64,000 bases of DNA from the NCBI RefSeq assembly GCF_019665785.1, contig NZ_CP081149.1, positions 186,001-250,000 on the forward strand, in the 5' to 3' direction. Origin of the DNA: Deefgea piscis (GTDB lineage: Bacteria; Pseudomonadota; Gammaproteobacteria; Burkholderiales; Chitinibacteraceae). The notes under the pieces are model-generated. The model was not told where the DNA came from. It worked only from the letters and a program-made list of their open reading frames with translations, and did not search any database. Both the position numbers and the translations under genes were made by a program. Position 1 is the first letter of the stretch. Each line of letters begins with the position of its first letter. Below, piece after piece: positions 1 to 64,000 of the stretch.

Positions 1-99
1 TCATATATAAAATTACAGCAGCAAGTTATTGTAAAAAAGACTCCTTATGTAACTAAGGCTCAAACTAATGAAAATAATCTAAATTTTTATGAATTTTGA
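1..99 (+). CDS. possible 3' end of a convergent gene (partial)
   Basis: The plus frame is open from the first base to a TGA at 97-99, giving 32 residues rich in Lys, Asn and Gln that end in FYEF. It would converge on the glycosyltransferase gene ending at 116. The stretch is AT-rich and too short to assign to a family. It may be the tail of a gene lying mostly outside the window, or chance. Confidence 0.3.
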   Translation, partial: SYIKLQQQVIVKKTPYVTKAQTNENNLNFYEF

Positions 100-115
100 T
101 TGAAATATAAAACTC

Positions 116-2050
116 TCACTTCTTATAACTTAAAACTAATTTTTCTAAAGACATCTCTAAATCTGTATTCCATGATCTAATTCCAATAGATATTGGACAA
201 CCAGATGAAATATCAAGAGTAACTGTTGCATTAATCTTTCCAGGCTTAGTATTCAAATAACGATACCACCCGATTTCTGAAGATGCAGACTTTATAAAAT
301 TCTTAATATTTGATGGTTCTTCTCCATCAAAAACCAATTTAACAAGCGCATTATTTCCGCGAATATCAGCAGGACAACTTAATTCATAACTAAGAATTAT
401 TTGCTCAATTCCTCGACAACTATCAGGAATACTGAAGTAAATAAATTTAGATGATAACGATTTAATTTCATCACTCAAAACAATGCTTTCAATAGAACCT
501 TCATTTGAGAATGGTGCTAACAAAGGAAACTTATCAAAAACATCATTTTTATTATTAACCAGCGAAAAACTATCCATATCTGCCAAAATAGCAGTCATAG
601 GATCAGTTTTTTTAGCTGTTGTATCTTGAACAATAGATCGTATCCAGAAAAAACATTCAGATCGTGAATCCAATATGCAAGGATACATTTTATCTACTAA
701 TACATGATTTACAGAGCCCGTAACCATTGACTCAGAGTAAAACTCCATATCTGCATGTTTTTTATTAACTCTCGCAAGTCCAATATTAATAAATGGTCGA
801 TGAACCGATCGAATATTAGTCATTTGATGTGATGATGTTTCTAAAAATCCAGTAAACCCTAAGCCAAATGAAACATAGAATCCAACATTATTACTTGTAA
901 TATACTGCGCAACGGAAATAAAATAATTTATATTAAGAAGGTCATCATCATCCAGATTTGCAACAGCAAATGTCTCATCAATTACTGTATTATCATTAAC
1001 TACCCTAATCACACTATCTTCTTCAACACAACACAATTTGATAAATTTGAATTCCAAATTAATTTTCTTTAGCGACTCTAAATATTGAGCAGGCAAAGTA
1101 TTTGAGTACTGAATCACATGCACGATATCACAATAATTTTGCCCCTCAGCGACAAGCGGAAGAGATAAATTAGAGAGAATATACAACCGTAAATCTAGTC
1201 TATCTGGACTATAAAGCTGATTAAAATATGAATCTTTATCGCCATTTTCAGTCTTAGATGCAACCCAACTTAAGCTACCTGGTTGAAAAATACTAAATCG
1301 CGTAACAAGAAACAACTTAGGTTTTTTATTCATTCTTTTAATTCGCCCTAAAACGTTATAGCCAAATTCATTATTAAAATGAAATGGTTGACATCCCCAC
1401 TTATGAACCAATGGCACATAGGCATTTATTTTATCAAAAACAATAACCTGCGATAATGGAACATCCTTTTTTACAATGGAATATATTCTATTAAGAATAT
1501 TATTATTTTTATCTACATGCCCAACATGAAACTTCTTTCCACAGTTTGTTTCTTTTGCCCAGAAAGGTGCATTAACAATGATCTTACTTTCACATCCTAG
1601 TTTAATTATCTCAGCCCAAAAATTATTCCAACCCAAGCAAAATAAATTAAATTTCTCATCTGAATCAGCAGCTATTCTTCGGCCTGAAGGAAGGATAAAA
1701 TTTGACTGCAATAATTCATCAGACAAGACAAATACTGCGCCATCATCAGTCAAAAAATAATCAAATCGCTCATCAATAAAATCCAAGATCAAAACATCAA
1801 ATTCAATACATTTTAAATCATTAATAAATTGATTATTAAGATCTCTAACTACAGCGCGTCGTCGAAATGGTGAGTTAATATCTACACCATCATAATCTAC
1901 AATCACGCCACCTGACGAATAAACACTGGCAAAACTAGAACGAGCAAAATAATCTTTTATTACAATACTGCCGTCCTTATCAAGTTCAAATATGTCACGA
2001 CTAATACAGCTACCAAAAATTAAAACTTTAACATTTGAACCATCATTCAT
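116..2050 (-). CDS. bifunctional polysaccharide protein: SGNH-like (DUF6270) domain plus putative rhamnosyltransferase
   Basis: This is a 644-residue cytoplasmic protein, probably acting in surface polysaccharide synthesis. The N-terminus has the motif FGSCISRDIF (residues 12-21), typical of DUF6270 proteins, whose GSC resembles an SGNH-hydrolase nucleophile elbow. From about residue 247 the VTRFSIF segment and a later DDDD stretch (LDDDDLL) match putative rhamnosyltransferases (PF11316 type). The last 120 residues look like a beta-sandwich. Its ATG overlaps the stop of the upstream gene by 4 bp, so translation is probably coupled. The gene is visibly more AT-rich than the rest of the window, which suggests horizontal acquisition. 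Domain names are from motif recall; the acceptor sugar is unknown. Confidence 0.7.
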   Translation of the reverse strand: MNDGSNVKVLIFGSCISRDIFELDKDGSIVIKDYFARSSFASVYSSGGVIVDYDGVDINSPFRRRAVVRDLNNQFINDLKCIEFDVLILDFIDERFDYFLTDDGAVFVLSDELLQSNFILPSGRRIAADSDEKFNLFCLGWNNFWAEIIKLGCESKIIVNAPFWAKETNCGKKFHVGHVDKNNNILNRIYSIVKKDVPLSQVIVFDKINAYVPLVHKWGCQPFHFNNEFGYNVLGRIKRMNKKPKLFLVTRFSIFQPGSLSWVASKTENGDKDSYFNQLYSPDRLDLRLYILSNLSLPLVAEGQNYCDIVHVIQYSNTLPAQYLESLKKINLEFKFIKLCCVEEDSVIRVVNDNTVIDETFAVANLDDDDLLNINYFISVAQYITSNNVGFYVSFGLGFTGFLETSSHQMTNIRSVHRPFINIGLARVNKKHADMEFYSESMVTGSVNHVLVDKMYPCILDSRSECFFWIRSIVQDTTAKKTDPMTAILADMDSFSLVNNKNDVFDKFPLLAPFSNEGSIESIVLSDEIKSLSSKFIYFSIPDSCRGIEQIILSYELSCPADIRGNNALVKLVFDGEEPSNIKNFIKSASSEIGWYRYLNTKPGKINATVTLDISSGCPISIGIRSWNTDLEMSLEKLVLSYKK

Positions 2051-4008
2051 TTACTATTAACCGAAGATAAATTAATAACATTAACTAAATCACTTATTAC
2101 GATCTTTTGACTATATCTATTATTTATTAAGCTAATCCCAGAAGAACCATCAACTGGAAATACTGCACTATTTGTTGATAGGATAAAATCTACAAGCTCA
2201 ACAGAATCACGCTTGATATATTCCTTTGGATATATGTATTCGACACCAGTCCACTGAAGAAAAAGACCAATACCACCAGAACAAAAAGCATCAGCTGGTG
2301 CAATATGAAAACTTTCTGGGATTTCTTCTGATTTACTCGTAGAAAGTACAAACCCAAAATTTTTGGCGGTTTTTTTAATATCTTGCCAACCAGAAAAAAT
2401 AACATGTTGTTCAAGGCAATTTTGCTCAATAAACTGCTGACAATCGGTAAAATAAGCCATTTCAACTGGATCTTTGGCAATCCACGGCAAATCTTCTGGC
2501 CGTTTACCGGCAATCTCCAAGGTATAGCGGCGATCTACTTTAACTAATTCATTCAGTATTTCTAAACCCTGCTTAAATCCTTTTCTCGACGGTAAAATAC
2601 CAATCATTGCCAAGCGAAATACTCGCTCAGGATCATCACTTTGTTCGTAGCCATTAACATCAATAAAATTAGGTAGCAACATCATTTTGCTACGTGGGCA
2701 GCCAATGCGCTCAATGGCTTTTTCAAAAAAGTATAATGATACCGCGAAAAAGCTATCAACCTTACTATGGTCAATTTTTTTGCACCACGGTGTGGTTAAT
2801 TCAAAACGATGTACCCGCACAAATAATTTTTGTTCAGCCATTTTATGCTTTGCATACCAAACTGCATTACCTAATAGCCATTCGCAAAAAATAATATCGG
2901 CCCAAGCAAGTAATTTACGGCTGCGCGCTTCATCATGCGCATTGTGGCCAGTCCATTCATCCACTTCAATTTGGAAATACTGCGATAAATCAGGTAAAGC
3001 CGATTGAATAAACTTTAAGTCATAGCCCGCCACTACTAACCTAGGCTGTATCATTACATTAAATTGCTCATAATCTTGCGCATACAGCGTATCTAAAATT
3101 GATTTTAGCCGCTCATTATATGTAAAGCTGGAGATTAATTTTTGATGCTGATTGATAAACTCAGCAAACTTGATAAATAACTCAAAATCAATGTCATGCG
3201 TATAAAATTTAATCAGCGCAAGCAATGCCGATTGCAAACCAATACGCAAACGAATTGATAAATAAGATAAGCCAATACGATTTAATCGCTCTTCCGCTTC
3301 AGTCCATACTGTTAAATGATTTTGTAACTCACGCGCACCATATTTTTGAGTAACGGACTCTTCACCATTTTTTGATTTATTATAAGTAAATGTTGGGTGA
3401 TCAATGTATGCAATTTCTTGGCATGCAATCAAGCAATCAATAAGGAAAATCGTATCTTCCCCCATCCGGATATGCTCTGGCCATTGAATCGAATTTTGGC
3501 GCAAAATACTAGCGCGTATCAGTTGCGGCACCGTAGTGCTTTGCGATGAAATAATTTTAACTAGCCGCTCATCTCTGCTAGTAATTTGATTAAAGCTCTC
3601 GACTCGATTCATTGCTTTACGCGTGTGGCCATCATCAGCAATCAAATAGCCACGGACCAGATCAGCATTATTTTGCTCAGCAAAATTTAAATAGCTTTCT
3701 AAAGTATCGGAAAATAGCGAATCATCACAATCTAAGAAAAAAACATAATTACCAACAGCAACATCTAAACCGACATTCCTTGGGCGCGAGGCACTGCCTG
3801 AATTAGCATCGGTTTGAAATAAATACCAATTCTTGCGTTTAGCTACCTCTAAATGCATCAGCGCCAAAGTATTATCTTTTGAGCAATCATCTACAAAAAT
3901 CACTTCAAATTGATCTGCCGGTAGCGTTTGCTCATCGAGCGAGCGCAAACATGCGGTAATTTTATTGGCAGCGTTATAGCACGGCACAATCACTGAAACT
4001 TTAATCAT
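2047..4008 (-). CDS. two-domain glycosyltransferase (GT2 + GT4-like)
   Basis: This 653-residue protein fuses two glycosyltransferase folds. Residues 1-240 are a GT-A/GT2 domain: it opens with VSVIVPCYNA, has the nucleotide-binding VDDCS, and carries a metal-binding DCDD where family members have DXD. Residues about 325-640 resemble a GT-B/GT4 enzyme, with the PNFID and SRKGF..GLEIL segments before the donor-binding region and SEEIPESFHIAP near the end. Such fusions usually add two consecutive sugars to a repeat unit. The gene lies 3 bp after the upstream gene and overlaps the next by 4 bp, so it belongs to one operon. Sugar specificity cannot be read from the sequence. Confidence 0.8.
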   Translation of the reverse strand: MIKVSVIVPCYNAANKITACLRSLDEQTLPADQFEVIFVDDCSKDNTLALMHLEVAKRKNWYLFQTDANSGSASRPRNVGLDVAVGNYVFFLDCDDSLFSDTLESYLNFAEQNNADLVRGYLIADDGHTRKAMNRVESFNQITSRDERLVKIISSQSTTVPQLIRASILRQNSIQWPEHIRMGEDTIFLIDCLIACQEIAYIDHPTFTYNKSKNGEESVTQKYGARELQNHLTVWTEAEERLNRIGLSYLSIRLRIGLQSALLALIKFYTHDIDFELFIKFAEFINQHQKLISSFTYNERLKSILDTLYAQDYEQFNVMIQPRLVVAGYDLKFIQSALPDLSQYFQIEVDEWTGHNAHDEARSRKLLAWADIIFCEWLLGNAVWYAKHKMAEQKLFVRVHRFELTTPWCKKIDHSKVDSFFAVSLYFFEKAIERIGCPRSKMMLLPNFIDVNGYEQSDDPERVFRLAMIGILPSRKGFKQGLEILNELVKVDRRYTLEIAGKRPEDLPWIAKDPVEMAYFTDCQQFIEQNCLEQHVIFSGWQDIKKTAKNFGFVLSTSKSEEIPESFHIAPADAFCSGGIGLFLQWTGVEYIYPKEYIKRDSVELVDFILSTNSAVFPVDGSSGISLINNRYSQKIVISDLVNVINLSSVNSK

Positions 4009-4011
4009 TGC

Positions 4012-5508
4012 TTATCCCTCAAAATTAACGCTATATCCTAAGGCATTAATATTTTGCCCTTTCATTAATAAAGCCGTATTAAAAAATTGCCGAGGGGCAA
4101 TGATATTACGAACAGTAAAGCTATTTTGCCGAGTATATTTATTCCCTTGATCCAGCAGCAATGGGATTTCTTTCATATATTCAGTATGCAAATAGGCTTT
4201 TTTAAATTGGCTAGCAGGCAATAAATCATCATTATCAAGGATTGCAACAAACTTGGTCTCAATCACTTTTTTATCAAATGGCGCATATTTATCTAGATAA
4301 CTCAGCGCAATGGTATTTACTAAACCACGATTGTATTTAGTAAAAAGTGGTGCCAATTCAATATCTTCAAACCCATAGCCAAAAACTAGCAATAAAATTG
4401 AATTATTCATTTGCAGTGATTTGTGATACGCAATAAACCGCTCAATTTCTGCTTCACTATTAACCAGCGCCACAAGTGTTAAATCTTTTTCATCACTCGC
4501 GTACTGAAAGCCAATTGAATCAAGAATAAATTTAAATCGCTCTTTATAGGTATGCTTGGCTAATACTTCATGTAAGGCAGCATCTCGCATCGTTTCAATA
4601 TCATTTTGCTCAATCTGCGTCAAAGCATTTGGATTTGCTTCAATATCAATCGCAAGATGGCCAAATTGAGATGCAATACCATCATTGCTATTACTAATTA
4701 CCAAAGTATTGCAAGACATTAATTCATAAATTCGTCTGGCAAACATTGTTTTGGAATTTTTAACGGTATTAATCGTTAGCGATACGGTGCTGGCTTTATA
4801 GATTTTTGCAATATCCTTAAAAGCCACTGCAGGGCGCGTCATTTTATTATATGGCGCAGGGAATTTATGCAAAGGATCTTCATCTTGCGAATATCGATCA
4901 TAAATCACTAAATCATGCGTTTTACGAATCGATGAAAAAATATCCAGCATATCGTTCGATCGCTCAATATGATTGGCATACCAACTACCGGCAAAAATAA
5001 CGTCGTTGGTTCTTGACTTTACTTCTTCTGGATTAAATAAACGGGGTTGCGTTGCAAATGGTAAACAAAATACATTGCTCCGCAAATAATCTCGCTTATA
5101 GGTTTCTACACATTCAATTGCAGATGTAAAAATGTAATCAAATAAAATTGCCGTTTTTACAAAATCATGCGTTCTATCTGTATAGTGCGTAGGATCTTCT
5201 TTATTCCAAAACACAGTAGGAATACGTTTTTCTCGGCAATATTTTAAAATATCTAATAGTACAGTGCGATTTTCTTTTGTGAAGTTTTTAGATGCATAAA
5301 TAATACCCTTCCAAGGTCGGGTTTTACTGCAAACACCTGACCATGCGGACTCACAAAAAAAGATCTCTGGTTTTTCTTGCTCAAATTTCTGCCGCCAATT
5401 ATTAGGCTCGATGACAATTGCATTAAATTCAGGCGAAAAGCATTCATAGGTAAATTCATCGCAAATTAATGCAACTTTAATATCAGACATATTCTTCATT
5501 GCAATCAA
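4012..5508 (-). CDS. CgeB-like glycosyltransferase with C-terminal extra domain
   Basis: A 498-residue protein. Residues about 1-340 follow the CgeB/DUF3880 plus Glyco_trans_1_2 pattern: WNKEDPTHY near residue 103, the FAGSWYANH segment starting the second Rossmann half, and a C-terminal RRIYELMSCNTLVISN donor site. Residues 350-498 add a stretch with LDNDD that resembles part of a GT-A fold. It overlaps the upstream coiled-coil gene by 4 bp (ATGA). Alternative starts exist 9 and 18 bases further in. It is probably a cytoplasmic sugar transferase in the same polysaccharide pathway; donor and acceptor are unknown. Confidence 0.75.
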   Translation of the reverse strand: MIAMKNMSDIKVALICDEFTYECFSPEFNAIVIEPNNWRQKFEQEKPEIFFCESAWSGVCSKTRPWKGIIYASKNFTKENRTVLLDILKYCREKRIPTVFWNKEDPTHYTDRTHDFVKTAILFDYIFTSAIECVETYKRDYLRSNVFCLPFATQPRLFNPEEVKSRTNDVIFAGSWYANHIERSNDMLDIFSSIRKTHDLVIYDRYSQDEDPLHKFPAPYNKMTRPAVAFKDIAKIYKASTVSLTINTVKNSKTMFARRIYELMSCNTLVISNSNDGIASQFGHLAIDIEANPNALTQIEQNDIETMRDAALHEVLAKHTYKERFKFILDSIGFQYASDEKDLTLVALVNSEAEIERFIAYHKSLQMNNSILLLVFGYGFEDIELAPLFTKYNRGLVNTIALSYLDKYAPFDKKVIETKFVAILDNDDLLPASQFKKAYLHTEYMKEIPLLLDQGNKYTRQNSFTVRNIIAPRQFFNTALLMKGQNINALGYSVNFEG

Positions 5509-6131
5509 GCCTTATCTGTTAAAGCTGTATTAGATTTACCTTTACGCTGTTTAATTACTGTAAAAATACTAACTGGTAATTTCACAACGTCACTGGCTTT
5601 TTTCACTGCTAATAATTGGCTGCCAATTTGATAAACTAATTTTTCTGAATATCGATCTACCATTTTTTGCAATCGGGTAATTTCTTTTTCTTTTCGTGCC
5701 ACCAGCCCAACCAATTTCACTTCTTTGGCTTCTTTCTCTTTTAGCTTTTCTCTAGTTTCTTGTAAAAGATTTTGCTCATACATATAGGCCGATGTACTTT
5801 TTTCTGATGTTTTTTTATAATTAATTGATGCAGACTCAGCGACACTCACTTTTTGCTTCAATTTTATTTCACTGGATTGCAAATCATTAACCTTCTTAGT
5901 TAATGTTGTGATTTCCAATGCTTGTGCATCACATTGCAAGCGCAGTCTAGCCAACAGTGTTTTTTGGCCTTCGGTACTTTTAGCTAGTAGCAACAGCTCA
6001 GCTTGAAGATTATTATTTTCTGCAATTGCAGCACTTAACTCTAATGCTTGCTGCTGTAATTTTTGTTCAAGCAACGAATTAGAATTATTTTTGCCACTTG
6101 TATTTTTAATTGAAAAATTCTCTCTTATCAT
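5505..6131 (-). CDS. coiled-coil protein of the polysaccharide locus
   Basis: A 208-residue protein with no recognised catalytic domain. Residues about 20-165 show continuous heptad-like spacing of Leu/Ile/Val with many Lys, Glu and Gln, predicting a long coiled coil. There is no signal peptide or clear membrane segment. It is the first intact gene of the minus-strand glycosyltransferase operon and overlaps the next gene by 4 bp. Coiled-coil proteins in such loci often act as chain-length regulators or scaffolds for transferases; that role is inferred from position only. Upstream (6132-6295) is AT-rich and separates it from the wecC remnant. Confidence 0.6.
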   Translation of the reverse strand: MIRENFSIKNTSGKNNSNSLLEQKLQQQALELSAAIAENNNLQAELLLLAKSTEGQKTLLARLRLQCDAQALEITTLTKKVNDLQSSEIKLKQKVSVAESASINYKKTSEKSTSAYMYEQNLLQETREKLKEKEAKEVKLVGLVARKEKEITRLQKMVDRYSEKLVYQIGSQLLAVKKASDVVKLPVSIFTVIKQRKGKSNTALTDKA

Positions 6132-6295
6132 TTTCCCAAGCCCTATTTTTTTGCGATATTTTTTTAGTTAATTCAAAGCAATTTTTAATCGAATAAATCG
6201 CAGCAAAAATCACTGCGATTTATTGATAGAATTTTAATTTTTTTATATTGCGATTAAATTACTTTAAAGTTTTTTACTTAACAGAGAATTTTCAA

Positions 6296-6639
6296 TTAAA
6301 TCCAAATCCCTTTTGCATCGACTAGGGTTTGGCTTGATTTGATGATTGGTTTTTGCTGTTTAAATTCAGCATGCTCAACCAGCATGACCAAAATATCAGC
6401 TTTTAACCCCGCATCCAAATCAACTAATTTGCCACCAGCAAATTCCAGCATGGCTGGGCTGCTTTGTACATTTGGCTCAACAGCAACCACTTGCCCCGGA
6501 TACTCGCTTAATAGTCCTAACGTAATATCCAGTGATGGGCTTTCGCGTAGATCGTCAATGTCGGGTTTAAAGGCCAAGCCAAAGCAGGCAATTTTAATAT
6601 CGCTTTTTTTCTTGCCTAATTTAATTTGTTCCTCAACCG
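6296..6639 (-). pseudogene. wecC: 3' remnant of UDP-N-acetyl-D-mannosamine dehydrogenase
   Basis: About 114 codons remain, encoding only the C-terminal UDP-binding domain of a UDP-glucose/UDP-ManNAc dehydrogenase. KIACFGLAFKPDIDDLRES is diagnostic of WecC. The full family protein is about 420 residues, so the NAD-binding and central catalytic domains are missing. The break coincides exactly with the terminal repeat of the IS5-type element at 6640, and the frame runs a few codons into it. No upstream part is found on the far side of the element. The host has presumably lost this copy, or an intact gene exists elsewhere. Confidence 0.85.
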
Positions 6640-7688
6640 GGCTTTGTTGCACAAATCAACTAGAGGGTAAGTCACCCCTAACCCCAGACGGATTTATCCC
6701 ACTCTTACCGTCATTGGCGTACCCAGTTGCGTGAAGCGATTTAAGATCGCTGCACGCACTTGCAACTCAGCCACCTGACGATCAAAGTCCCGCGCCATCA
6801 CTCGTTCACCCAATAGTTTGAAGCATTGCATTTTGGTTTCTACCAAGCTACGTCGATGATACCCAGACCATTTTTTCCAGATGGCCCTACCCAAGTATTT
6901 GGTCGCCCGTAAGATGTCATTCCGCGCTCTCGCTCCGGCCGTATTTTCTTTCCGAAATTGTGCATTTTTCCGTGTAGGAATAATCGCTGCCGCACCTCTT
7001 GCCGCAATGGCATTGTGGCATTCTTTGGTGTCGTAAGCGCCATCACCGTAAATCGCCGCAATCTGTTCAGACTCGGGAATCTGATTCATCAATTCCGGCA
7101 AAATGGGCGCATCACCTGTTTTGTTATCGGTGACCTCGATGGCACGAATTTCAAGGGTTTCGGCATCAATGCCGAGGTGAACTTTACGCCACTGCCTACG
7201 ATATTCAGCGCCGTGTTTTTTGGTTTTCCATTCACCTTCACCGAGCATTTTGATGCCTGTGCTATCGACGAGTAAATGCAGTCCACCCTGACTTTGACGG
7301 GCCGGAATCGTGACTTTCAGCGTTTTTTGTCGACGAGAGATCGTGCTCGAATCAGGAACGTTCCAATCTAAGTTGGCGAGCCGAAGTAGGCTTTCAACCA
7401 TGCCGGTTGCTTGGCGCAATGCGAGGCCAAACAGGCATTTGATGGTGAGGCAGAATTGAATGGCAGCATCGCTAAAAGTGGGGTTTCGTCCGCGCTTGCC
7501 AGTGGGCTCAGCAGCCCATTTCAGCGCTGGATCAAGCCAAATCATTAATGCGCCACGCGATTTCAAAGCTGCGTGATAGCTTGGCCAGTTGGTGGTTTTG
7601 TATTTGTGGGGTGCTGGTTTGCTCATATCGCTATTCTATATCGCTATTCTACCAGCAGCATTGCGCCGCTGATTTGTGCAACAAAGCC
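6640..7688 (-). mobile_element. IS5-family (IS903 group) insertion sequence, 1049 bp
   Basis: The ends are perfect 18-bp inverted repeats: GGCTTTGTTGCACAAATC at 6640-6657 and its complement at 7671-7688. Length and ends match the IS903 subgroup, which normally makes 9-bp target duplications. The flanking 9-mers differ (CCTCAACCG on the left, AATACAACG on the right), so this copy is not flanked by a simple duplication. It carries one intact transposase gene and interrupts wecC. Confidence 0.9.
6694..7626 (-). CDS. IS5-family transposase (IS903 group)
   Basis: A 310-residue DDE transposase that cuts and pastes the surrounding 1049-bp element. It has a DDE_Tnp_1 domain: first Asp in LLVDSTGIKM, second in YGDGAYDTKE, and the Glu in RRSLVETKMQCFK with the usual Y/R spacing. 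Length and sequence style match IS903-group enzymes. The frame is intact and fills the element, so it is potentially active. It reads in the same direction as the disrupted wecC. Confidence 0.95.
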   Translation of the reverse strand: MSKPAPHKYKTTNWPSYHAALKSRGALMIWLDPALKWAAEPTGKRGRNPTFSDAAIQFCLTIKCLFGLALRQATGMVESLLRLANLDWNVPDSSTISRRQKTLKVTIPARQSQGGLHLLVDSTGIKMLGEGEWKTKKHGAEYRRQWRKVHLGIDAETLEIRAIEVTDNKTGDAPILPELMNQIPESEQIAAIYGDGAYDTKECHNAIAARGAAAIIPTRKNAQFRKENTAGARARNDILRATKYLGRAIWKKWSGYHRRSLVETKMQCFKLLGERVMARDFDRQVAELQVRAAILNRFTQLGTPMTVRVG

Positions 7689-7771
7689 AATACAACGCCG
7701 ATATTTTGGGTAAAAATATCTTGCGCAGCGTGGCTGATTTTTTATTTCAAATATATTACATCAATATTTAA
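7688..7771 (+). pseudogene. possible gene tail abutting the insertion sequence
   Basis: Right next to the element the plus frame reads QYNADILGKNILRSVADFLF and continues to a TAA at 7769-7771. It looks protein-like but is too short to identify, and its start would lie inside or beyond the element. If real, it is the 3' end of a gene truncated by the same event that removed the front of wecC. It may also be chance. Confidence 0.2.
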
Positions 7772-8439
7772 CATTACGCCGTCATGCACACAATCCAAAA
7801 CTTACAACGATTAATTTCCTACTTTTTAAATCTGATTAATATCAATATTAACAATTAATTAATTGCTAACTAATTAATGCGAAATACTTACAGCATTCTC
7901 TAATATTGATTCAATTTTTAGTATTTATTTTTCTGATTACCGCCACGCTAAAAAAACAAATACCAAAATAAAACAACAACTTAAATTCCATTAGCACATC
8001 TAATATATGCCGTACGAGACATGCCAGATCAATACCTTGCACCACACACAAGCACACCTGTCGTACATGACAAATATACTTACAAAACGGCACTCGTATT
8101 GGTTCACCATGCTTTCCACCAACCGGTTGGTAAGAAATTAATTTTTGTTTTTTTGCAACACATGTGTTTTATTACACATTGACTCTAATACCAATCTTGT
8201 ATTTCTCAGCATTTAGCCTATATAAGCCCACCCACAAAACCATGCGCATTATGCGTAGGGTGTGCAAATCCGCAGGGTTTGCGCACGCGGATACGCCGCA
8301 AGCCAAGAAATTCCATGTATCGATATAAAACACAATAAGAAAGCTATGAGTAAATATGTACAGATACATAACTACAGCAAGTGACAGCATCAGGCTTATC
8401 TACTAGCATAAAGCCACCTATCTCTGGCGAAAAAGCACT
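7772..8439. other. gene-free AT-rich interval
   Basis: No convincing coding region is seen on either strand. It contains an AT-only inverted repeat around 7855-7880 and a perfect 14-bp palindrome ACCAACCGGTTGGT at 8118-8131 that could be an operator. A GC-richer hairpin-like stretch lies at about 8240-8300 (GCGCATTATGCG and TTTGCGCACGCGGATACGCC). The promoter of the efflux operon must lie in the right part, but no clear -35/-10 pair was identified. Confidence 0.5.
8118..8131. promoter_or_regulatory. 14-bp perfect palindrome, possible operator
   Basis: ACCAACCGGTTGGT is a perfect inverted repeat in otherwise AT-rich DNA about 310 bp upstream of the efflux operon. Palindromes of this size can bind TetR- or MarR-type repressors, which often control such pumps. 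No regulator gene is present nearby, so the assignment is speculative. Confidence 0.25.
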
Positions 8440-9867
8440 ATGGTGACCTTGATCCAACCCTTGATCCAACGTTTACCGCAGGCTGGTTTGTGTACTTTAT
8501 TACTGGCTTTGTTAACTGCTTGCGCCGTCCCTTCCCCACCCATGCCGCCGATGCTGACAGCTAGTCAGCTTTCTTTAAGCACTTTGCCTCAATCGCCTGA
8601 ATTTGCGCGTGGAGCGTGGTGGCGGGCTTTGCGTGATCCAGAACTAAATCAACTGCTAGCACACGCCTTGGCCGCCAATCCCCAACTCACGTTGGCGGCG
8701 GCCAAAGTGGCTGCGGCACAAGCCAACGAGGCGATTGCGGCTAGTGGCAGCGGGCCAACGGTGAATGCACAGGCGTCTTTTAATCGCCAGCGCTATAGCG
8801 CCGATGGTTTGATTCCGCCGCCGATTGCTGGCACTTGGCAAAATTATTCGCAAATCGGCGCTAGCCTCAATTACAGCTTTGATTTATGGGGCAAGATTCG
8901 TGAGCGTGTTGCCGCTGCGGCCGGTGCCAGCCGCGCTGCCGAGCTAGAGCAAGCCAGCGCGCAGCAATGGCTGGCCGCCGAGGTGGTAACGCAATATTTA
9001 GTTTGGCGCGCCGCGCAGCAAGAAATACTGTTGCAACAAGCTGCGCTGCACGCCAGCGAGCAGTTGGCGCAAAAAAGCAAAACGCTGAAACGCGCCGGTT
9101 TAGTTAGCCGCGACGCGCAAAATGAACAAACCCTACTCCTCGCCGAGGCGCGCACCGCGCTCATTGCAGCACAACTCGCAAGCAGTAACGCACAAGCGGC
9201 ATTAGCCGCGCTCACGCTCACCAGCCAAGCTGATTTGGCGGCGCAAGCCCCGCGCGCTTTACCGGCATGGCCGATTGATACCGCTGATTTGCGGCTCAAT
9301 CAATTGGCGCAGCGCCCCGAGTTACTCGCCGCCAAGTATCAAGTAGAAAGCGCTGCGGCTTTAGTTCGCGCGGCGCAGGCGGATTTTTATCCCGATATTT
9401 CTTTGTCGGCATTGATTGGTTTGTCGTCGTTATCCACCGCCACCTTGTTTGATTCGGCATCGCGCCGCTTAGGCGTAACGCCAGCGATTAGCTTGCCGAT
9501 TTTTGAGGCTGGTGCTTTGCAGGGCGCGCTGGATTTACAGCATGCGCATTACGCCTCGGCGATTGCGATTTATAACCAAACCCTGCTCGATATCGCCAAC
9601 GAGAGCGCCACCAGTTTGGCGCGCCAACAAGCGGCGCTCAAGATTGAAGCCGAGGCCAAACTGAGCGCAACTGCGGCTGAACAATTGGCCAATAGCGCCC
9701 GATTACGCCAACGCGCCGGTTTGTCGCCAGCGAGTGAAACTTTGCAATCGCATTTGTCGCACGTGAATTCGCGCTTAGCTTTATTACAGGCGCAACGCGA
9801 CCGCCTGATTGCCCAAACTAGCCTGATCCGCGCCATGGGCGCAACTGACTCGAAGGAAACCCCATGA
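8440..9867 (+). CDS. outer-membrane factor lipoprotein of a tripartite efflux pump (NodT family)
   Basis: A 475-residue TolC-like protein forming the outer-membrane exit duct. The N-terminus is a lipoprotein signal with lipobox LTAC, so Cys28 is the predicted lipidation site. Two Ala/Gln-rich outer-membrane-efflux repeats follow (about residues 60-250 and 270-465), typical of the long alpha-helical barrel. It is the first gene of a three-gene operon and overlaps the next gene by 4 bp (ATGA). The start ATG lacks a strong ribosome site; the hydrophobic leader supports it. Substrates are probably hydrophobic drugs or aromatic compounds, judging from the EmrAB partners. Confidence 0.9.
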   Translation: MVTLIQPLIQRLPQAGLCTLLLALLTACAVPSPPMPPMLTASQLSLSTLPQSPEFARGAWWRALRDPELNQLLAHALAANPQLTLAAAKVAAAQANEAIAASGSGPTVNAQASFNRQRYSADGLIPPPIAGTWQNYSQIGASLNYSFDLWGKIRERVAAAAGASRAAELEQASAQQWLAAEVVTQYLVWRAAQQEILLQQAALHASEQLAQKSKTLKRAGLVSRDAQNEQTLLLAEARTALIAAQLASSNAQAALAALTLTSQADLAAQAPRALPAWPIDTADLRLNQLAQRPELLAAKYQVESAAALVRAAQADFYPDISLSALIGLSSLSTATLFDSASRRLGVTPAISLPIFEAGALQGALDLQHAHYASAIAIYNQTLLDIANESATSLARQQAALKIEAEAKLSATAAEQLANSARLRQRAGLSPASETLQSHLSHVNSRLALLQAQRDRLIAQTSLIRAMGATDSKETP

Positions 9868-11063
9868 GTGAAACGTTGACCACCCCAAATACCGCCGCCG
9901 ACACGCCCAACGTTGACCCGCATCGCCGCCGCCGCTCGCTGATTGTCGCCAGTTTGGTGCTACTACTGATTGCTGGCGCGGTGTTGTTGTATTGGCTATT
10001 GGTGTTGCGTTACCAAGAAAGCACCGATGATGCGTATGTGGCGGGTTATATCACCCAGATTGACTCGCGAATTGGCGGTACAGTCAGCGCGGTGTATGTG
10101 CACAATACCGATATGGTTAAAGCCGGTGATTTACTGGTGAGCTTAGACGCCAGTGATGCCACGCTGGCCTTGGCGCGAGCAGAATCGGCATTGGCGCGGG
10201 CAGTACGTGGCGCACAAGTGGCGCAGCAGCAAGTGGCGCAACTCAATGCCGAAGTCACGCTGCGCGAAGTCGCTTTTAAGCAGGCCAGCGACGATTTGCA
10301 ACGCCGCCGCATCGCGGCCGAAGGGCAAGCGATTAGTGCCGAAGTATTGCAACATGCCGAGCAGGCCAAAGCCTCGGCCCAAGCCGCACTTGAAGCCAGC
10401 CAAGCCGCGCTGCAAGCAGCAAAAATGCAGGTGCTCAGCGGCGTAGTGCGTGATTATCCCGAAGTCAGCGCCGCAGCTGATGCGCTGCGCGAGGCGTGGC
10501 TAAATCGCCAGCGCACCGATATTCGTTCACCGGTTGACGCCCAAGTAGCCAAACGCGCCGTCGCCGTTGGCGCACAAGTCGCTCCCGGCTCGCCGCTGAT
10601 GGCTTTGTCGCCGCTATCGAATGTCTGGGTCGATGCCAATTTAAAAGAAACGCAAATCGAGCCGATTCGCATCGGCCAAGCTGTAACCTTAACCGCCGAT
10701 TTATACGGCAGCTCAATCAAGTTTGATGGCAAAGTCGCAGGTTTATCGCCCGGCACCGGCAGCGTTTTTTCGCTGCTGCCGCCAGAAAACGCCAATGGTG
10801 ATTGGATTAAGATTGTGCAGCGTTTGCCAGTACGTATTGCGCTTGATCCACAGCAATTAGCCAAGTATCCGCTGCAAATCGGCTTATCAATGAGTGTTAC
10901 GGTCAATACCCATGATCAATCAGGCCCGCGCTTGGCTAAATCCAGCAATGGCCAGCCGGTAGAATCGACTAATCTGTATGCGGTCTCGTTACAACAAGCC
11001 AATCAGCATATTGATGAAATTATTCAAGCCAATCTGGCCCCTGCCGTTGGGCGTAAAAAATGA
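9864..11063 (+). CDS. emrA: EmrA-like periplasmic adaptor (HlyD family)
   Basis: A 399-residue membrane-fusion protein linking the inner-membrane pump to the outer-membrane factor. It has one N-terminal membrane anchor (about residues 26-46), followed by the conserved STDDAYV motif and a split biotinyl-lipoyl domain. An Ala/Gln-rich coiled-coil hairpin follows (about 98-190), then the beta-barrel region (WVDANLKET). Length and order match EmrA/VceA. It overlaps both neighbours by 4 bp, so the three pump components are translationally coupled. Confidence 0.92.
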   Translation: MSETLTTPNTAADTPNVDPHRRRRSLIVASLVLLLIAGAVLLYWLLVLRYQESTDDAYVAGYITQIDSRIGGTVSAVYVHNTDMVKAGDLLVSLDASDATLALARAESALARAVRGAQVAQQQVAQLNAEVTLREVAFKQASDDLQRRRIAAEGQAISAEVLQHAEQAKASAQAALEASQAALQAAKMQVLSGVVRDYPEVSAAADALREAWLNRQRTDIRSPVDAQVAKRAVAVGAQVAPGSPLMALSPLSNVWVDANLKETQIEPIRIGQAVTLTADLYGSSIKFDGKVAGLSPGTGSVFSLLPPENANGDWIKIVQRLPVRIALDPQQLAKYPLQIGLSMSVTVNTHDQSGPRLAKSSNGQPVESTNLYAVSLQQANQHIDEIIQANLAPAVGRKK

Positions 11064-12595
11064 GTACCGTGTCGCCACTTTATGGTTCAGCGCGCATCTG
11101 GGCGACAGCGGCGCTGGCGCTAGCGACCTTTATGCAGGTGCTCGACACCACCATCACCAATGTGGCGATTCCGACGATATCGGGCGATTTGGGCGCATCG
11201 GTCACTGAAGGCACATGGGTGATTACGTCGTTTGGCGTGGCCAATGCGATTTCGGTGCTGCTATCGGGCTGGGTAGCGCAGCGTTTTGGTGAGGTGCGGG
11301 TGTTTATGGTCGGCGTGATTGGTTTTGTGATCACGTCGTTTTTGTCTGGCATTGCCCCGTCGCTGGATATGCTGATTTTTTTCCGCGTGTTGCAGGGCTT
11401 ATTGGCTGGGCCGTTGATTCCTTTATCGCAAAGCTTGCTGCTGGCGTGCTATCCGCCCGAGAAAAAAACGCTGGCGCTGGCTTTATGGGCGATGACGATT
11501 ATTTTAGCGCCGATTGTGGGGCCGATTTTGGGCGGCTGGATTACCGATAATTGGGTGTGGGGCGGGATTTTCTTTATCAATGTGCCAGTGGGTTTGTTTG
11601 TCGCTGGCGTGGCGTTTTGGCAGCTCAAAGGCCGCGAAACGGCGCGCTTGTCCGTACCGGTCGACCGCGTTGGGCTGGCTTTATTGGTTATCACCATTTG
11701 CGCTTTTCAAATCATGCTTGATTTAGGTAATCAAGATGAATGGTTTAGCTCAAACCGCATTATTGCCTTGGCGATTATTGCGGCAGTGGGCTTGGTGTTT
11801 TTGTTAATTTGGGAGCGCGACGAGCCGTATCCGGTGCTGGATTTAGCGCTGTTTAAGCATCGCAATTTCACCATTGGCTCACTGAGTTTGAGTTTGGGTT
11901 TTTTGATGTACTTTAGCTCGATCTTATTGCTGCCTTTATTAATGCAAGAGCATTTAGGCTATACCGCAACGATGGCAGGGCTGGCTTTAGCGCCTGTGGG
12001 TTTATTGCCTGTGGTGTTGTCGCCAATGATTGGCCGCTATTCCAGCAAGATTGATTTGCGATTATTGGTGAGCTTGGCGTTTTTGGTGTTTGCGGCTTGT
12101 TATTACTGGCGCACTTTTTATACGCCAGCGATTAGTTTTGGCTGGCTGGCTTGGCCGCAGTTTGTGCAAGGGATTGGCGTAGCGTGCTTTTTTATGCCGC
12201 TGACCGCGATTACTTTATCCGGTTTACCGCCAGAGCGAATTGCGTCGGCAGCGAGTATGTCCAACTTTATGCGCACCATGTCCGGCACCATTGGCGTGTC
12301 GCTAGTCACGGCGATGTGGGATAACCAAGAAAAGATCCATCACGCCAATCTAGTGCAGCAGATCAACCCATACAATCCAGTGGTACAAGACAGTTTGTCG
12401 GGCTTGGTCGCGCATGGCTTTAGCCTGCAGCAAGCACTGGGGTTGATTAACCAAAAAATCACCCAGCTAAGCTTTTTTATGTCGGCCAATGATATTTTTG
12501 GCTTATTTGCCGTGCTATTTATTGTGCTGATTGCCTTAGTTTGGCAAGCACGTGGCCCGTTTAGCGAAAGCAAAGACGGCGCTGGCGCGGGGTAA
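11060..12595 (+). CDS. emrB: EmrB-like DHA2 multidrug transporter (MFS)
   Basis: A 511-residue inner-membrane proton antiporter with about 14 predicted helices. It opens with the DHA2 hallmark LDTTITNVAIPTI in helix 1. Motif A-like and motif C-like segments are present, including the PIVGPILGGWI stretch in helix 5. The start ATG overlaps the adaptor stop, and the gene ends the operon. With the adaptor and outer-membrane lipoprotein it forms a complete tripartite pump. The IS110 element begins immediately after its stop codon but does not disrupt it. Confidence 0.93.
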   Translation: MSTVSPLYGSARIWATAALALATFMQVLDTTITNVAIPTISGDLGASVTEGTWVITSFGVANAISVLLSGWVAQRFGEVRVFMVGVIGFVITSFLSGIAPSLDMLIFFRVLQGLLAGPLIPLSQSLLLACYPPEKKTLALALWAMTIILAPIVGPILGGWITDNWVWGGIFFINVPVGLFVAGVAFWQLKGRETARLSVPVDRVGLALLVITICAFQIMLDLGNQDEWFSSNRIIALAIIAAVGLVFLLIWERDEPYPVLDLALFKHRNFTIGSLSLSLGFLMYFSSILLLPLLMQEHLGYTATMAGLALAPVGLLPVVLSPMIGRYSSKIDLRLLVSLAFLVFAACYYWRTFYTPAISFGWLAWPQFVQGIGVACFFMPLTAITLSGLPPERIASAASMSNFMRTMSGTIGVSLVTAMWDNQEKIHHANLVQQINPYNPVVQDSLSGLVAHGFSLQQALGLINQKITQLSFFMSANDIFGLFAVLFIVLIALVWQARGPFSESKDGAGAG

Positions 12596-12649
12596 TGTGA
12601 CCAACGAATCGGCCAACGTATTCGCCCAACGTAGATACCGTCTTGCCGG

Positions 12650-13633
12650 TCAAGCATTTTGATACTCAGCTTGATACTTTTTCTGCGTTTTCAGCACGCC
12701 GAAGCACAGGTGAACTAATTTGCGCATGCAAGCGCCGAGCGCCGACATTTTGCTCTTGCCTCGGGCCAGTAAACGTTCAAATAAAGCTTTAACGTGGGGG
12801 TTGTACCTAGTCGCGACGACCGCCGCCATGTAGAGCACTGCGCGAACCTTTGCAGGACCAGCTTTAGACAGTTTGGCACGCCCAAGAATCGATGACCCCG
12901 ATTGCCGCTCGACGGGCACCAAGCCCAAATAGGCCGACAATTGTTCGGCCGTATTGAATTGATGCGTATGCATCTCCGCCAATAATTGCGTGCCACTTTG
13001 TGGGCCGATTGCTGGGATGGTTTGCAGTAAATTGAGGTCGTTTTTCAGGCCAGGATGACGGTCGATATGGTCGTCGATTTGGCTTTGTAGCTTTTTGAGC
13101 TGAGCATTTAGAAAGACAATACTGTCGTTAATCGATTGATGAATCAGCTCGGTCGTTACCGTAGATTCAGCTTTTTCTTGCCGATTTTTTTCGCGGAGTA
13201 AGTCTTGCAAAATCGCTTCGCGGCGAGCCAGAAGTCCTTTTAGAATGCGGGCTTCAGGCGGAGGTGGTAGCCACGCAGCAGGCTGAATCATTGCGCAATA
13301 ACGCGCCAGAACTTGGCTATCAACGCCATCGGTTTTGGTACGCACCGCGAGGCCTTGGCCGAAATGCTTCACTTGTGCGGGATTGGCAATCGAGACGCAA
13401 ACGCCTGCATCATGCAGTAGTGTGGCGGCCAGTTCGTGATACACGCCAGTGGCCTCCATCGTGACGTGCAGCTGGTCATGCGGAATGTGATTTTTAGTCA
13501 GCCAAGCTAGCAAATCAGCAAGGCCTTTGGCGGTATTGGGTACGACCTTGGCCTTGCCTTTGAGTGGGTCAAGTTGAGTTAACAAGTAACAATCGAGTTT
13601 AGCTTTAGCAACATCAATACCGAGATAAAACAT
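12650..13633 (-). CDS. IS110-family DEDD recombinase
   Basis: A 327-residue transposase with an N-terminal RuvC-like DEDD domain: Asp in YLGIDVAKAKLD, Glu in TMEATGVYH, and the acidic pair in TKTDGVDSQVLARYC. Its C-terminal Transposase_20 domain contains the serine region SGSSILGRAKLSKAGP. The start chosen is the ATG at MFYLGID, since this is where the conserved domain begins; 12 further in-frame codons upstream are probably untranslated. The family moves by seekrRNA/bridge-RNA-guided recombination. The frame is intact and the element may be active. Confidence 0.93.
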   Translation of the reverse strand: MFYLGIDVAKAKLDCYLLTQLDPLKGKAKVVPNTAKGLADLLAWLTKNHIPHDQLHVTMEATGVYHELAATLLHDAGVCVSIANPAQVKHFGQGLAVRTKTDGVDSQVLARYCAMIQPAAWLPPPPEARILKGLLARREAILQDLLREKNRQEKAESTVTTELIHQSINDSIVFLNAQLKKLQSQIDDHIDRHPGLKNDLNLLQTIPAIGPQSGTQLLAEMHTHQFNTAEQLSAYLGLVPVERQSGSSILGRAKLSKAGPAKVRAVLYMAAVVATRYNPHVKALFERLLARGKSKMSALGACMRKLVHLCFGVLKTQKKYQAEYQNA

Positions 13634-13842
13634 GAAGATTCTTCCTGTAAAAATGCCTAATTCGCCCACTTGCCTTGTGCATACAGGGTCAAAGCCCTTG
13701 GCTACCGTTCAGTGTCTGATTTGGCGAAAGAAGTGAGGACGAAGGGTTTAATCTACATGGCAAGGTCGATGCCTTAAGGGTGGAACCAAACTCACTTCGC
13801 CTCATGTGGTAGTAGCTAACCACCACGGAGAGAAAGATACAA
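13634..13842 (-). ncRNA. candidate IS110 bridge RNA region
   Basis: The noncoding stretch upstream of the recombinase folds well on the minus strand. A short hairpin covers 13807-13825 (GTGGT...ACCAC arms). A long-range stem pairs 13791-13801 (minus strand GGCGAAGTGAG) with 13723-13737 (CTCAC plus TTCGCC with a small bulge), enclosing a loop of about 53 nt that has its own GGCA/TGCC hairpin. A further GC-rich stem lies towards 13680-13705. Published bridge RNAs of the IS110 group sit in this position and have a 5' hairpin and looped stem domains. Exact ends and guide loops were not determined. Confidence 0.55.
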
Positions 13843-13946
13843 GGGTGGAATAAGCGTAGCGCATTCCACCATATTGTGGGATGCGCTACGCGTAGATATG
13901 TTGCGAATCGGTGGAATGCGCTTTGCTTATTCCACCCTACGATGCC
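13843..13946. repeat. REP-like palindromic repeat pair
   Basis: Two imperfect palindromes face each other. At 13843-13870 GGTGGAAT...ATTCCACC encloses a core with AAGCG/GCGC. At 13916-13942 GGTGGAATGCGC runs to GCTTATTCCACC. Similar GGTGGAATAAGCG-type palindromes are widespread intergenic repeats in proteobacteria. Its position directly beside the IS110 end fits the habit of that family of inserting next to REP-like sequences. Confidence 0.65.
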
Positions 13947-13995
13947 AAAAGCATCTCCCCACATCCATCACCACCACGCACTCAAGCGATACAAG

Positions 13996-14685
13996 TTACG
14001 CCGGTTCTTCCCATGTGCTGATGGTGTTGCCGTGTTCGTCCATGATGGCGCGTAGCGCTACGCCGTAGGCTTTAAAGCCTAAGCGGGCATCGTGTTCGCG
14101 GTAATTGAGGCTGTCGTGTTGGTGGCCGTGAAAGCTTTTTTGAATTCCCATCGATTGCCCGAGTCGATCGAGCACCGAAAAGCCCCAAGGATGGCAGCTT
14201 GGAGCTTCATGCGTAACCATTATGTCGGCTTTTTCATGCGCTAGCGCTTGGTAATCGGCATAAAAAATACTGCTGCGTTGTTTGCGTGGCAGGCCACCAC
14301 GCCATTGATTGGCTTTGCCACAGTGCTGCAGATAATGCGCTGGGCTGGCGTAGACCGGATTATTGGGTGGCATCCAGATGTGACCGCGAAAAATCCCACC
14401 TAGTCCAGCGATACGCACACCGGCGATTTCAACTACACGGCCGTGTAAATTGCGCTCGCTCATGCCCGAATCCCACAAATTGCAATAGTCGCGCGTGCCG
14501 TCGGTATCGTGATTGCCATGGATAAACCATACCTCGGTTAAGTCAATGATTTCGGCCAATACCGTTTCGAGTGGCTGTGGCGCTTGTAGATCGCCGAGCA
14601 GCACAATGGCATCCGGACGATGCTGTTGCACCGCCGAAATAACATGCCCAAATTGGCCGTGGACGTCACCACAGAAAAAAATCAT
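13996..14685 (-). CDS. metallophosphoesterase
   Basis: A 229-residue calcineurin-like phosphoesterase. Metal-ligand motifs are in the standard order: GDVHG (residues 6-10), GDLQ, GNHD, THEAP and GHQHD near the C-terminus. It is soluble, with no signal peptide. The substrate cannot be deduced; family members hydrolyse phosphomonoesters, phosphodiesters or nucleotides. It stands alone, divergent from the yegD gene at 14900, with a fragment of a dispersed repeat (14761-14790) between them. Confidence 0.85.
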   Translation of the reverse strand: MIFFCGDVHGQFGHVISAVQQHRPDAIVLLGDLQAPQPLETVLAEIIDLTEVWFIHGNHDTDGTRDYCNLWDSGMSERNLHGRVVEIAGVRIAGLGGIFRGHIWMPPNNPVYASPAHYLQHCGKANQWRGGLPRKQRSSIFYADYQALAHEKADIMVTHEAPSCHPWGFSVLDRLGQSMGIQKSFHGHQHDSLNYREHDARLGFKAYGVALRAIMDEHGNTISTWEEPA

Positions 14686-14760
14686 TCACTTCTCGCCTAT
14701 TTCAATACGCTACAGATGGATGAACCCTGCTGCAAAAGTGGCTTTGGGCTTACCAACAGA

Positions 14761-14790
14761 GTTTGGCAAATCCAACGTCAACAGACCCTA
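14761..14790 (-). repeat. solo end of dispersed inverted-repeat element
   Basis: Read on the minus strand, TAGGGTCTGTTGACGTT followed by a GGATTTGCC stretch closely matches the terminal repeat of the 267-bp element at 47254-47520. Similar pieces occur at 21669, 35117 and 38552. Confidence 0.5.
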
Positions 14791-14899
14791 GATTAAAGCA
14801 TACTGGGTACTTCGCGCTAGCCATTCAGCAAGCGTGTTTGACGTGCATGCGGCAGCAGCGTAGTCTAACGACCCCCTTACAGGCCAACCACGCTCCATT

Positions 14900-16153
14900 A
14901 TGACTTATTCAGCCTGCGGCATCGATTTTGGTACTTCTAATTCAACGGCGGGCATTGTGCGCCCCAGCGGTGCGATTTTATTGCCGCTCGAAGCCGACAA
15001 GCTCACGCTGCCATCGGCGGTATTCTTTAATTTGGAAGAAGACCGCTGGACTTATGGCCGTGCGGCGTTGGGCGAGTATTTAGAAGGCTACGAAGGCCGC
15101 TTAATGCGCTCGATGAAGAGCTTATTAGGTAGCAGCCTAATGGATGCGGGCACTGAAATTGGTGGCCAGCATTTATCATTTAAAAATCTGATTGGTCAAT
15201 TAATCGGCGAAGTGAAAACCCGCGCCGAGCAATCGGCCGGCCAATCATTTGACGCCGTGGTGCTGGGCCGCCCAGTGCGCTTTGTGGACGACAATGATGC
15301 GGCAGATGCCGAGGCCGAAGCCACATTGGGCGAAATCGCCCGTGGTTTGGGCTTTAAAGAAGTCAGCTTTCAATTTGAACCGATTGCCGCTGCGCATGAT
15401 TACGAGCAGCGGATCGAGCGCGAAGAGCTGGTGCTGGTGATTGATATTGGCGGGGGTACTTCCGATTTCTCCTTGGTGCGTCTATCGCCAGAACGACGGG
15501 GTATTGCCGACCGATCAGCAGATTTATTAGCTAGTGGAGGGGTACATATCGGGGGTACTGATTTTGATAAACGCCTCTCGCTCGCCTGCGTCATGCCTGA
15601 GCTGGGCATGGGCTCACGATTGAGTAATAACGCCGAATTACCCAATAGCGTGTTTTTCCATTTGGCCACTTGGCATACGATTAACTTTGCCTATACCCGC
15701 AAGATGTGGCGTGGCTTTCAAGATGTTTCACCCGAAGTGGTCGACAATGTGCGCTTTGAGCGCCTACTGAATGTGATTCGTAGCCAAGCGGGCCATCATT
15801 TGGCGATGCGCGTTGAAGAAGCCAAAATTGCGCTGTCCGAGCAGCCCAATTTTGCTTTGGATTTAGTCGAAGCCGAAAAAGGCTTGATGGCGCAGATCGA
15901 GCGCAGCCAATTCGAGCAAGCGATTGCGCAAGAAACCGCCCGAATTTGTGCAGCAGCCCAAGCCACATTGGATATGGCCGGCATCAATGCCAGCCAAGTC
16001 GATACCTTATTTTTTACTGGCGGCTCATCTGCCGTACCGGCGCTACGTGCCGCCTTAGCTGAGCAATTCCCTGCGGCCCAAGCGGTTGAGGGTGATCACT
16101 TTGGTAGCGTAGGCTGCGGCCTCGCCGTTGTTGCGCAACAGCGCTACGGCTAA
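14900..16153 (+). CDS. yegD: Hsp70-family chaperone YegD
   Basis: A 417-residue actin-like ATPase of the Hsp70 family without the DnaK substrate-binding domain. The phosphate-1 loop [10 protein letters not shown] (residues 7-16), the phosphate-2 segment [12 protein letters not shown] and the adenosine loop [13 protein letters not shown] are all present. The conserved [12 protein letters not shown] segment is characteristic of YegD. Its client is not known. It is monocistronic; the region after its stop contains the CCCCAAT heptamer array. Confidence 0.92.
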
Positions 16154-16173
16154 GAGACAGGGATTAGGGAGTT

Positions 16174-16232
16174 GGGATTGGGGAGTAAATTCTAAACCCA
16201 TTCCCCATTCCCCATTCCTACTCCCCAATCCC
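16174..16232. repeat. 14-bp inverted repeat overlapping the heptamer array
   Basis: GGGATTGGGGAGTA at 16174-16187 is the exact complement of TACTCCCCAATCCC at 16219-16232. Three CATTCCC units lie in the loop. The right arm runs into the CCCCAAT array, so the hairpin could form in several registers. It may act as the transcription end of yegD, although there is no T-run. Confidence 0.6.
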
Positions 16233-16292
16233 CAATCCCCAATCCCCAATCCCCAATCCCCAATCCCCAATCCCCAATCCCCAATCCCCAAT
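16223..16292. repeat. tandem heptamer array (CCCCAAT) x10
   Basis: Ten uninterrupted copies of CCCCAAT. The minus strand is therefore (ATTGGGG)10, with ten runs of four G separated by three-base loops: an ideal G-quadruplex sequence and similar to some telomeric repeats. A heptamer array can change copy number by slippage. It lies between yegD and rhlE and does not interrupt a gene. Confidence 0.95.
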
Positions 16293-16484
16293 CAAAGCCC
16301 ATCGAGCAGATAACATTGGTATTTTTTTTCCAGCGCAGTTAAACTGCGCCCCTGATCGCGCCCTACCAATCGGCGCGTTGCTTGCCTCATCGAAAACCTT
16401 CGACACGCAAGCCACCCATCCAACACACCCCACCTGCCCTAGATTGGTGTCGCTCCTTGCGACAGGCCGCAGCAGGAATAATGA
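16293..16484 (+). other. rhlE leader region
   Basis: This interval, together with the repeats before it, makes up the 330-bp gap between yegD and rhlE. It contains TTTTTTTTCC at about 16323 and a CAGTTAAACTGC palindrome at about 16336-16347, but no coding region. The 5' leader of rhlE probably lies here. No clear -35/-10 pair was identified. Confidence 0.3.
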
Positions 16485-18347
16485 ATGTCTGAACTTAATT
16501 TTGCTAGCCTTGGGCTAGCCGAACCACTTTTGCGTGCCGTTGCCGATACGGGCTACACCACACCAACACCGATTCAAGCCCAAGCCATTCCATTGGTGGT
16601 ACAAGGCGGCGATTTACTCGCTGCAGCGCAAACGGGCACCGGTAAAACCGCCGGTTTTACTTTGCCAATTTTGCAATTATTGCTAGCCAAAGAACCACTC
16701 GAAGCCAAAGGTCGTCCGCGTGTTTTGATTTTAACCCCGACGCGTGAACTTGCCGCTCAGGTGGAAGAATCAGTTCAAACGTATTCGAAATACGTCAAAA
16801 TCACTTCAATGGTGGTGTTTGGTGGCGTAAATATTCGTCCACAACAAGCGCGCTTACGCTCGCCGATTGATATTTTGGTGGCGACACCGGGCCGCTTGCT
16901 CGATTTGGTTAATCAACGCTCGGTTGATTTGTCTGGCATTGAAATCTTGGTGCTCGATGAAGCCGATCGTATGCTCGATATGGGCTTCATTCACGACATT
17001 AAAAAATTAATGGCGATTTTCCCCAAAGAGCGTCAAACCTTGCTGTTCTCCGCAACGTTCTCTGATGAAATCAAAGAACTCGCCGACAAGCTACTCAAAA
17101 ACCCAGGTCTGGTTGAAGTAGCGCGCCGTAATACCACTAATGAATTAATTAGCCAGCGTGTGCATTTGGTTGACCGCGATAAAAAATTGCCTTTGTTGAC
17201 GCAATTAATCAAAGACGGCAATTGGCATCAAGTTTTAGTGTTTATGCGCACCAAACATGCGTGTAATAAAGTGGCCGAAAAACTCAATGCGGCCGGCATT
17301 TCGGCGATGGCGATTCATGGCAATAAGAGCCAAAACGCCCGTACCGCCGCACTGGCGCAATTTAAATCTGGCGAATTGCAAGTATTGGTTGCCACCGATA
17401 TTGCCGCGCGCGGTTTAGATATCGAAGAATTGCCACACGTAGTGAATTTTGAATTGCCCAACGTGGCCGAAGATTACGTACATCGGATTGGCCGTACTGG
17501 CCGCGCCGGTTGTACTGGTGAAGCGGTGTCGTTGGTATGTGTTGACGAGTTGAAACTACTCGCCGAAATCGAGCGCATTACTAAGCAAGACATTCCAAAA
17601 TTCTGCTTGGAAGGCTTTGAAGCCGATTTACGCGTGAAGCCAGAACCGATTGTTCGTGGTGGCTTAGGTCGTGATCGCCCTCCTCGCGATCCAAACCGCA
17701 ATCCACGTGCTCCGCGTGGCCCAGCTGCTGCCGGTGGCGCACGCTTAAATGGCGCACGCAGCAAAGCGTTAGCAGAAACGGCTGCGGCACAAACCGCCGC
17801 CAAAAACGAAGCGCGCGCTGAGCGTCGCCCTCGTGCTGACCGTGCTGAAGGCGAAGCTGAACAACGTCGTCCGCGTACCGATGGCGAGCATCGCCGTCCA
17901 CACGCAGAAGGCGCTGCGGATAGCCGTCGTCCACGTGGTGCTACTGATACGCGCCGTCCACGTCCTGATGCATTGGGTGCTGCTGATACGCGTCGCCCAC
18001 GTGATGGCGCGCCACGCAATAGCAATCCACGCAATGCACCGCGTCACGATTCAGTATTGGGCGCTGCGCCTGCACCACGTCGCGAGCGTATTAATTACGA
18101 CGAACAGCAACCAATGAGCAATGCTAATACTTTGCCCGGCGAATTGATGCGCAGTGGTCGTAGTGGCCAAGGCCAAACGCGGGGCTACCAAGGTGGCGGC
18201 CGTAATGGTGGCCCGGGCGTAGCTCGTAATGCCAGTGATGGCTTTGGTGCGCCACGTGGCGATCGTCCACAAAGCCGTGGTCCACGCTCAAGCAGTCCTA
18301 CTGCCGCGCTACTTGGCGGCAGCGGTAATAAACGTCGCGGCGATTAA
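16485..18347 (+). CDS. rhlE: DEAD-box ATP-dependent RNA helicase RhlE
   Basis: A 620-residue RNA helicase for rRNA maturation or RNA remodelling. Helicase motifs run in order: Q motif [10 protein letters not shown], Walker A AQTGTGKT (residues 48-55), PTRELA, TPGR, DEAD with [12 protein letters not shown] (an RhlE feature), SAT, and [10 protein letters not shown]. Residues about 390-620 form a long basic tail rich in Arg, Pro, Ala and Gly, with repeated RRPR units, likely an RNA-binding disordered region. Long open antisense frames under the tail are composition artefacts. A strong terminator follows at 18367. Confidence 0.95.
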
Positions 18348-18366
18348 GTCCGACAGACAGTCCATC

Positions 18367-18393
18367 AGCCCATGGTTCGCCATGGGCTTTTTT
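18367..18393 (+). terminator. rho-independent terminator of rhlE
   Basis: A perfect 9-bp stem AGCCCATGG / CCATGGGCT with a stable TTCG tetraloop is followed by a run of T. It starts 20 bp after the rhlE stop. Confidence 0.9.
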
Positions 18394-18586
18394 ATGCTCA
18401 AAAAATAAACTCCCGTGCAACAACGCCAAAAAAATAACAAACTGCAACAGCTAAAAACAATCAATAAAATGACGGCCGTAAGATAAACTGACAATAAAGC
18501 TGACTAAATCGATCAACTTCGCAACTGCAATTAAGCCTGATTCAATCTATATACAAGGTCTGTACTGACCGTGACGAGTGCCAAGA

Positions 18587-19771
18587 ATGAGCCCCGAACA
18601 AGCTAAAAAAACCATGCATGACTTACTGCGGATGATGATTCAACACAAAGCATCCGATTTGTTTATTGCCGATGATTTTCCGCCAGCCATGAAGATCAAC
18701 GGCCGAATGACGCCGATTGGGGCACAAAAACTCAATGCCGCAGCCACGCAAGCGCTGGCTTTGGCCATTATGCGAGCCGATCAACAAACCGAGTTTGCTA
18801 AAGAATTTGAATGCAATTTTGCCATTAACCCCGAAGGCATCGGCCGCTTTCGGGTTAATGTCTTTATGCAGCAAGAAAAGGTCGGCATGGTGCTGCGAAC
18901 CATCACCAGCAAGATTCCTAATTTTGATGAATTAGGACTGCCCAAAGTATTAAAAGAAGTGATGATGAGTAAGCGCGGTTTAGTGCTATTGGTTGGCGGC
19001 ACCGGCTCGGGTAAATCAACGACGATGGCGGCGATGATTGATTACCGCAATGAAAACAGCCACGGCCACATCATTACCATCGAAGACCCAATCGAGTATG
19101 TGCATAAAAATAAAAACTGCTTGGTGACGCACCGTGAAGTGGGGCGTGATACCAAAAACTGGTTTGCTGCGCTCAAAAACACGCTGCGCCAAGCGCCAGA
19201 TGTGATTTTAATTGGCGAAATTCGCGACCGAGAAACCATGGAATACGCCATGGCGTTTGCTGAAACCGGCCATCTTTGCATGGGCACTTTGCACGCCAAT
19301 AGTTCCAATCAAGCTTTGGAGCGAATTGTTAATTTCTTCCCTGAAGAGCGCCACCCGCAGCTGTATATGGATTTATCGCTCAATATGCGCGGTATTATTT
19401 CGCAGCGCTTGGTAGCCACTCCCGATGGCAAAGGGCGTAGCGCCGCAATTGAAATCTTGCTCAATACGCCGCTGGTAGCCGATATGATTTTTAAAGGTGA
19501 CGTGGGCGGCGTTAAAACTGCAATGGCCAAGTCCAAAGAACTGGGAATGCAAACCTTTGATATGGCGCTGTTTGAACTGTATGAGGCGGGCAAAATCAGT
19601 ATGGAAGAGGCGCTCAAAAACGCTGATTCACTCAATGAGCTGCGCTTAAATATTAAGCTCAACAGCTTGCATCATCGTAAAGAAGAGCATCACAGCGGGC
19701 TTGAGCATCTCACGCTTGAAGCACAGCAAGAGCCCGAAGAAGAGGCAGAGGCTACCGAAAGCACCAACTAA
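18587..19771 (+). CDS. pilU: type IV pilus retraction ATPase PilU
   Basis: A 394-residue hexameric ATPase of the PilT/PilU family that assists pilus retraction at the cytoplasmic base of the type IV pilus. Walker A is GGTGSGKST, followed by the ASP box and Walker B (VILIGEIRDRE) and His box (GTLHANS). The motif ITIEDPIEYVHKN and the long acidic C-terminal tail (EEEAEATES) favour PilU over PilT. No pilT is adjacent, whereas many relatives have pilT-pilU together. The ATG at 18587 is chosen; a GTG nine bases upstream is possible. Confidence 0.9.
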   Translation: MSPEQAKKTMHDLLRMMIQHKASDLFIADDFPPAMKINGRMTPIGAQKLNAAATQALALAIMRADQQTEFAKEFECNFAINPEGIGRFRVNVFMQQEKVGMVLRTITSKIPNFDELGLPKVLKEVMMSKRGLVLLVGGTGSGKSTTMAAMIDYRNENSHGHIITIEDPIEYVHKNKNCLVTHREVGRDTKNWFAALKNTLRQAPDVILIGEIRDRETMEYAMAFAETGHLCMGTLHANSSNQALERIVNFFPEERHPQLYMDLSLNMRGIISQRLVATPDGKGRSAAIEILLNTPLVADMIFKGDVGGVKTAMAKSKELGMQTFDMALFELYEAGKISMEEALKNADSLNELRLNIKLNSLHHRKEEHHSGLEHLTLEAQQEPEEEAEATESTN

Positions 19772-20265
19772 AGCGAGCCGTGCGCCAATAAGACCATGGT
19801 TTGCGTCGTAAAATATTGCCCGCGAATACATAAATCGGCCTGTGGCAGGCCTTCATTCACAAAGCCCAACTGCTGATACAGCGCTTGGGCTTTGTTGTTA
19901 TCCACGCGCACATTGAGTTCGATACGAAGAAATCCTTGCTGCCATGCTTTAGCCAGCGCAGCCAGCATCAAAGCTCGCCCCAACCCCAAGCCTTGCGCCT
20001 GCGGCAATAAAGCCACGCTTAATACTCCAACATGGGCAGCGTCACCTTGCGGCAATATATCGCACCAACCCACGACGGCATCATCGCACAGCGCAACAAA
20101 ATACACATAGTCGCGATCGACCATGTTTTGGTAATAGCGGAAGGTTTGCTCAATGGGCGGCGCTTGCAAAAAAAACAAAAAGCTTTCTTCTTTACACGCC
20201 GCATCAAACACTTGATGCAAGCCCGAGAAATGCGCGGCATTGAGCGGCAAAATGGCGTAGTTCAT
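19768..20265 (-). CDS. GNAT-family N-acetyltransferase
   Basis: A 165-residue acetyl-CoA-dependent acyltransferase. The acetyl-CoA loop is QGLGLGRALM in the middle of the protein, preceded by the beta strand VLSVALLPQ and followed by RIELNVRVDNNKAQALYQQLGF, a standard GNAT motif B. The substrate is not deducible. Its stop overlaps the end of pilU by 4 bp on the opposite strand, so the two genes converge tightly with no terminator between them. Confidence 0.85.
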   Translation of the reverse strand: MNYAILPLNAAHFSGLHQVFDAACKEESFLFFLQAPPIEQTFRYYQNMVDRDYVYFVALCDDAVVGWCDILPQGDAAHVGVLSVALLPQAQGLGLGRALMLAALAKAWQQGFLRIELNVRVDNNKAQALYQQLGFVNEGLPQADLCIRGQYFTTQTMVLLAHGSL

Positions 20266-20441
20266 CGTTTAGACGCTCAACATCGCCAAGCTTTCTCCCT
20301 CTTTCGAGGCAAGGAGCACGACAGGATCAATAAACACGGCGCAGGGCCGCAAGCAATAAGAGTATGTGGCTTGACGAAGGCCGACCAACAAAGCGCCCCC
20401 GCCGAAATCAATTTAACTCACGATTAGCCACTATACACCTT

Positions 20442-20981
20442 CTATGTATTGCCCTCTTGCGCTTTATTTTTCGGGCGTGTAACACGATACACCGTAAAGG
20501 TGGCAATCAGCAGCAATAGTACCCACACGCTAAAACCCAGCCAGCGCCAAAAACTCCACGTGCTGCTATCGGGCTCGGCCACTTGAATATCTACCACATT
20601 GGGAAACCACGACATCATGTCAAAACGCCAGCCGTAGGAAGTCACTAAGGCGGGTTTCTTTTCAAATTCCAGCGTTTTGGCCTTGGCCTGTAAATCCGCC
20701 GAATTAAACTTAAAGTAATACGGCCAGCCCCAGCCGGTATCAATATTTTTAAACACCCGAATAATATCCGTCGCGTGATTGGTGTAAATGTAATACACAT
20801 CCACCGTCGGCCCATCGCTTGGATTGGCCTTGCTAATCGGCCCATCTTTATCAGTTAATTTCACCTCAACCCCGGTAATGGTGGTGATGGTTTTTTCGGG
20901 TAAATAACAATCCAAAGCCACGGTGCCCACCAGCGCAATCAATGCCAACAGAATCAGGAGTACTTTTCTAAGTTTCAGCAT
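20442..20981 (-). CDS. DUF1523 family membrane protein
   Basis: A 179-residue protein with an N-terminal membrane segment (about residues 7-24) and a second one near the C-terminus (about 145-166), with the central domain probably periplasmic. The segments TDKDGP, VYYIYT and GWGWPYYFKF are typical of DUF1523. The function of the family is unknown. It is monocistronic, and the segment on its 5' side is AT-rich. Confidence 0.75.
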   Translation of the reverse strand: MLKLRKVLLILLALIALVGTVALDCYLPEKTITTITGVEVKLTDKDGPISKANPSDGPTVDVYYIYTNHATDIIRVFKNIDTGWGWPYYFKFNSADLQAKAKTLEFEKKPALVTSYGWRFDMMSWFPNVVDIQVAEPDSSTWSFWRWLGFSVWVLLLLIATFTVYRVTRPKNKAQEGNT

Positions 20982-21313
20982 TCATCACTTCCCTTAAATT
21001 GAAGATGGTATACATTTTATACCGTTATAAAATATGTAAATCACGCTCACTCGATCAATCATCCCTTGATTCAGCACGGAAGATCGCTAAATTTAGCGAG
21101 CGAAATGCTGCCGTAAATTGCACTTGGAATTCTCAGAAAATTCAGTGTAACGTATTCCCAAGTAAGTTGAGTGTCAATCAATCCTTGCACTTTTCCTAGT
21201 AATTCAAGCCCTTACCAATACCCCCATCCCCGTTTTGGTGATAATCACAGCGCAGTATGCTGAGTAACGGCTGCTATAATCTAGCGATTAAATTCTTTTA
21301 ATTGGATAGTCCA
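20982..21313 (+). promoter_or_regulatory. intergenic region with extended -10 promoter for yjdM
   Basis: This 330-bp gap between divergent genes has no credible coding region. TGCTATAAT at 21272-21280 is an extended -10 element about 34 bp upstream of the yjdM ATG, with only a weak -35. The left half is AT-rich and probably carries the promoter of the DUF1523 gene. Confidence 0.5.
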
Positions 21314-21643
21314 ATGTCAAACGCTTGCCCACAATGCACTTTGGAAAACACTTATCCAGATGGCGATAACTATGTTTGTGCTGACTGTGGCTTTGAATGG
21401 CCGATGGTCGCAGAAGTAGAAGAAAGCGATGTGCGCATCGTTAAAGATGCCAATGGCAATGTGCTACAAGACGGCGATTCTGTCGTGGTGGTGAAAGACT
21501 TAAAAGTCAAAGGCACTTCTAGCACGTTAAAAGTCGGCACTAAAATCAAAGGGATCCGCATTGTTGACGGTGACCATGAAGTCGATTGCAAAACCGATTT
21601 GGGCAGCATGATGCTCAAAGCCTGTTTTTTGAAGAAAGCCTGA
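21314..21643 (+). CDS. yjdM: zinc-ribbon protein YjdM (PhnA-like)
   Basis: A 109-residue cytosolic protein. The N-terminal zinc ribbon has CPQC and CADC pairs, and the C-terminal domain carries the conserved DSVVVVKDLKVKG and GTKIKGIRIV segments of the YjdM/PhnA family. Despite the old name, the family is not established as part of phosphonate metabolism. ATG at 21314 is used because the motif MSNACPQC starts there; an in-frame TTG 12 bases upstream is unlikely. Confidence 0.9.
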   Translation: MSNACPQCTLENTYPDGDNYVCADCGFEWPMVAEVEESDVRIVKDANGNVLQDGDSVVVVKDLKVKGTSSTLKVGTKIKGIRIVDGDHEVDCKTDLGSMMLKACFLKKA

Positions 21644-21706
21644 GGCTAGGTGCCTGCAGGGCGGCCTATCAATCGTCAGCAGACCCTCGCAGCGATGACT
21701 GCACCA

Positions 21707-21740
21707 TAAAAAATGCCCGCAATCGATGCGGGCATTTTTG
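21707..21740. terminator. bidirectional terminator between yjdM and gnd
   Basis: AAAAATGCCCGC pairs with GCGGGCATTTTT around a seven-base loop (AATCGAT). T-runs occur on both strands, so it can serve the convergent genes on both sides. Confidence 0.85.
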
Positions 21741-21773
21741 TAGCTGCTAATTACTCTAATTACTTAATGGCAG

Positions 21774-22685
21774 TTATTTTTTTGATACTGCATGGCCACC
21801 AAAGGCATTGCGCATCATCGACAATAATTTCATTGCGTAATCGTCATTACCACGTGAAGCAAAACGTGCGTACAAGGCGCTCGACATTACTGGTGCAGGA
21901 ATGCCCAATTCAACCGATTCCAGTACTGACCAACGGCCTTCACCTGAGTCAGGAACAAAGGCGTTTAAATCAGCCAATTCAGTGTCTTGCTGTAAAGTAT
22001 CAGCGATTAAATCTAGCAACCATGAGCGAACCACAGAGCTATGACGCCAGGTTTCAGAAATCGCTGCCACATCCAAATCGAATTCTTCTTTGGCTTTGAG
22101 CATCGCAAAGCCTTCAGCAAACGCTTGCATCATGCCGTATTCGATACCGTTGTGTAGCATCTTGGTGTAGTGGCCTGAGCCTGCTGGACCAGTGTGTGTC
22201 CAACCGCGATCAGCGCCCGGCGCCAAGATTTTCATAAATGGTTCGGCCATCGCAGCTGCGTCTTTTTCGCCACCAAACATCAAGCAGTAGCCGTTTTGCA
22301 GCCCCCAAACACCACCTGAAACACCTGCATCAACAAATTTAATATTCATTGCGGCCAATTCAGCACCGTGGCGTTGGCTGTCTTTATACATGGCATTAGC
22401 ACCGTCGATGATCAAATCACCCGGAGCGAGCAAGGTTTTCATTTCGTCGAATGCGGCCTCAGAGATCGCGCCGGATGGCAACATCAGCCAGACCACGCGT
22501 GGCGTTGGCAATGCGGCAATCAATTCAGGTACGCTGGCAAATGCTTTGAAGTTAGCTTCTTCTTGCGCCAGTTGGCTACGGGTGTCAGCACTGACGTCAA
22601 AGCCAAAGACCGTCGCTCCGCCTCGAGAGAGTCGACGTGCCATATTGCCGCCCATTTTACCTAAACCGATCATTGCGATATTCAT
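21774..22685 (-). CDS. gnd: 6-phosphogluconate dehydrogenase, decarboxylating (short form)
   Basis: A 303-residue enzyme that converts 6-phosphogluconate to ribulose 5-phosphate in the pentose phosphate pathway. It has an N-terminal Rossmann motif MIGLGKMGGNMARRL, the substrate segment DAGVSGGVWG and the catalytic Lys/Asn region SGHYTKMLHNGIEYGMMQ. About 300 residues is the length of the YqeC/GndA-like form, not the 470-residue E. coli type. The start is the ATG at MNIAMIGLGK, preceded by an AAGGAA ribosome site; a longer in-frame reading to 22742 is not needed. Confidence 0.93.
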   Translation of the reverse strand: MNIAMIGLGKMGGNMARRLSRGGATVFGFDVSADTRSQLAQEEANFKAFASVPELIAALPTPRVVWLMLPSGAISEAAFDEMKTLLAPGDLIIDGANAMYKDSQRHGAELAAMNIKFVDAGVSGGVWGLQNGYCLMFGGEKDAAAMAEPFMKILAPGADRGWTHTGPAGSGHYTKMLHNGIEYGMMQAFAEGFAMLKAKEEFDLDVAAISETWRHSSVVRSWLLDLIADTLQQDTELADLNAFVPDSGEGRWSVLESVELGIPAPVMSSALYARFASRGNDDYAMKLLSMMRNAFGGHAVSKK

Positions 22686-22867
22686 GCTATTTCCTTTGTA
22701 TTGATTGCCCCGCCGAATACTTAAATTCGAAGCGTAAATCATGCAGTTTTATCGGGATATTCTCTACCACCGAAGCACTAGGCATGCTTTTTTTTGATTT
22801 GTATTAAAGTTTCATGAGAGCGTAACGCCTAAGCTAGGCGCAAATTCTCACGTTGGGTTACGCTATT

Positions 22868-23881
22868 ATGCCTTCTTTAGCACCACATTTGCCGCAATTA
22901 ATTTGCCCTGCTGGTAGTTTACCAGCCCTAAAAGCAGCAGTTCAGTCTGGTGCTGATGCGGTTTATCTTGGTTTTAAGAATGCGACCAATGCCCGCAATT
23001 TCGCTGGGCTTAATTTTACCGACTCACAGCTTAAATCGGGTGTTGAATATGCACAATCCCAAGGTCGGGAAGTACTCATTGCCATTAACACGTACCCGCA
23101 AGCGGGTCGAACCGCTGAATGGCATGCTTCAATCGACGCCGCAGCCGACTTAGGCGCCAATGCGGTGATCTTGGCCGACTTGGGTTTACTTGAGTACGCC
23201 ACCCGCCGCCACCCCCAGTTACGCCGCCATTTATCAGTGCAAGGTTCCGCCACCAATTTTGAAGCGGTGAACCTCGCATATGAACATTTTGGCATTAGCC
23301 GCGCCGTTCTGCCACGGGTTTTGACTTTGCCACAAATCGAATACGTCATTAAAAACACCCCCGTCGAAATCGAAGTGTTTGGTTTTGGTAGCTTGTGCGT
23401 AATGGCCGAAGGCCGCTGTATTTTATCGAGCTATGCAACCGGCGAATCGCCAAATACCCATGGTGTGTGTTCACCTGCAAGCCATGTGCAATGGCTACCT
23501 AAGGGCGATACCCTTGATACCCGCTTAAATGGCATTTTGATCGACCATTTTGAAAAAGACGAACCTGCCGGTTATCCAACTCTGTGTAAAGGCCGCTTTG
23601 AAGTCGGCGACGCTAGCTATTACGCGATGGAAGAGCCAACTAGCCTTAATGCATTGTCGGTATTGCCCGAGCTGATCCGCATGGGCGTGAAAGCCATTAA
23701 AGTCGAAGGCCGACAACGCAGCCCGGCTTATGTCAGCGAAGTGACCAAAACACTCCGTGCGGCGATTGATGCAGCGAGCGATCCACGCTATTCGGTCAAA
23801 CCCGCGTGGCAACAGGCACTCAGTAAAGTATCGGAAGGGCATCAACAAACGCTTGGGGCGTATAGCCGACCTTGGCGCTAA
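22868..23881 (+). CDS. ubiU: O2-independent ubiquinone hydroxylation protein UbiU (peptidase U32 family)
   Basis: A 337-residue protein that forms a heterodimer with UbiV for oxygen-independent ring hydroxylation in ubiquinone synthesis. It opens with the U32 signature LICPAGSLPALKAAVQSGADAVY (first part seen at residues 11-20). The iron-sulfur cysteines occur in LCVMAEGRC, HGVCSP and TLCKGRF, matching the four-cysteine set of UbiU. The start is the ATG at MPSLAPH. It is followed after 70 bp by ubiV and then ubiT: the usual ubiUVT cluster. Confidence 0.93.
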   Translation: MPSLAPHLPQLICPAGSLPALKAAVQSGADAVYLGFKNATNARNFAGLNFTDSQLKSGVEYAQSQGREVLIAINTYPQAGRTAEWHASIDAAADLGANAVILADLGLLEYATRRHPQLRRHLSVQGSATNFEAVNLAYEHFGISRAVLPRVLTLPQIEYVIKNTPVEIEVFGFGSLCVMAEGRCILSSYATGESPNTHGVCSPASHVQWLPKGDTLDTRLNGILIDHFEKDEPAGYPTLCKGRFEVGDASYYAMEEPTSLNALSVLPELIRMGVKAIKVEGRQRSPAYVSEVTKTLRAAIDAASDPRYSVKPAWQQALSKVSEGHQQTLGAYSRPWR

Positions 23882-23951
23882 GACGCACCTAATTTACAAA
23901 AGCCACGCCGCCAGCGCGGCTTTTCAGTTTTAAATTCATCGAGGAAGATCC

Positions 23952-24839
23952 ATGCAACTCACTCTTGGCCCGCTGCTTTACTATTGGTCACGCCAAGCCA
24001 CACTCGATTTTTATGCCGCTGCTGCCGATTGGGATGTGAGCACGATTTATCTGGGTGAAGTGGTTTGCGCTCGCCGCCATGAATTACGCACTAGCGATTG
24101 GTTGGCGCTCGGCCAGCAATTATGCCAAGCCGGCAAAACCGTCGTTTACAGCTCGCAAGCTTTGCTCGAATCGGGTTCGGATTTATCGTCATTACGCCGT
24201 TTTGCCAAAGAAGGCGGCTTACTCGAAGCCAATGATTTGGGCGCAGTAAAAATCGCGCGCGATTTAGCGATTCCATATATTGCTGGCCCGCATCTGAATA
24301 TTTACAACGGCGCCACGCTCGACTGGCATCAAGCCGCAGGCGCCATTCGCTGGCTACCCTCGCTCGAAGCGAGTCGCGCAGCGATTGTGGCGACATTGGC
24401 AGAAGCCAAATTACCGATTGAAACCGAAATCTTTGCCCATGGCCGCTTGCCACTGGCTTTTTCTGCGCGCTGCTTTACCGCCAGGCATTACGATTTAAGC
24501 AAAGATGCCTGTGAATTTAAGTGTATCGAGCACGCCGATGGCCAGTTGCTCAAAACACGCGAAGGGCAAGACTTCTTGCGTCTAAACGGTATTCAAACGC
24601 AATCGGCAGCTTGCCATGCCTTAATTTATGATTTGGCCAGCGTCACCAACTTGGGTGCCAGCCATTTACGCATTAGTCCACAAGCAGAGTTTACCGATGA
24701 AATTGTTGCCGCCTACGCCGCAGCGCTCGCTCAGCCGACATCGGCGACGCAATTTGATTGGCAACGTATTAATCCCGAAGGTCTGGTCAATGGCTATTGG
24801 CATGGCCAAGCAGGCATTTGCATGAAGGAAACCGTATGA
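23952..24839 (+). CDS. ubiV: O2-independent ubiquinone hydroxylation protein UbiV
   Basis: A 295-residue U32-family protein and partner of UbiU. Four cysteines expected to hold a 4Fe-4S cluster are visible: GEVVCARRHELR near residue 36, SARCFTARH, and DACEFKC. The VYSSQALLES segment and GPHLNIYN are typical of the family. A GC-rich imperfect hairpin (23897-23924) in the ubiU-ubiV gap could tune relative expression. Its stop overlaps the ubiT start by 4 bp. Confidence 0.93.
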   Translation: MQLTLGPLLYYWSRQATLDFYAAAADWDVSTIYLGEVVCARRHELRTSDWLALGQQLCQAGKTVVYSSQALLESGSDLSSLRRFAKEGGLLEANDLGAVKIARDLAIPYIAGPHLNIYNGATLDWHQAAGAIRWLPSLEASRAAIVATLAEAKLPIETEIFAHGRLPLAFSARCFTARHYDLSKDACEFKCIEHADGQLLKTREGQDFLRLNGIQTQSAACHALIYDLASVTNLGASHLRISPQAEFTDEIVAAYAAALAQPTSATQFDWQRINPEGLVNGYWHGQAGICMKETV

Positions 24840-25267
24840 ACATCCCAGCGCCGTTGATTAAATTACTGGCCGTACTCCCCGAAACACCGCCCACCGCCGT
24901 TACGGTGACGCTGCTCAATTTGGTTCGCAAACAATTGTGGCCCGAAGAAGATTTTGCGTGGTGGGAAGGCCGGCAAGTACGGATGGCGGTTAGCGATTTA
25001 AACTGGGGTATTACGCTAAGCTACCAGAATGGCCGCTTTGTATGTGGCGATACCCCTGCAGATGTCACATTAACCGCCAGCTTGGCTGATTATTGGTTAA
25101 TTGCGCGGCGACAAGAAGATCCAGACACCTTGTTTTTTCAGCGCCGCCTGAGCATCACTGGTGATACCGAGTTGGGCCTAACGCTAAAAAACTTAATGGA
25201 TGCGACCGATTTCTCGCCGCTATTTGCGCGCTTGCCGAGCAGCGTGCGGATGAGATTAAACGTTTAA
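24836..25267 (+). CDS. ubiT: ubiquinone anaerobic biosynthesis accessory factor UbiT (SCP2 domain)
   Basis: A 143-residue protein with a sterol-carrier (SCP2) domain covering most of its length (about 40-140; ISLS-like strand, then LFFQRRLSITGDTELGL, the UbiT/UbiJ signature). It binds isoprenoid quinone intermediates and serves the anaerobic pathway. ATG at MNIPAPLIK, overlapping the ubiV stop (ATGA), is chosen over a longer in-frame reading. The three genes together allow ubiquinone synthesis without oxygen. Confidence 0.92.
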   Translation: MNIPAPLIKLLAVLPETPPTAVTVTLLNLVRKQLWPEEDFAWWEGRQVRMAVSDLNWGITLSYQNGRFVCGDTPADVTLTASLADYWLIARRQEDPDTLFFQRRLSITGDTELGLTLKNLMDATDFSPLFARLPSSVRMRLNV

Positions 25268-25330
25268 ACCGTCTGTTGCCGTTGAGTTCTCGCCAAAGTT
25301 GGCGGCGAGCAAACCCAACGTCAACCCAGC
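25268..25330. repeat. imperfect hairpin repeat between convergent genes
   Basis: GTCTGTTGCCGTTGAG...CTCGCC (about 25271-25294) pairs imperfectly with GGCGAGCAAACCCAACGTCAAC (about 25303-25324). The sequence resembles the ends of the element at 47254-47520. Lying between the stops of ubiT and the chemoreceptor, it may end transcription on both sides. Confidence 0.45.
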
Positions 25331-25351
25331 CTAATCGCCAATGGCGGTCGA

Positions 25352-26974
25352 TTAGGCTTGAAATTGCGCGATATTTTTTTGTAAATCAGCGACTAAGTCG
25401 AGCAGCTGATCGGTTTCAAGACTGATTTGATTGACCGCATTGCTCGCAGTATCGATTTTATGATTAATTTCTTGCATCGCATTGGCGGTGTCTTGAATTG
25501 AAAGCGTTTCTTTTTGTGCCGCGCTGGCAATACCCATCGACAAGACTTTCATTTCTGCAGTGTTTTGCACAATCGCATTTTGCCCTTCCATCGCACTGGC
25601 CACATCAATCGCGCCTTGATTCACACCCTCGCTCACCTCATGCATGGCTTTGGCCGCTTCACTGGTGGCTTGACCGATATGCTGCGTCATTTTGGCAATA
25701 TCGGCAGTCGATGCAGTCGTGCGCTCAGCCAGTTTGCGGACTTCATCGGCCACCACGGCAAACCCGCGCCCGGTATCCCCGGCTCGAGCGGCTTCAATGG
25801 CGGCATTTAAGGCCAATAGATTGGTTTGATCGGCAATGTCTTTAATCACGGTGGCCATACTATCAATCGCAGCAGCAGCTGAACCTAACTCTTGAATCAT
25901 GCTCGACGATTGCCGTGTAACCACCATTAAATTGGCCGTTGCATGGTGTGATCGCGACATACTGGCGTGCGCTTCGTTGGCGGTTGCGGTGGTGGTGGTC
26001 GCCCGCTCGGTGGTCAAATCGACGCTATGCAACACACTCTCAACCGATTCGGCCAATTGATCGGTAATCATTTTAATTTGATGCGCGTCTTGGCTAGCTT
26101 GATTGGCCAATTGGCTGGTATTGGCACAGTGTCCTTTTAGCTGATTCGATACGCGAGCCACTTCTGCTGCGGCACGCTGAATTAAATTCACTGTTTGCGC
26201 TTGATTTTGAATTAATTGATTCACTGCCCTGGCCATTTCACCCAGTTCATTGCTGCCTAAATCAGGTAAGCGCCGACGCAAATCACCGTTGAGATTGGTC
26301 AAAAAGGTTTGCACCATGAAAATCGGTTGAGTAATTGCGCGGCTCACCAGCCAAATACCCATCAGCAAAAAGCCGGTCGCAATAAGCAGTGAAGTCCATA
26401 CCCAAACCTGAGCCTGTTTAATAATCGCGGCTTGCTCATCATTGGCCTGATGAATATTGTTTTCAATCAGTGAGCTAAATTTCTCCATGCTGCCTTCTAG
26501 CCGGCCAAACACTTGAAAGAAATTTTGATAGGTAGCAGTGGCATCGCCATCGTGTTTTTCAAACTTATCCGCAGTAACTTGCGCCATTTTTACGAATTCG
26601 CTTAGATCGGGCTTTAAGGCGTTTAACGCGTCTCTTTCACTTTGCGGCAATTGCATTTGATCATTTTCAGCCACTAAACGTGTGAAATTGTCTAAATGCT
26701 CTTTTAAACCCGCTTTCACCGCGTTAACTTCTTCCGGATCTGGATTGGCCACCGCAAACAGTCGATTCATATCCAAAACATCGGCCCGAATCCCGTCGTG
26801 CATCATATCGGCCTCGGTTTGATTTCTGAGCAAAGTCGTTCCTTTACTCACCGCCTCAATACTTTGCACCAGATGGCTATTATTCAGATAAGCAATTGCA
26901 CCAACAAACAGCATACCTGCCAGGGCGAATAGTCCCAAAATCGTGATTTGCGTGCGGATTTTCAGTTGATTCAT
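25352..26974 (-). CDS. methyl-accepting chemotaxis protein
   Basis: A 540-residue chemoreceptor. Membrane helix 1 lies at about residues 9-29, a roughly 160-residue helical periplasmic sensor follows, membrane helix 2 is at about 190-212, then HAMP, and a long cytoplasmic coiled coil. The hairpin tip is conserved: [18 protein letters not shown] followed by [18 protein letters not shown]. There is no C-terminal NWETF-type CheR tether; it ends NIAQFQA. The ligand is unknown. It is monocistronic. Confidence 0.93.
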
Positions 26975-27160
26975 CTTGCAACCCCTTGAATCTAATCAAT
27001 ATGAACACTCACCCAATGATTGGTTTGAATTGGTTTATATCGACGTGTTTGCACCCTTTTTAGACCGCCTACAACGGCATTGCAACGAGTTTCTGACGCT
27101 AGTCACTATAAAAATTTACTTAAAGCTTATAGATGCACCATCAATACACATGAATTAGAC

Positions 27161-27192
27161 AAAATAAATGGCCTTCTTTCGCAAGAAGGCCA
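27161..27192 (-). terminator. rho-independent terminator of amtB
   Basis: A perfect 10-bp stem TGGCCTTCTT / AAGAAGGCCA with a four-base loop is followed on the minus strand by ATTTATTTT. It lies 25 bp after the amtB stop. Confidence 0.8.
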
Positions 27193-27216
27193 TCGGATTA
27201 ATGCAACAGCACTATG

Positions 27217-28704
27217 TTAGTTGTTATACGCTTTTTCACCATGGCTAGACACATCCAAGCCTTCACGTTCTTCATCTTCTTTCACGCGCAGACCAATGGT
27301 CATATCAACCAATTTATACGCGATAAACGCCACAGTGCCAGACCATGCAATCGTCACTAAAACACCAATCGCTTGGATTTTAACTTGATCAATAATGCTA
27401 TACGAAGTCGCTACGCCATTGCTCACGTAATCCCACACGCCAGTGCCACCCAGATCAGGGCTGGCAAATACGCCAGTCAAAATCGCGCCAACAATGCCGC
27501 AAACACCATGCACGCCAAACACATCTAAAGAGTCATCCGCACCCAATAAACGTTTCAAGCCGTGCACACCCCATAAACCAGCGACACCCGCAATCACGCC
27601 CATCACCAAACCACCACCGACCCCGACAAAACCCGCCGCAGGGGTAATCACCACTAAACCTGCTACCGCCCCCGATGCCGCGCCCAATAACGACGGTTTA
27701 CCTTTCCACATCCACTCAATCAGCAACCAAGTCATTGCTGCCGCCGCAGGAGCGACCCAAGTGTTTACAAAGGCCAAAGCCGCAGTACCGTTGGCTTCGA
27801 GCGCCGAGCCAGCATTAAAACCAAACCAGCCAAACCAGAGTAATGAAGCACCAATCATCGTCATCGTTAAACTATGTGGCGTCATTGGATCACGGCCATA
27901 ACCAATCCGTTTGCCGACAAAATACGAACCAATCAAACCAGCAACTGCGGCATTAATATGCACCACCGTACCACCGGCAAAATCTAAAGCGCCATCTTGG
28001 AATAAAAATCCAGCGGTCGCTGCTGCTGCGGTCGCTGCCGCCGCATCGGTATACGCATCAGGACCGGCCCAGTACCAAACCATATGCGCGATTGGCAAAT
28101 AAGAAAACGTAAACCACAGCACGCAAAAAACCAATAATGCCGAAAACTTAATCCGTTCGGCAAACGAACCAACAATCAAACCGCAAGTAATCGCCGCAAA
28201 AGCACCTTGAAACGCAATATAAATCAGCTCAGAAATACCAATGCCTTTATTAAAAGTGGCGGCAATTGAATCTGGCGTCACCCCATTAAGCAGTATTTTT
28301 GACGTAGAGCCAAAAAAGGCATTGCCCTCGGTGAACGCCAAGCTATAGCCATAAATCACCCACAGCACGCTGATCAAGCTAAAGATACTAAATACTTGCA
28401 TCAGCACCGACAGCATATTTTTGCTGCGCACCAAGCCACCATAAAACAGCGCCAAGCCTGGAATCGACATCAAAATCACTAAGGCCGTAGCCACAAACAA
28501 CCAACTGTTATCGCCTTTATTCACCGTCATCACCGGCGCGGCAATCGCGGCAGCGGTGGTTTGAACGCTCACAGCCACGTCGACCACCGCCTCCATTGTT
28601 GCAGAGGCGGTACTGGCCGTGATCGCGTCAGCGGCAAAACTGGGGGCCGCCACCCACATGGCGGAAAACAAAGCTAAAGATGCGAGTATTTTTTTCATTT
28701 TCAT
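27217..28704 (-). CDS. amtB: ammonium transporter AmtB
   Basis: A 495-residue trimeric inner-membrane ammonium channel. A cleavable signal peptide (MKMKKILASLALFSAMWVAA) is followed by an Ala-rich linker and eleven membrane helices. Conserved segments include GLALFYGGLVR, the pore-region stretch IAHMVWYW, DFAGGTVVHINAAVAGL with one pore His, and GVHGVCGIVGAILTGVFA with the second. It lies 79 bp downstream of glnK in the same direction, the usual glnK-amtB pairing, in which GlnK plugs the channel when nitrogen is sufficient. Confidence 0.96.
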   Translation of the reverse strand: MKMKKILASLALFSAMWVAAPSFAADAITASTASATMEAVVDVAVSVQTTAAAIAAPVMTVNKGDNSWLFVATALVILMSIPGLALFYGGLVRSKNMLSVLMQVFSIFSLISVLWVIYGYSLAFTEGNAFFGSTSKILLNGVTPDSIAATFNKGIGISELIYIAFQGAFAAITCGLIVGSFAERIKFSALLVFCVLWFTFSYLPIAHMVWYWAGPDAYTDAAAATAAAATAGFLFQDGALDFAGGTVVHINAAVAGLIGSYFVGKRIGYGRDPMTPHSLTMTMIGASLLWFGWFGFNAGSALEANGTAALAFVNTWVAPAAAAMTWLLIEWMWKGKPSLLGAASGAVAGLVVITPAAGFVGVGGGLVMGVIAGVAGLWGVHGLKRLLGADDSLDVFGVHGVCGIVGAILTGVFASPDLGGTGVWDYVSNGVATSYSIIDQVKIQAIGVLVTIAWSGTVAFIAYKLVDMTIGLRVKEDEEREGLDVSSHGEKAYNN

Positions 28705-28783
28705 GCGCTCCAGATCAAATCTATCGTGATGTATCGCTAGCGAATTATGATTTTTTGTTGATATCGATGGCGATCAGCTCAAT

Positions 28784-29200
<417 letters not shown>

Positions 29201-29234
29201 TTATCATTGATTTAAATTCGTCAGGCCCCAAGTT

Positions 29235-29294
29235 AGCACTGTTGCAGCGCAATATTTAAATCAAACGTGCTACGCGCTGCTCCGTCTTGGTGCA
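29235..29294 (-). promoter_or_regulatory. two NtrC-like enhancer sites
   Basis: TGCACCAAGACGGAGCA (29278-29294, minus strand) is one base from the NtrC palindrome TGCACC-N5-GGTGCA. A weaker relative, TGCGCTGCAACAGTGCT, lies at 29235-29251. They are 43 bp apart, about four helical turns, and about 50-110 bp upstream of the sigma-54 promoter, the usual enhancer geometry. Confidence 0.7.
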
Positions 29295-29365
29295 TGTAAA
29301 TCAAACTGTTGTGAATTTGAATCTGCTAAACTGGATTCAACCATTGCCAATAACTGGAGAAAGTC

Positions 29366-29626
29366 ATGTTAAAAGACAAATTTTTCGATGAAATCAGCAA
29401 TAAAATCTCGGAAGCCATCGCCGCTAGCCCAGCGAAAGATATTGAAAAAAACGTGCGCGCCATGATGGGTTCGGCATTTAACAAAATGGATTTAGTTACG
29501 CGTGAAGAGTTTGAAATCCAACAAGAAGTACTCGCCCGCACGCGCGAAACGCTGACCCAAATGGAAGCACGCGTTGCAGATCTTGAAATGCGGCTGCAAA
29601 CCAACAACCCGCAAGACGGCATATAA
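29366..29626 (+). CDS. ubiK: ubiquinone biosynthesis accessory factor UbiK (BMFP family)
   Basis: An 86-residue protein. The N-terminal half is amphipathic (FFDEISNKISEAI), and the C-terminal half is a trimeric coiled coil (LVTREEFEIQQEVLARTRE and MEARVADLE). This is the BMFP/YqiC signature now called UbiK, which binds membranes and assists aerobic ubiquinone hydroxylation with UbiJ. It diverges from glnK and is followed by a good terminator. Confidence 0.9.
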   Translation: MLKDKFFDEISNKISEAIAASPAKDIEKNVRAMMGSAFNKMDLVTREEFEIQQEVLARTRETLTQMEARVADLEMRLQTNNPQDGI

Positions 29627-29664
29627 AACTGACACGCCTGTAATATATGCAACAAATCAATAAG

Positions 29665-29691
29665 AAACCGAGCCATGTGCTCGGTTTTTTT
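29665..29691 (+). terminator. rho-independent terminator of ubiK
   Basis: A 9-bp stem AAACCGAGC / GCTCGGTTT with loop CATGT is followed by a T-run, 39 bp after the stop. Confidence 0.88.
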
Positions 29692-29727
29692 GTACCATGA
29701 AAAAAACAACGACAAAAAGAGATCGTC

Positions 29728-30225
29728 ATGTCTGCCGCCGATACCCGACTCAATCCAGAACCTTGTGCCTCTAGTTTCTATTTAAGCTACGCCAGCATTC
29801 TCGATCTCGACCGTTTAGCTCCCTTATTTAATGCCTATCGTCAGTTTCATGGTTGCCCAGATAATGAGACAGAAGCACGCGCTTTTTTGGCTGAACGACT
29901 AGCGACTGGGGATTCCAAAATTTATTTAGCGCGCAATAGTGCCGGCGAAACCCTCGCCTTTGCGCAAGTCTTTGCCTGCTTTTCATCGATTGCTTTGTGT
30001 CGTAGCTGGGTGCTCAATGATTTGTATGTGCAACCAGCTTATCGCGGTCAGCACGTGGGCGAAGCCTTATTAGCTCAAGTTGAAAAAGAAGCGCAAGCGG
30101 CCGGAATCGGCATGCTGATGATGGAAACAGGCCCCGAAAACGTGCGTGCCCACCGCATTTATCAAAAAATGGGCTACGCCCGCGAAATGGGTTATTTGCA
30201 TTTTGTTCGTCGACTTAACGAATAA
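29728..30225 (+). CDS. GNAT-family N-acetyltransferase
   Basis: A 165-residue acyltransferase. Acetyl-CoA binding is by YRGQHVGEALLAQVE, preceded by the strand VLNDLYVQPAYRG and followed by METGPENVRAHRIYQKMGY. Substrate unknown. It stands between the ubiK terminator and a small gene at 30377, which could share its transcript. Confidence 0.85.
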   Translation: MSAADTRLNPEPCASSFYLSYASILDLDRLAPLFNAYRQFHGCPDNETEARAFLAERLATGDSKIYLARNSAGETLAFAQVFACFSSIALCRSWVLNDLYVQPAYRGQHVGEALLAQVEKEAQAAGIGMLMMETGPENVRAHRIYQKMGYAREMGYLHFVRRLNE

Positions 30226-30376
30226 CGATCAAGCATGGGCGCTGTTAGCGCAAGGTGCGGCATGCTACACGTCAAAAATACTGAGCAAAGTCATTGCTCA
30301 ATCAGATAGACATTTAATTTTAATCTTCGGCAGGCAAAATACTCAGATTGCTAATTATCCATCTTAGGTTTTGCGC

Positions 30377-30526
30377 GTGGCTCAAGAAGTGCTGAATTTT
30401 ATTGATCAAGAAATTGCCGCCGGATGCGGTTTGCTAGAAGCCATGCAAGCGGCTGAGCGAGAATTCAATTTGAGTTCGCAACAGGTGTATCGCCTGCTAC
30501 CTTATTTTGATCGCCGCATGTATTAA
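30377..30526 (+). CDS. small conserved-looking protein, 49 residues
   Basis: This short frame starts with GTG (or a TTG 6 bases earlier) and encodes a 49-residue acidic, probably all-helical protein. It contains QEVLNFIDQEIAAG, LLEAMQAAEREFNLS and VYRLLPYFDRRMY. Its composition is strongly protein-like and its codon use matches neighbouring genes. An AGG ribosome-site core lies 8 bases before the GTG. I do not recognise the family. It sits between a GNAT gene and the 3' end of rnpB. Confidence 0.5.
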   Translation: MAQEVLNFIDQEIAAGCGLLEAMQAAEREFNLSSQQVYRLLPYFDRRMY

Positions 30527-30544
30527 TATACATAGGTATGTGTA

Positions 30545-30985
30545 TGGGGGCGAAGCGGGCCGATAAGCCGGGTCCTGTCCAGATGTTGCCATCCGTGACC
30601 ATCATTCCTCTAGGCGCACCATTACTGATGCGCTCAAGCAACCTACCCGTAGACTCAGCGAGCAGCTTCAACGCCTACTGCTTGGTCTTGCTCCGAATGG
30701 GGTTTACCCTGCCAGCGACTGTTACCAGCGCCGCGGTGCGCTCTTACCGACCCCTTTACGGGGCTCCTCTGACGAGGACACCTTTTCACCCTTACCGATG
30801 ACTCAATCCCAATCGCTTCAATCGATTGTTCAACTTGGGCCACTGGCGGTTCAGCTCTCTGTTGCACTTTCCGTCGGCTCACGCCGCCTGGTCGTTAACC
30901 AGCATTCTGCTCTATGGAGCCCGGACTTTCCTCCCCCGCCAGCATTACACTGGCAGCAGCGATGGTCTGTCCCGCTTCGCGGTGG
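30545..30985 (-). ncRNA. rnpB: RNase P RNA (bacterial type A)
   Basis: The catalytic RNA of ribonuclease P, which removes tRNA 5' leaders. Read on the minus strand, the conserved GAGGAAAGTCCGGGCTCC lies near the 5' side, then CAGGGTAAACCCC and GGTAAGAGCGCACCGC, and the 3' part carries GACCCGGCTTATCGG. The ends pair as helix P1 (GCGAAGCGGG at 30971-30980 with its complement at 30550-30559), which fixes the limits to within a few bases. Length of about 440 nt is normal. Confidence 0.95.
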
Positions 30986-30987
30986 CG

Positions 30988-31016
30988 ATTATCACCGCTA
31001 TACCGACTCAGGGCAA
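30988..31016 (-). promoter_or_regulatory. sigma-70 promoter of rnpB
   Basis: On the minus strand, TTGCCC (31011-31016) and GATAAT (30988-30993) are separated by exactly 17 bp. The predicted start falls at the first bases of helix P1. Confidence 0.75.
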
Positions 31017-31055
31017 GTAAAGATCACCCAAGCCGCCTAAGCGGCGTTGTTCGCC

Positions 31056-32105
31056 TTAACGCCATTCCACCAATGAAACGCCAATGGCTGCGCCACTATT
31101 GTGAAAATTATAGTTTTGCAATGAATCACCCCAGCCATTAAAGGCCTGCACATAACCATGCAATTTACCGGTAATCGGGAAGGCCCATTCCAGCTGAATA
31201 TTCGATCGATTTGGCGTAGCGCCGCCAAATTTCAAATTATTACGCCACGTGAGTGAAAACACATGGTTCTGCCACGGATAAACCACCACCGTTTCGACTC
31301 GCCCGACGTAATCGCTAATATCTGGATTATTGTCGGTACTGGCCGGCTCAGGCACGCGCCACCATGGTTTAATCAGCACCGATACATCGCCCGAAGTCAG
31401 GCCAAAACTGGCATATAAGCGATTCCACGAGCGCGATAGTGGATTGGTTTGACCATTGGATTGATGCATTGCGCCCAAATTAATCATGCGTAATTTGAGC
31501 CATTCTGGCCCAGCTTGTACCGGGAAAGTCGCCCACAATTCGGGCTGATAATCGGTTTCTCTAAACGGTGAAGAATTCTGGCTATCGTAAGCCTGCCAGT
31601 AACTTTGCTGAGTGTATGCGCCCCATAGATCAACGTTAGAGCCAAAAGCGTCTTGCACCAATTTGGTTTTGAAAGAGAGCTGAAACTTGGTTTCTACCTT
31701 GCCATAATCTTGATCGCCACGATGCGAGCAATTGAGTGGATTCGGTGAGCAAGGATCGTTATTAACTTTTTTACGCCAAGACACCGGCAAGATATACACC
31801 GGCTGGTATGGCTTAATATTAAAAACGCCGTCTTTGTCTTGCGCTGCTAACTCCCAGCGCTGAGAAAACGTTTCTGCCGTGGCCGCTGCCTGATCGGATG
31901 TCGTGATCGTTGCCGTTGCCGGAACCGGAACGACCGTGGCAGCAATCGGCTCAACTACGCTGGGCTGCTGCGACGGCTGTTTTGCCAATTGGTCATAACA
32001 AGCAAGACGATTTTGATTGTCTGCAATCTGTTGGCAAGCCGCCAAATCAGTCGCTTGCGCCGAGGTCGCTGCCAGTAAGGCCGCCAAACCTAAGATTGCT
32101 TTCAT
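31056..32105 (-). CDS. pldA: outer-membrane phospholipase A1
   Basis: A 349-residue beta-barrel lipase of the outer membrane. The signal peptide is MKAILGLAALLAATSAQA. A roughly 60-residue Ala/Thr/Pro-rich spacer precedes the barrel. The catalytic HQSNG motif is present with His214 and Ser216, and the PldA segment NPDISDYVGR follows. The mature protein dimerises with calcium to hydrolyse misplaced phospholipids. The spacer with CQQIAD...RLACYD resembles N-terminal extensions seen in Neisseria PldA proteins. It lies directly upstream of rnpB on the same strand. Confidence 0.92.
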   Translation of the reverse strand: MKAILGLAALLAATSAQATDLAACQQIADNQNRLACYDQLAKQPSQQPSVVEPIAATVVPVPATATITTSDQAAATAETFSQRWELAAQDKDGVFNIKPYQPVYILPVSWRKKVNNDPCSPNPLNCSHRGDQDYGKVETKFQLSFKTKLVQDAFGSNVDLWGAYTQQSYWQAYDSQNSSPFRETDYQPELWATFPVQAGPEWLKLRMINLGAMHQSNGQTNPLSRSWNRLYASFGLTSGDVSVLIKPWWRVPEPASTDNNPDISDYVGRVETVVVYPWQNHVFSLTWRNNLKFGGATPNRSNIQLEWAFPITGKLHGYVQAFNGWGDSLQNYNFHNSGAAIGVSLVEWR

Positions 32106-32229
32106 CTTTTCACCTTAAAGCCCTCAGCAAACAAGGGTGTGTTGATTGTGCAAAAATCATAACATCGAGCGCTTTGCAACGCGCAGCTACGCTGCAAAGC
32201 GTTCAGATTTCGCCACAAACTCAAACCAA

Positions 32230-32727
32230 TTATTCGGCCACCCCTGCCGAATCATGCGTTTTAATCGGTAAACCCGTGGCTTGCGACAAAGCCTCTGCGA
32301 GCGCCTGCGCTTTGGCGATATTGCTGGCCGTGGCTGAAAAATTAGCAAAGGCAAACCGCTCGCCTTCGCCCTCTGCGCCCGAGAGAATCACCCACACCGT
32401 GTCTTTACGAAATAAATTAGGGTCTTGCTCGAAATGAATTTCGCTAAAAGCACTTAAGGGCGTCGTTTTTTTCCACAGCACCAGCAGGCCAAATAGGCAA
32501 AAACGGCGTTCAAGCTGCCCGTTTTCAAAGCGCTGCTCGCTAGGCAGCGCCCAAAACAGCACAATCCCAGCCAAAATCGAGTAATAAAACAGGCCAAAAA
32601 AGTGATTTTCAAACTGTGTTGACTCAATCAATGGCAGCCCCCAAACACCCGCGGCACACAATGCCGCGCCGGTGATCCACCACGCAGGCGCGCTCACGCC
32701 ACGCTGAACAACAGTTGCGTTGCCCAT
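32230..32727 (-). CDS. membrane protein of unknown function
   Basis: A 165-residue protein with two N-terminal membrane helices (about residues 16-32 and 46-64). A soluble domain of beta-strand character follows, ending with a helical stretch (NIAKAQALAEALSQATGL). The layout resembles small membrane-anchored PH-like proteins, but I do not recognise a family. The start codon overlaps the pyrC stop by one base (TAATG), so it is cotranslated with pyrC. A longer in-frame start 15 bases upstream is less likely. Confidence 0.6.
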   Translation of the reverse strand: MGNATVVQRGVSAPAWWITGAALCAAGVWGLPLIESTQFENHFFGLFYYSILAGIVLFWALPSEQRFENGQLERRFCLFGLLVLWKKTTPLSAFSEIHFEQDPNLFRKDTVWVILSGAEGEGERFAFANFSATASNIAKAQALAEALSQATGLPIKTHDSAGVAE

Positions 32728-33764
32728 TACACCAGCTTCCATTGCACCAACTCACCGGCGCGCAATGGCACGACAACGCTATCGGCAAAAGCGTATTCAG
32801 TCGGCACCACCCAGCTTTCTTTACGCAAGGTCACGGTTTCAGTGCTGACTGGCAAGCCATAAAAAGCGGGGCCATTCTGGCTGGCAAACGCTTCCAAACG
32901 ATCGAGCTTACCGGCTAAATCAAACACTTCGGCATACAGTGGCAACGCCGCGTGCGCGGTATACATGCCGGCACAACCACAAGCGGTTTCTTTCGCGCCT
33001 TTGGCATGCGGTGCGCTGTCGGTACCCAAAAAGAATTTATGGTTGTCATCGGCCGTTACCGCTTTAACCAAGGCTTGGCGATGAATTTCACGCTTTAAAA
33101 TCGGCAAGCAATACAGATGTGGGCGAATGCCACCAACCAGCATGGCGTTTCGATTCATCAATAAATGATGCGCCGTCACGGTTGCGGCTACGTTGTCTGG
33201 CGCGCTCGCCACAAAGTCAGCAGCGTCTTTGGTGGTGATGTGCTCAAAAACGACTTTGAGATTCGGGAATTTGGCCAATAGCGGCTGCATAATCCGATCG
33301 ATAAACACTGCTTCACGATCAAAAATATCGATTTCACTATCGACCACTTCGCCATGCACCAAAAACGGTAGGCCCAGTTCGGCCATTTTTTCAATCGCCG
33401 GCAACACCTTATTCACGTCGGTACAACCGGCATCCGAATTGGTTGTCGCGCCAGCCGGGTAGAGCTTAACGCCATGCACAAAGCCGCTGGCTTTAGCGGC
33501 GACAATATCGTCTGCCGTGGTGTTATCGGTTAAATATAAAGTCATCAAAGGCTGAAAAGATTGCCCTGCTGGCACCGCAGCCAAAATGCGCTGGCGATAC
33601 TCGCCAGCCAAAGCCACATTAGTCACCGGCGGCTTTAAGTTGGGCATCACAATAGCGCGGCCAAATTCACGCACGGTATGCGGCAAAACGCTCGCCAAAC
33701 CCGCGCCATCACGCAGGTGTAAATGCCAATCATCAGGACGAGCGATAGTAATGGTTTGCGTCAT
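32727..33764 (-). CDS. pyrC: dihydroorotase PyrC
   Basis: A 345-residue zinc amidohydrolase catalysing the third step of pyrimidine synthesis. Metal ligands: DWHLHLRDG at the N-terminus, the Lys of [11 protein letters not shown] (carboxylated), LVHGEV, FEHITT, and the catalytic Asp in GTDSAPH. Length and sequence fit the class II enzyme of Gram-negatives. The gene is followed by a one-base-overlapping membrane protein gene. Confidence 0.96.
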
Positions 33765-33976
33765 ATTTTTTCCTTTTAATAGTCAATGTCAGCCACCGCA
33801 GGATTGATCCAATCCAGCGGCAGCGAGCGATACGGCAAGGTATTTGCAGGCCACCCTTTATTGATAAGGGCTGCAATCAAATACCTACGTTATTCATCTA
33901 AATTGGGGTAATTCAACATCGCTCGAACTCGGTTTGAGCGGATGCCTCGCCAGATAACGTCAGCAATGGCTGCTTT
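33765..33976. other. intergenic region with a hairpin repeat
   Basis: No coding region. At 33838-33886 the sequence AGGTATTTG pairs with CAAATACCT, and an inner CCCTT/AAGGG hairpin lies between. Related hairpins occur at 35187-35231 and 40880-40928. Confidence 0.55.
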
Positions 33977-34219
33977 TTAATCCGAACGTTTTTTAATCAA
34001 AAACAAAAATCGGGTTTCTTCTTGCCATTGCTCGAGCAATTCATTACCGGTTTGCCGACAAAATGCGGCGAAATCGGTTGGCGTGGCTGGATCGGTGCAG
34101 GTCACTTGAACAATCTCTCCACCCGCCAAGGTGGCCAGCGCTTTTTTGGTGCGCAATATCGGTAGTGGGCAATTGAGTCCCGATAAATCAATCGTTAATT
34201 GCGGGTGAATGCGAGCAGT
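33977..34219 (-). CDS. TusA-family sulfur-carrier protein
   Basis: An 80-residue protein of the SirA/TusA fold. The motif LDLSGLNCPLPILRTKKAL-like stretch (LSGLNCPLPILRTKKAL) contains the active CPxP with the persulfide Cys. The C-terminal half QVTCTDPATPTDFAAFCRQTGNEL is typical. It could act in tRNA thiolation, molybdenum-cofactor or general sulfur transfer; the exact paralogue is not determined. The start is the ATG at MTARIHPQL. Confidence 0.85.
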   Translation of the reverse strand, partial: TARIHPQLTIDLSGLNCPLPILRTKKALATLAGGEIVQVTCTDPATPTDFAAFCRQTGNELLEQWQEETRFLFLIKKRSD

Positions 34220-34386
34220 CATGAGCGCAGATCCAAGCGAACAAAACGCCATTGTACCGAAGTCAATCCTACCTGTTGCAATCAATCCCAGCTCAAGCTT
34301 GGTCAAATTTGCTGCGCTTAAGTTTCACTTCATACAAAGCGGTTTAAATAGCGTCATCAAATCAAAACCTCTTTGGAAAACACATT

Positions 34387-34668
34387 ATGAAACTCATGAC
34401 TTTCTTCACCGCTGCCACTCTTGCCGCTTCAACACTGAGCTTTGCCAGCAGCAATGATTGCGCCCCACATCCGCGTGAGCAATGGGTGAGCGCTGCCGAA
34501 GCGAAAACCAAAATCGAAGCGCAGGGTTACACCATTTCTAGCCTTAAAGTTTCTGACGGCTGCTACGAAATCAAAGGCCGCAATAAAGACAATCAACGCG
34601 TTGAAGTCTCATTCGATCCAAAAACATTAGAAATGGTTGAGTTTGAGCACGAAAGTTTTTTTGATTAA
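34387..34668 (+). CDS. secreted PepSY-domain protein, copy 1
   Basis: A 93-residue protein with a signal peptide (about residues 1-21, ending SFA). The mature part has a single PepSY-like domain: SAAEAKTKIEAQGYTISSLKV, then CYEIKGRNKDNQRVEVSFDPKTLEMV. Two cysteines could form a periplasmic disulfide. It is paralogous to the next gene (34842). Such proteins often sit beside cytochrome b561 and two-component genes, as here, suggesting a periplasmic sensor or redox accessory role. Confidence 0.8.
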   Translation: MKLMTFFTAATLAASTLSFASSNDCAPHPREQWVSAAEAKTKIEAQGYTISSLKVSDGCYEIKGRNKDNQRVEVSFDPKTLEMVEFEHESFFD

Positions 34669-34841
34669 CTCTGCAGGCTGCGTCAGTGTTGGCTTACGCA
34701 ATCCAAGCAATCAGCCAGTAACAATAACAGCAGCTACAATTAAAACGTAATTAGATATGAAAAATAAACAGTGCTTAATTTTCGCTTAACTGAAGCATGT
34801 TGAAATACATTTGTTGTTCCTACCACCACCGGAGAATCACC

Positions 34842-35111
34842 ATGAAAGCATTTGCTGCATTAGCCTTAACTGCACTAGCCGCCTCTTCTCTTAGTTTTGC
34901 CGGCGCCAACTGCACCCCACATCCAAAAGCTGAATGGTTAAAGCCTAGCGAAGCCACGGCCAAAATCGAAGCGATGGGTTACAAAATTAAAAAATTTAAA
35001 ACCTCTGGCGAATGCTACGAAATCTACGGCCACAATAAAGAAGGCAAAAAAGCTGAGGTGTATTTCGACACGAAAACCTTAGCCATTGTGAAATCTGAAA
35101 TCGGCGATTAA
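34842..35111 (+). CDS. secreted PepSY-domain protein, copy 2
   Basis: An 89-residue paralogue of the preceding gene. The signal peptide ends LSFAGA, then CTPHPKAEWLKPSEATAKIE and GECYEIYGHNKEGKKAEVYFDTKTL. The ATG at 34842 is chosen because it follows a GGAG ribosome site and starts the signal peptide; an upstream in-frame reading from 34797 is unlikely. The two copies share the two Cys positions. It is probably regulated with the downstream cytochrome b561 and two-component genes. Confidence 0.8.
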   Translation: MKAFAALALTALAASSLSFAGANCTPHPKAEWLKPSEATAKIEAMGYKIKKFKTSGECYEIYGHNKEGKKAEVYFDTKTLAIVKSEIGD

Positions 35112-35116
35112 TCCCT

Positions 35117-35231
35117 AGGGTCTGCTGAACATTGGTTTGCCAACCGCGTTGCAGCGGCGGTCAATCAAACATCAATAAACCATAATGTATTGGCTTGCAG
35201 CCTTTGGTATTTAATGACTGCAAGCCAATAC
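35117..35231. repeat. repeat-rich gap: solo element end plus perfect 14-bp inverted repeat
   Basis: At 35117-35152 AGGGTCTGCTGAAC...TTGGTTTGCCAACCGCG is close to the left end of the 47254 element. At 35187-35200 GTATTGGCTTGCAG is the exact complement of CTGCAAGCCAATAC at 35218-35231, a 14-bp stem with a 17-base loop. Confidence 0.7.
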
Positions 35232-35318
35232 CTATTCAATATCACCAACGCTGCAGGGTAAGCCTCATTGGCAACGTAGCCAAGCAACTCAAGTGCTGAT
35301 CTGATTAGGAACTGCAAA

Positions 35319-35864
35319 ATGCAAAAAATCAAAGTGTGGGATCCCGTGGTTCGGGTATTGCATTGGAGCTTAGCGATTGCAGTACTGGGTAATTTTTTGA
35401 ATGAAGAAGGCGATCTTATTCATCGCTGGGAAGGCTATGCCGCGGTCGGCATCGTCATCAGCCGCATTATTTGGGGCTTTATTGGCAGCGAACATGCGCG
35501 CTTTAGCAGCTGGTTCCCCACTCCTGCTACGCTTAAAAGCTATCTCGCAGCGCAATTGCGCGGTGAGCATCCACGATTTTTAGGGCATAACCCCGCAGGC
35601 GCGGTCATGATGCTGTTTTTGTTGCTGATGGTCTTATCCTTAGGCGCCACAGGCTATATGATGGGTAGCGATGCTTTTTTTGGCGAAGAATGGCTAGAAA
35701 CCCTGCATGAAACCCTGGCCTATACCTTACTGACTGGGGTTGGTCTGCATGTTGCAGCCGCGATCTTTGAAAGCTGGCGCCATCGAGAAAACCTCCCCGC
35801 CGCCATGCTACATGGTTATAAACGCGCGAATGCATCGCCAAAACCTCACGACATAAGGCATTAA
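35319..35864 (+). CDS. cytochrome b561-type membrane protein
   Basis: A 181-residue four-helix membrane diheme cytochrome b. Haem-ligand histidines are visible in VLHWSLAI (helix 1), TLHETLAYTLLTGVGLH (helices 3-4) and the DGDLIHRWEG-like loop (EGDLIHRWEG). The C-terminal HRENLPAAMLHG is typical of Ni/Fe-hydrogenase-like b-type cytochromes. It probably shuttles electrons from quinol to a periplasmic partner. It sits between PepSY proteins and a two-component pair. Confidence 0.88.
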   Translation: MQKIKVWDPVVRVLHWSLAIAVLGNFLNEEGDLIHRWEGYAAVGIVISRIIWGFIGSEHARFSSWFPTPATLKSYLAAQLRGEHPRFLGHNPAGAVMMLFLLLMVLSLGATGYMMGSDAFFGEEWLETLHETLAYTLLTGVGLHVAAAIFESWRHRENLPAAMLHGYKRANASPKPHDIRH

Positions 35865-35920
35865 GCAATCGCGGCAGCTTGGTTTGCCGCGATTGACTGA
35901 TGGCGACCCTGGACTCAAAC

Positions 35921-36583
35921 ATGCGTATTTTATTAGTCGAAGACGATTTATTACTCGGTGAAGGCATACAAGACGGCCTGATTGACGCGGGCTTTGTCGT
36001 CGATTGGTTTAAAGATGGCGAAGCCGGTCGTACCGCACTGCAAACCGAACACAGCTTTGACTTAGTGGTGCTCGATATTGCGATGCCGCGACTCGATGGC
36101 CTGAGCTTATTGGCATGGATACGCCGCAATTTGGGCGACTTGCCGGTATTGCTACTGACCGCGCGCGATTCGATAGAAGATCGCATCAAAGGCCTTGATG
36201 CCGGTGCCGATGATTACTTAGTCAAACCGTTTGCACTGGGCGAACTGATCGCACGTTTGCACGCCCTATTACGCCGTGCCCATGGCCGCAGTGAAAACAG
36301 CCTAACTTGGCACAGCATTGTCCTCGATCCAGTGCACAAAACCGCCAGCAAAGACGGTATGCCGCTCGATTTAACGGCAATGGAATTTAAACTATTGCAT
36401 TTACTGATGGCCAACTACCCGCATTATTTATCCCGTAGTCAATTCGACGAAAAGCTCTACGGCTGGCAAGGCGAAATTGAGAGCAATACGCTGGATGTAC
36501 ATTTGTCTCACCTGAGAAAAAAACTCGGCAGCGAGGTCATCCGGAATGTCCGTAATCTTGGCTGGCGCTTGGAGTCCAATTGA
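35921..36583 (+). CDS. OmpR/QseB-like response regulator
   Basis: A 220-residue transcription factor. The receiver domain has the acidic pair in LVEDD, the phosphoacceptor Asp in LVVLDIAMPRLDG, the Thr in LLLTARD and the Lys in VKPF. The C-terminal winged helix contains LTAMEFKLLHLLM and SNTLDVHLSHLRKKLG. The ATG at MRILLVEDD is chosen; an ATG 21 bases upstream adds seven non-conserved residues. It overlaps the kinase gene by 4 bases. Confidence 0.92.
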   Translation: MRILLVEDDLLLGEGIQDGLIDAGFVVDWFKDGEAGRTALQTEHSFDLVVLDIAMPRLDGLSLLAWIRRNLGDLPVLLLTARDSIEDRIKGLDAGADDYLVKPFALGELIARLHALLRRAHGRSENSLTWHSIVLDPVHKTASKDGMPLDLTAMEFKLLHLLMANYPHYLSRSQFDEKLYGWQGEIESNTLDVHLSHLRKKLGSEVIRNVRNLGWRLESN

Positions 36584-37896
36584 TACATCGCATTCAACAC
36601 TGGTTAAAACATTCACTCGCAACGCGTTTAACGCTACTGATTTTGTTGGCGACCATCATCGCGTGGAGTGGGTTTAGCGCCGTCTTACTTTACGAAGCAC
36701 GCAAAGAAACCGCCGAAGTACTCGACGATCAACTCACCGCCTACGCCGATTTGTTATGGCAAAACTTAGGCGGCGAAGATGATTTGCGCTCAAATAATAA
36801 TCAAGACAATGACTACCACGATGAGCTGGCTTTCGCGGTTTACCATTTAGATGGTCGGCTAGTCACCGCCAGCCAACAACGCCCTTTCCCACTGCAGCCC
36901 AGTGCGTCGAAAAAACCCTACTCAATCAACTTAAACGGCAAAGAATGGCAAATTACCGTGCGCTCGGGCGAAAACCACCAGCTGATTGTCGGTGAGCCGC
37001 TAAAAAATCAACTCAAAATTGCCAAAGAACTCAGCGAGCATTTGCTCGAAATCGCGCTGTGGGCGCTGCTGTTATTATTACCGCTGTTGTATTTAGCGAT
37101 TCGACAGGGCCTTAAACCACTCAAAATCGTTGATGCCGAATTAGCGCGCCGCGCGCCGAATAATCTGGATGCGCTCAATATCGTCGTCCCCAGTGAAATT
37201 GCCCCGCTGCGTGACCGGCTCAATACCTTGTTTGCCCAAGTCAACCAAACGCTCGCCCGCGAGCGACGCTTTACCGCCGACGCAGCGCATGAGTTACGCA
37301 CGCCATTGGCGGGTTTACGGGTGCAAATTGAGTTGGCACAAAGTAGCCCACGGCCAGAAACGCGGGAAAAAGCGCTCGGCAAAGCCATACACGGCGTTGA
37401 TCGGACCACTCGCTTGGTGACGCAACTGTTGGCGCTGTCTCGTTTAGACCATGGTGAAACACCGCAATTTGAAGCGATATCACTCAGCGATCTAGCGCGT
37501 AGCGCCTTACTTGAAGCCAATTTGCCCGCCGATGAAGCCCATTTAAGCATTGAGCAGCCCTGCGCTTTAATCGGCCAACCGCTATTGCTGGGGTTGTTGC
37601 TGAGGAATTTACTGGAAAATGCCAAGCATTATGCTGGCCCAGACGCCGAGATTGTGATTCACATTCGCAAAGAAACACTCAGTGTTTGCGATAATGGGCC
37701 CGGCGTGAGTGCCGATGATTTAGCCCGCATTGGCGAACGTTTTTATCGCCCCGCAGGGCAAAGCCAGCCCGGTGCCGGTTTAGGTTTATCGATTGTGCGC
37801 CGAATCGCCGATTTGCATCATGCTACGTTCAAAATCAGCAACCGCGCCGCAGGTGGATTTTGCGCCGAGATCGGCTTTCACCGTGAACTGCAATAA
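36580..37896 (+). CDS. QseC-like sensor histidine kinase
   Basis: A 438-residue membrane kinase starting with TTG inside a TTGA overlap with the regulator stop, with GGAG 9 bases upstream. There are two membrane helices (about residues 15-36 and 155-175) flanking a short periplasmic sensor with many Asp/Asn. Then come HAMP, the H box TADAAHELRTPLAG, N box LLRNLLENAKHYAG, G1 VCDNGPGVS and G2 GAGLGLSIV. It pairs with the upstream regulator. The neighbouring PepSY and cytochrome b genes are likely targets. Confidence 0.9.
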   Translation: MIHRIQHWLKHSLATRLTLLILLATIIAWSGFSAVLLYEARKETAEVLDDQLTAYADLLWQNLGGEDDLRSNNNQDNDYHDELAFAVYHLDGRLVTASQQRPFPLQPSASKKPYSINLNGKEWQITVRSGENHQLIVGEPLKNQLKIAKELSEHLLEIALWALLLLLPLLYLAIRQGLKPLKIVDAELARRAPNNLDALNIVVPSEIAPLRDRLNTLFAQVNQTLARERRFTADAAHELRTPLAGLRVQIELAQSSPRPETREKALGKAIHGVDRTTRLVTQLLALSRLDHGETPQFEAISLSDLARSALLEANLPADEAHLSIEQPCALIGQPLLLGLLLRNLLENAKHYAGPDAEIVIHIRKETLSVCDNGPGVSADDLARIGERFYRPAGQSQPGAGLGLSIVRRIADLHHATFKISNRAAGGFCAEIGFHRELQ

Positions 37897-37962
37897 ACAG
37901 CATTGAGGCGACTCGCTGAACTTGTTACGATGCTGCCTTTACTCTCGATTGGACTCACGACG

Positions 37963-38541
37963 ATGCATAAAATCCTGCTGTTGACTTGTTTGCTTGCTGG
38001 ATTGGTGCAGGCGGCAGAATACGAGACCCACTCACCAGACAATATTGAAGCCGGTGAAGGCGATGGCTTAATGGGTTTCTTTAAAAATAAAGCGCCAGTG
38101 ATTCCGGCAGAGCAAGAGATTCAATACCCCGATTTAGCCACGCTCAAACAATGGGCTCCGGTTAAATTCTCGCAAGAAATTAAAAACAATAATTACTATC
38201 TGTCGCTTGATAGCTTGAGCCTCGGGCCAGATCGGATTGTGCGCTATGTCATCGCGGTAACGCCGAAAGCCGGTGGCCCAAAAAATATCTTATTTGAAGG
38301 CATTGATTGCAAAAGCAATCAATACCGCACTTATGCTTGGGGCAATCCCAATAAGAATGAATGGCAAAAAAGCACGCAAGTGAAATGGAAGCCATTAAGT
38401 AAAAATCAATACAATGCTTGGCAAGGTAGCTTGTCGGACAACTTCTGCCAGATGGGCGATCCTTGGCCGGTTGAAACCATCCGCAAAGACTTCACCGTCG
38501 ACAAACAAGCCGGTGATTGCTTGGGTTGCCGCGCCAAATAA
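37963..38541 (+). CDS. CNP1-like periplasmic protein
   Basis: A 192-residue protein with a signal peptide (MHKILLLTCLLAGLVQA). The rest matches the CNP1-like family: PDLATLKQWAPVKFSQ, YYLSLDSLSLGPDRIVRYV, NILFEGIDCK and the C-terminal NAWQGSLSDNFC. The family is common in betaproteobacteria; its function is unknown. A short hairpin at 38598-38610 followed by TTTTA may be its terminator. Two earlier in-frame starts would place charged residues before the signal peptide. Confidence 0.82.
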   Translation: MHKILLLTCLLAGLVQAAEYETHSPDNIEAGEGDGLMGFFKNKAPVIPAEQEIQYPDLATLKQWAPVKFSQEIKNNNYYLSLDSLSLGPDRIVRYVIAVTPKAGGPKNILFEGIDCKSNQYRTYAWGNPNKNEWQKSTQVKWKPLSKNQYNAWQGSLSDNFCQMGDPWPVETIRKDFTVDKQAGDCLGCRAK

Positions 38542-38616
38542 TCCAATCGCTAAGGTCTGTTGACCGCCAAAACCTAAACAGCAACAGATCTTATCAAGCC
38601 GCAATGCGGCATTTTA

Positions 38617-39570
38617 TTACGCAGCAAATATCAGATCCGGTAGTGGCTCAGCAAAAGCCGCCTGATATTTTTCGGCCAATTCGCGTTCAGTAAAATGATG
38701 ATTTTGCCCACCGCGCTGCGCCACTTTCAAGCTACCTAACAAACAGGCCAAACGCCCGATGTGGGGCCAATCCCAGCCGCGACTCAATCCATGCAGCAAG
38801 CCCGCGCGAAACGCATCGCCACAACCGGTTGGATCCAAAATCTCTGCCGCTGGCACGGCGGGGATTAAATGACAAACGCCGGCGGTATAGATTTTAGCGC
38901 CCTGAGCCCCCAAGGTGACAATCAGCGCTTGGACTTGCGCGGCAATCTCCAGCAAGCTGAGCCCAGTACTCGTGCACAGCATTTCTGCTTCATAGTCGTT
39001 GACGGTGACATAACTGGCTAAAGCCAACATGGCTTTGAGCTCTTCTCCGTTAAACATGGGTAAGCCTTGGCCGGGATCAAAAATAAACGGGATTTTAGCC
39101 GCGGCCAATTGCTGGCAATGTTGCTGCATACCCACCTTACCATCGGGCGAAACAATGGCGATGTCGATCGGCTCTCGCACGACACTTACGGTATTGAGAT
39201 GCGAGCCATTCATCGCTCCCGGATGAAATGCAGTAATTTGGTTATCGTCTAAATCGGTCGTAATAAAGCACTGGGCAGTGAAGCCCTCTTGCACCTGAAT
39301 ATAATCACGGCGAATCTGCTGACGATCTAAAAATTCGGCATAAGGGCCAAAGTCTTGCCCTACGGTCGCCATAATTAAAGGCTCAGAACCCAGCATTTTA
39401 AGCGTGTAAGCAATATTGCCAGCACAGCCGCCCAATTCGCGCCGCATTTCTGGCACTAAAAATGATACCGATAAAATATGAATCTGCTCGGGCAAAATAT
39501 GCTGCTTAAAATAACCGGGAAAAATCATAATCGTGTCATAAGCCATCGAGCCACAAATTAACGCTGCCAT
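38617..39570 (-). CDS. PfkB-family carbohydrate kinase
   Basis: A 317-residue ribokinase-fold sugar or nucleoside kinase. The N-terminal GGCAGNIAYTLKMLG (PfkB signature 1 region) and the C-terminal DPTGCGDAFRAGLLHGL (signature 2, with the catalytic Asp of GCGD) are both present. The sequence resembles betaproteobacterial proteins annotated as adenosine kinase-like, but substrate cannot be assigned. It is monocistronic and convergent with the CNP1-like gene. Confidence 0.88.
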   Translation of the reverse strand: MAALICGSMAYDTIMIFPGYFKQHILPEQIHILSVSFLVPEMRRELGGCAGNIAYTLKMLGSEPLIMATVGQDFGPYAEFLDRQQIRRDYIQVQEGFTAQCFITTDLDDNQITAFHPGAMNGSHLNTVSVVREPIDIAIVSPDGKVGMQQHCQQLAAAKIPFIFDPGQGLPMFNGEELKAMLALASYVTVNDYEAEMLCTSTGLSLLEIAAQVQALIVTLGAQGAKIYTAGVCHLIPAVPAAEILDPTGCGDAFRAGLLHGLSRGWDWPHIGRLACLLGSLKVAQRGGQNHHFTERELAEKYQAAFAEPLPDLIFAA

Positions 39571-39713
39571 CTTGCTCTCCTGATATTAATTAAGCGGACT
39601 TCATCATTACTGAGCGACTGGCCGAAACACTTTGGCTTTCGTCATTCGCCGATTAATTCTGTCTGTATTCATACACCAAGTTTCTATTACTCGTGCATAT
39701 TCCTAGGGTTTTC

Positions 39714-40874
39714 ATGTATTTTTACGTCATGGGAATCATTCTTTCATCCACTGTCATTTTAATCTTAGCTACAGTGAGCTGCATCTTCGCCATCGCACAA
39801 TACGCGCTACTGGTGCGTGCGCATCACTCCGAGCGCGGATTGACCACCTTGGCCTATGGCGGCACGCTGCATGCATTGGCCACACTGATTTATGCATTGA
39901 CCTTAGGTAGCCGCTATAGCACGCTGATTGCACCGATTTTAATCGCCGGCTTGCTGGTTTTACTCGCCGGAACCCGACGCTTTTTTGCCCGCCCCGCCTT
40001 GCTTGGGCACTGGGCATGGAGCTTAGCCATTAGTGCGATCGTACTCAGCGCCCAATGGCTAACGAGCCTTAATCAATATCAGGCGTGGATATTGCAATGC
40101 CTCACCCTATTGCCGCTATTATTGCGAATCGCTTACGAAGCACGCAACGCTGATAACGATGAACATTGGCCCTTACCTAGACTGCTGTTAATTATGATTT
40201 GGCTGGGTTATGTCGGCATGGTGGTATTTTTAATCTGCCTGCCCGCCTACTCTTTTCAAAATGCCCTATTGATCACCTTATTAATGAGCAATTTGGCCTT
40301 GCCCTATGCTTATCACAACACGCTGTCACATCGACTACACACCCGCTTAATTAAGCTCAATCGTTATGATGCGCTAACCGGATTATTCAATCGGCGCGGA
40401 ATTGAGGAATACACGCTGCGCGAGCTGCGTCGCACTCAAAAATACCGCCAGCCATTGGCGATTATTGGTGTGAATATCAAGCAATTTCATGAAATCAATC
40501 AGCGTTATGGTTTTGCCGCTGGCGACTTGGCGCTGCGAAAAACCGCCCGTAGCTTAAAAGCGATCGCCACGACGACCTACCCTAGCGGTATCGGGCGCTT
40601 TACCGGCAATGATTTTATTTTGGTCTTGAGTAATATGCCGATTCAGCAGGTGCGTCACACCATGCTAGAAATCGAACTTGCAATAAATAGCTTACAAATT
40701 GAGCATAGCGACAGCAGCTTTCATCTAGGCTGTGTCATTGACGTTGTGCGTGCCGGTGTTCACGGCGACAATGCCAATCAATTACTGATGGCGCTGCAAT
40801 CGGCAATTGAACAACGCAAACAAGCCAAGCCAGTCATCAACAACGCGCCACTTTCCCCAGCTGAAATTGATTAA
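39714..40874 (+). CDS. membrane GGDEF-domain protein with degenerate active site
   Basis: A 386-residue protein with about seven hydrophobic helices (residues 1-200) and a GGDEF-fold domain at the C-terminus. YDALTGLFNRRGIEEY begins the domain, but the signature loop reads RFTGNDF instead of GGDEF, and the RxxD inhibitory site is absent. It is probably inactive as a cyclase and may be a sensor or GTP/c-di-GMP binder. ATG 39714 follows a TAGGG ribosome site; a GTG at 39693 is the alternative. Confidence 0.8.
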   Translation: MYFYVMGIILSSTVILILATVSCIFAIAQYALLVRAHHSERGLTTLAYGGTLHALATLIYALTLGSRYSTLIAPILIAGLLVLLAGTRRFFARPALLGHWAWSLAISAIVLSAQWLTSLNQYQAWILQCLTLLPLLLRIAYEARNADNDEHWPLPRLLLIMIWLGYVGMVVFLICLPAYSFQNALLITLLMSNLALPYAYHNTLSHRLHTRLIKLNRYDALTGLFNRRGIEEYTLRELRRTQKYRQPLAIIGVNIKQFHEINQRYGFAAGDLALRKTARSLKAIATTTYPSGIGRFTGNDFILVLSNMPIQQVRHTMLEIELAINSLQIEHSDSSFHLGCVIDVVRAGVHGDNANQLLMALQSAIEQRKQAKPVINNAPLSPAEID

Positions 40875-40879
40875 CACAA

Positions 40880-40928
40880 GGGTATTTAACTGCAGTATTT
40901 ATATTGCATTAACTACAAAGCAATACCC
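40880..40928. repeat. hairpin repeat between GGDEF genes
   Basis: GGGTATT (40880-40886) pairs with AATACCC (40922-40928). The interior has TGCAGTATT and TGCATTAAC, resembling the hairpins at 33838 and 35187. Confidence 0.4.
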
Positions 40929-40976
40929 ATAGTTCTATTTCGATCTGCTATAGATGCTATACCGCAGCTTCGGCAC

Positions 40977-42692
40977 TTATTTTTTATTGTCTGCTGCCGA
41001 CTCAACACGATTACGGCCATTACTTTTGGCTTGATACAGCGCAGCATCGACCCGCTGCATCCATTCATCAAACGAATCGCTCACTTGAAAAGCCGATAAA
41101 CCAATACTGATGGTTAATGTTTGTCGATGCGGAAAATTCGCGCTGGCAATGTATTGGCGTAATTTTTCCGCCAAAAAGCCCGCCTGCTCCAACGTCACGC
41201 CAGGAACTAACAACACAAACTCTTCACCGCCCCAACGAAACAAAGTATCACTGGGGCGAATTTGGCTTTTCACAAGCTCTGCCAAACGCACTAAAACCAA
41301 ATCCCCCATCGGATGACCAAATTGATCATTCACTCGCTTAAAATAATCAATATCAAGCATCAATAAACAAACTTGTTGCCCATAGCGAATCGCACGCGAC
41401 ATCTCGGCATACACCATTTGTTCAAACTGCCGTCGATTTCCGCAGCCCGTTAAAGCATCGGTTTCGGCGTCATGAACCAAGCTGCGATTGGCTTCAAGCA
41501 AGCGCGAGTTCACCATTTCAAATGCGACGCGCAATTCAGACAATGTCTCTTCACTTTTTTGCCGCAAGCTGATTTGATCCGCTAAGCGTTGCGCAGCTTG
41601 TATGCCTTCGTCTTTTGCCGTATTTAACTCAGACTGCTGTAGCAAGCTTTGATTTAGCTTCACCTGCCGCCGCGCCAAGCAAAATTCTTCTATCGGCTGC
41701 AATGCCGGATCATGGCAAACCTCTACATGCGCCGCGCTATCGTAACGCTGGAGTAATTGTAAGGTTTTATCTTGCCAATTTTGAATATTGCGCCTGAGCA
41801 AATAATAAACCCCAAGCAGCGCCAAGATAGAAATCAGCACCAAACCCAAGCCCAATATTTGTCTCGCCGTTTGGTGCGCAGCAACATCAAAATTAACCGC
41901 CAAAATCAAATTGCTATACGACAGCTGTGGTCCAATTGGCAACGCTAGATAATATCGACCCTGCCGATCTTGCACTGTTTGATGACTTAATAGCGGAGGC
42001 TGAGTTACAAGTCGCTGCTCAGTAAAAATGGAATAATAGCCCTGCGGCCCTTGTAGCAAAATATCCAACTCACTGGGCAATAAACTCGAGCTTGGTTGAT
42101 GAAATAAGGCGTCAAATACAGCCACGTGGTCATGCTGACGCTGGAGTAATGATTTTAACTCCACTGCAGTGATTAACCAAAAAGCCTGCTTTGCTGGGGC
42201 ATAAAAATGATAAACCGTTAGTTTTCCGGTCTTGGTTGAGATCCCCAAATGATTTTTTATTACGCTAGCGCTACCGATCTTTTTGCGTAATTGCTCATTT
42301 AACAGCGCTGATTTTTTCCAACTCTCATCGGCGTTTTCGTCCGCTGTAGCGCCGATCATCATGGCGCTTTGCGGATAATAAATTGAGGCGCTGTCGACCT
42401 GTAAGGCTTTGGTCAGCTGCTGCAAAGCAATCGGATTGGTGGCCAAAGCGCCGTTGATACGCGGCCATGCCGCATCAATCGATTCGGGTGAAAAATCCAA
42501 TGGAGGCTGATCGTGTTCAAGGATTTGATTGAGTCGAGCCAATTGCATTTGCGACTGCGCTTGGAGATTCTGCAAAGCGAGTTCGACTTGCTGCGTTTCT
42601 AAATAACGCAAGACGCCATAGCTCAAGCCAGTCACTGCTAGCAGCAAAATGACCAGAGCCAATAGCCAAGAAACCCACATTCGCTGCATCAC
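40977..42692 (-). CDS. membrane diguanylate cyclase (GGDEF)
   Basis: A 571-residue c-di-GMP synthase. Membrane helices at about residues 8-29 and 280-300 flank a roughly 250-residue periplasmic sensor region. A coiled coil leads to a canonical GGDEF domain: DALTGCGNRRQFE, then RPSD (479-482), the c-di-GMP inhibitory site, exactly five residues before GGEEF (488-492). An active, feedback-inhibited enzyme is expected. It converges with the degenerate GGDEF gene, and a hairpin repeat (40880-40928) lies between them. Confidence 0.93.
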   Translation of the reverse strand: MMQRMWVSWLLALVILLLAVTGLSYGVLRYLETQQVELALQNLQAQSQMQLARLNQILEHDQPPLDFSPESIDAAWPRINGALATNPIALQQLTKALQVDSASIYYPQSAMMIGATADENADESWKKSALLNEQLRKKIGSASVIKNHLGISTKTGKLTVYHFYAPAKQAFWLITAVELKSLLQRQHDHVAVFDALFHQPSSSLLPSELDILLQGPQGYYSIFTEQRLVTQPPLLSHQTVQDRQGRYYLALPIGPQLSYSNLILAVNFDVAAHQTARQILGLGLVLISILALLGVYYLLRRNIQNWQDKTLQLLQRYDSAAHVEVCHDPALQPIEEFCLARRQVKLNQSLLQQSELNTAKDEGIQAAQRLADQISLRQKSEETLSELRVAFEMVNSRLLEANRSLVHDAETDALTGCGNRRQFEQMVYAEMSRAIRYGQQVCLLMLDIDYFKRVNDQFGHPMGDLVLVRLAELVKSQIRPSDTLFRWGGEEFVLLVPGVTLEQAGFLAEKLRQYIASANFPHRQTLTISIGLSAFQVSDSFDEWMQRVDAALYQAKSNGRNRVESAADNKK

Positions 42693-42790
42693 ATCTAAAC
42701 CATAGCTGACTTAAACATGTCTAGTATAGTTAGCAATTCGGATAAATCAGCATTTACTAAAATGCCGAGTTAAAAACTCGGCATCAACGA

Positions 42791-43504
42791 TTAGCTTTGC
42801 AATAAAGCCAGTTCATCAGCATTTAAAAAGCGCCATTCACCTTCGGCCAAATCTAAATCAGCCAACTGCAAACCGCCAATTTTAACTCGACGCAAAGCAC
42901 TACAATGGTTACCTGCCGCCGCCAACATGCGTTTCACTTGATGATATTTGCCTTGCTCCAGCACGATTTCAATTTCATTATCGCTGACTTTATTCGCCAC
43001 TAAGGCCGCAATTGGTGCTGGCTCATCAATCAATTGCACGCCCGACAATAACTGCGCCACCAATTGATCGGTCACTGGCTCAGCGGTGGTAGCGATATAA
43101 GTTTTCGGCTGATGGCGTTTCGGCGAGCTTTGCGCATGAATAAATGCGCCATCATCCGATAGCAGCAATAAACCCGTTGTATCGTGATCTAAACGCCCAA
43201 CAGGCTGCACATCGCGCCATTCCATATTTTGCGGAAACAGCGTTAATACCGCCGGATGATGCGTTGGTTTACGTGAACATTCGTAACCACTGGGTTTATT
43301 GAGGACTAAATAGACTTTTTCGCGATATTCCCACGTTTCGTCAAACACCTGAAACACCAAGCCTTCGGGCTGGTATTCGGTTTTCCATTTCTGGATGACC
43401 ACGCCATCAATCGAAACTTCACCTTCTTCGATTAAATCACGGCAGCCTTTACGCGAACCAAAACCTTGGCTTTGCAAAATTTTATCGAGCGATAGTTTTT
43501 TCAT
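42791..43504 (-). CDS. rsuA: 16S rRNA pseudouridine(516) synthase RsuA
   Basis: A 237-residue RNA-modifying enzyme. The N-terminal S4 RNA-binding domain (KKLSLDKILQSQGFGSRKGC) is followed by the pseudouridine synthase core, with the catalytic Asp in VGRLDHDTTGLLLLSDDG and KTYIATT after it. VKRMLAAAGNHCSALRRVKIG near the C-terminus is typical of RsuA/RluB-type enzymes. It is close to tRNA-Tyr on the same strand but probably separately transcribed. Confidence 0.92.
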   Translation of the reverse strand: MKKLSLDKILQSQGFGSRKGCRDLIEEGEVSIDGVVIQKWKTEYQPEGLVFQVFDETWEYREKVYLVLNKPSGYECSRKPTHHPAVLTLFPQNMEWRDVQPVGRLDHDTTGLLLLSDDGAFIHAQSSPKRHQPKTYIATTAEPVTDQLVAQLLSGVQLIDEPAPIAALVANKVSDNEIEIVLEQGKYHQVKRMLAAAGNHCSALRRVKIGGLQLADLDLAEGEWRFLNADELALLQS

Positions 43505-43610
43505 GATCAGAACTCATACGAATGGATATACCATTGTAAGGGTAAGTAGCTACTTTGAAACAGAGGATGAGGTAAAACCAGAGATAAAACAGAAAACTAC
43601 AAAGGGAAAC

Positions 43611-43696
43611 TGGTGGAGGGAGAAGGATTCGAACCTTCGAAGGCTGAGCCGCCGGATTTACAGTCCGGACCCGTTGACCGCTGGGGTAACCCCTCC
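43611..43696 (-). tRNA. tRNA-Tyr (anticodon GTA)
   Basis: An 86-nt class II tRNA with a long variable arm. The acceptor stem is GGAGGGG...CCCTCC with encoded CCA. The anticodon loop is ACTGTAAAT with GTA, and the T loop is GGTTCGAATCC. Protein frames running across it are shadows. Confidence 0.97.
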
Positions 43697-43911
43697 ACGA
43701 GGACGGCAATTATGCCTTTGACCCACAATACCGTCAAGCCCCCCATCGATTTTTTTTCACTAGATGTTGCAAACCGCAAATCAATACAGCAACGCCACAT
43801 TATTTGTCATCTTACGGCGCAATAATCAATGATCGGGCACCGTCGCCTTTTGCAGCAGTAATAACTGGGCAACGACAAGGCTCACGACCATCGCGCATAG
43901 GAGCTTAGCGT

Positions 43912-44406
43912 TTGAAACCTTATTCCGTCTTATTTATCTGCACTGACAATGCGATTCGCAGTCCCATCGCCGAAGCGATCATGAATCATTTTTTCGCCGA
44001 TCGATTTATTGCCTATAGCGCGGGCAGCAATGCACTGAGCGAGCTACATCCGCTAACCATCGCGACCTTACAGCATTTTGGCCTAACGCCGCCCAGCCCA
44101 CCCAAAAGCTGGAATACTTTTTTGCTGGCTGGGGCGCCTGAAATGGGTTTTATTTTTACGCTAGACGATTGCGCTACCAACGAAGTCTGTCCAACTTGGC
44201 CCGGTGGCCCGCTGATCGCGCATTGGAATGTAGAAGATCCGAGTTTGCGCTACCAAGAAGCTGATCGCCGCAAAGCGTTTCATGATGTGTTTTTATTTAT
44301 CAAACATCGGATTGATTTATTAGCAGCACTACCGATGGAAAAATTAGCGCATTTGGCGCTGCAACATCATGTGCAGCAAATCGGCCAATGCACGCCGTTG
44401 CGCTAA
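43912..44406 (+). CDS. low-molecular-weight phosphatase / arsenate-reductase-like protein
   Basis: A 164-residue protein of the LMW protein-tyrosine-phosphatase fold. The P-loop is CTDNAIRS (Cys10-x5-Arg16), preceded by VLFI. The Asp-Pro-type loop appears as WNVEDP, which resembles the arsenate reductase ArsC variant (HWxxxDP). ArsC enzymes of this fold need extra cysteines for the redox relay; only one candidate remains in the middle, so arsenate reduction is uncertain. There are no ars genes nearby. The start follows the GGAGC ribosome site. Confidence 0.75.
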   Translation: MKPYSVLFICTDNAIRSPIAEAIMNHFFADRFIAYSAGSNALSELHPLTIATLQHFGLTPPSPPKSWNTFLLAGAPEMGFIFTLDDCATNEVCPTWPGGPLIAHWNVEDPSLRYQEADRRKAFHDVFLFIKHRIDLLAALPMEKLAHLALQHHVQQIGQCTPLR

Positions 44407-44410
44407 ATCA

Positions 44411-44447
44411 CAAAAAGCCTCGGTTTCCACATTGGAAATCCGAGGCT
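44411..44447 (-). terminator. terminator between the phosphatase-like and BON genes
   Basis: AGCCTCGG / CCGAGGCT with an inner TTTCC/GGAAA pairing forms a 13-bp broken stem. The minus strand then has TTTTTG, so it best serves the BON lipoprotein gene. Confidence 0.75.
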
Positions 44448-44515
44448 AGATTGTGGCCTCAACCGTTGGCCTTACAAACTTCGCAGACAACGGCGAGCAA
44501 TAATCGAATCTGGTC

Positions 44516-44872
44516 TTAGTTTTTTGGCTCAATATTGTTAAATACAAATTGAACGCCTTTAACTTGCTCAGCAATCATGCCGGCTTGCGCCATTTGCTCA
44601 CCAATTTCAACCACCCCCACAATGGTCACATCGACTTTAGTAGGGTCTTTTTTATCGTTGGCGCCTTTGACTTTCAAATCAAATGGCTTCAAGGTTGGAT
44701 CGGCATCAAGGGCTTGTTTAACATGATTGGCAACCGCAACGGCATCCGCTGCTGGCTTAACAGCTGGTGCGGCAGGCGCAGCTACTTTTTCAGCAGTTGA
44801 GCTACACGCGGTCGACAATACTGCGGCGCACAGCAGCGTAGCAAGCAGGCATACTTTTTTCATGATTTTCAC
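44516..44872 (-). CDS. BON-domain lipoprotein
   Basis: A 118-residue protein with a lipoprotein signal (lipobox LSTAC, Cys23) and a short Ala/Pro linker. One BON-like domain occupies about residues 45-115 (VANHVKQALDADPTL, VDVTIVGVVEIGEQM, VKGVQFVFNNIEP). BON domains attach to membranes or phospholipid. Likely outer-membrane or periplasmic; function unknown. Confidence 0.75.
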   Translation of the reverse strand: MKIMKKVCLLATLLCAAVLSTACSSTAEKVAAPAAPAVKPAADAVAVANHVKQALDADPTLKPFDLKVKGANDKKDPTKVDVTIVGVVEIGEQMAQAGMIAEQVKGVQFVFNNIEPKN

Positions 44873-45113
44873 TCATCCGTTTAAATTAATTAAAAACAGC
44901 GCTGCTTAGAGGCGATGGCTTCGTACTTAGCGCTTTATATCGCTGATTCTAAAAGCATTACATTACAGAAATGTTTAAGTCTTATGACAAATGCAAATCA
45001 GCAACAACGACCACATGGATCTGCCTTGCTGTGCCGCTGCGCCAATGGTTTAATTCAGCGCATAGTGGTTTTTTATTTCTCAGCGGTTTTTGCACAACAA
45101 GGTTGTACCCTCT

Positions 45114-45923
45114 ATGTTGCCCACGGCATTCACAGCAATCCATCAACAAGATAGGTATCTTGATCCAAGCGCTATTGTTATTGCACTGCATGGCAATACC
45201 TTGATTTTTTGTTCACAAACTTTAGCTTCTGCCAGCGAGCTAGCCGCGCTGACACCGCCACATACCTTGCTGTGTATTGGCCAGCTGGAACAACAAAAAA
45301 TACAGCTGGCCTTATGGGATGCCGCAACGCCATTGCCAACAACACTTAACACGATGGATTTACGCGCCAGCTTTGATTTACTCGGCGAAACGCTGTGGGC
45401 GCTGGCGTGCCGCGCCAGCCAGATTGCGACTTTTTATCGCACGCATCGCTTTTGCGGTGTGTGTGGTGCGCCAACTTTGCCACTCGAACAGGAAATCGCC
45501 TGCGAATGCAGCGCTTGTCAGCATCGAGTTTGGCCGCGCTTATCGCCGGCCGTGATGGTGCTGATTCAACGTGGTCGCGAAGTCTTGTTGGCGCGCTCGC
45601 CACACTTTCGCAGCGGCATGTATAGCGCAGTCGCTGGATTTGTTGAGCCCGGCGAAAGCCTAGAGCAATGCGCGCATCGTGAAGTGCGCGAAGAAGTCGG
45701 CGTGGAAATCACCAATTTACGCTGGTTTGCCAGCCAAAGCTGGGCGTTTCCGCATTCTTTGATGCTGGCTTTTTTTGCCGATTACGTTTCTGGTGAGATT
45801 GTTTGCCAAGCCGATGAAATCGAAGACGCGCGCTGGTTTAGCCCTGATGATTTACCGCTACTACCCAGCGCCAGCAGTATTGCTTATCGCTTATTGCAAG
45901 CGGGGCTCAAGGAAAACCCCTAA
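45114..45923 (+). CDS. nudC: NAD+ diphosphatase / RNA de-NADding enzyme NudC
   Basis: A 269-residue Nudix hydrolase that cleaves NADH and removes NAD caps from RNA. The zinc site has FCGVCGAP and CECSAC. The Nudix box is GFVEPGESLEQCAHREVREEVG. The NudC-specific SQPWPFPxS motif appears as SQSWAFPHS, with two substitutions. The start is the ATG at MLPTAFTA; an in-frame upstream reading adds only eight residues. It converges with the BenE gene. Confidence 0.93.
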   Translation: MLPTAFTAIHQQDRYLDPSAIVIALHGNTLIFCSQTLASASELAALTPPHTLLCIGQLEQQKIQLALWDAATPLPTTLNTMDLRASFDLLGETLWALACRASQIATFYRTHRFCGVCGAPTLPLEQEIACECSACQHRVWPRLSPAVMVLIQRGREVLLARSPHFRSGMYSAVAGFVEPGESLEQCAHREVREEVGVEITNLRWFASQSWAFPHSLMLAFFADYVSGEIVCQADEIEDARWFSPDDLPLLPSASSIAYRLLQAGLKENP

Positions 45924-46004
45924 ATCCAGCATCCGTTTAAGTGCCATGGCTTGATCGTTAAACGGGCGCTGGGCGAGGATCTCAAGCGAACCGCGCATTT
46001 TTGC

Positions 46005-47162
46005 TTATTTTTTATGCAGCACCAGCGCCGCGACCACACCGGCAACCAAACCCCAAAAGGCCGAGCCAATACCAAATAGCGTCAGGCCCGAAGCGGTGAC
46101 TAAAAAAGTAATGATCGCTGCTTCGCGCTGCTTTTCATCACGCATCGCGAGTGCCAAACCGCTACCAATAATATTCATCAGTGCCAAACCGGCCACCACC
46201 AGCACTAGCTCTTTAGGAAAAGCGGCAAATACCGCGACGACCGTGGCGCCAAATAAGCCAATCAGCAGATAAAACACCCCAGCAGCCATCGCCGCAATAT
46301 AGCGTTTGCTCGCATCTTCATGTGCGTCTTTCCCCATGCAAATGGCGGCAGTAATCGCTGCTAAATTAATCGCAAAAGCGCCAAATGGCGCGAGCACCAC
46401 GGTAAGTAGGCCAGTGCTGCTAATCAAAGGGGAAATCGGCGGCGTATAGCCATTGGCGCGCAATACCGTCACGCCGGGCACATTCTGCGAGGCCATCGTC
46501 ACCATAAATAAGGGCAAAGCCACACTGGCAATGCTGCTCCAACTCAACTCTGGCGTAGTCCAAATCGGCATCGCCAACGTCAACTCAATACCCTCTAGAT
46601 GTAATAGCCCGCGCCACGCTGCCACTAGCATGCCACAGAGCAATACCCCAACAATGGCATAGCGAGGCCAATATCGGCGCAATAGCAAATACGTCAGCAA
46701 CATGCTACCGGCCAAAACTAACTCGGTTTGCAAAGCACTAAATGCATCCAAACCAAAGCGCAATAACACCCCCGCCAACATCGCCGAAGCAATACCCAAT
46801 GGAATCCGCTGCATCGCACGCTCAAACCAGCCAGTGATGCCCATCAATACAATCAGCAAGCCGGAAACCATAAATGCCCCAATCGCTTCGGGCATGCTAA
46901 CGCCCGCCGCGCTGGTGACCAGCAAAGCTGCGCCCGGCGTTGACCATGCCGTGACGATGGGGACTCGGTAGCGCAGCGATAAGCCGATACAACTCACCCC
47001 CATTGCTAAGCCCAAAGCCCACATCCACGAGGCGATTTCTGCTGGGCTGGCGCCTAATGCCTGCGCCGCTTGAAACACAATCACTGCCGAGCTAGTAAAG
47101 CCGACCAAGACCGTCACCAAGCCCGCCACTACTGCAGAAACCGAACTATCTCGCCACACCGA
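46005..47162 (-). CDS. BenE-family benzoate/H+ symporter
   Basis: A 385-residue membrane protein with about 11-12 helices. The opening VVAGLVTVLVGFTSSAVIVFQAA, the TAWSTPGAALL segment and APFGAFAINLAAITAAICMG are diagnostic of BenE. Benzoate is the family substrate, but no aromatic catabolism genes are nearby. The start is the ATG at MSVWRDSSV, which has a GGGTGG ribosome site upstream; in-frame codons beyond it are unlikely to be translated. Confidence 0.88.
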   Translation of the reverse strand, partial: SVWRDSSVSAVVAGLVTVLVGFTSSAVIVFQAAQALGASPAEIASWMWALGLAMGVSCIGLSLRYRVPIVTAWSTPGAALLVTSAAGVSMPEAIGAFMVSGLLIVLMGITGWFERAMQRIPLGIASAMLAGVLLRFGLDAFSALQTELVLAGSMLLTYLLLRRYWPRYAIVGVLLCGMLVAAWRGLLHLEGIELTLAMPIWTTPELSWSSIASVALPLFMVTMASQNVPGVTVLRANGYTPPISPLISSTGLLTVVLAPFGAFAINLAAITAAICMGKDAHEDASKRYIAAMAAGVFYLLIGLFGATVVAVFAAFPKELVLVVAGLALMNIIGSGLALAMRDEKQREAAIITFLVTASGLTLFGIGSAFWGLVAGVVAALVLHKK

Positions 47163-47733
47163 CATAAGCCACCCCTTGATTGAAGCACTTATTGTGCTGG
47201 CAGAGCCCTTAAGCGGCAAGGCGCAGACCAAACAAAGCAAACATTTGGTTACAAGGGTCTGTTGACGTTTGGTTTGCCAACCGCGTTTGCGCGGATTTTG
47301 GCCTGAGGCAAGGCACGAAGCGCGTAGCGTAGCATTCTACGCCAGCGCTTTGTAACGCAGCATCAGGCCAAAATCCGCCAAACCCTGCGGGCTGGGCGCT
47401 TTTCGCGGCGACTCTGTGTTGTAGCAAGCTCGCATAGAATGACTATGCATCGCTTACTACGCCTTGATTCGCCGCGAAAATCGATCCAGCGCGGCGGAAA
47501 ACCAAGCGTCAACAGACCCTATAGGGTTGACGCGACAATGATCCTGAAAGCATCATAAGGCGTGATGCAAAGCAGCAAAAACCCTCTCATGCTGCACCAA
47601 CGCAATCATTTTCAAGTCACTGAGCGCTGATTCGCACGATGCTCAGCAGCGTCGGAACGACGTAAAGACCACGGGTAATTGATCCGGCAATAGCGATCCT
47701 AAGCCGGTATTTCCGCCCATCAAGGATGAAGCT
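47163..47733. other. gene-free interval between BenE and EamA transporters
   Basis: This 570-bp gap carries no gene. About half of it is the nested inverted-repeat element at 47254-47520. The remainder (47521-47733) is unremarkable and presumably holds the promoter of the EamA gene, with no clear boxes seen. Confidence 0.6.
47254..47520. mobile_element. 267-bp noncoding element with nested inverted repeats (MITE-like)
   Basis: The ends are 22-bp terminal inverted repeats with one mismatch: left AGGGTCTGTTGACGTTTGG..., right its complement at 47499-47520. Inside are two more perfect inverted repeats. GCGGATTTTGGCCTGA (47291-47306) pairs with 47363-47378, and TTTTCGCGGCGA (47400-47411) pairs with 47469-47480. 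No reading frame is conserved. Pieces resembling the ends occur at 14761, 21669, 25271, 35117 and 38552, so it is a dispersed family. Confidence 0.7.
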
Positions 47734-48633
47734 ATGCCCAATTCAACCCAATCGACTCGTATCGGGGTTTTCTTAGCCGTTTTTGCCGCCACCGGCTTTG
47801 CCATGAAAGGCGTGTTTATTAAGCTGGTTTATCCTTATGGCGTCGATGCCGTCACACTGGTCATGCTGCGGCTGATGTTTGCGATTGCTTTACTGTGGAT
47901 GGTGAGATTGTGGCGACTGCACGCCAGTAGCGATGAGCCAGAAACACCCATCGCGCCTTTAGATAAGGTCAAACTCTTTGGTCTAGGTTTACTGGGTTAT
48001 TACTTAGCCAGCGTGCTCGATTTCATTGGCCTTGAAACCGTCAGCGCCAGTTTGGAGCGCCTCATTTTATGCCTGTACCCCACATTTACCGTGTTGCTGG
48101 TGTCTTGGTTTAGCGGCAAGCCAATTCCCCCGAAAATCAAACGCGCACTACCGTTAACTTATCTGGGCATGGTTTTGGTATTAGCGCCGGAGCTCATGAA
48201 TGCCCACGCCGATTGGGTTGGCATTGGTTTTGTGGTGGCCAGTACTTTGGCTTTTTCGCTGTATATGGCGTGGAGCCCAGCGGTGATCGAGCGCGTGGGT
48301 TCAATGCGCTTTACTGAATTGGCGCTCACGGTGTCGGGCTTAGGGATTTTAGTGCATTGGTTAATCAGTCATCCACTGAGCAGCGTGGATCAGCCGTGGC
48401 CGGTTTGGGCCTATGCACTGACGATTGCGATTTTCTCTACCGTCTTGCCGGTGTATGCCATGACCAATGCCATGAAACGCATCGGCGCTGGGCGCACCGC
48501 AGTAATTGGCAGCTTTGGCCCGGTGCTGTCGATTATTATGAGTATGGGGATTTTGAATGAGCGCCTCAGCGCCGTGCAATGGCTCGGTGCAGCCATTGTG
48601 CTCAGTGGCGTTTGGATGGTCAGCAAAAAATAA
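47734..48633 (+). CDS. EamA-family (DMT) transporter
   Basis: A 299-residue inner-membrane protein with ten predicted helices in two EamA repeats (about residues 8-145 and 160-297). The first begins VFAATGFAMKGVFIKL; the second contains VVASTLAFSLYMAWSP and ends GAAIVLSGVWMVSKK. Such proteins export metabolites, often amino acids or nucleotide sugars; the substrate is unknown. A terminator shared with the convergent GlmS-like gene follows the stop. Confidence 0.9.
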   Translation: MPNSTQSTRIGVFLAVFAATGFAMKGVFIKLVYPYGVDAVTLVMLRLMFAIALLWMVRLWRLHASSDEPETPIAPLDKVKLFGLGLLGYYLASVLDFIGLETVSASLERLILCLYPTFTVLLVSWFSGKPIPPKIKRALPLTYLGMVLVLAPELMNAHADWVGIGFVVASTLAFSLYMAWSPAVIERVGSMRFTELALTVSGLGILVHWLISHPLSSVDQPWPVWAYALTIAIFSTVLPVYAMTNAMKRIGAGRTAVIGSFGPVLSIIMSMGILNERLSAVQWLGAAIVLSGVWMVSKK

Positions 48634-48671
48634 ACCATCCCCAGATGGCCAAGCCGTCTGGGGATGGGTTT
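48632..48671. terminator. bidirectional terminator
   Basis: AAACCATCCCCAGA pairs with TCTGGGGATGGGTTT, extended inward by GGC/GCC. It lies between convergent stop codons at 48633 and 48673. Confidence 0.85.
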
Positions 48672-48672
48672 A

Positions 48673-50427
48673 TTAAAAGTCCATTGTCACTTTAGCCAAA
48701 TTGCGTGGCGTATCGATGGCATTGCCACTGAGAACAGCGCAGTAATACGCCAGCATTTGCAGCGCAACAATATAAATAATCGGACTCAAATGGGTTAAAC
48801 CACTTGGCATCCGAATCACACTCGTGCCTTCAACCGACGCAATATTGCCGTTAGACAAAATAAAAATCTCGCCATGATTGGCGCGAATGGCTTTTAAATC
48901 ATCGAGCATTTTTTGCGCTTGTTGATTCCACGGCAAGCAAACAATCACCGGCAAGTCATCATTCACCAAGGTAATTGGCCCGTGCTTTAACTCACCAGCG
49001 GGGAAAGCCTCGGCATGCTGATAAGCAACCTCTCTAAGCTTAAACGCGCCCTCCATCGCCACCGGATAATGCGTATGGCGACCGATCACAAATAAATTAT
49101 TTTTGCGATGCAAAGCATTCGCCCAGCGGCGAATTTCTTTATTAAGCAGCAAGGTTTGCGCCACCACATTGGGCAAGAGCAACATCTCTTCATCATGACT
49201 TGCTACTTGCTCGGCACTGATATGCCCACGCGCCTGACCTAGCGCATCGGCCAGCATAAATAGCAGCAAGATTTGGGCGGTGAGTGATTTGGTTGCGCTC
49301 ACCGATTGCTCGGCACCACTGTGCGTGAGCAAATGATGGTCAACCAAGGTGGTCAGCGTACTGCCGGGAGAATTGGTCAAGGCCACCGTGCGCGGCCGGC
49401 CTGATGCTTGCGCGTGTTTTAACGCCGCAATGGTATCGGTGGTTTCGCCCGATTGCGAAATCGCAATCATTAAATCATGGTCACCCACATGCACATCGCG
49501 ATCACAATATTCGCTACTTAAACCCACTTGCACTGACACACCGGCCAAGGTTTCAAACCAATACCGCGCCACCAAGGCGGCGTGATAGCTCGAGCCACAG
49601 GCTAATAAGGTCACGCTGCGAATGCCAGATAATTTGGCGCGCAGCGCCAAAGGCAGGACGTAACCCTCCTTGTATTTTTGCACTAAAATCGCCAGCGTTT
49701 CTGGCTGAGCTTCAATCTCTTCCAGCATAAAGTGCGGCACGCTTTGATTCTTGGTCACGGCCGGCATCTCTAGCACTTGCTCAAGACCATCCCCTAAAAT
49801 CAACAGAGGGGTATCTAGCCCAAAACGAACAATATCGCCGTCTTTCATCGCATACACCTGATTAGCGCGTTGGCGTATCAGCCGTAAACTACTGCAACAA
49901 ATTTGCCGCAAACCCGATTCAAGCCCAACAAATAAAGGCAAGCCTAAGCAACTGGCCAAAATAAACTGCGCTTGGCTTTGTTGATGGCACAGATAGCTAA
50001 TTTGGCCTTTGAGTTGCGCATTGGCAATCAGCATCGCCTCAGTCAAATTCGCGCCGTCATCGATTTGCCGTTGCAAAATTGCCGCAATCAACTCGTTTAA
50101 ACTACACGCATCGCCCAAATTAAGACTGTGCGCTAAATCCTGATGATTCAGACAATGGCCCATTGCCTGAATCTGTAAACCGGCCCGATTGGTCGGTGTT
50201 AATGGCTGCGGCTCATGGTGCAAACTCGCAATCAGCCAGTGGCATGTTTCACTACCGAGCGATAATCGCTGCACTGGCTGCGGCAAGACCCAACGCTTTT
50301 GCTTGCTGCTTGCTTGCGCCTCTAGCACCAAATTCAAATGCGTATTGCTGCTATTTAAAATCAAAATACAGTCGGACAATGCAGGCAACACATTTTGTGG
50401 CGCAATATAGGCAATCAATTCAGACAT
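48673..50427 (-). CDS. GlmS paralogue with degenerate glutaminase domain
   Basis: A 584-residue protein aligned end to end with glucosamine-6-phosphate synthase. The N-terminal domain (1-230) starts MSELIAY where GlmS has the nucleophile in MCGIVG, so glutamine hydrolysis is impossible. The linker HFMLEEI (232-238) and both SIS sugar-isomerase domains are intact: LLACGSSYHAA, SQSGET, EAFPAGELKHGP, and the C-terminal PRNLAKVTMDF with the catalytic Lys. It may be ammonia-dependent or work in the deaminating direction like the GlmS-related NagB-II enzymes. It stands alone without glmU or nag genes. Confidence 0.85.
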   Translation of the reverse strand: MSELIAYIAPQNVLPALSDCILILNSSNTHLNLVLEAQASSKQKRWVLPQPVQRLSLGSETCHWLIASLHHEPQPLTPTNRAGLQIQAMGHCLNHQDLAHSLNLGDACSLNELIAAILQRQIDDGANLTEAMLIANAQLKGQISYLCHQQSQAQFILASCLGLPLFVGLESGLRQICCSSLRLIRQRANQVYAMKDGDIVRFGLDTPLLILGDGLEQVLEMPAVTKNQSVPHFMLEEIEAQPETLAILVQKYKEGYVLPLALRAKLSGIRSVTLLACGSSYHAALVARYWFETLAGVSVQVGLSSEYCDRDVHVGDHDLMIAISQSGETTDTIAALKHAQASGRPRTVALTNSPGSTLTTLVDHHLLTHSGAEQSVSATKSLTAQILLLFMLADALGQARGHISAEQVASHDEEMLLLPNVVAQTLLLNKEIRRWANALHRKNNLFVIGRHTHYPVAMEGAFKLREVAYQHAEAFPAGELKHGPITLVNDDLPVIVCLPWNQQAQKMLDDLKAIRANHGEIFILSNGNIASVEGTSVIRMPSGLTHLSPIIYIVALQMLAYYCAVLSGNAIDTPRNLAKVTMDF

Positions 50428-50494
50428 ATTTCACCTTATAGAAGAGCAAACAGCACTGCATTGAGTTGGGCTTAAAATCACCAATTACCTTGGA

Positions 50495-52129
50495 TTAAGC
50501 CATTTTAAAGCGTTGCACCGTCGCGGTAAGTTGATCAGCCATGGATTCAAGCTGTCCAATCGACTCGCCCATATTGCGTACTGCCACCGAGTTCTCTTCA
50601 GCCATCGCTGCAATCCGTTCAACATTAACGGCAATATCACGCGCAGCTGAGCGTTGTTCTTGCATTTGTTCGCTGATTTCATGCACTGAATGCACCACCT
50701 CACCGCTGCGCTGATTAATACGGCCAATACTTTCGCTCGCTTGGGTGGTTAATTGCAAACCATCACCAACCCGCTGGCTACCGCTACTCATGCGGGTTAC
50801 TGCATCTTGTGCACTGCTTTGAATATTGCTCACCATCTTGGTGATTTGACTCGCTGATTGCGCGGTGCGCTCAGCGAGCTTGCGCACTTCATCGGCCACC
50901 ACGGCAAAGCCACGCCCCATATCCCCGGCACGGGCGGCTTCAATCGCCGCATTCAGGGCCAATAAATTGGTTTGATCGGCAACATCTTTAATCACCACCA
51001 CAATCGTGCCGATTTCATTGATATTTCGCCCCAACTCAGTAATTTGTGCGGATGCGCCCAGAACTTCACCCGAGATTGCCTGCATTTCCAACGCTGCCGC
51101 CGAAACATCTTTGCTGCCTTCGTTGGCTAATTCACCAGCCCCACGCGCTTTTTGCTCAACATCATTAGTATTGTCAGCCACTTGATCCATGCTGGTGCTC
51201 ATCTCTTCCACCGCAGCGGCCATTGAGCTGGCTGAAGACGATTGCAAATCAGAGCCGGAAGTAATTTGCTGTGACGCTACCGATAAGGTCCGCGCGGCTT
51301 GCGTGACTTCTGTTGCATTGCTTTGAATCTGACGAATAATCTGCACCAGTTTTTCTTGCATCGTTTGCAAAGCGCGTTGTAATTGACCCAATTCATCACT
51401 CGCAAACTGCGTGCCACGCCAATCATGACTTAAATCGCCACTGGCAATTTTGCTGGCAACCCGGCTGGCAGACTCCAAAGCGGTAATCACTTTCGAGCCA
51501 ATCAACCAAGCCAATACTAAACCCAGCAAAATCGCCAATACGCTCACCAATAAAATGCTATTAACCGCAGTGCTGACGCTATTTTGTACCGTGGTTTTAT
51601 CTTCATCCATTACGCGGCTTTGATATGCGGCCAATTTAAGCAAAGCATCCCGATAAGCATTACTAACTTTGGCATATTCAGTGGTAATAAAATGCCCGCC
51701 CGTGGTGCGATCGAGTCTTAATAAGGTCGCCAATTTAGTTTTTTGTAAATCCATTGCGGCATTGCTTGCCACTACTTCTGCGAGTAAGGCTTGGGCCTGA
51801 GTATCACCACCAATCAGGGTTTTAAGCGCGCTGATTTGATTTTCTTCAGCGCTAGCTTCTGACTCCAATTTTGTCAGAATCGCATCGGTATCACCCGTGG
51901 TTTCGGCTAAAGCAGCATTACGTAGCGTTAAATCGGTTTGGTAAGCAATGGCAATCAACTGATTGGACTTCACCACCGTAGGATAACGCTCATCCACTAG
52001 CTCGCTGACCTTGCCTCGCAGCTGTGACAGACTCAATAAAGCCACAATCGCAACAATCGCCAGCAACAATAAAACTACCCCAAACCCAGCCAGAAGCCGT
52101 GTTTTTACGCCCCAATTGTTCATACCCAC
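50495..52129 (-). CDS. methyl-accepting chemotaxis protein (four-helix-bundle sensor)
   Basis: A 544-residue chemoreceptor. Membrane helix 1 lies at about residues 11-35, a 4HB-type periplasmic sensor contains [13 protein letters not shown], membrane helix 2 is at about 190-212, then HAMP. The cytoplasmic tip is conserved ([37 protein letters not shown]). A Ser/Ala-rich methylation region containing [21 protein letters not shown] precedes the tip. It ends VQRFKMA with no CheR tether. It is divergent from the acetyltransferase gene at 52237. Confidence 0.93.
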
Positions 52130-52236
52130 CCTTTATTTTCTAATTATTGGCATTATTCACACCGTCATTTTCCTTATAATATACCGTAAGCTTTGTTCAC
52201 GCATATTATCAACGACTGATTGTCACTAGGTGATGT

Positions 52237-52815
52237 ATGAATCATGATCTTGTTTGTTTTCCCTTTAGCGACTTAGGTACTGAAACCCACTGGCAAAGAG
52301 AAGGTGAATTACTGCAGCGCTTTAATCATTTACCGCCAGAAGCCCAGCATGAGCGACCAGAACTCCTCAAAGCGCTGTTTGCTCAAGCCGATGAAGTGAT
52401 TATTTCGCCACCTTTAGCGATTGCTCGCGGGCACTTAATCAAACTCTCGCGAAAAGTGTTTATTAATTACAACGCACAAATCGCTGCCGCGCCGGGCGCA
52501 CCGATTACGATTGGCCACCACACCATCATCGCGCCCAATGTACAAATTCAAACCGGAACGCATCCAGTCGACCCGACGGAACGCCAAAAATGGGCTTATT
52601 GTGCCAAAGGCATTACCATCGGAAATAATGTCTGGATTGGGGCTGGCGCCATTATTTGTGGCGGCGTAACGATTGGTGACCATAGCGTGATTGGCGCTGG
52701 CAGTATTGTCACTCGCGACGTACCGCCTTGCGTCTTGGTTGGCGGCAATCCCGCGCGCGTGATTCGTGAATTAACACCACCGGATGAAAGCACTTTATAT
52801 GCGCTAAATCCATAA
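52237..52815 (+). CDS. hexapeptide-repeat O-acetyltransferase
   Basis: A 192-residue left-handed beta-helix acyltransferase of the maltose/galactoside (Maa/LacA) type. The catalytic His lies in QTGTHPVDP, followed by hexapeptide turns ITIGNNVWIGAGAIICGGVTIGD and the end GGNPARVIREL. The N-terminal helical part (EGELLQRFNHL) also fits the Maa family. Acceptor sugar unknown; no sugar operon nearby. Confidence 0.88.
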   Translation: MNHDLVCFPFSDLGTETHWQREGELLQRFNHLPPEAQHERPELLKALFAQADEVIISPPLAIARGHLIKLSRKVFINYNAQIAAAPGAPITIGHHTIIAPNVQIQTGTHPVDPTERQKWAYCAKGITIGNNVWIGAGAIICGGVTIGDHSVIGAGSIVTRDVPPCVLVGGNPARVIRELTPPDESTLYALNP

Positions 52816-52877
52816 CTTTGGAGCGTCTTCAGCGTATATTTGTATTCATTCATTCTTAACAGAACAGAGTCAGTACA

Positions 52878-53852
52878 ATGTGGAGCACGATACGATCTTG
52901 GTTTACCGCCAAACCCAAACTCAGTGCGGATGATGAAGCAACCATCGAACGTTTAGTCGATATTGCCCATCCGCACATTCGTTTGGCACGCAATTACCTA
53001 ACCCGATTAGCTCCTTATATGAGCTGGGCACACAATCACGCCAACGCTTTAGCCACTCAACTACCTGCGCCGATTGAGCTCAATAACGAAACCTGGCGCA
53101 AAGACCGTACTTTGCAGCTGCTCTTTGCGACGCCAGACCGAATGAGCGAAGTCGTCGGGCGCGACCCCGGCTTACAAGCATGGTTTGCCGCATGGCCACT
53201 GGCCGACATCGCTTATGTAGGACTCATTGCCGATGCCCAAGAAAAAGTACGCTTTGGCATGAGTGAGCACGCAGGGCAAATTCGCCAAGACGTACCGCAA
53301 AAATTACTGATTTTTTCTAATTACCAGCTTGGTCAACCCGCTCAATCACCCGATGCATTAGTCCAGCTTGGCACCGAGCGAATTTTAGATACAGTGGCAA
53401 TTCAAGCCCAGCTGGCTATCGCCAATGTTGAGAATAAAAAAAAGCAGCTCGAAAGCACGCTGGTCAATGCCCGCACCATGCTGAGAATGCAAAATTCAAA
53501 CAGCATGACCCCCAGCCCAGAACAAATTGAACAACAAACTCGAATTAAAAATCTCACCGCCCAATTGCAAACCATTCATCAACAGCTCAATCCCGATGCT
53601 TTGTGCGAGCAACTGATTACTGAATTGGCGGCAACTCCCGATATTTTGCGACTCGAGGTTCGCCACTGTAACGTTGATCGAATGGGCATTATCGATAGTG
53701 AAAGCAGCGATAATCAGCGCATCACCTTGCCCGAGCTCATTTTGCAACGCGAGCATCCGATTGAAAAATTAATTATTTTAATGGCGGTTCCGCGCCAGTT
53801 AATGCAAGCACCTAGTGAGAAACATGGATTTCCTGAGCAAGTCATCTTTTGA
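52878..53852 (+). CDS. conserved-looking hypothetical protein
   Basis: A 324-residue soluble protein that I do not recognise. The first half is helical with many aromatic residues (YMSWAHNHANALATQLP, DRTLQLLFATPDRM). Residues about 185-260 have heptad spacing typical of a coiled coil (NVENKKKQLESTLVNA, IKNLTAQLQTIHQQLN). The C-terminal part looks like mixed strands (LRLEVRHCNVDRMG). There is no signal peptide or membrane segment. A 14-bp-stem hairpin follows the stop. Confidence 0.6.
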   Translation: MWSTIRSWFTAKPKLSADDEATIERLVDIAHPHIRLARNYLTRLAPYMSWAHNHANALATQLPAPIELNNETWRKDRTLQLLFATPDRMSEVVGRDPGLQAWFAAWPLADIAYVGLIADAQEKVRFGMSEHAGQIRQDVPQKLLIFSNYQLGQPAQSPDALVQLGTERILDTVAIQAQLAIANVENKKKQLESTLVNARTMLRMQNSNSMTPSPEQIEQQTRIKNLTAQLQTIHQQLNPDALCEQLITELAATPDILRLEVRHCNVDRMGIIDSESSDNQRITLPELILQREHPIEKLIILMAVPRQLMQAPSEKHGFPEQVIF

Positions 53853-53864
53853 GACCTTGAATAC

Positions 53865-53910
53865 AAACTGACGAACAAAGGGAATTTTCACCTTTATTGT
53901 TCGTCAGTTT
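53865..53910 (+). terminator. hairpin after the hypothetical gene
   Basis: AAACTGACGAACAA pairs perfectly with TTGTTCGTCAGTTT (14 bp, 18-base loop). The following TTTAT is only a weak T-run, so termination or mRNA protection are both possible. Confidence 0.6.
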
Positions 53911-53950
53911 ATGACCACAATATCAGCTCAAGATATGACATGAGCAAGCC

Positions 53951-54982
53951 ATGAAAGCCTTTATTTTTCCTCTACTTTTTGCCAGCTCACTCACAATGGC
54001 CGCCAGCGATGCGCCATTACAGCGCTATCAATGTGATGAAGGCCAATCATTTACAATCAGAATGACGACACCTGACTCGCTTGAATTACTTAGTGGTTGG
54101 ACGTTCCAAAAACTACCCCATGTTATTTCGGCGTCTGGCGCCAAATACAGCGACGGTAGCACCACCGTGTGGTTAAAAGGCCAAGGTGGCTTTTTGGAAG
54201 TCGATGAGGTGATTGTGGCCAATAATTGCACCTTGATCTCTGCTGATGAACCGCTCAACCCGATTCGCGACGCCGCATCTGGCTTGATTTTTATTCCGCC
54301 AGAACGTTGGACGGCCAATAATGTGCAAGTAGACGTGAAATCAGGCAGTGAGATTCCATTTTATGGCGAAACGGCATTACAGCAGTTTGAATATCGTTTT
54401 CGTGGCGGCAATGATTCAGAGCATTATCCTTTGCTCGATATTCTAGTTTTTCCAAAATCAGCATGGACCCAACTCGAGAAAAACCCACCACCGGGATTGG
54501 TACTTGGCGATGATGGTCAGCGCGTTTATTTAGCGCAATTGCCAAGTAATAATCCATTTAATCCGGCCAGCAAAAATGGCAAAGAATTTATCGCTTTGCA
54601 AATGACGCCTGCCGAAGTGAAACAAGCATTTTCAATGTATGGGATTGTGAAAAACAAAGCGATTGAGAGCGTGAGCGCTAAAGTCATGTGGCTGGATCGT
54701 CGGCTTTATCCAGGCGCGGTGCTCACCGTTGAATTACGCGATGTGTCCAAAATGGATGTGGCATCTGAATTGATTGCGAAAAAAGTAATCACTTTAACGC
54801 AAGGCACGCCACCGACGGTAACGCTGAAATTTGCCCCAGAAGCGATTAACCCTAAGCATCGTTACAGCATTAGTGCGCGTTTAGAGCAAGATGGTAAGCT
54901 GATTAAAATTAGCGACACTCAAACGCCAGTACTCACGCAGGGCGCGCCACGCGAAACCAGCATTATGCTTAAAGCAATCTAG
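53951..54982 (+). CDS. secreted protein of unknown function
   Basis: A 343-residue protein with a signal peptide (MKAFIFPLLFASSLTMAA). Residues 20-100 resemble lysozyme-inhibitor-like domains (YQCDEGQSFTIRM ... SGAKYSDGSTTVWLKGQGGFLEVDE), as in MliC-type proteins. The C-terminal region (about 235-340) looks like a YbaY/lipoprotein-type beta-sandwich (VTVELRDVSKMDV, SISARLEQDGKLIKISDTQ). It may therefore be a periplasmic inhibitor-like or stress protein; both domain guesses are from motif recall only. Confidence 0.6.
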   Translation: MKAFIFPLLFASSLTMAASDAPLQRYQCDEGQSFTIRMTTPDSLELLSGWTFQKLPHVISASGAKYSDGSTTVWLKGQGGFLEVDEVIVANNCTLISADEPLNPIRDAASGLIFIPPERWTANNVQVDVKSGSEIPFYGETALQQFEYRFRGGNDSEHYPLLDILVFPKSAWTQLEKNPPPGLVLGDDGQRVYLAQLPSNNPFNPASKNGKEFIALQMTPAEVKQAFSMYGIVKNKAIESVSAKVMWLDRRLYPGAVLTVELRDVSKMDVASELIAKKVITLTQGTPPTVTLKFAPEAINPKHRYSISARLEQDGKLIKISDTQTPVLTQGAPRETSIMLKAI

Positions 54983-55029
54983 GTATAGCCATCTAGGCTA
55001 TACAAATTAAAAGCTACATTCATATACCC

Positions 55030-55063
55030 ATGCCGCCCTATTATCGTAGAGCGGCATTTTTAT
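55030..55063 (+). terminator. rho-independent terminator
   Basis: ATGCCGC pairs with GCGGCAT around a 14-base loop and is followed by TTTTTATT, 48 bp after the secreted-protein stop. Confidence 0.7.
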
Positions 55064-55116
55064 TGTCTCAGACTTACACTGGTTTGTTGCTCACTCGCTG
55101 AGTGAGCAACACCGGT

Positions 55117-56238
55117 TTAGCACAGTACTAAATTATCGCGATGAATCAGCTCAGCTTCGTCGATATAGCCCAAAACAGCTTCAATTTGCCCAGTTGGCTG
55201 ACGTAAAATCCGCTGCGTTTCTTGCGAGCTGTAATTGATTAAGCCACGGGCCACTTCAATCCCTTCGGGATTTAAACAACGCACCACTTCACCGCGTAAA
55301 AATTCGCCTTCAACCGCCACGACCCCAATCGGTAATAAGCTGGAACCCGACTGCGTTAAAGCCCGAACAGCCCCCGCATCGAGCGTTACGCTGCCTTTGA
55401 GTTGCAAATGGTCGGCAATCCATTGTTTTTTGGCGGCCAATGCACAAGTGACTGAGCTCAATTGCGTGCCGATCATCTCGCCACTGGCTAAACGAGTGAG
55501 TACCTGTTCTTCACGACCACAAGCAATGATGGTTGCTGCCCCGCTACGGGCCGCACGTTTGGCGGCGATGATTTTGGTATACATACCCCCCGTACCCACG
55601 CTAGAACCTGCGCCACCGGCCATAGCTTCCAAGCTAGCATCACCCGCTACACCGGTTTGTACCAAGGTGGCACTCGGGTTGCTACGTGGGTCGGCAGTAT
55701 ACAGCCCAGTTTGGTCAGTCAAAATGACTAAGGCATCGCCTTCGATCAGGTTGGTTACCAAAGCGCCGAGCGTATCGTTATCGCCAAATTTAATCTCAGC
55801 AGTCACTACGCTGTCGTTTTCATTAATGATGGGAATCACACCCAATTGCAATAAGGTCAGCAAAGTTGAGCGAGCATTGAGATAACGCGTGCGATCAGAT
55901 AAGTCTTCATGCGTAAGCAGTACTTGCGCGCACATTAAACCGTGTTGGCGAAATGCACTTTCATAGGCATGGCATAAGCCCAATTGTCCTACTGCAGCAG
56001 CCGCTTGTTTTTCATGCACTGCGCTGGGTTTTTGCGTCCAACCCAGTCGAGCAATGCCTTCGGCAATAGCGCCTGAAGAAACTAAAACAACTTGTTTGCC
56101 TAGTCGAGTCAGTTGAGCAATTTCTTCAGCCCAGCGTGCTAGTGCGGCGTGATCTAAACCTTTGCCTTCATTGGTCACTAGGCTAGAGCCGACTTTAATC
56201 ACAATTCGCTGAGCTTTAGCCAAAATTGACGTTTGCAT
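55117..56238 (-). CDS. proB: glutamate 5-kinase ProB
   Basis: A 373-residue enzyme that phosphorylates glutamate in the first step of proline synthesis. The amino-acid-kinase domain (about 1-260) has [42 protein letters not shown] and [15 protein letters not shown]-terminal PUA domain (about 280-365) contains [15 protein letters not shown]. proA is not adjacent. It begins 36 bp after the small gene at 56274 on the same strand. Confidence 0.96.
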
Positions 56239-56273
56239 AAATAACTATCCTTGCGCAGCGCATTAACGCTGTA

Positions 56274-56501
56274 TTACAGCTGAAATAAATAAAAGCCTTG
56301 GTGGTGCAATGCCGCTAACGCCGTTGCCGGATCAAAACTCACATTGTCGTTGCCAATGCTGATTGTGCGGGTACGTAGGAAATAGACTTTTTCATAGTCT
56401 TTGTCATCAATCGGCAATTGGCTTTGATCGACATCGATATCGACTGGCAAAACGAGGCACTTACTCGGGTTGCTCATGCTTTTAAAAATATTCACTTCCA
56501 C
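56274..56501 (-). CDS. small protein of unknown function upstream of proB
   Basis: A 75-residue protein, with alternative starts at ATG codons at residues 1 and 9. It has no signal peptide and is mildly acidic. Segments: KVYFLRTRTISIGNDNVSFDPATALAALHHQGFYLFQL. (given here only in part: LRTRTISIGND and ALAALHHQGFYLF). I do not recognise the family. It is cotranscribed with proB, to judge from spacing and direction, and borders the DnaA-box cluster. Confidence 0.55.
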   Translation of the reverse strand: MEVNIFKSMSNPSKCLVLPVDIDVDQSQLPIDDKDYEKVYFLRTRTISIGNDNVSFDPATALAALHHQGFYLFQL

Positions 56502-57207
56502 GTTCAGCTCCTTATCGCCATTGCGCTGTTGAGCGCATTCCAGCGGGGTTCAATTTTGGCGCAATTTGCCGGTAAAGCCTAGCTTTTTTAGACACTTTCT
56601 TGGGTTTAGTCAGCAGGGTTTTAGCGACTTATCCACAGATTTTTTCAAGAAAAAAGCTTTGTCTTATTGGTTTTTATTTTAAATTAGTAGTAATAAATAA
56701 GGGCTCGATTGAGCTGTGGATAAGTGCTTATTGTGTATAACTTACAAATGCTTAGCCAAATGATGAATTCGGTATATACACGAAAAATGAGGGTCTTGTT
56801 TTTGGTGATGAATTTAAGCCCCTGCTACAAATAATCGCTTACACCCAAATCATGCCCAGCAAACCCACGCGTGATTCACCTAGTTATCCCCAATATATCC
56901 ACGATAATTCCACAAAAAAATAATTACCCACAGGGTATTTTCTTACCGCCCTTGATACAGCAATGCCTTGGTAGAGATACATAGCCAGCGTATTTTTATG
57001 CCAATTACATTGGGATTAATCGTGATGAAATTTGAGCTATGCTGATTTGATAGCAAGGAGGAGATGAATTAAGTCCGGCTAATACAGAGTATGAATTTGC
57101 TTGAATGAATGACATTCACAGAGATTGATATTGAGCTCAACTCACTAATGCAATAGGAAATAGCCAATGACCGCGCAACAAGCAACTGACTTTAGTAGTG
57201 CTTTATT
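56502..57207. other. 700-bp gene-free region with origin-like left half
   Basis: The left half (to about 56945) holds the DnaA-box cluster. The right half is unstructured, apart from an AAGGAGGAG ribosome site followed by ATGAATTAA at 57064-57072 and a 14-codon frame at 57167-57211 next to cheD. Confidence 0.6.
56629..56942. other. origin-like cluster of DnaA boxes with DnaA-trio and AT-rich stretch
   Basis: There are two perfect DnaA boxes: TTATCCACA at 56629-56637 and its complement TGTGGATAA at 56715-56723. One-mismatch boxes lie at 56732-56740 (TTATACACA, complement strand), 56884-56892 (TTATCCCCA) and 56934-56942 (TTACCCACA). Between the perfect boxes lies an AT-rich stretch (56640-56700). 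Its part nearest the second box reads TAGTAGTAATAA (56685-56696), the DnaA-trio pattern, separated from the box by the GC-richer GGGCTCGATTGAGC. This is the arrangement of a bacterial basal unwinding region. dnaA itself is not in the window. Confidence 0.6.
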
Positions 57208-57211
57208 TTGA
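57167..57211 (+). CDS. possible 14-residue leader peptide of cheD
   Basis: ATG preceded by AGGAAA opens a frame MTAQQATDFSSALF that stops with TGA inside TTGA, where TTG is a possible cheD start. The geometry would allow translational coupling. It may equally be chance. Confidence 0.25.
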   Translation: MTAQQATDFSSALF

Positions 57212-57825
57212 AAACGCTACTAACGCAGCAGCGAGCGATGTCGCCGCCAGAGACCAATGCCATGAAACAACTGGAGCGACATGCGCTGCACATTCATTCT
57301 GGCGACATTGCAGTAGAAAAGCATAAACCCATCATGACTTTATTGGGTTCATGTATTTCGGTGTGTTTATTTGATCCGCAACTCAAAATCGCCGGCATGA
57401 ATCATTTTATGCTGCCTAATTTTGGCGCTCGCGCGGGGCAAGATGTGGAGTCATTGCATTCCGGAATGGCATCAATGGAGCTATTGGTGAATGCCTTACT
57501 AAAACAAGGCGCAAAAAAAGGCCGTTTGCAAGCAAAGGCCTTTGGGGGGGGGAATTTAGTACCCAGCGCGGGGAAAAAAACCATTGGTGAGACCAATATT
57601 GAATTTACTCACCAATGGCTCAGTGCCGAAGGAATTCCATTATTGGCCAGCGATTTGGGTGGCAATTGCGCCAGAAAAATCGTTTTAAATCCGACTTCTG
57701 GCGAAGTGCTATGCCGGCAAATTCAACCGCAACAAATCCAAAAACAACAACTAATTCAAGAAGAAGAAAATTATAAAACTAAGCTAATCCAATCTCTCAA
57801 TCATCGTAAAATTGATTACTGGTAA
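57208..57825 (+). CDS. cheD: chemoreceptor glutamine deamidase CheD, with G9 tract
   Basis: CheD deamidates receptor glutamines and tunes chemotaxis. The catalytic Cys is in LLGSCISVCLFDP (Cys49) and the His in GMNHFMLP (His66). The family AFGGxN motif is AFGGGN, encoded by nine consecutive G (57544-57552). The C-terminus has an unusual Gln-rich tail (QIQPQQIQKQQLIQ). The start is uncertain: TTG 57208, ATG 57238 or ATG 57262 (MKQLERHAL). No other che genes adjoin, but two chemoreceptors are in the window. Confidence 0.9.
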   Translation: MKTLLTQQRAMSPPETNAMKQLERHALHIHSGDIAVEKHKPIMTLLGSCISVCLFDPQLKIAGMNHFMLPNFGARAGQDVESLHSGMASMELLVNALLKQGAKKGRLQAKAFGGGNLVPSAGKKTIGETNIEFTHQWLSAEGIPLLASDLGGNCARKIVLNPTSGEVLCRQIQPQQIQKQQLIQEEENYKTKLIQSLNHRKIDYW

Positions 57826-57867
57826 TCATTGGCTGGCGCTGCTGTTGGCATCGATTTTTACGTCAAA

Positions 57868-58557
57868 TTATCGTGGCCAATGTAATTCTACAAAAGCGCC
57901 CATCAAATCGGTTGCACCGGTCCAAAAAATCTGAATCCCCAGACAAAACAAAATAAACGCCGAAAGTCGAAGAAAAATCACCGACCCAGTTGCCCCTACC
58001 CATTTCAATAATTTATCGGCGTAGCGATAACACCAATACACCGAATATGACGTAATCGCCACAGCAATCACGCTGGCAATCGGCATAGTAAAGGTTTCAA
58101 TACCCGATGATTTAAAGCTCGCCCCCAGCGTAATGGCGACGGTAATTGAGCCTGGTCCAACGGTAATTGGAAACGTGAGCGGGAAAAATGCTCTTTGGCG
58201 TAATTCTTCAGAGCTTGGTCGATTGCCATCGAGTGTAGAAACCGCATTGGGCGCATGCGTATCGGCCGACATTAATTGCCAACCTGCAGTTGCGACCAAT
58301 AAGCCGCCACCCACCCGCACAATGGGTAAAGAAACCCCAAAAAATTCCAGCACATAAATGCCGATAAACATACTAAACACCAGCAAAATAAAGCTATAAA
58401 CGCCCACTCGCTTGGCCAGAATAATACGTTCGTCTTTAGTATAGCCCTCGGTTAATACCAAGAAAATCGGCGCATGACCGGGCGGATTTAAAATTGGCAT
58501 TAAAGCGGCAAAAACCAGCAATAAACTACCAAAAAATGAAGATAGATAAGGCAACAT
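57868..58557 (-). CDS. MarC-family inner-membrane protein
   Basis: A 229-residue protein with six predicted helices. The MarC signature regions are ALMPILNPPGHAPIFL near the N-terminus and FPLTFPITVGPGSITVAITLG in the middle. The family resembles transporters but its role is unknown; the old link to multiple antibiotic resistance is not supported. It converges with cheD. Confidence 0.88.
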   Translation of the reverse strand: MLPYLSSFFGSLLLVFAALMPILNPPGHAPIFLVLTEGYTKDERIILAKRVGVYSFILLVFSMFIGIYVLEFFGVSLPIVRVGGGLLVATAGWQLMSADTHAPNAVSTLDGNRPSSEELRQRAFFPLTFPITVGPGSITVAITLGASFKSSGIETFTMPIASVIAVAITSYSVYWCYRYADKLLKWVGATGSVIFLRLSAFILFCLGIQIFWTGATDLMGAFVELHWPR

Positions 58558-58654
58558 AATGATTAGACTGTGGCTTAAAAGGTGCTTTATCTTAGTGCTT
58601 CAAGCACTGAAAGGATAGCGAGCATCTTGTGCATCTGCGGATCACTGATCTGTA

Positions 58655-60013
58655 TCAGTTTCTTGCCTGAATTTGTTGCGCCCAAACGGTGGCCTCATGC
58701 TGGCAATTTTTTACTGTATGCGGGGATAAATCCAGCGCCTTACACAGTAGGCCCACCGTATGAAACTGTTGAGACTCGGCGGCAGAAGCCAGTTGTAAGT
58801 AGGCAAAGTAAGGCCCTGAGCGATTCAACAATGCGGCATTGATGGCACTTGGCGCATTCAGCGCCTTTAATAATTCAATCAATGTTTGCTGCAAGACTTC
58901 TTCCATTTGCGAAAGCACGCCGGTTAAAAAGATTTGCTGGCATTGCGTGTTGTCTAGCTGATGCTCAGCCAGATTTTGCATAAAACGGCCACGGCGTAAT
59001 GCCGCTTGTCGTGGCCGCAAATCACATCCCACCGCATCGCTTTGACTATGCAACATAAACAATAACCATCGATGCAAAGCGCCACGTCCAATCAGCAATA
59101 ATGCTTGTTCAACGCTGCCAATTTCATCTGATATTTGCGTTTTGGCCATCCGCAGTAGCTTATACAACAAGACTGGATCCGCTTTCAGCGCCTCAAGCAA
59201 CACTAAGGTATTGGCTTCTTGCTCAATCAGATCCAGCAAACATTGAACTTGCCCTCGCAAAGCGGCGATGGGATTCACCCCCCAAGCATCGCGAGCGCTG
59301 ATAAAAGGGCCTTGAAAAAACATCACACGCTCGGCATACAGCGTCGATTCCCAAACGCAATCAAAGGCTTCATACGAATCAATATGGCAAGCCAATAAAG
59401 GCCAGTGCGTTTGCGCCATCACTTTAGCGACAATATCGGGTGAAAAGACCCAAGCTTCATTTAAATCCAGCACTAACAGGTCAATATCTGCCATCAATGC
59501 ATCCATATTTGGATTCATGCATTCATGCGCCAAAATCCCAAACATAAACCCCATTTTTCGCCAAGCAATCACATGTTGGCAGATGGCATCCGTTACCGGT
59601 TCATCGCCAAAACGCAGCACAAACACGCAATGCTGGCCGTGTAGATTGGCAAATTGGGTTTCTAGAATGTGTGACGATTCAAAATGCACCACAGCAAAAC
59701 GATGGCCTAATAATTGCAGTAATGGCAGATTCAGTAGCTGACTAAGCAATGCTTGATCGTATAAACGCCGCATTGCGTGCCCCGTATGTACGCGCTCGGT
59801 GATGTTTTTTTTCAGCATGAATTCATGCCCCACCACTCGCTCTTGTCGATTCACGATGCTTTCACGACAAATAATGGTTTTTTCTTCCGGATGTGGCACG
59901 GACTCCTCAATCATGCTGATGCGAGGAGATAAAGCATTAAGACGTTCAAACGCCGCCAAGTCTGATTCCACTTTGGCGCTTTGAAACAGATGATGAAAAA
60001 AGAGTGGCATCAT
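58655..60013 (-). CDS. divergent EAL plus HDOD signalling protein
   Basis: A roughly 452-residue cytosolic protein of YuxH-like layout. The N-terminal half (about 50-250) has the outline of an EAL domain (REsIVNRQERVVGHEF, then VLRFGDEPVT, DLLVLDLNEAWVF), but the EAL catalytic triad and metal ligands are not recognisable. The C-terminal half is HDOD-like (LVLLEALKADPVLLYKLLRMA ... VEQALLLIGRGALHRWLLF). A non-catalytic c-di-GMP or signalling adaptor is likely. The start at the MMPLFFHHLF pair is preferred over an upstream in-frame ATG. Confidence 0.75.
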   Translation of the reverse strand: MMPLFFHHLFQSAKVESDLAAFERLNALSPRISMIEESVPHPEEKTIICRESIVNRQERVVGHEFMLKKNITERVHTGHAMRRLYDQALLSQLLNLPLLQLLGHRFAVVHFESSHILETQFANLHGQHCVFVLRFGDEPVTDAICQHVIAWRKMGFMFGILAHECMNPNMDALMADIDLLVLDLNEAWVFSPDIVAKVMAQTHWPLLACHIDSYEAFDCVWESTLYAERVMFFQGPFISARDAWGVNPIAALRGQVQCLLDLIEQEANTLVLLEALKADPVLLYKLLRMAKTQISDEIGSVEQALLLIGRGALHRWLLFMLHSQSDAVGCDLRPRQAALRRGRFMQNLAEHQLDNTQCQQIFLTGVLSQMEEVLQQTLIELLKALNAPSAINAALLNRSGPYFAYLQLASAAESQQFHTVGLLCKALDLSPHTVKNCQHEATVWAQQIQARN

Positions 60014-60164
60014 GGCAACCTCAAGGTGGCCATTGATTATAGAAATTGAAACCGCAATGCACCATAGAATAAAGCCAGCGCATTGCAATTTTAGTCAGTC
60101 CCACTTATCACCAGATAAATAGTGGGTATATCTCGCTACAAAATAAAATAAAAAGCCTACAAAC

Positions 60165-60713
60165 CTATACTGCCGCAGATTGGAGTGTAGTGACTTCAAC
60201 TAGCACATTGTGGTTGGCATCCGACATCCACAATTGGCCATCTTGAATGGTGCACTGCAACTGCATCGTGCGCGCCGTCATTTGGGTTAACTCGGCCAAG
60301 GTATCGCTTGGAATGCTCACTACATTTAAATGATCAAAGCGCGTTAATGCATTTTTAATGCCATCCCACCAAATATCGACCACTCGCCCGCCGTAGGCAT
60401 AAATCCACACTTCATTGGCGCGACCGCAGCCTTTTTTAATGCGTTTTTCATCGGGTAAACCCAGCTCAATCCAAGTTTCAATCGCGCCGGTTAAATCTTT
60501 TTGCCAAACATCAGGCTCATCATCGGCCGATAAGCCACGAGTTAATTCCAACGATTCACTCGCATGCCGCGCAAAAGCCACCAAGCGTAACATCATGCGC
60601 TCGTCCGTTTCCGAAGGATGGCGCGCAATCGTGAGCGCATGACTTTGATAATAACCACGGTCCATATCCGTGATATTTAGCTCGGCCTTGAATACCGTTG
60701 ATTTAATTGCCAT
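60165..60713 (-). CDS. yaeQ: YaeQ family protein
   Basis: A 182-residue protein with the YaeQ pattern MAIKSTVFKAELNITDMDRGYY, HPSETDERMMLRLVAFARHA, DLTGAIETWIELGLPDEKR and a C-terminal ELTQMTARTMQLQCTIQDGQL. YaeQ has a PD-(D/E)XK nuclease-like fold; its role is unresolved. Divergent from the HAD gene at 60906. Confidence 0.92.
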   Translation of the reverse strand: MAIKSTVFKAELNITDMDRGYYQSHALTIARHPSETDERMMLRLVAFARHASESLELTRGLSADDEPDVWQKDLTGAIETWIELGLPDEKRIKKGCGRANEVWIYAYGGRVVDIWWDGIKNALTRFDHLNVVSIPSDTLAELTQMTARTMQLQCTIQDGQLWMSDANHNVLVEVTTLQSAAV

Positions 60714-60905
60714 TGATTGTCGTCCTTATGAAGGCCGACAGTGTAACGGAATCTGTCCAAATCGGCGTGAGCAACACAATGCCTGCCCCAGTTCATAAGC
60801 GCTCGCTCTGCGTAATTTGTCTCTTTATGGTCATAAAACCAGCAATTCATCGTATTTGAATAATTGGCGGCTACCGTAGAGATTATTTCCAGCATCGGAA
60901 CCCCT

Positions 60906-61604
60906 ATGTATGCCAGCCGCGATCGCCTTATCTTATTGGACGCCGATGGCACCATTATCGATGCATTTAGCGCCATAGAAACTGCATTTAACCTGCATGG
61001 CATGCAAATCGGCGATTTGGAACGCTTTCAAAAAAGGCGCAATCTATTCAAATATTTGGGCGGGCTGAAAGAATTTCCGCGCAATCTGGCTAAAAGCCTC
61101 GGCAATTCCAATCGCAAAGAACTCATCGCCACCCTGACCGACATTTATCGCGAACAAGCGATGCTCTACCCCAGCATCGCCCCTTTGCTACGGCAATTAC
61201 TCGCCACGCCGGGCATTAAAGTCGGTCTAGTGACGCGTAACGTCACGCACGAACCCGCCATTACTCTGGCTCGCCTGTTTGCACGGCATGATTTAGATAT
61301 TCAGCAATTGGATTTTTTTAGCTGCATAGCGTTAAAAACGCCCAAAAACGTGTATTTCAGCACCGCGCTTAACCAATTGGGCATCAACCCCGCTCGCGCT
61401 TTTGCTTGTGGTGACGAGCATAAAGATTATCTGGCCATGCAAGCGGCCGGCGTGAATCCCTTTATGGTGTCCTACGGCTTTGAAGACCTACAGCGGCTGA
61501 CGCTCAAATACGCGGTACCCGAAGTGATTATTTCACGCACGCCAGAAGAGCTCGGCGCACGAATCCGGCATGCATTTGATTTGCCGGATTCGATTTTGAA
61601 TTAA
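60906..61604 (+). CDS. HAD-superfamily phosphatase
   Basis: A 232-residue hydrolase. Motif I is LLDADGTIID, motif II lies in VGLVTRNVT, and motif III is in TPKNVYF with motif IV GDEHKDYLAMQAAG. A helical cap (about 20-95) follows motif I. It resembles phosphoglycolate phosphatase-type enzymes but the substrate is unknown. The start is ATG at MYASRDRL; a longer in-frame reading exists. Confidence 0.85.
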   Translation: MYASRDRLILLDADGTIIDAFSAIETAFNLHGMQIGDLERFQKRRNLFKYLGGLKEFPRNLAKSLGNSNRKELIATLTDIYREQAMLYPSIAPLLRQLLATPGIKVGLVTRNVTHEPAITLARLFARHDLDIQQLDFFSCIALKTPKNVYFSTALNQLGINPARAFACGDEHKDYLAMQAAGVNPFMVSYGFEDLQRLTLKYAVPEVIISRTPEELGARIRHAFDLPDSILN

Positions 61605-61661
61605 GGAGGTATATCCATATAAGACATAAGAAATAATCAATACAAAGACATGCCTAATAGA

Positions 61662-62870
61662 TCAAAGGAATAACATATTTTGATGTGTCGCATACAGCAC
61701 CAAAACCGACAACAGTGCGCAATACATGCTGGTGAGTTTTTCTACCGCCAGCCGGCCATCAGGTCGGAACAGCATGATCAAGGCAAAGCTAATCATGTAA
61801 TAACGCGGCTCAATCAGCCATGAAGGCATCAAAAATAGCAGGCTAGCGACAAGAATCGGCAGCAAGATCGGCCGCTGCTGCAGGCTATGCGCCAAATCTA
61901 ATATCGCGAGCACAACAGGAATAAAAAATAGGATTTTTAGCTGAAAACTGGCAAAAATCTTCATTAATATCCAATTTCTAATAAATAAATCTTCATTCAC
62001 ATTGTTATACGGGTGCGTATTATTAAAGGCGAATAAATACAGCGCAAACAACACGGCTAGCATCAAGCCGGTATGATGCTGCGCCAAAGCAAAACGGATA
62101 TTGTCACGGGTTCGAGACAACACCAGCGGCAAGAAAATAAGGCAATAACAAAATAAGAAAAAAAACACATTGCCACTATTTAAAGCAAAGGGTGGATGCA
62201 TACTGCGATCACCCACGGCCACGCCTTTATTGAGCACTAAAAAAATAATAAATACCAATAAACCCAAGCCAATCGGCCAGCAATTTCGAGCAAAAGCCAA
62301 TAAATTAGCGCGATTAACACTAAATTGGGTTTGTTGCAGCCAGCACAATGCGGGAATGGCAATCAGCCAAATCACATTATTTTGCCGTATTCCCATACTC
62401 AAAATTAAAATAAAACAGCCGAGTAAATAACGCTGCCGCAAACATAAATACAAGCCAGCTAGAATAAAAAATAGCGACGCCACATCGTTATAAATCAAAA
62501 AGAAAAACGGAAAAATCGTCGGAAAAACAGCAAATTGAACCACGCGTTCAACACTCGTTGTTTGCTGCAACACGCGATTTGATTGATAAAAAAAGGCAAT
62601 ACACCCCAAACCGAGCGCCGCACTAAAACCACGTAATAAGGCGGTTGAATCTGAATTAAACAAGCGAACGATCCAAGACATTAAATAATGATAACCAGAA
62701 ACACTGGTTAAAAATGGGTCATGAATCAATCGACCTGAAGCATAAGTCACGATTTGCGATAAATTGGTATGCTCGTCAACGCGTAGCGGGTCGGTTTTAA
62801 AATAAATCCAGCCAATCAATACTAAGCCGAGCAATAAAATTGCATTAAGGTAGTGATTAATTTTATTCAT
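61662..62870 (-). CDS. ALG10/DIE2-like membrane glucosyltransferase
   Basis: A 402-residue integral membrane protein with about ten helices. The loop after helix 1 reads RVDEHTNLSQI, where GT-C enzymes place a catalytic acidic residue. It continues DPFLTSVSGYHYL, then FPFFFLIYNDVASLFFILAGLYL and LSMGIRQNNVIWL, which parallel the eukaryotic ALG10 pattern (DE near the front, TT.PG.Y, YTD..S and RQTN..W). Bacterial relatives are rare and uncharacterised. It probably transfers a sugar from a lipid-linked donor. The start is ATG at MNKINHYL. Confidence 0.7.
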   Translation of the reverse strand: MNKINHYLNAILLLGLVLIGWIYFKTDPLRVDEHTNLSQIVTYASGRLIHDPFLTSVSGYHYLMSWIVRLFNSDSTALLRGFSAALGLGCIAFFYQSNRVLQQTTSVERVVQFAVFPTIFPFFFLIYNDVASLFFILAGLYLCLRQRYLLGCFILILSMGIRQNNVIWLIAIPALCWLQQTQFSVNRANLLAFARNCWPIGLGLLVFIIFLVLNKGVAVGDRSMHPPFALNSGNVFFFLFCYCLIFLPLVLSRTRDNIRFALAQHHTGLMLAVLFALYLFAFNNTHPYNNVNEDLFIRNWILMKIFASFQLKILFFIPVVLAILDLAHSLQQRPILLPILVASLLFLMPSWLIEPRYYMISFALIMLFRPDGRLAVEKLTSMYCALLSVLVLYATHQNMLFL

Positions 62871-63083
62871 GATTGACTCCAAATCCCGATATTGCGGGCA
62901 GGAGTGATGATGATCTGGCATGAAATGCCGAAGATTAGAGTTTGCATTGTTTCCTTCCATCCATTGGGATGACCTCGTAGCGGGTCATTTATGCTGACTA
63001 TGCCACAATGGAAAATGAAAGAAATCAAAAAAACCAATAACTCGACTTAAATCAAAAAAGGGCGTTACTTTTCAGCAACCACT
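62871..63083. other. intergenic region
   Basis: About 210 bp between two minus-strand genes. No coding region or obvious promoter was seen apart from the upstream leader of the ALG10-like gene. Confidence 0.4.
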
Positions 63084-63110
63084 TAAAAAAATGGCCTGCA
63101 AAGCAGGCCA
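63084..63110 (-). terminator. rho-independent terminator of the methyltransferase gene
   Basis: TGGCCTGC / GCAGGCCA forms a perfect 8-bp stem with a three-base loop, followed on the minus strand by a run of seven T. Confidence 0.85.
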
Positions 63111-63121
63111 GATACGACGAT

Positions 63122-64000
63122 TTAAACGCGCAATAGCGCGATTTTAAGTGGGTGCTGACCATCTGATGTTGGGAAATCGCTATCAGGCTTAATCCATTCC
63201 ATGCTGCTGATTGGGCGGCCGGCTTTAGTCGCCGAGCGCTCAAGTTGATCGAGCCAAGCATCGCGTGACACTTGCGCAACGTTATTGCAACAAATCAGCG
63301 TACCGCCTTCGTTGGTCGACAATAGCGCGGGCTTAAACACTGAGGCGTAATCATTGACCAAATCAACCACGCCAAACGGGCTTTTCGAGAAGCGAGGTGG
63401 ATCGAGCATCACCAAATCAAATTGCTGTTTTTCCAGTTTTGGGAACGTTGGCATGCGTTTACCGCGCACCATTGTCGCCTGACCTTTACCTGATAATTGA
63501 TTCAACGCCGCAAAAGCATCCGATTGCACAAAGCGCACGCGGATCGGCAAATCGTTGAGTTTGGCATTGTCTTTACCCACCAATAAACTCGACTCAGCAA
63601 AATCAATATTCACTACATGGCGGGCACCGGCTTTGGCGGCAGCAATACCCACGCCGCAGGTGTAGGCAAATAGATTGAGCACGGATTTGCCTGCGGCTTC
63701 TTGCATCACGCGACGACGGCCGGCGCGTAAATCCAAAAATAACCATGGATCTTGACCGTTGTGGCGACCTTGAATGCGGTAATTCACACCCAGTTCTTGA
63801 GCAATGCGTGGCTCGTAAGCGATGATTTCTTCGGCTTCGGTCAGACGATTCATCACCCGCGAATTGCCGTGGCTGCGATCGTTATACACGAGGGCGCAAG
63901 CTGGGTAAGTGCGGGCATAAAACGCTTCGATTTCAGCGTATTGTTCAATCGACAAAGCGCGGTGGAAGGTTTGAATCAGGATTAAGTCGTTGTAACGATC
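63122..64000 (-). CDS. class I SAM-dependent methyltransferase, RlmI/RlmK-like (partial)
   Basis: The frame is open to the window edge, giving at least 292 residues. The 5' end (toward higher coordinates) lies outside; reading continues as DRYNDLILIQTFHRA before the first internal start. The SAM-binding motif is VLNLFAYTCGVGIAAAKAGA, followed by NIDFAESSL and the catalytic-region LDPPRFSKS. This matches 23S rRNA m5C methyltransferases of the RlmI type, which usually have about 390 residues with an N-terminal PUA domain that would be off the edge. The target base is not certain. Confidence 0.85.
   Translation of the reverse strand, partial: DRYNDLILIQTFHRALSIEQYAEIEAFYARTYPACALVYNDRSHGNSRVMNRLTEAEEIIAYEPRIAQELGVNYRIQGRHNGQDPWLFLDLRAGRRRVMQEAAGKSVLNLFAYTCGVGIAAAKAGARHVVNIDFAESSLLVGKDNAKLNDLPIRVRFVQSDAFAALNQLSGKGQATMVRGKRMPTFPKLEKQQFDLVMLDPPRFSKSPFGVVDLVNDYASVFKPALLSTNEGGTLICCNNVAQVSRDAWLDQLERSATKAGRPISSMEWIKPDSDFPTSDGQHPLKIALLRV

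Follow-up and report, generated by a model that had tools for sequence, protein, structure and literature searches.

A candidate second, oriC-like DnaA element conserved within the genus Deefgea

The textbook view is that bacterial chromosomes have one origin of replication each. Putative double oriCs have been described, however, for Ralstonia pickettii 12D, Ochrobactrum anthropi, and Dehalobacter sp. CF, with the two sites 150-882 kb apart (Gao 2015, PMC4403523), the Dehalobacter pair being the one with 150 kb between its members. In the passages of that paper drawn upon here, the case for published double origins is made from counts of boxes and from skew, one genome at a time (PMC4403523), and P. 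aeruginosa is cited for two autonomously replicating origins, only one of which is essential in the laboratory (cited in PMC4403523). With the single-chromosome Vibrio cholerae strains NSCV1 and NSCV2, as presented in the portion of the source consulted, a second origin may be silent though functional (PMC6284228). Other DnaA-box loci are regulatory, and of these datA is described, in the text cited, as always close to oriC in E. coli (PMC4585315). As for the parts of origins proper, the search program for the basal unwinding system (BUS) places a spacer of 0-16 bp between a sole DnaA box and its trios, 13 being most common, and the spacer as counted may exceed 16 if a second, weaker box lies between (both from the passage cited of PMC8287927).

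The locus considered here is from Deefgea piscis. The stretch of DNA that was analysed, i.e., the window, is 64,000 nucleotides long and corresponds to positions 186001-250000 of a 3,575,158-bp single-contig genome (G000). The genus Deefgea stands in the NCBI taxonomy within the Chitinibacteraceae, Neisseriales; the terms family, order, and class are used here for GTDB groups, of which order and class may differ from NCBI's. The family sample consists of 43 genomes, that is, 7 Deefgea, which are a small and mutually related set, plus 36 others, and the class-level sample consists of 369. Consensuses for the DnaA box, trio, parS, and IHF, along with duplex stability values, are those of general background knowledge. 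Within the window is a short, gene-free region which, with a probability of about 0.6 and as judged from sequence comparison, is a second, subordinate, Deefgea-specific, oriC-like DnaA element, one that would assemble DnaA and could unwind. A literature search on this Deefgea locus found no paper; one of the papers searched names both Deefgea and oriC, its subject being ushA-like genes.

The element is bounded by two perfect DnaA boxes. The left-hand box, TTATCCACA (56629-56637, plus strand), lies within the arm ACTTATCCACAG (56627-56638), and the right-hand box (56715-56723, minus strand) lies within the arm CTGTGGATAAGT (56714-56725), these arms forming a perfect 12-bp inverted repeat which is the only repeat of at least 12 bp reported in 56500-57240. 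Proceeding leftward from the right-hand box there is, first, a GC-richer spacer (56703-56714, 58% GC). This is followed by a DnaA-trio tract, TAGTAGTAATAAATAAGG (56685-56702, plus strand), which consists of 3'-[G/A]AT-5' repeats as read from the right-hand box, and which includes TAGTAGTAATAA at 56685-56696, i.e., 5' of that box on the plus strand. Next comes an AT-rich tract (56638-56684, 81% AT), which by composition and stability is a candidate DNA unwinding element. The right-hand box serves as anchor of the trio run, with in-register trios AAT AAT GAT GAT TAA (3'->5') beginning 18 bp from it. In terms of duplex stability, no other 60-mer of the window beyond its AT-rich first 8 kb is as unstable as 56640-56699; six sites within those first 8 kb are weaker at 60 bp, and at 80 bp two other sites, one at 61.6 and one at 61.9 kb, match it or are weaker still. 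Those first 8 kb (1-8000) are themselves low in GC, at 31-42% versus 43-54% for the remainder, and bear large glycosyltransferase-like ORFs along with a transposase-like ORF at 6694-7626 (names from reading of the ORFs); the region looks like a surface-polysaccharide island.

Three further boxes, each with one mismatch, lie to the right: TTATACACA (56732-56740, minus strand) and TTATCCCCA (56884-56892, plus strand), each found with identical sequence in three of the seven genomes, and TTACCCACA (56924-56932, plus strand), which is a perfect TTATCCACA in G001, G002, and G005 and is absent from this place in G003, G004, and G006. At those places the three are seen only among G000, G001, G002, and G005. 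Boxes with at most one mismatch number five at the element of G000 and three to five across the seven genomes, with only the two perfect boxes having a common place and spacing in all seven. Overlapping the 56924 box is a short hairpin, TACCCACAGGGTA (56925-56937), which has tails like those of a terminator on either strand. An earlier note on this DNA had pointed to two perfect boxes in opposite orientation, to gene-free surroundings, and to a box, spacer, trio, and AT-rich order, and all of these are borne out, the order holding in the 56715 box's own reading direction, on the minus strand. Its three one-mismatch boxes are likewise present, though not genus-wide. No gene was detected in 56502-57207, and a small ORF that had gone unnamed (56274-56501, minus strand) lies between proB and the element.

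Conservation was assessed by alignment of the seven Deefgea loci, with Fisher tests against noncoding flanks, of which 88 of 365 positions are invariant in the seven genomes. None of the 18 positions of the two boxes varies among the seven Deefgea (p 3e-11 versus flanks), and 15 of the 18 trio-tract positions are likewise invariant (p 5e-7); for the AT tract the count is 17 of 47 (p 0.057). Within the trios proper only two positions vary, and as both are G/A changes, all seven genomes keep four trios of the [G/A]AT class. The spacer is invariant at just 1 of its 12 positions, that is, its sequence is free and its length is fixed. Conserved motifs together with a spacer that is free in sequence and fixed in length are the trace which is expected from protein assembly on DNA.

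The geometry TTATCCACA-77-TGTGGATAA is found at one locus in each of the seven Deefgea genomes and in none of the 36 other family genomes, with controls at 0. A DNA comparison of the region gives matches in 7 of 41 genomes, these being the seven Deefgea, and in 0 of 34 outside the genus. None of the 36 other family genomes has such an element upstream of proB (1.2 kb being covered in G052); in two of them a single perfect box lies within 1.5 kb there, and two have at least three boxes with at most one mismatch. Among the genomes compared, the element is specific to the genus Deefgea.

Boxes by themselves can arise by chance. The window as a whole has 17 box matches with at most one mismatch versus 13.3 expected, and 18 of 100 shuffles reach 17. 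Five of those 17, however, start within 296 bp, and random placement put 5 of 17 inside 304 bp in 0 of 20,000 trials. With 37 perfect boxes placed at random in the genome (41 minus the 4 of oriC, below), a pair falls within 86 bp in approximately 3% of trials, and for that reason the pair alone is unconvincing; what convinces are the trio run and the conservation, on which a chance box pair was rejected.

The oriC of this genome likely lies at 352 kb, 110 kb from the element. Perfect TTATCCACA boxes number 41 genome-wide, versus 11 for a reversed control, and the densest group of them consists of 4 within 131 bp (352285-352415). GC skew, which was sampled in stretches of G000, G002, and G003, goes from -0.076 for 342-352 kb to +0.160 for 352-362 kb. 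The cumulative skew minimum, as taken inside 20-kb stretches around the matching clusters, along with a coarser look in 4-kb steps, is left of the first oriC box by approximately 1.3 kb in G000, 1.1 kb in G002, and 7 kb in G003. Sites resembling parS are present at 329, 331, and 344 kb, with 0, 1, and 1 mismatches, respectively, 86-102 kb from the element; two others, at 1024 and 1280 kb, have 2 mismatches each, and 2 sites come up in the reversed control.

The oriC box cluster, with 6-7 boxes of at most one mismatch in Deefgea, is found approximately 100-220 bp upstream of a GTPase gene that I take to be ylqF/rbgA-like, a name given by reading, with the Pfam match being MMR_HSR1. At least two boxes with at most one mismatch lie within 450 bp of the ylqF-like gene in 40 of 43 family genomes and, outside the family, in 0 of 25 usable loci (28 of 57 order-level genomes having had the gene). 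The chromosomal origin of the family thus seems to be upstream of this gene and, in the present genome, to be unlinked from dnaA. The latter is at 669945, 318 kb past the likely oriC, with one perfect box upstream and with no trio run under the trio rule, a rule which calls for a box with at most one mismatch, a spacer of at most 20, and at least four [G/A]AT trios.

That same rule, as applied to 584 kb of G000 (27 pieces, 16% of the genome), is passed by only two loci, oriC and the element. With oriC (352256-352415) one reads, from 352256, TAGTAGTAATAGATAAGG, 10 bases, and then CTGTGGATAA, and with the element TAGTAGTAATAAATAAGG, 11 bases, and then CTGTGGATAA; the oriC trios are GAT AAT GAT GAT, at 17 bp from the box. 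A module pattern, TAGTARTARTA-8..30-TGTGGATAA, when searched for genome-wide in G000, likewise finds only oriC and the element. Across the family there are 16 matches to the pattern, in 10 of 43 genomes and with 0 for the reversed control, consisting of the 7 Deefgea ylqF-linked oriCs, 6 window-type loci, and 3 ylqF-linked oriCs of the sister genus g6. The window-type copy of G004 is off the pattern by one G-to-A in the first trio, which keeps its trio class. In the class-level sample of 369 genomes, G000 supplies 2 matches and one other genome 1, there with an unlike spacer, the reversed control giving 1.

How the element came to resemble oriC may be viewed in two ways. The element core scores higher against the g6 oriC than against Deefgea oriC in five of seven genomes and lower in G002 and G005 (e.g., g6 versus own oriC, 44.8 versus 29.0 in G003 and 36.7 versus 35.1 in G000), and a trio spacing of 18 is common to the element and to the oriC of those g6 genomes that pass the trio rule (3 of 6). 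Once the motifs were masked, local alignments pairing 4 of the 7 elements each with 6 of 43 ylqF-upstream regions (24 pairs) yielded no similarity beyond that of shuffles, of which 14 in 200 did as well as the best pair. The element may therefore descend from an oriC copy or may be a product of convergence. In the first case an ancestral oriC copy would have been reduced to the parts that do the work, and in the second the element would have converged upon those same parts.

Whether the element regularly fires can be judged from strand composition. Skew is approximately -0.08 to its left and -0.05 to its right, with the window's cumulative skew still falling past it, and at the element there is no GC-skew switch in G000, G002, or G003; there is, in consequence, no sign of regular firing. 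As strand composition follows oriC, and not the element, the element probably does not start most replication rounds. Between the element and oriC of G003, at C1:3072150-3160000 (3.07-3.16 Mb), skew is near zero, which perhaps is a rearrangement. As a sign of firing this was dropped, the weakness extending to the left of the element (2.90-3.03 Mb). No comparable broad zone of weak skew is seen in G000 or G002; G000 does have two isolated 10-kb bins, at 196 and 310 kb, with skew slightly above zero.

A mechanism may be proposed as follows. ATP-DnaA would bind to the minus-strand box at 56715 and would extend from there leftward across the trios, from 56696 to 56685, with the AT tract then melting at 56640-56699. 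DnaA on the convergent 56629 box, on the far side of that tract, could anchor or instead limit the open region. The element might thereby hold ATP-DnaA near the origin, or else load helicase only if oriC fails or if DnaA is in excess. The first of these would be a DnaA 'sink' and the second a conditional origin, and the data fit both about equally. A stronger version of the latter is that Deefgea possesses a natural, DnaA-dependent second origin, 110-136 kb from oriC, that has been selected in all seven genomes as a conditional or backup, i.e., dormant, start, which is an idea to be held only tentatively, as an improbable one.

Of the alternatives, the one that survives best, while still being unlikely, is that the element is a regulator of DnaA activity (one like datA or DARS, or else a cluster that titrates DnaA), to which DnaA binds but without melting, with the origin-proximal position setting how much ATP-DnaA is left for oriC. 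The position indeed is origin-proximal, at 110, 109, and 136 kb in the three of seven genomes having both loci on one contig, and E. coli datA and DARS keep their distance relative to oriC, according to the passages cited (PMC4585315); the absence of a firing signal in skew also is as this explanation would have it. Pure titration, though, needs neither trios nor an AT-rich tract, and yet the trio tract is conserved. There is, in addition, no exact IHF consensus in 56240-57300 (versus 7 elsewhere in the window, as based on a motif of general knowledge), and there are but two universal boxes here versus the five plus IHF of datA or the three-box core of DARS, as these are given in the text consulted (PMC4585315). 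The earlier note had offered a second DnaA-binding locus among its options, and that option is strengthened by the element's presence in 7/7 Deefgea, with the difference that this locus, unlike datA or DARS, has the origin's trio module.

More doubtful is that the element is a DnaA-controlled regulatory region for its neighbours, the small ORF and proB along with cheD where the latter is present. The small ORF (56274-56501, minus strand, 75 aa, GTG start) lies between proB (AA_kinase plus PUA; 55117-56238, minus strand) and the element, the left box being approximately 128 bp upstream of it; ORF and element co-occur in the same 7 of 43 family genomes, with the ORF in 0 of the 36 others, and proB is separated from the box by a fairly constant distance, which in six genomes is 385-391 bp and in the seventh 425 bp. 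A scan of 56240-57300 for sigma-70-like promoters nevertheless found none, where shuffles average 2.9, and a repressor or activator site would by itself leave both the trio tract and the match to oriC unexplained. As the ORF product has no match in a Pfam search and has 3 relatives in the protein collection, the small ORF does not explain the site. On the other side, cheD (57208-57825, plus strand) adjoins the element in four of seven genomes; in G003, G004, and G006 it is not beside the element, yet the element is retained there. An RNA element was considered too and rejected, there being a single match, at chance level (E 0.91). Elsewhere in the window, at 53951-54982, MliC lysozyme-inhibitor and YscW-type domains (Pfam) are joined in one protein.

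Very unlikely is that the element is a relic, i.e., a second or onetime origin that is now in decay and serves no function. It does have fewer boxes than oriC, with three of them not genus-wide, and it lacks a skew signal. Two of its boxes, however, are invariant and at exact spacing in seven genomes, while the flanks fell to 88/365, and invariant boxes with exact spacing amid changed flanks speak of maintenance rather than of decay.

That the element could be the main chromosomal oriC, as displaced from dnaA, is scarcely credible. It has the box, spacer, trio, and AT-rich order, and a missing dnaA neighbour is no bar because the likely real oriC also is apart from dnaA. The earlier note thus was right that an origin here might be separate from dnaA (318 kb, for the likely oriC), but its suggestion that the element is the chromosomal origin fails: skew is negative on both sides, and switches instead near 352 kb in G000 and at the matching site in G002 and G003; the element has 2 perfect boxes versus the 4 at 352285-352415; the parS-like sites at 329, 331, and 344 kb are near the latter; and ylqF boxes occur through most of the family versus an element found only in Deefgea. 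As evidence against an origin-type locus, that note had named a skew minimum and a larger cluster next to dnaA elsewhere, without conservation in relatives. A skew switch and a larger cluster do exist elsewhere, beside ylqF rather than dnaA, while the cluster in the window is conserved within the genus and absent outside of it. Its plasmid-type origin, along with any phage or viral one, was rejected, with no direct repeats of at least 12 bp in 56500-57240, no match to plasmids or phages at an E-value of 1e-5, the exact module absent from viral contigs, and no rep-like Pfam family among the 7 window proteins scanned.

Returning to the reading of the element as a second, probably subordinate DnaA site, what appears to have been kept of oriC at a site other than the main one is a single box as anchor, the trios, an AT tract, and a further box beyond that tract. 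Whether Deefgea possesses a usable, spare DnaA origin or instead an origin-like 'decoy' controlling DnaA is a question that is directly testable in these bacteria.

In comparison with described systems, the element is like the BUS of B. subtilis and H. pylori oriC in its order, strand polarity, [G/A]AT trios, and adjacent AT-rich tract, going by the passage cited (PMC8287927). Its box at 56715 is perfect where BUS allows up to two mismatches, and it has the at least three in-register NAN trios that BUS calls for. It differs in that it lies outside of oriC, 110 kb off, in its spacer of 18 bp to the in-register run, versus the 0-16 bp rule for a sole box and the 17 bp at the oriC of this same genome, in having a convergent box beyond the AT tract, and in that its unwinding is predicted.

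With the double oriCs of Gao 2015, as these are presented in the portion cited, there is in common a second DnaA-box cluster on one chromosome, use of both being unproven there and a candidate here (PMC4403523). The second site in Deefgea differs in possessing oriC's trio module, as compared across seven genomes of a genus, and in not being beside dnaA, hemE, or parB. With E. coli datA, DARS1, and DARS2 the likeness is one of noncoding DnaA-box loci with a conserved distance to oriC within a taxon (PMC4585315, in the text cited), while the Deefgea element is without an exact IHF consensus, has fewer universal boxes, and has in addition an origin-type trio module that is not described for those loci in the same text (PMC4585315). 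V. cholerae NSCV1 and NSCV2, per the excerpt drawn upon, similarly carry a pair of origins on a single natural chromosome, and one of the pair can be silent (PMC6284228), with the Deefgea second site a candidate for the same. In those strains a chromosome fusion brought in the second origin, which is of chromosome-2 type and has its own rctB (PMC6284228), whereas both Deefgea sites are of DnaA type, with no rep-like gene seen beside the element. Going by the passages cited, the combination of an off-oriC site, the same trio module as oriC, and genus-wide conservation is found in none of the systems compared, and so sets the Deefgea element apart from them.
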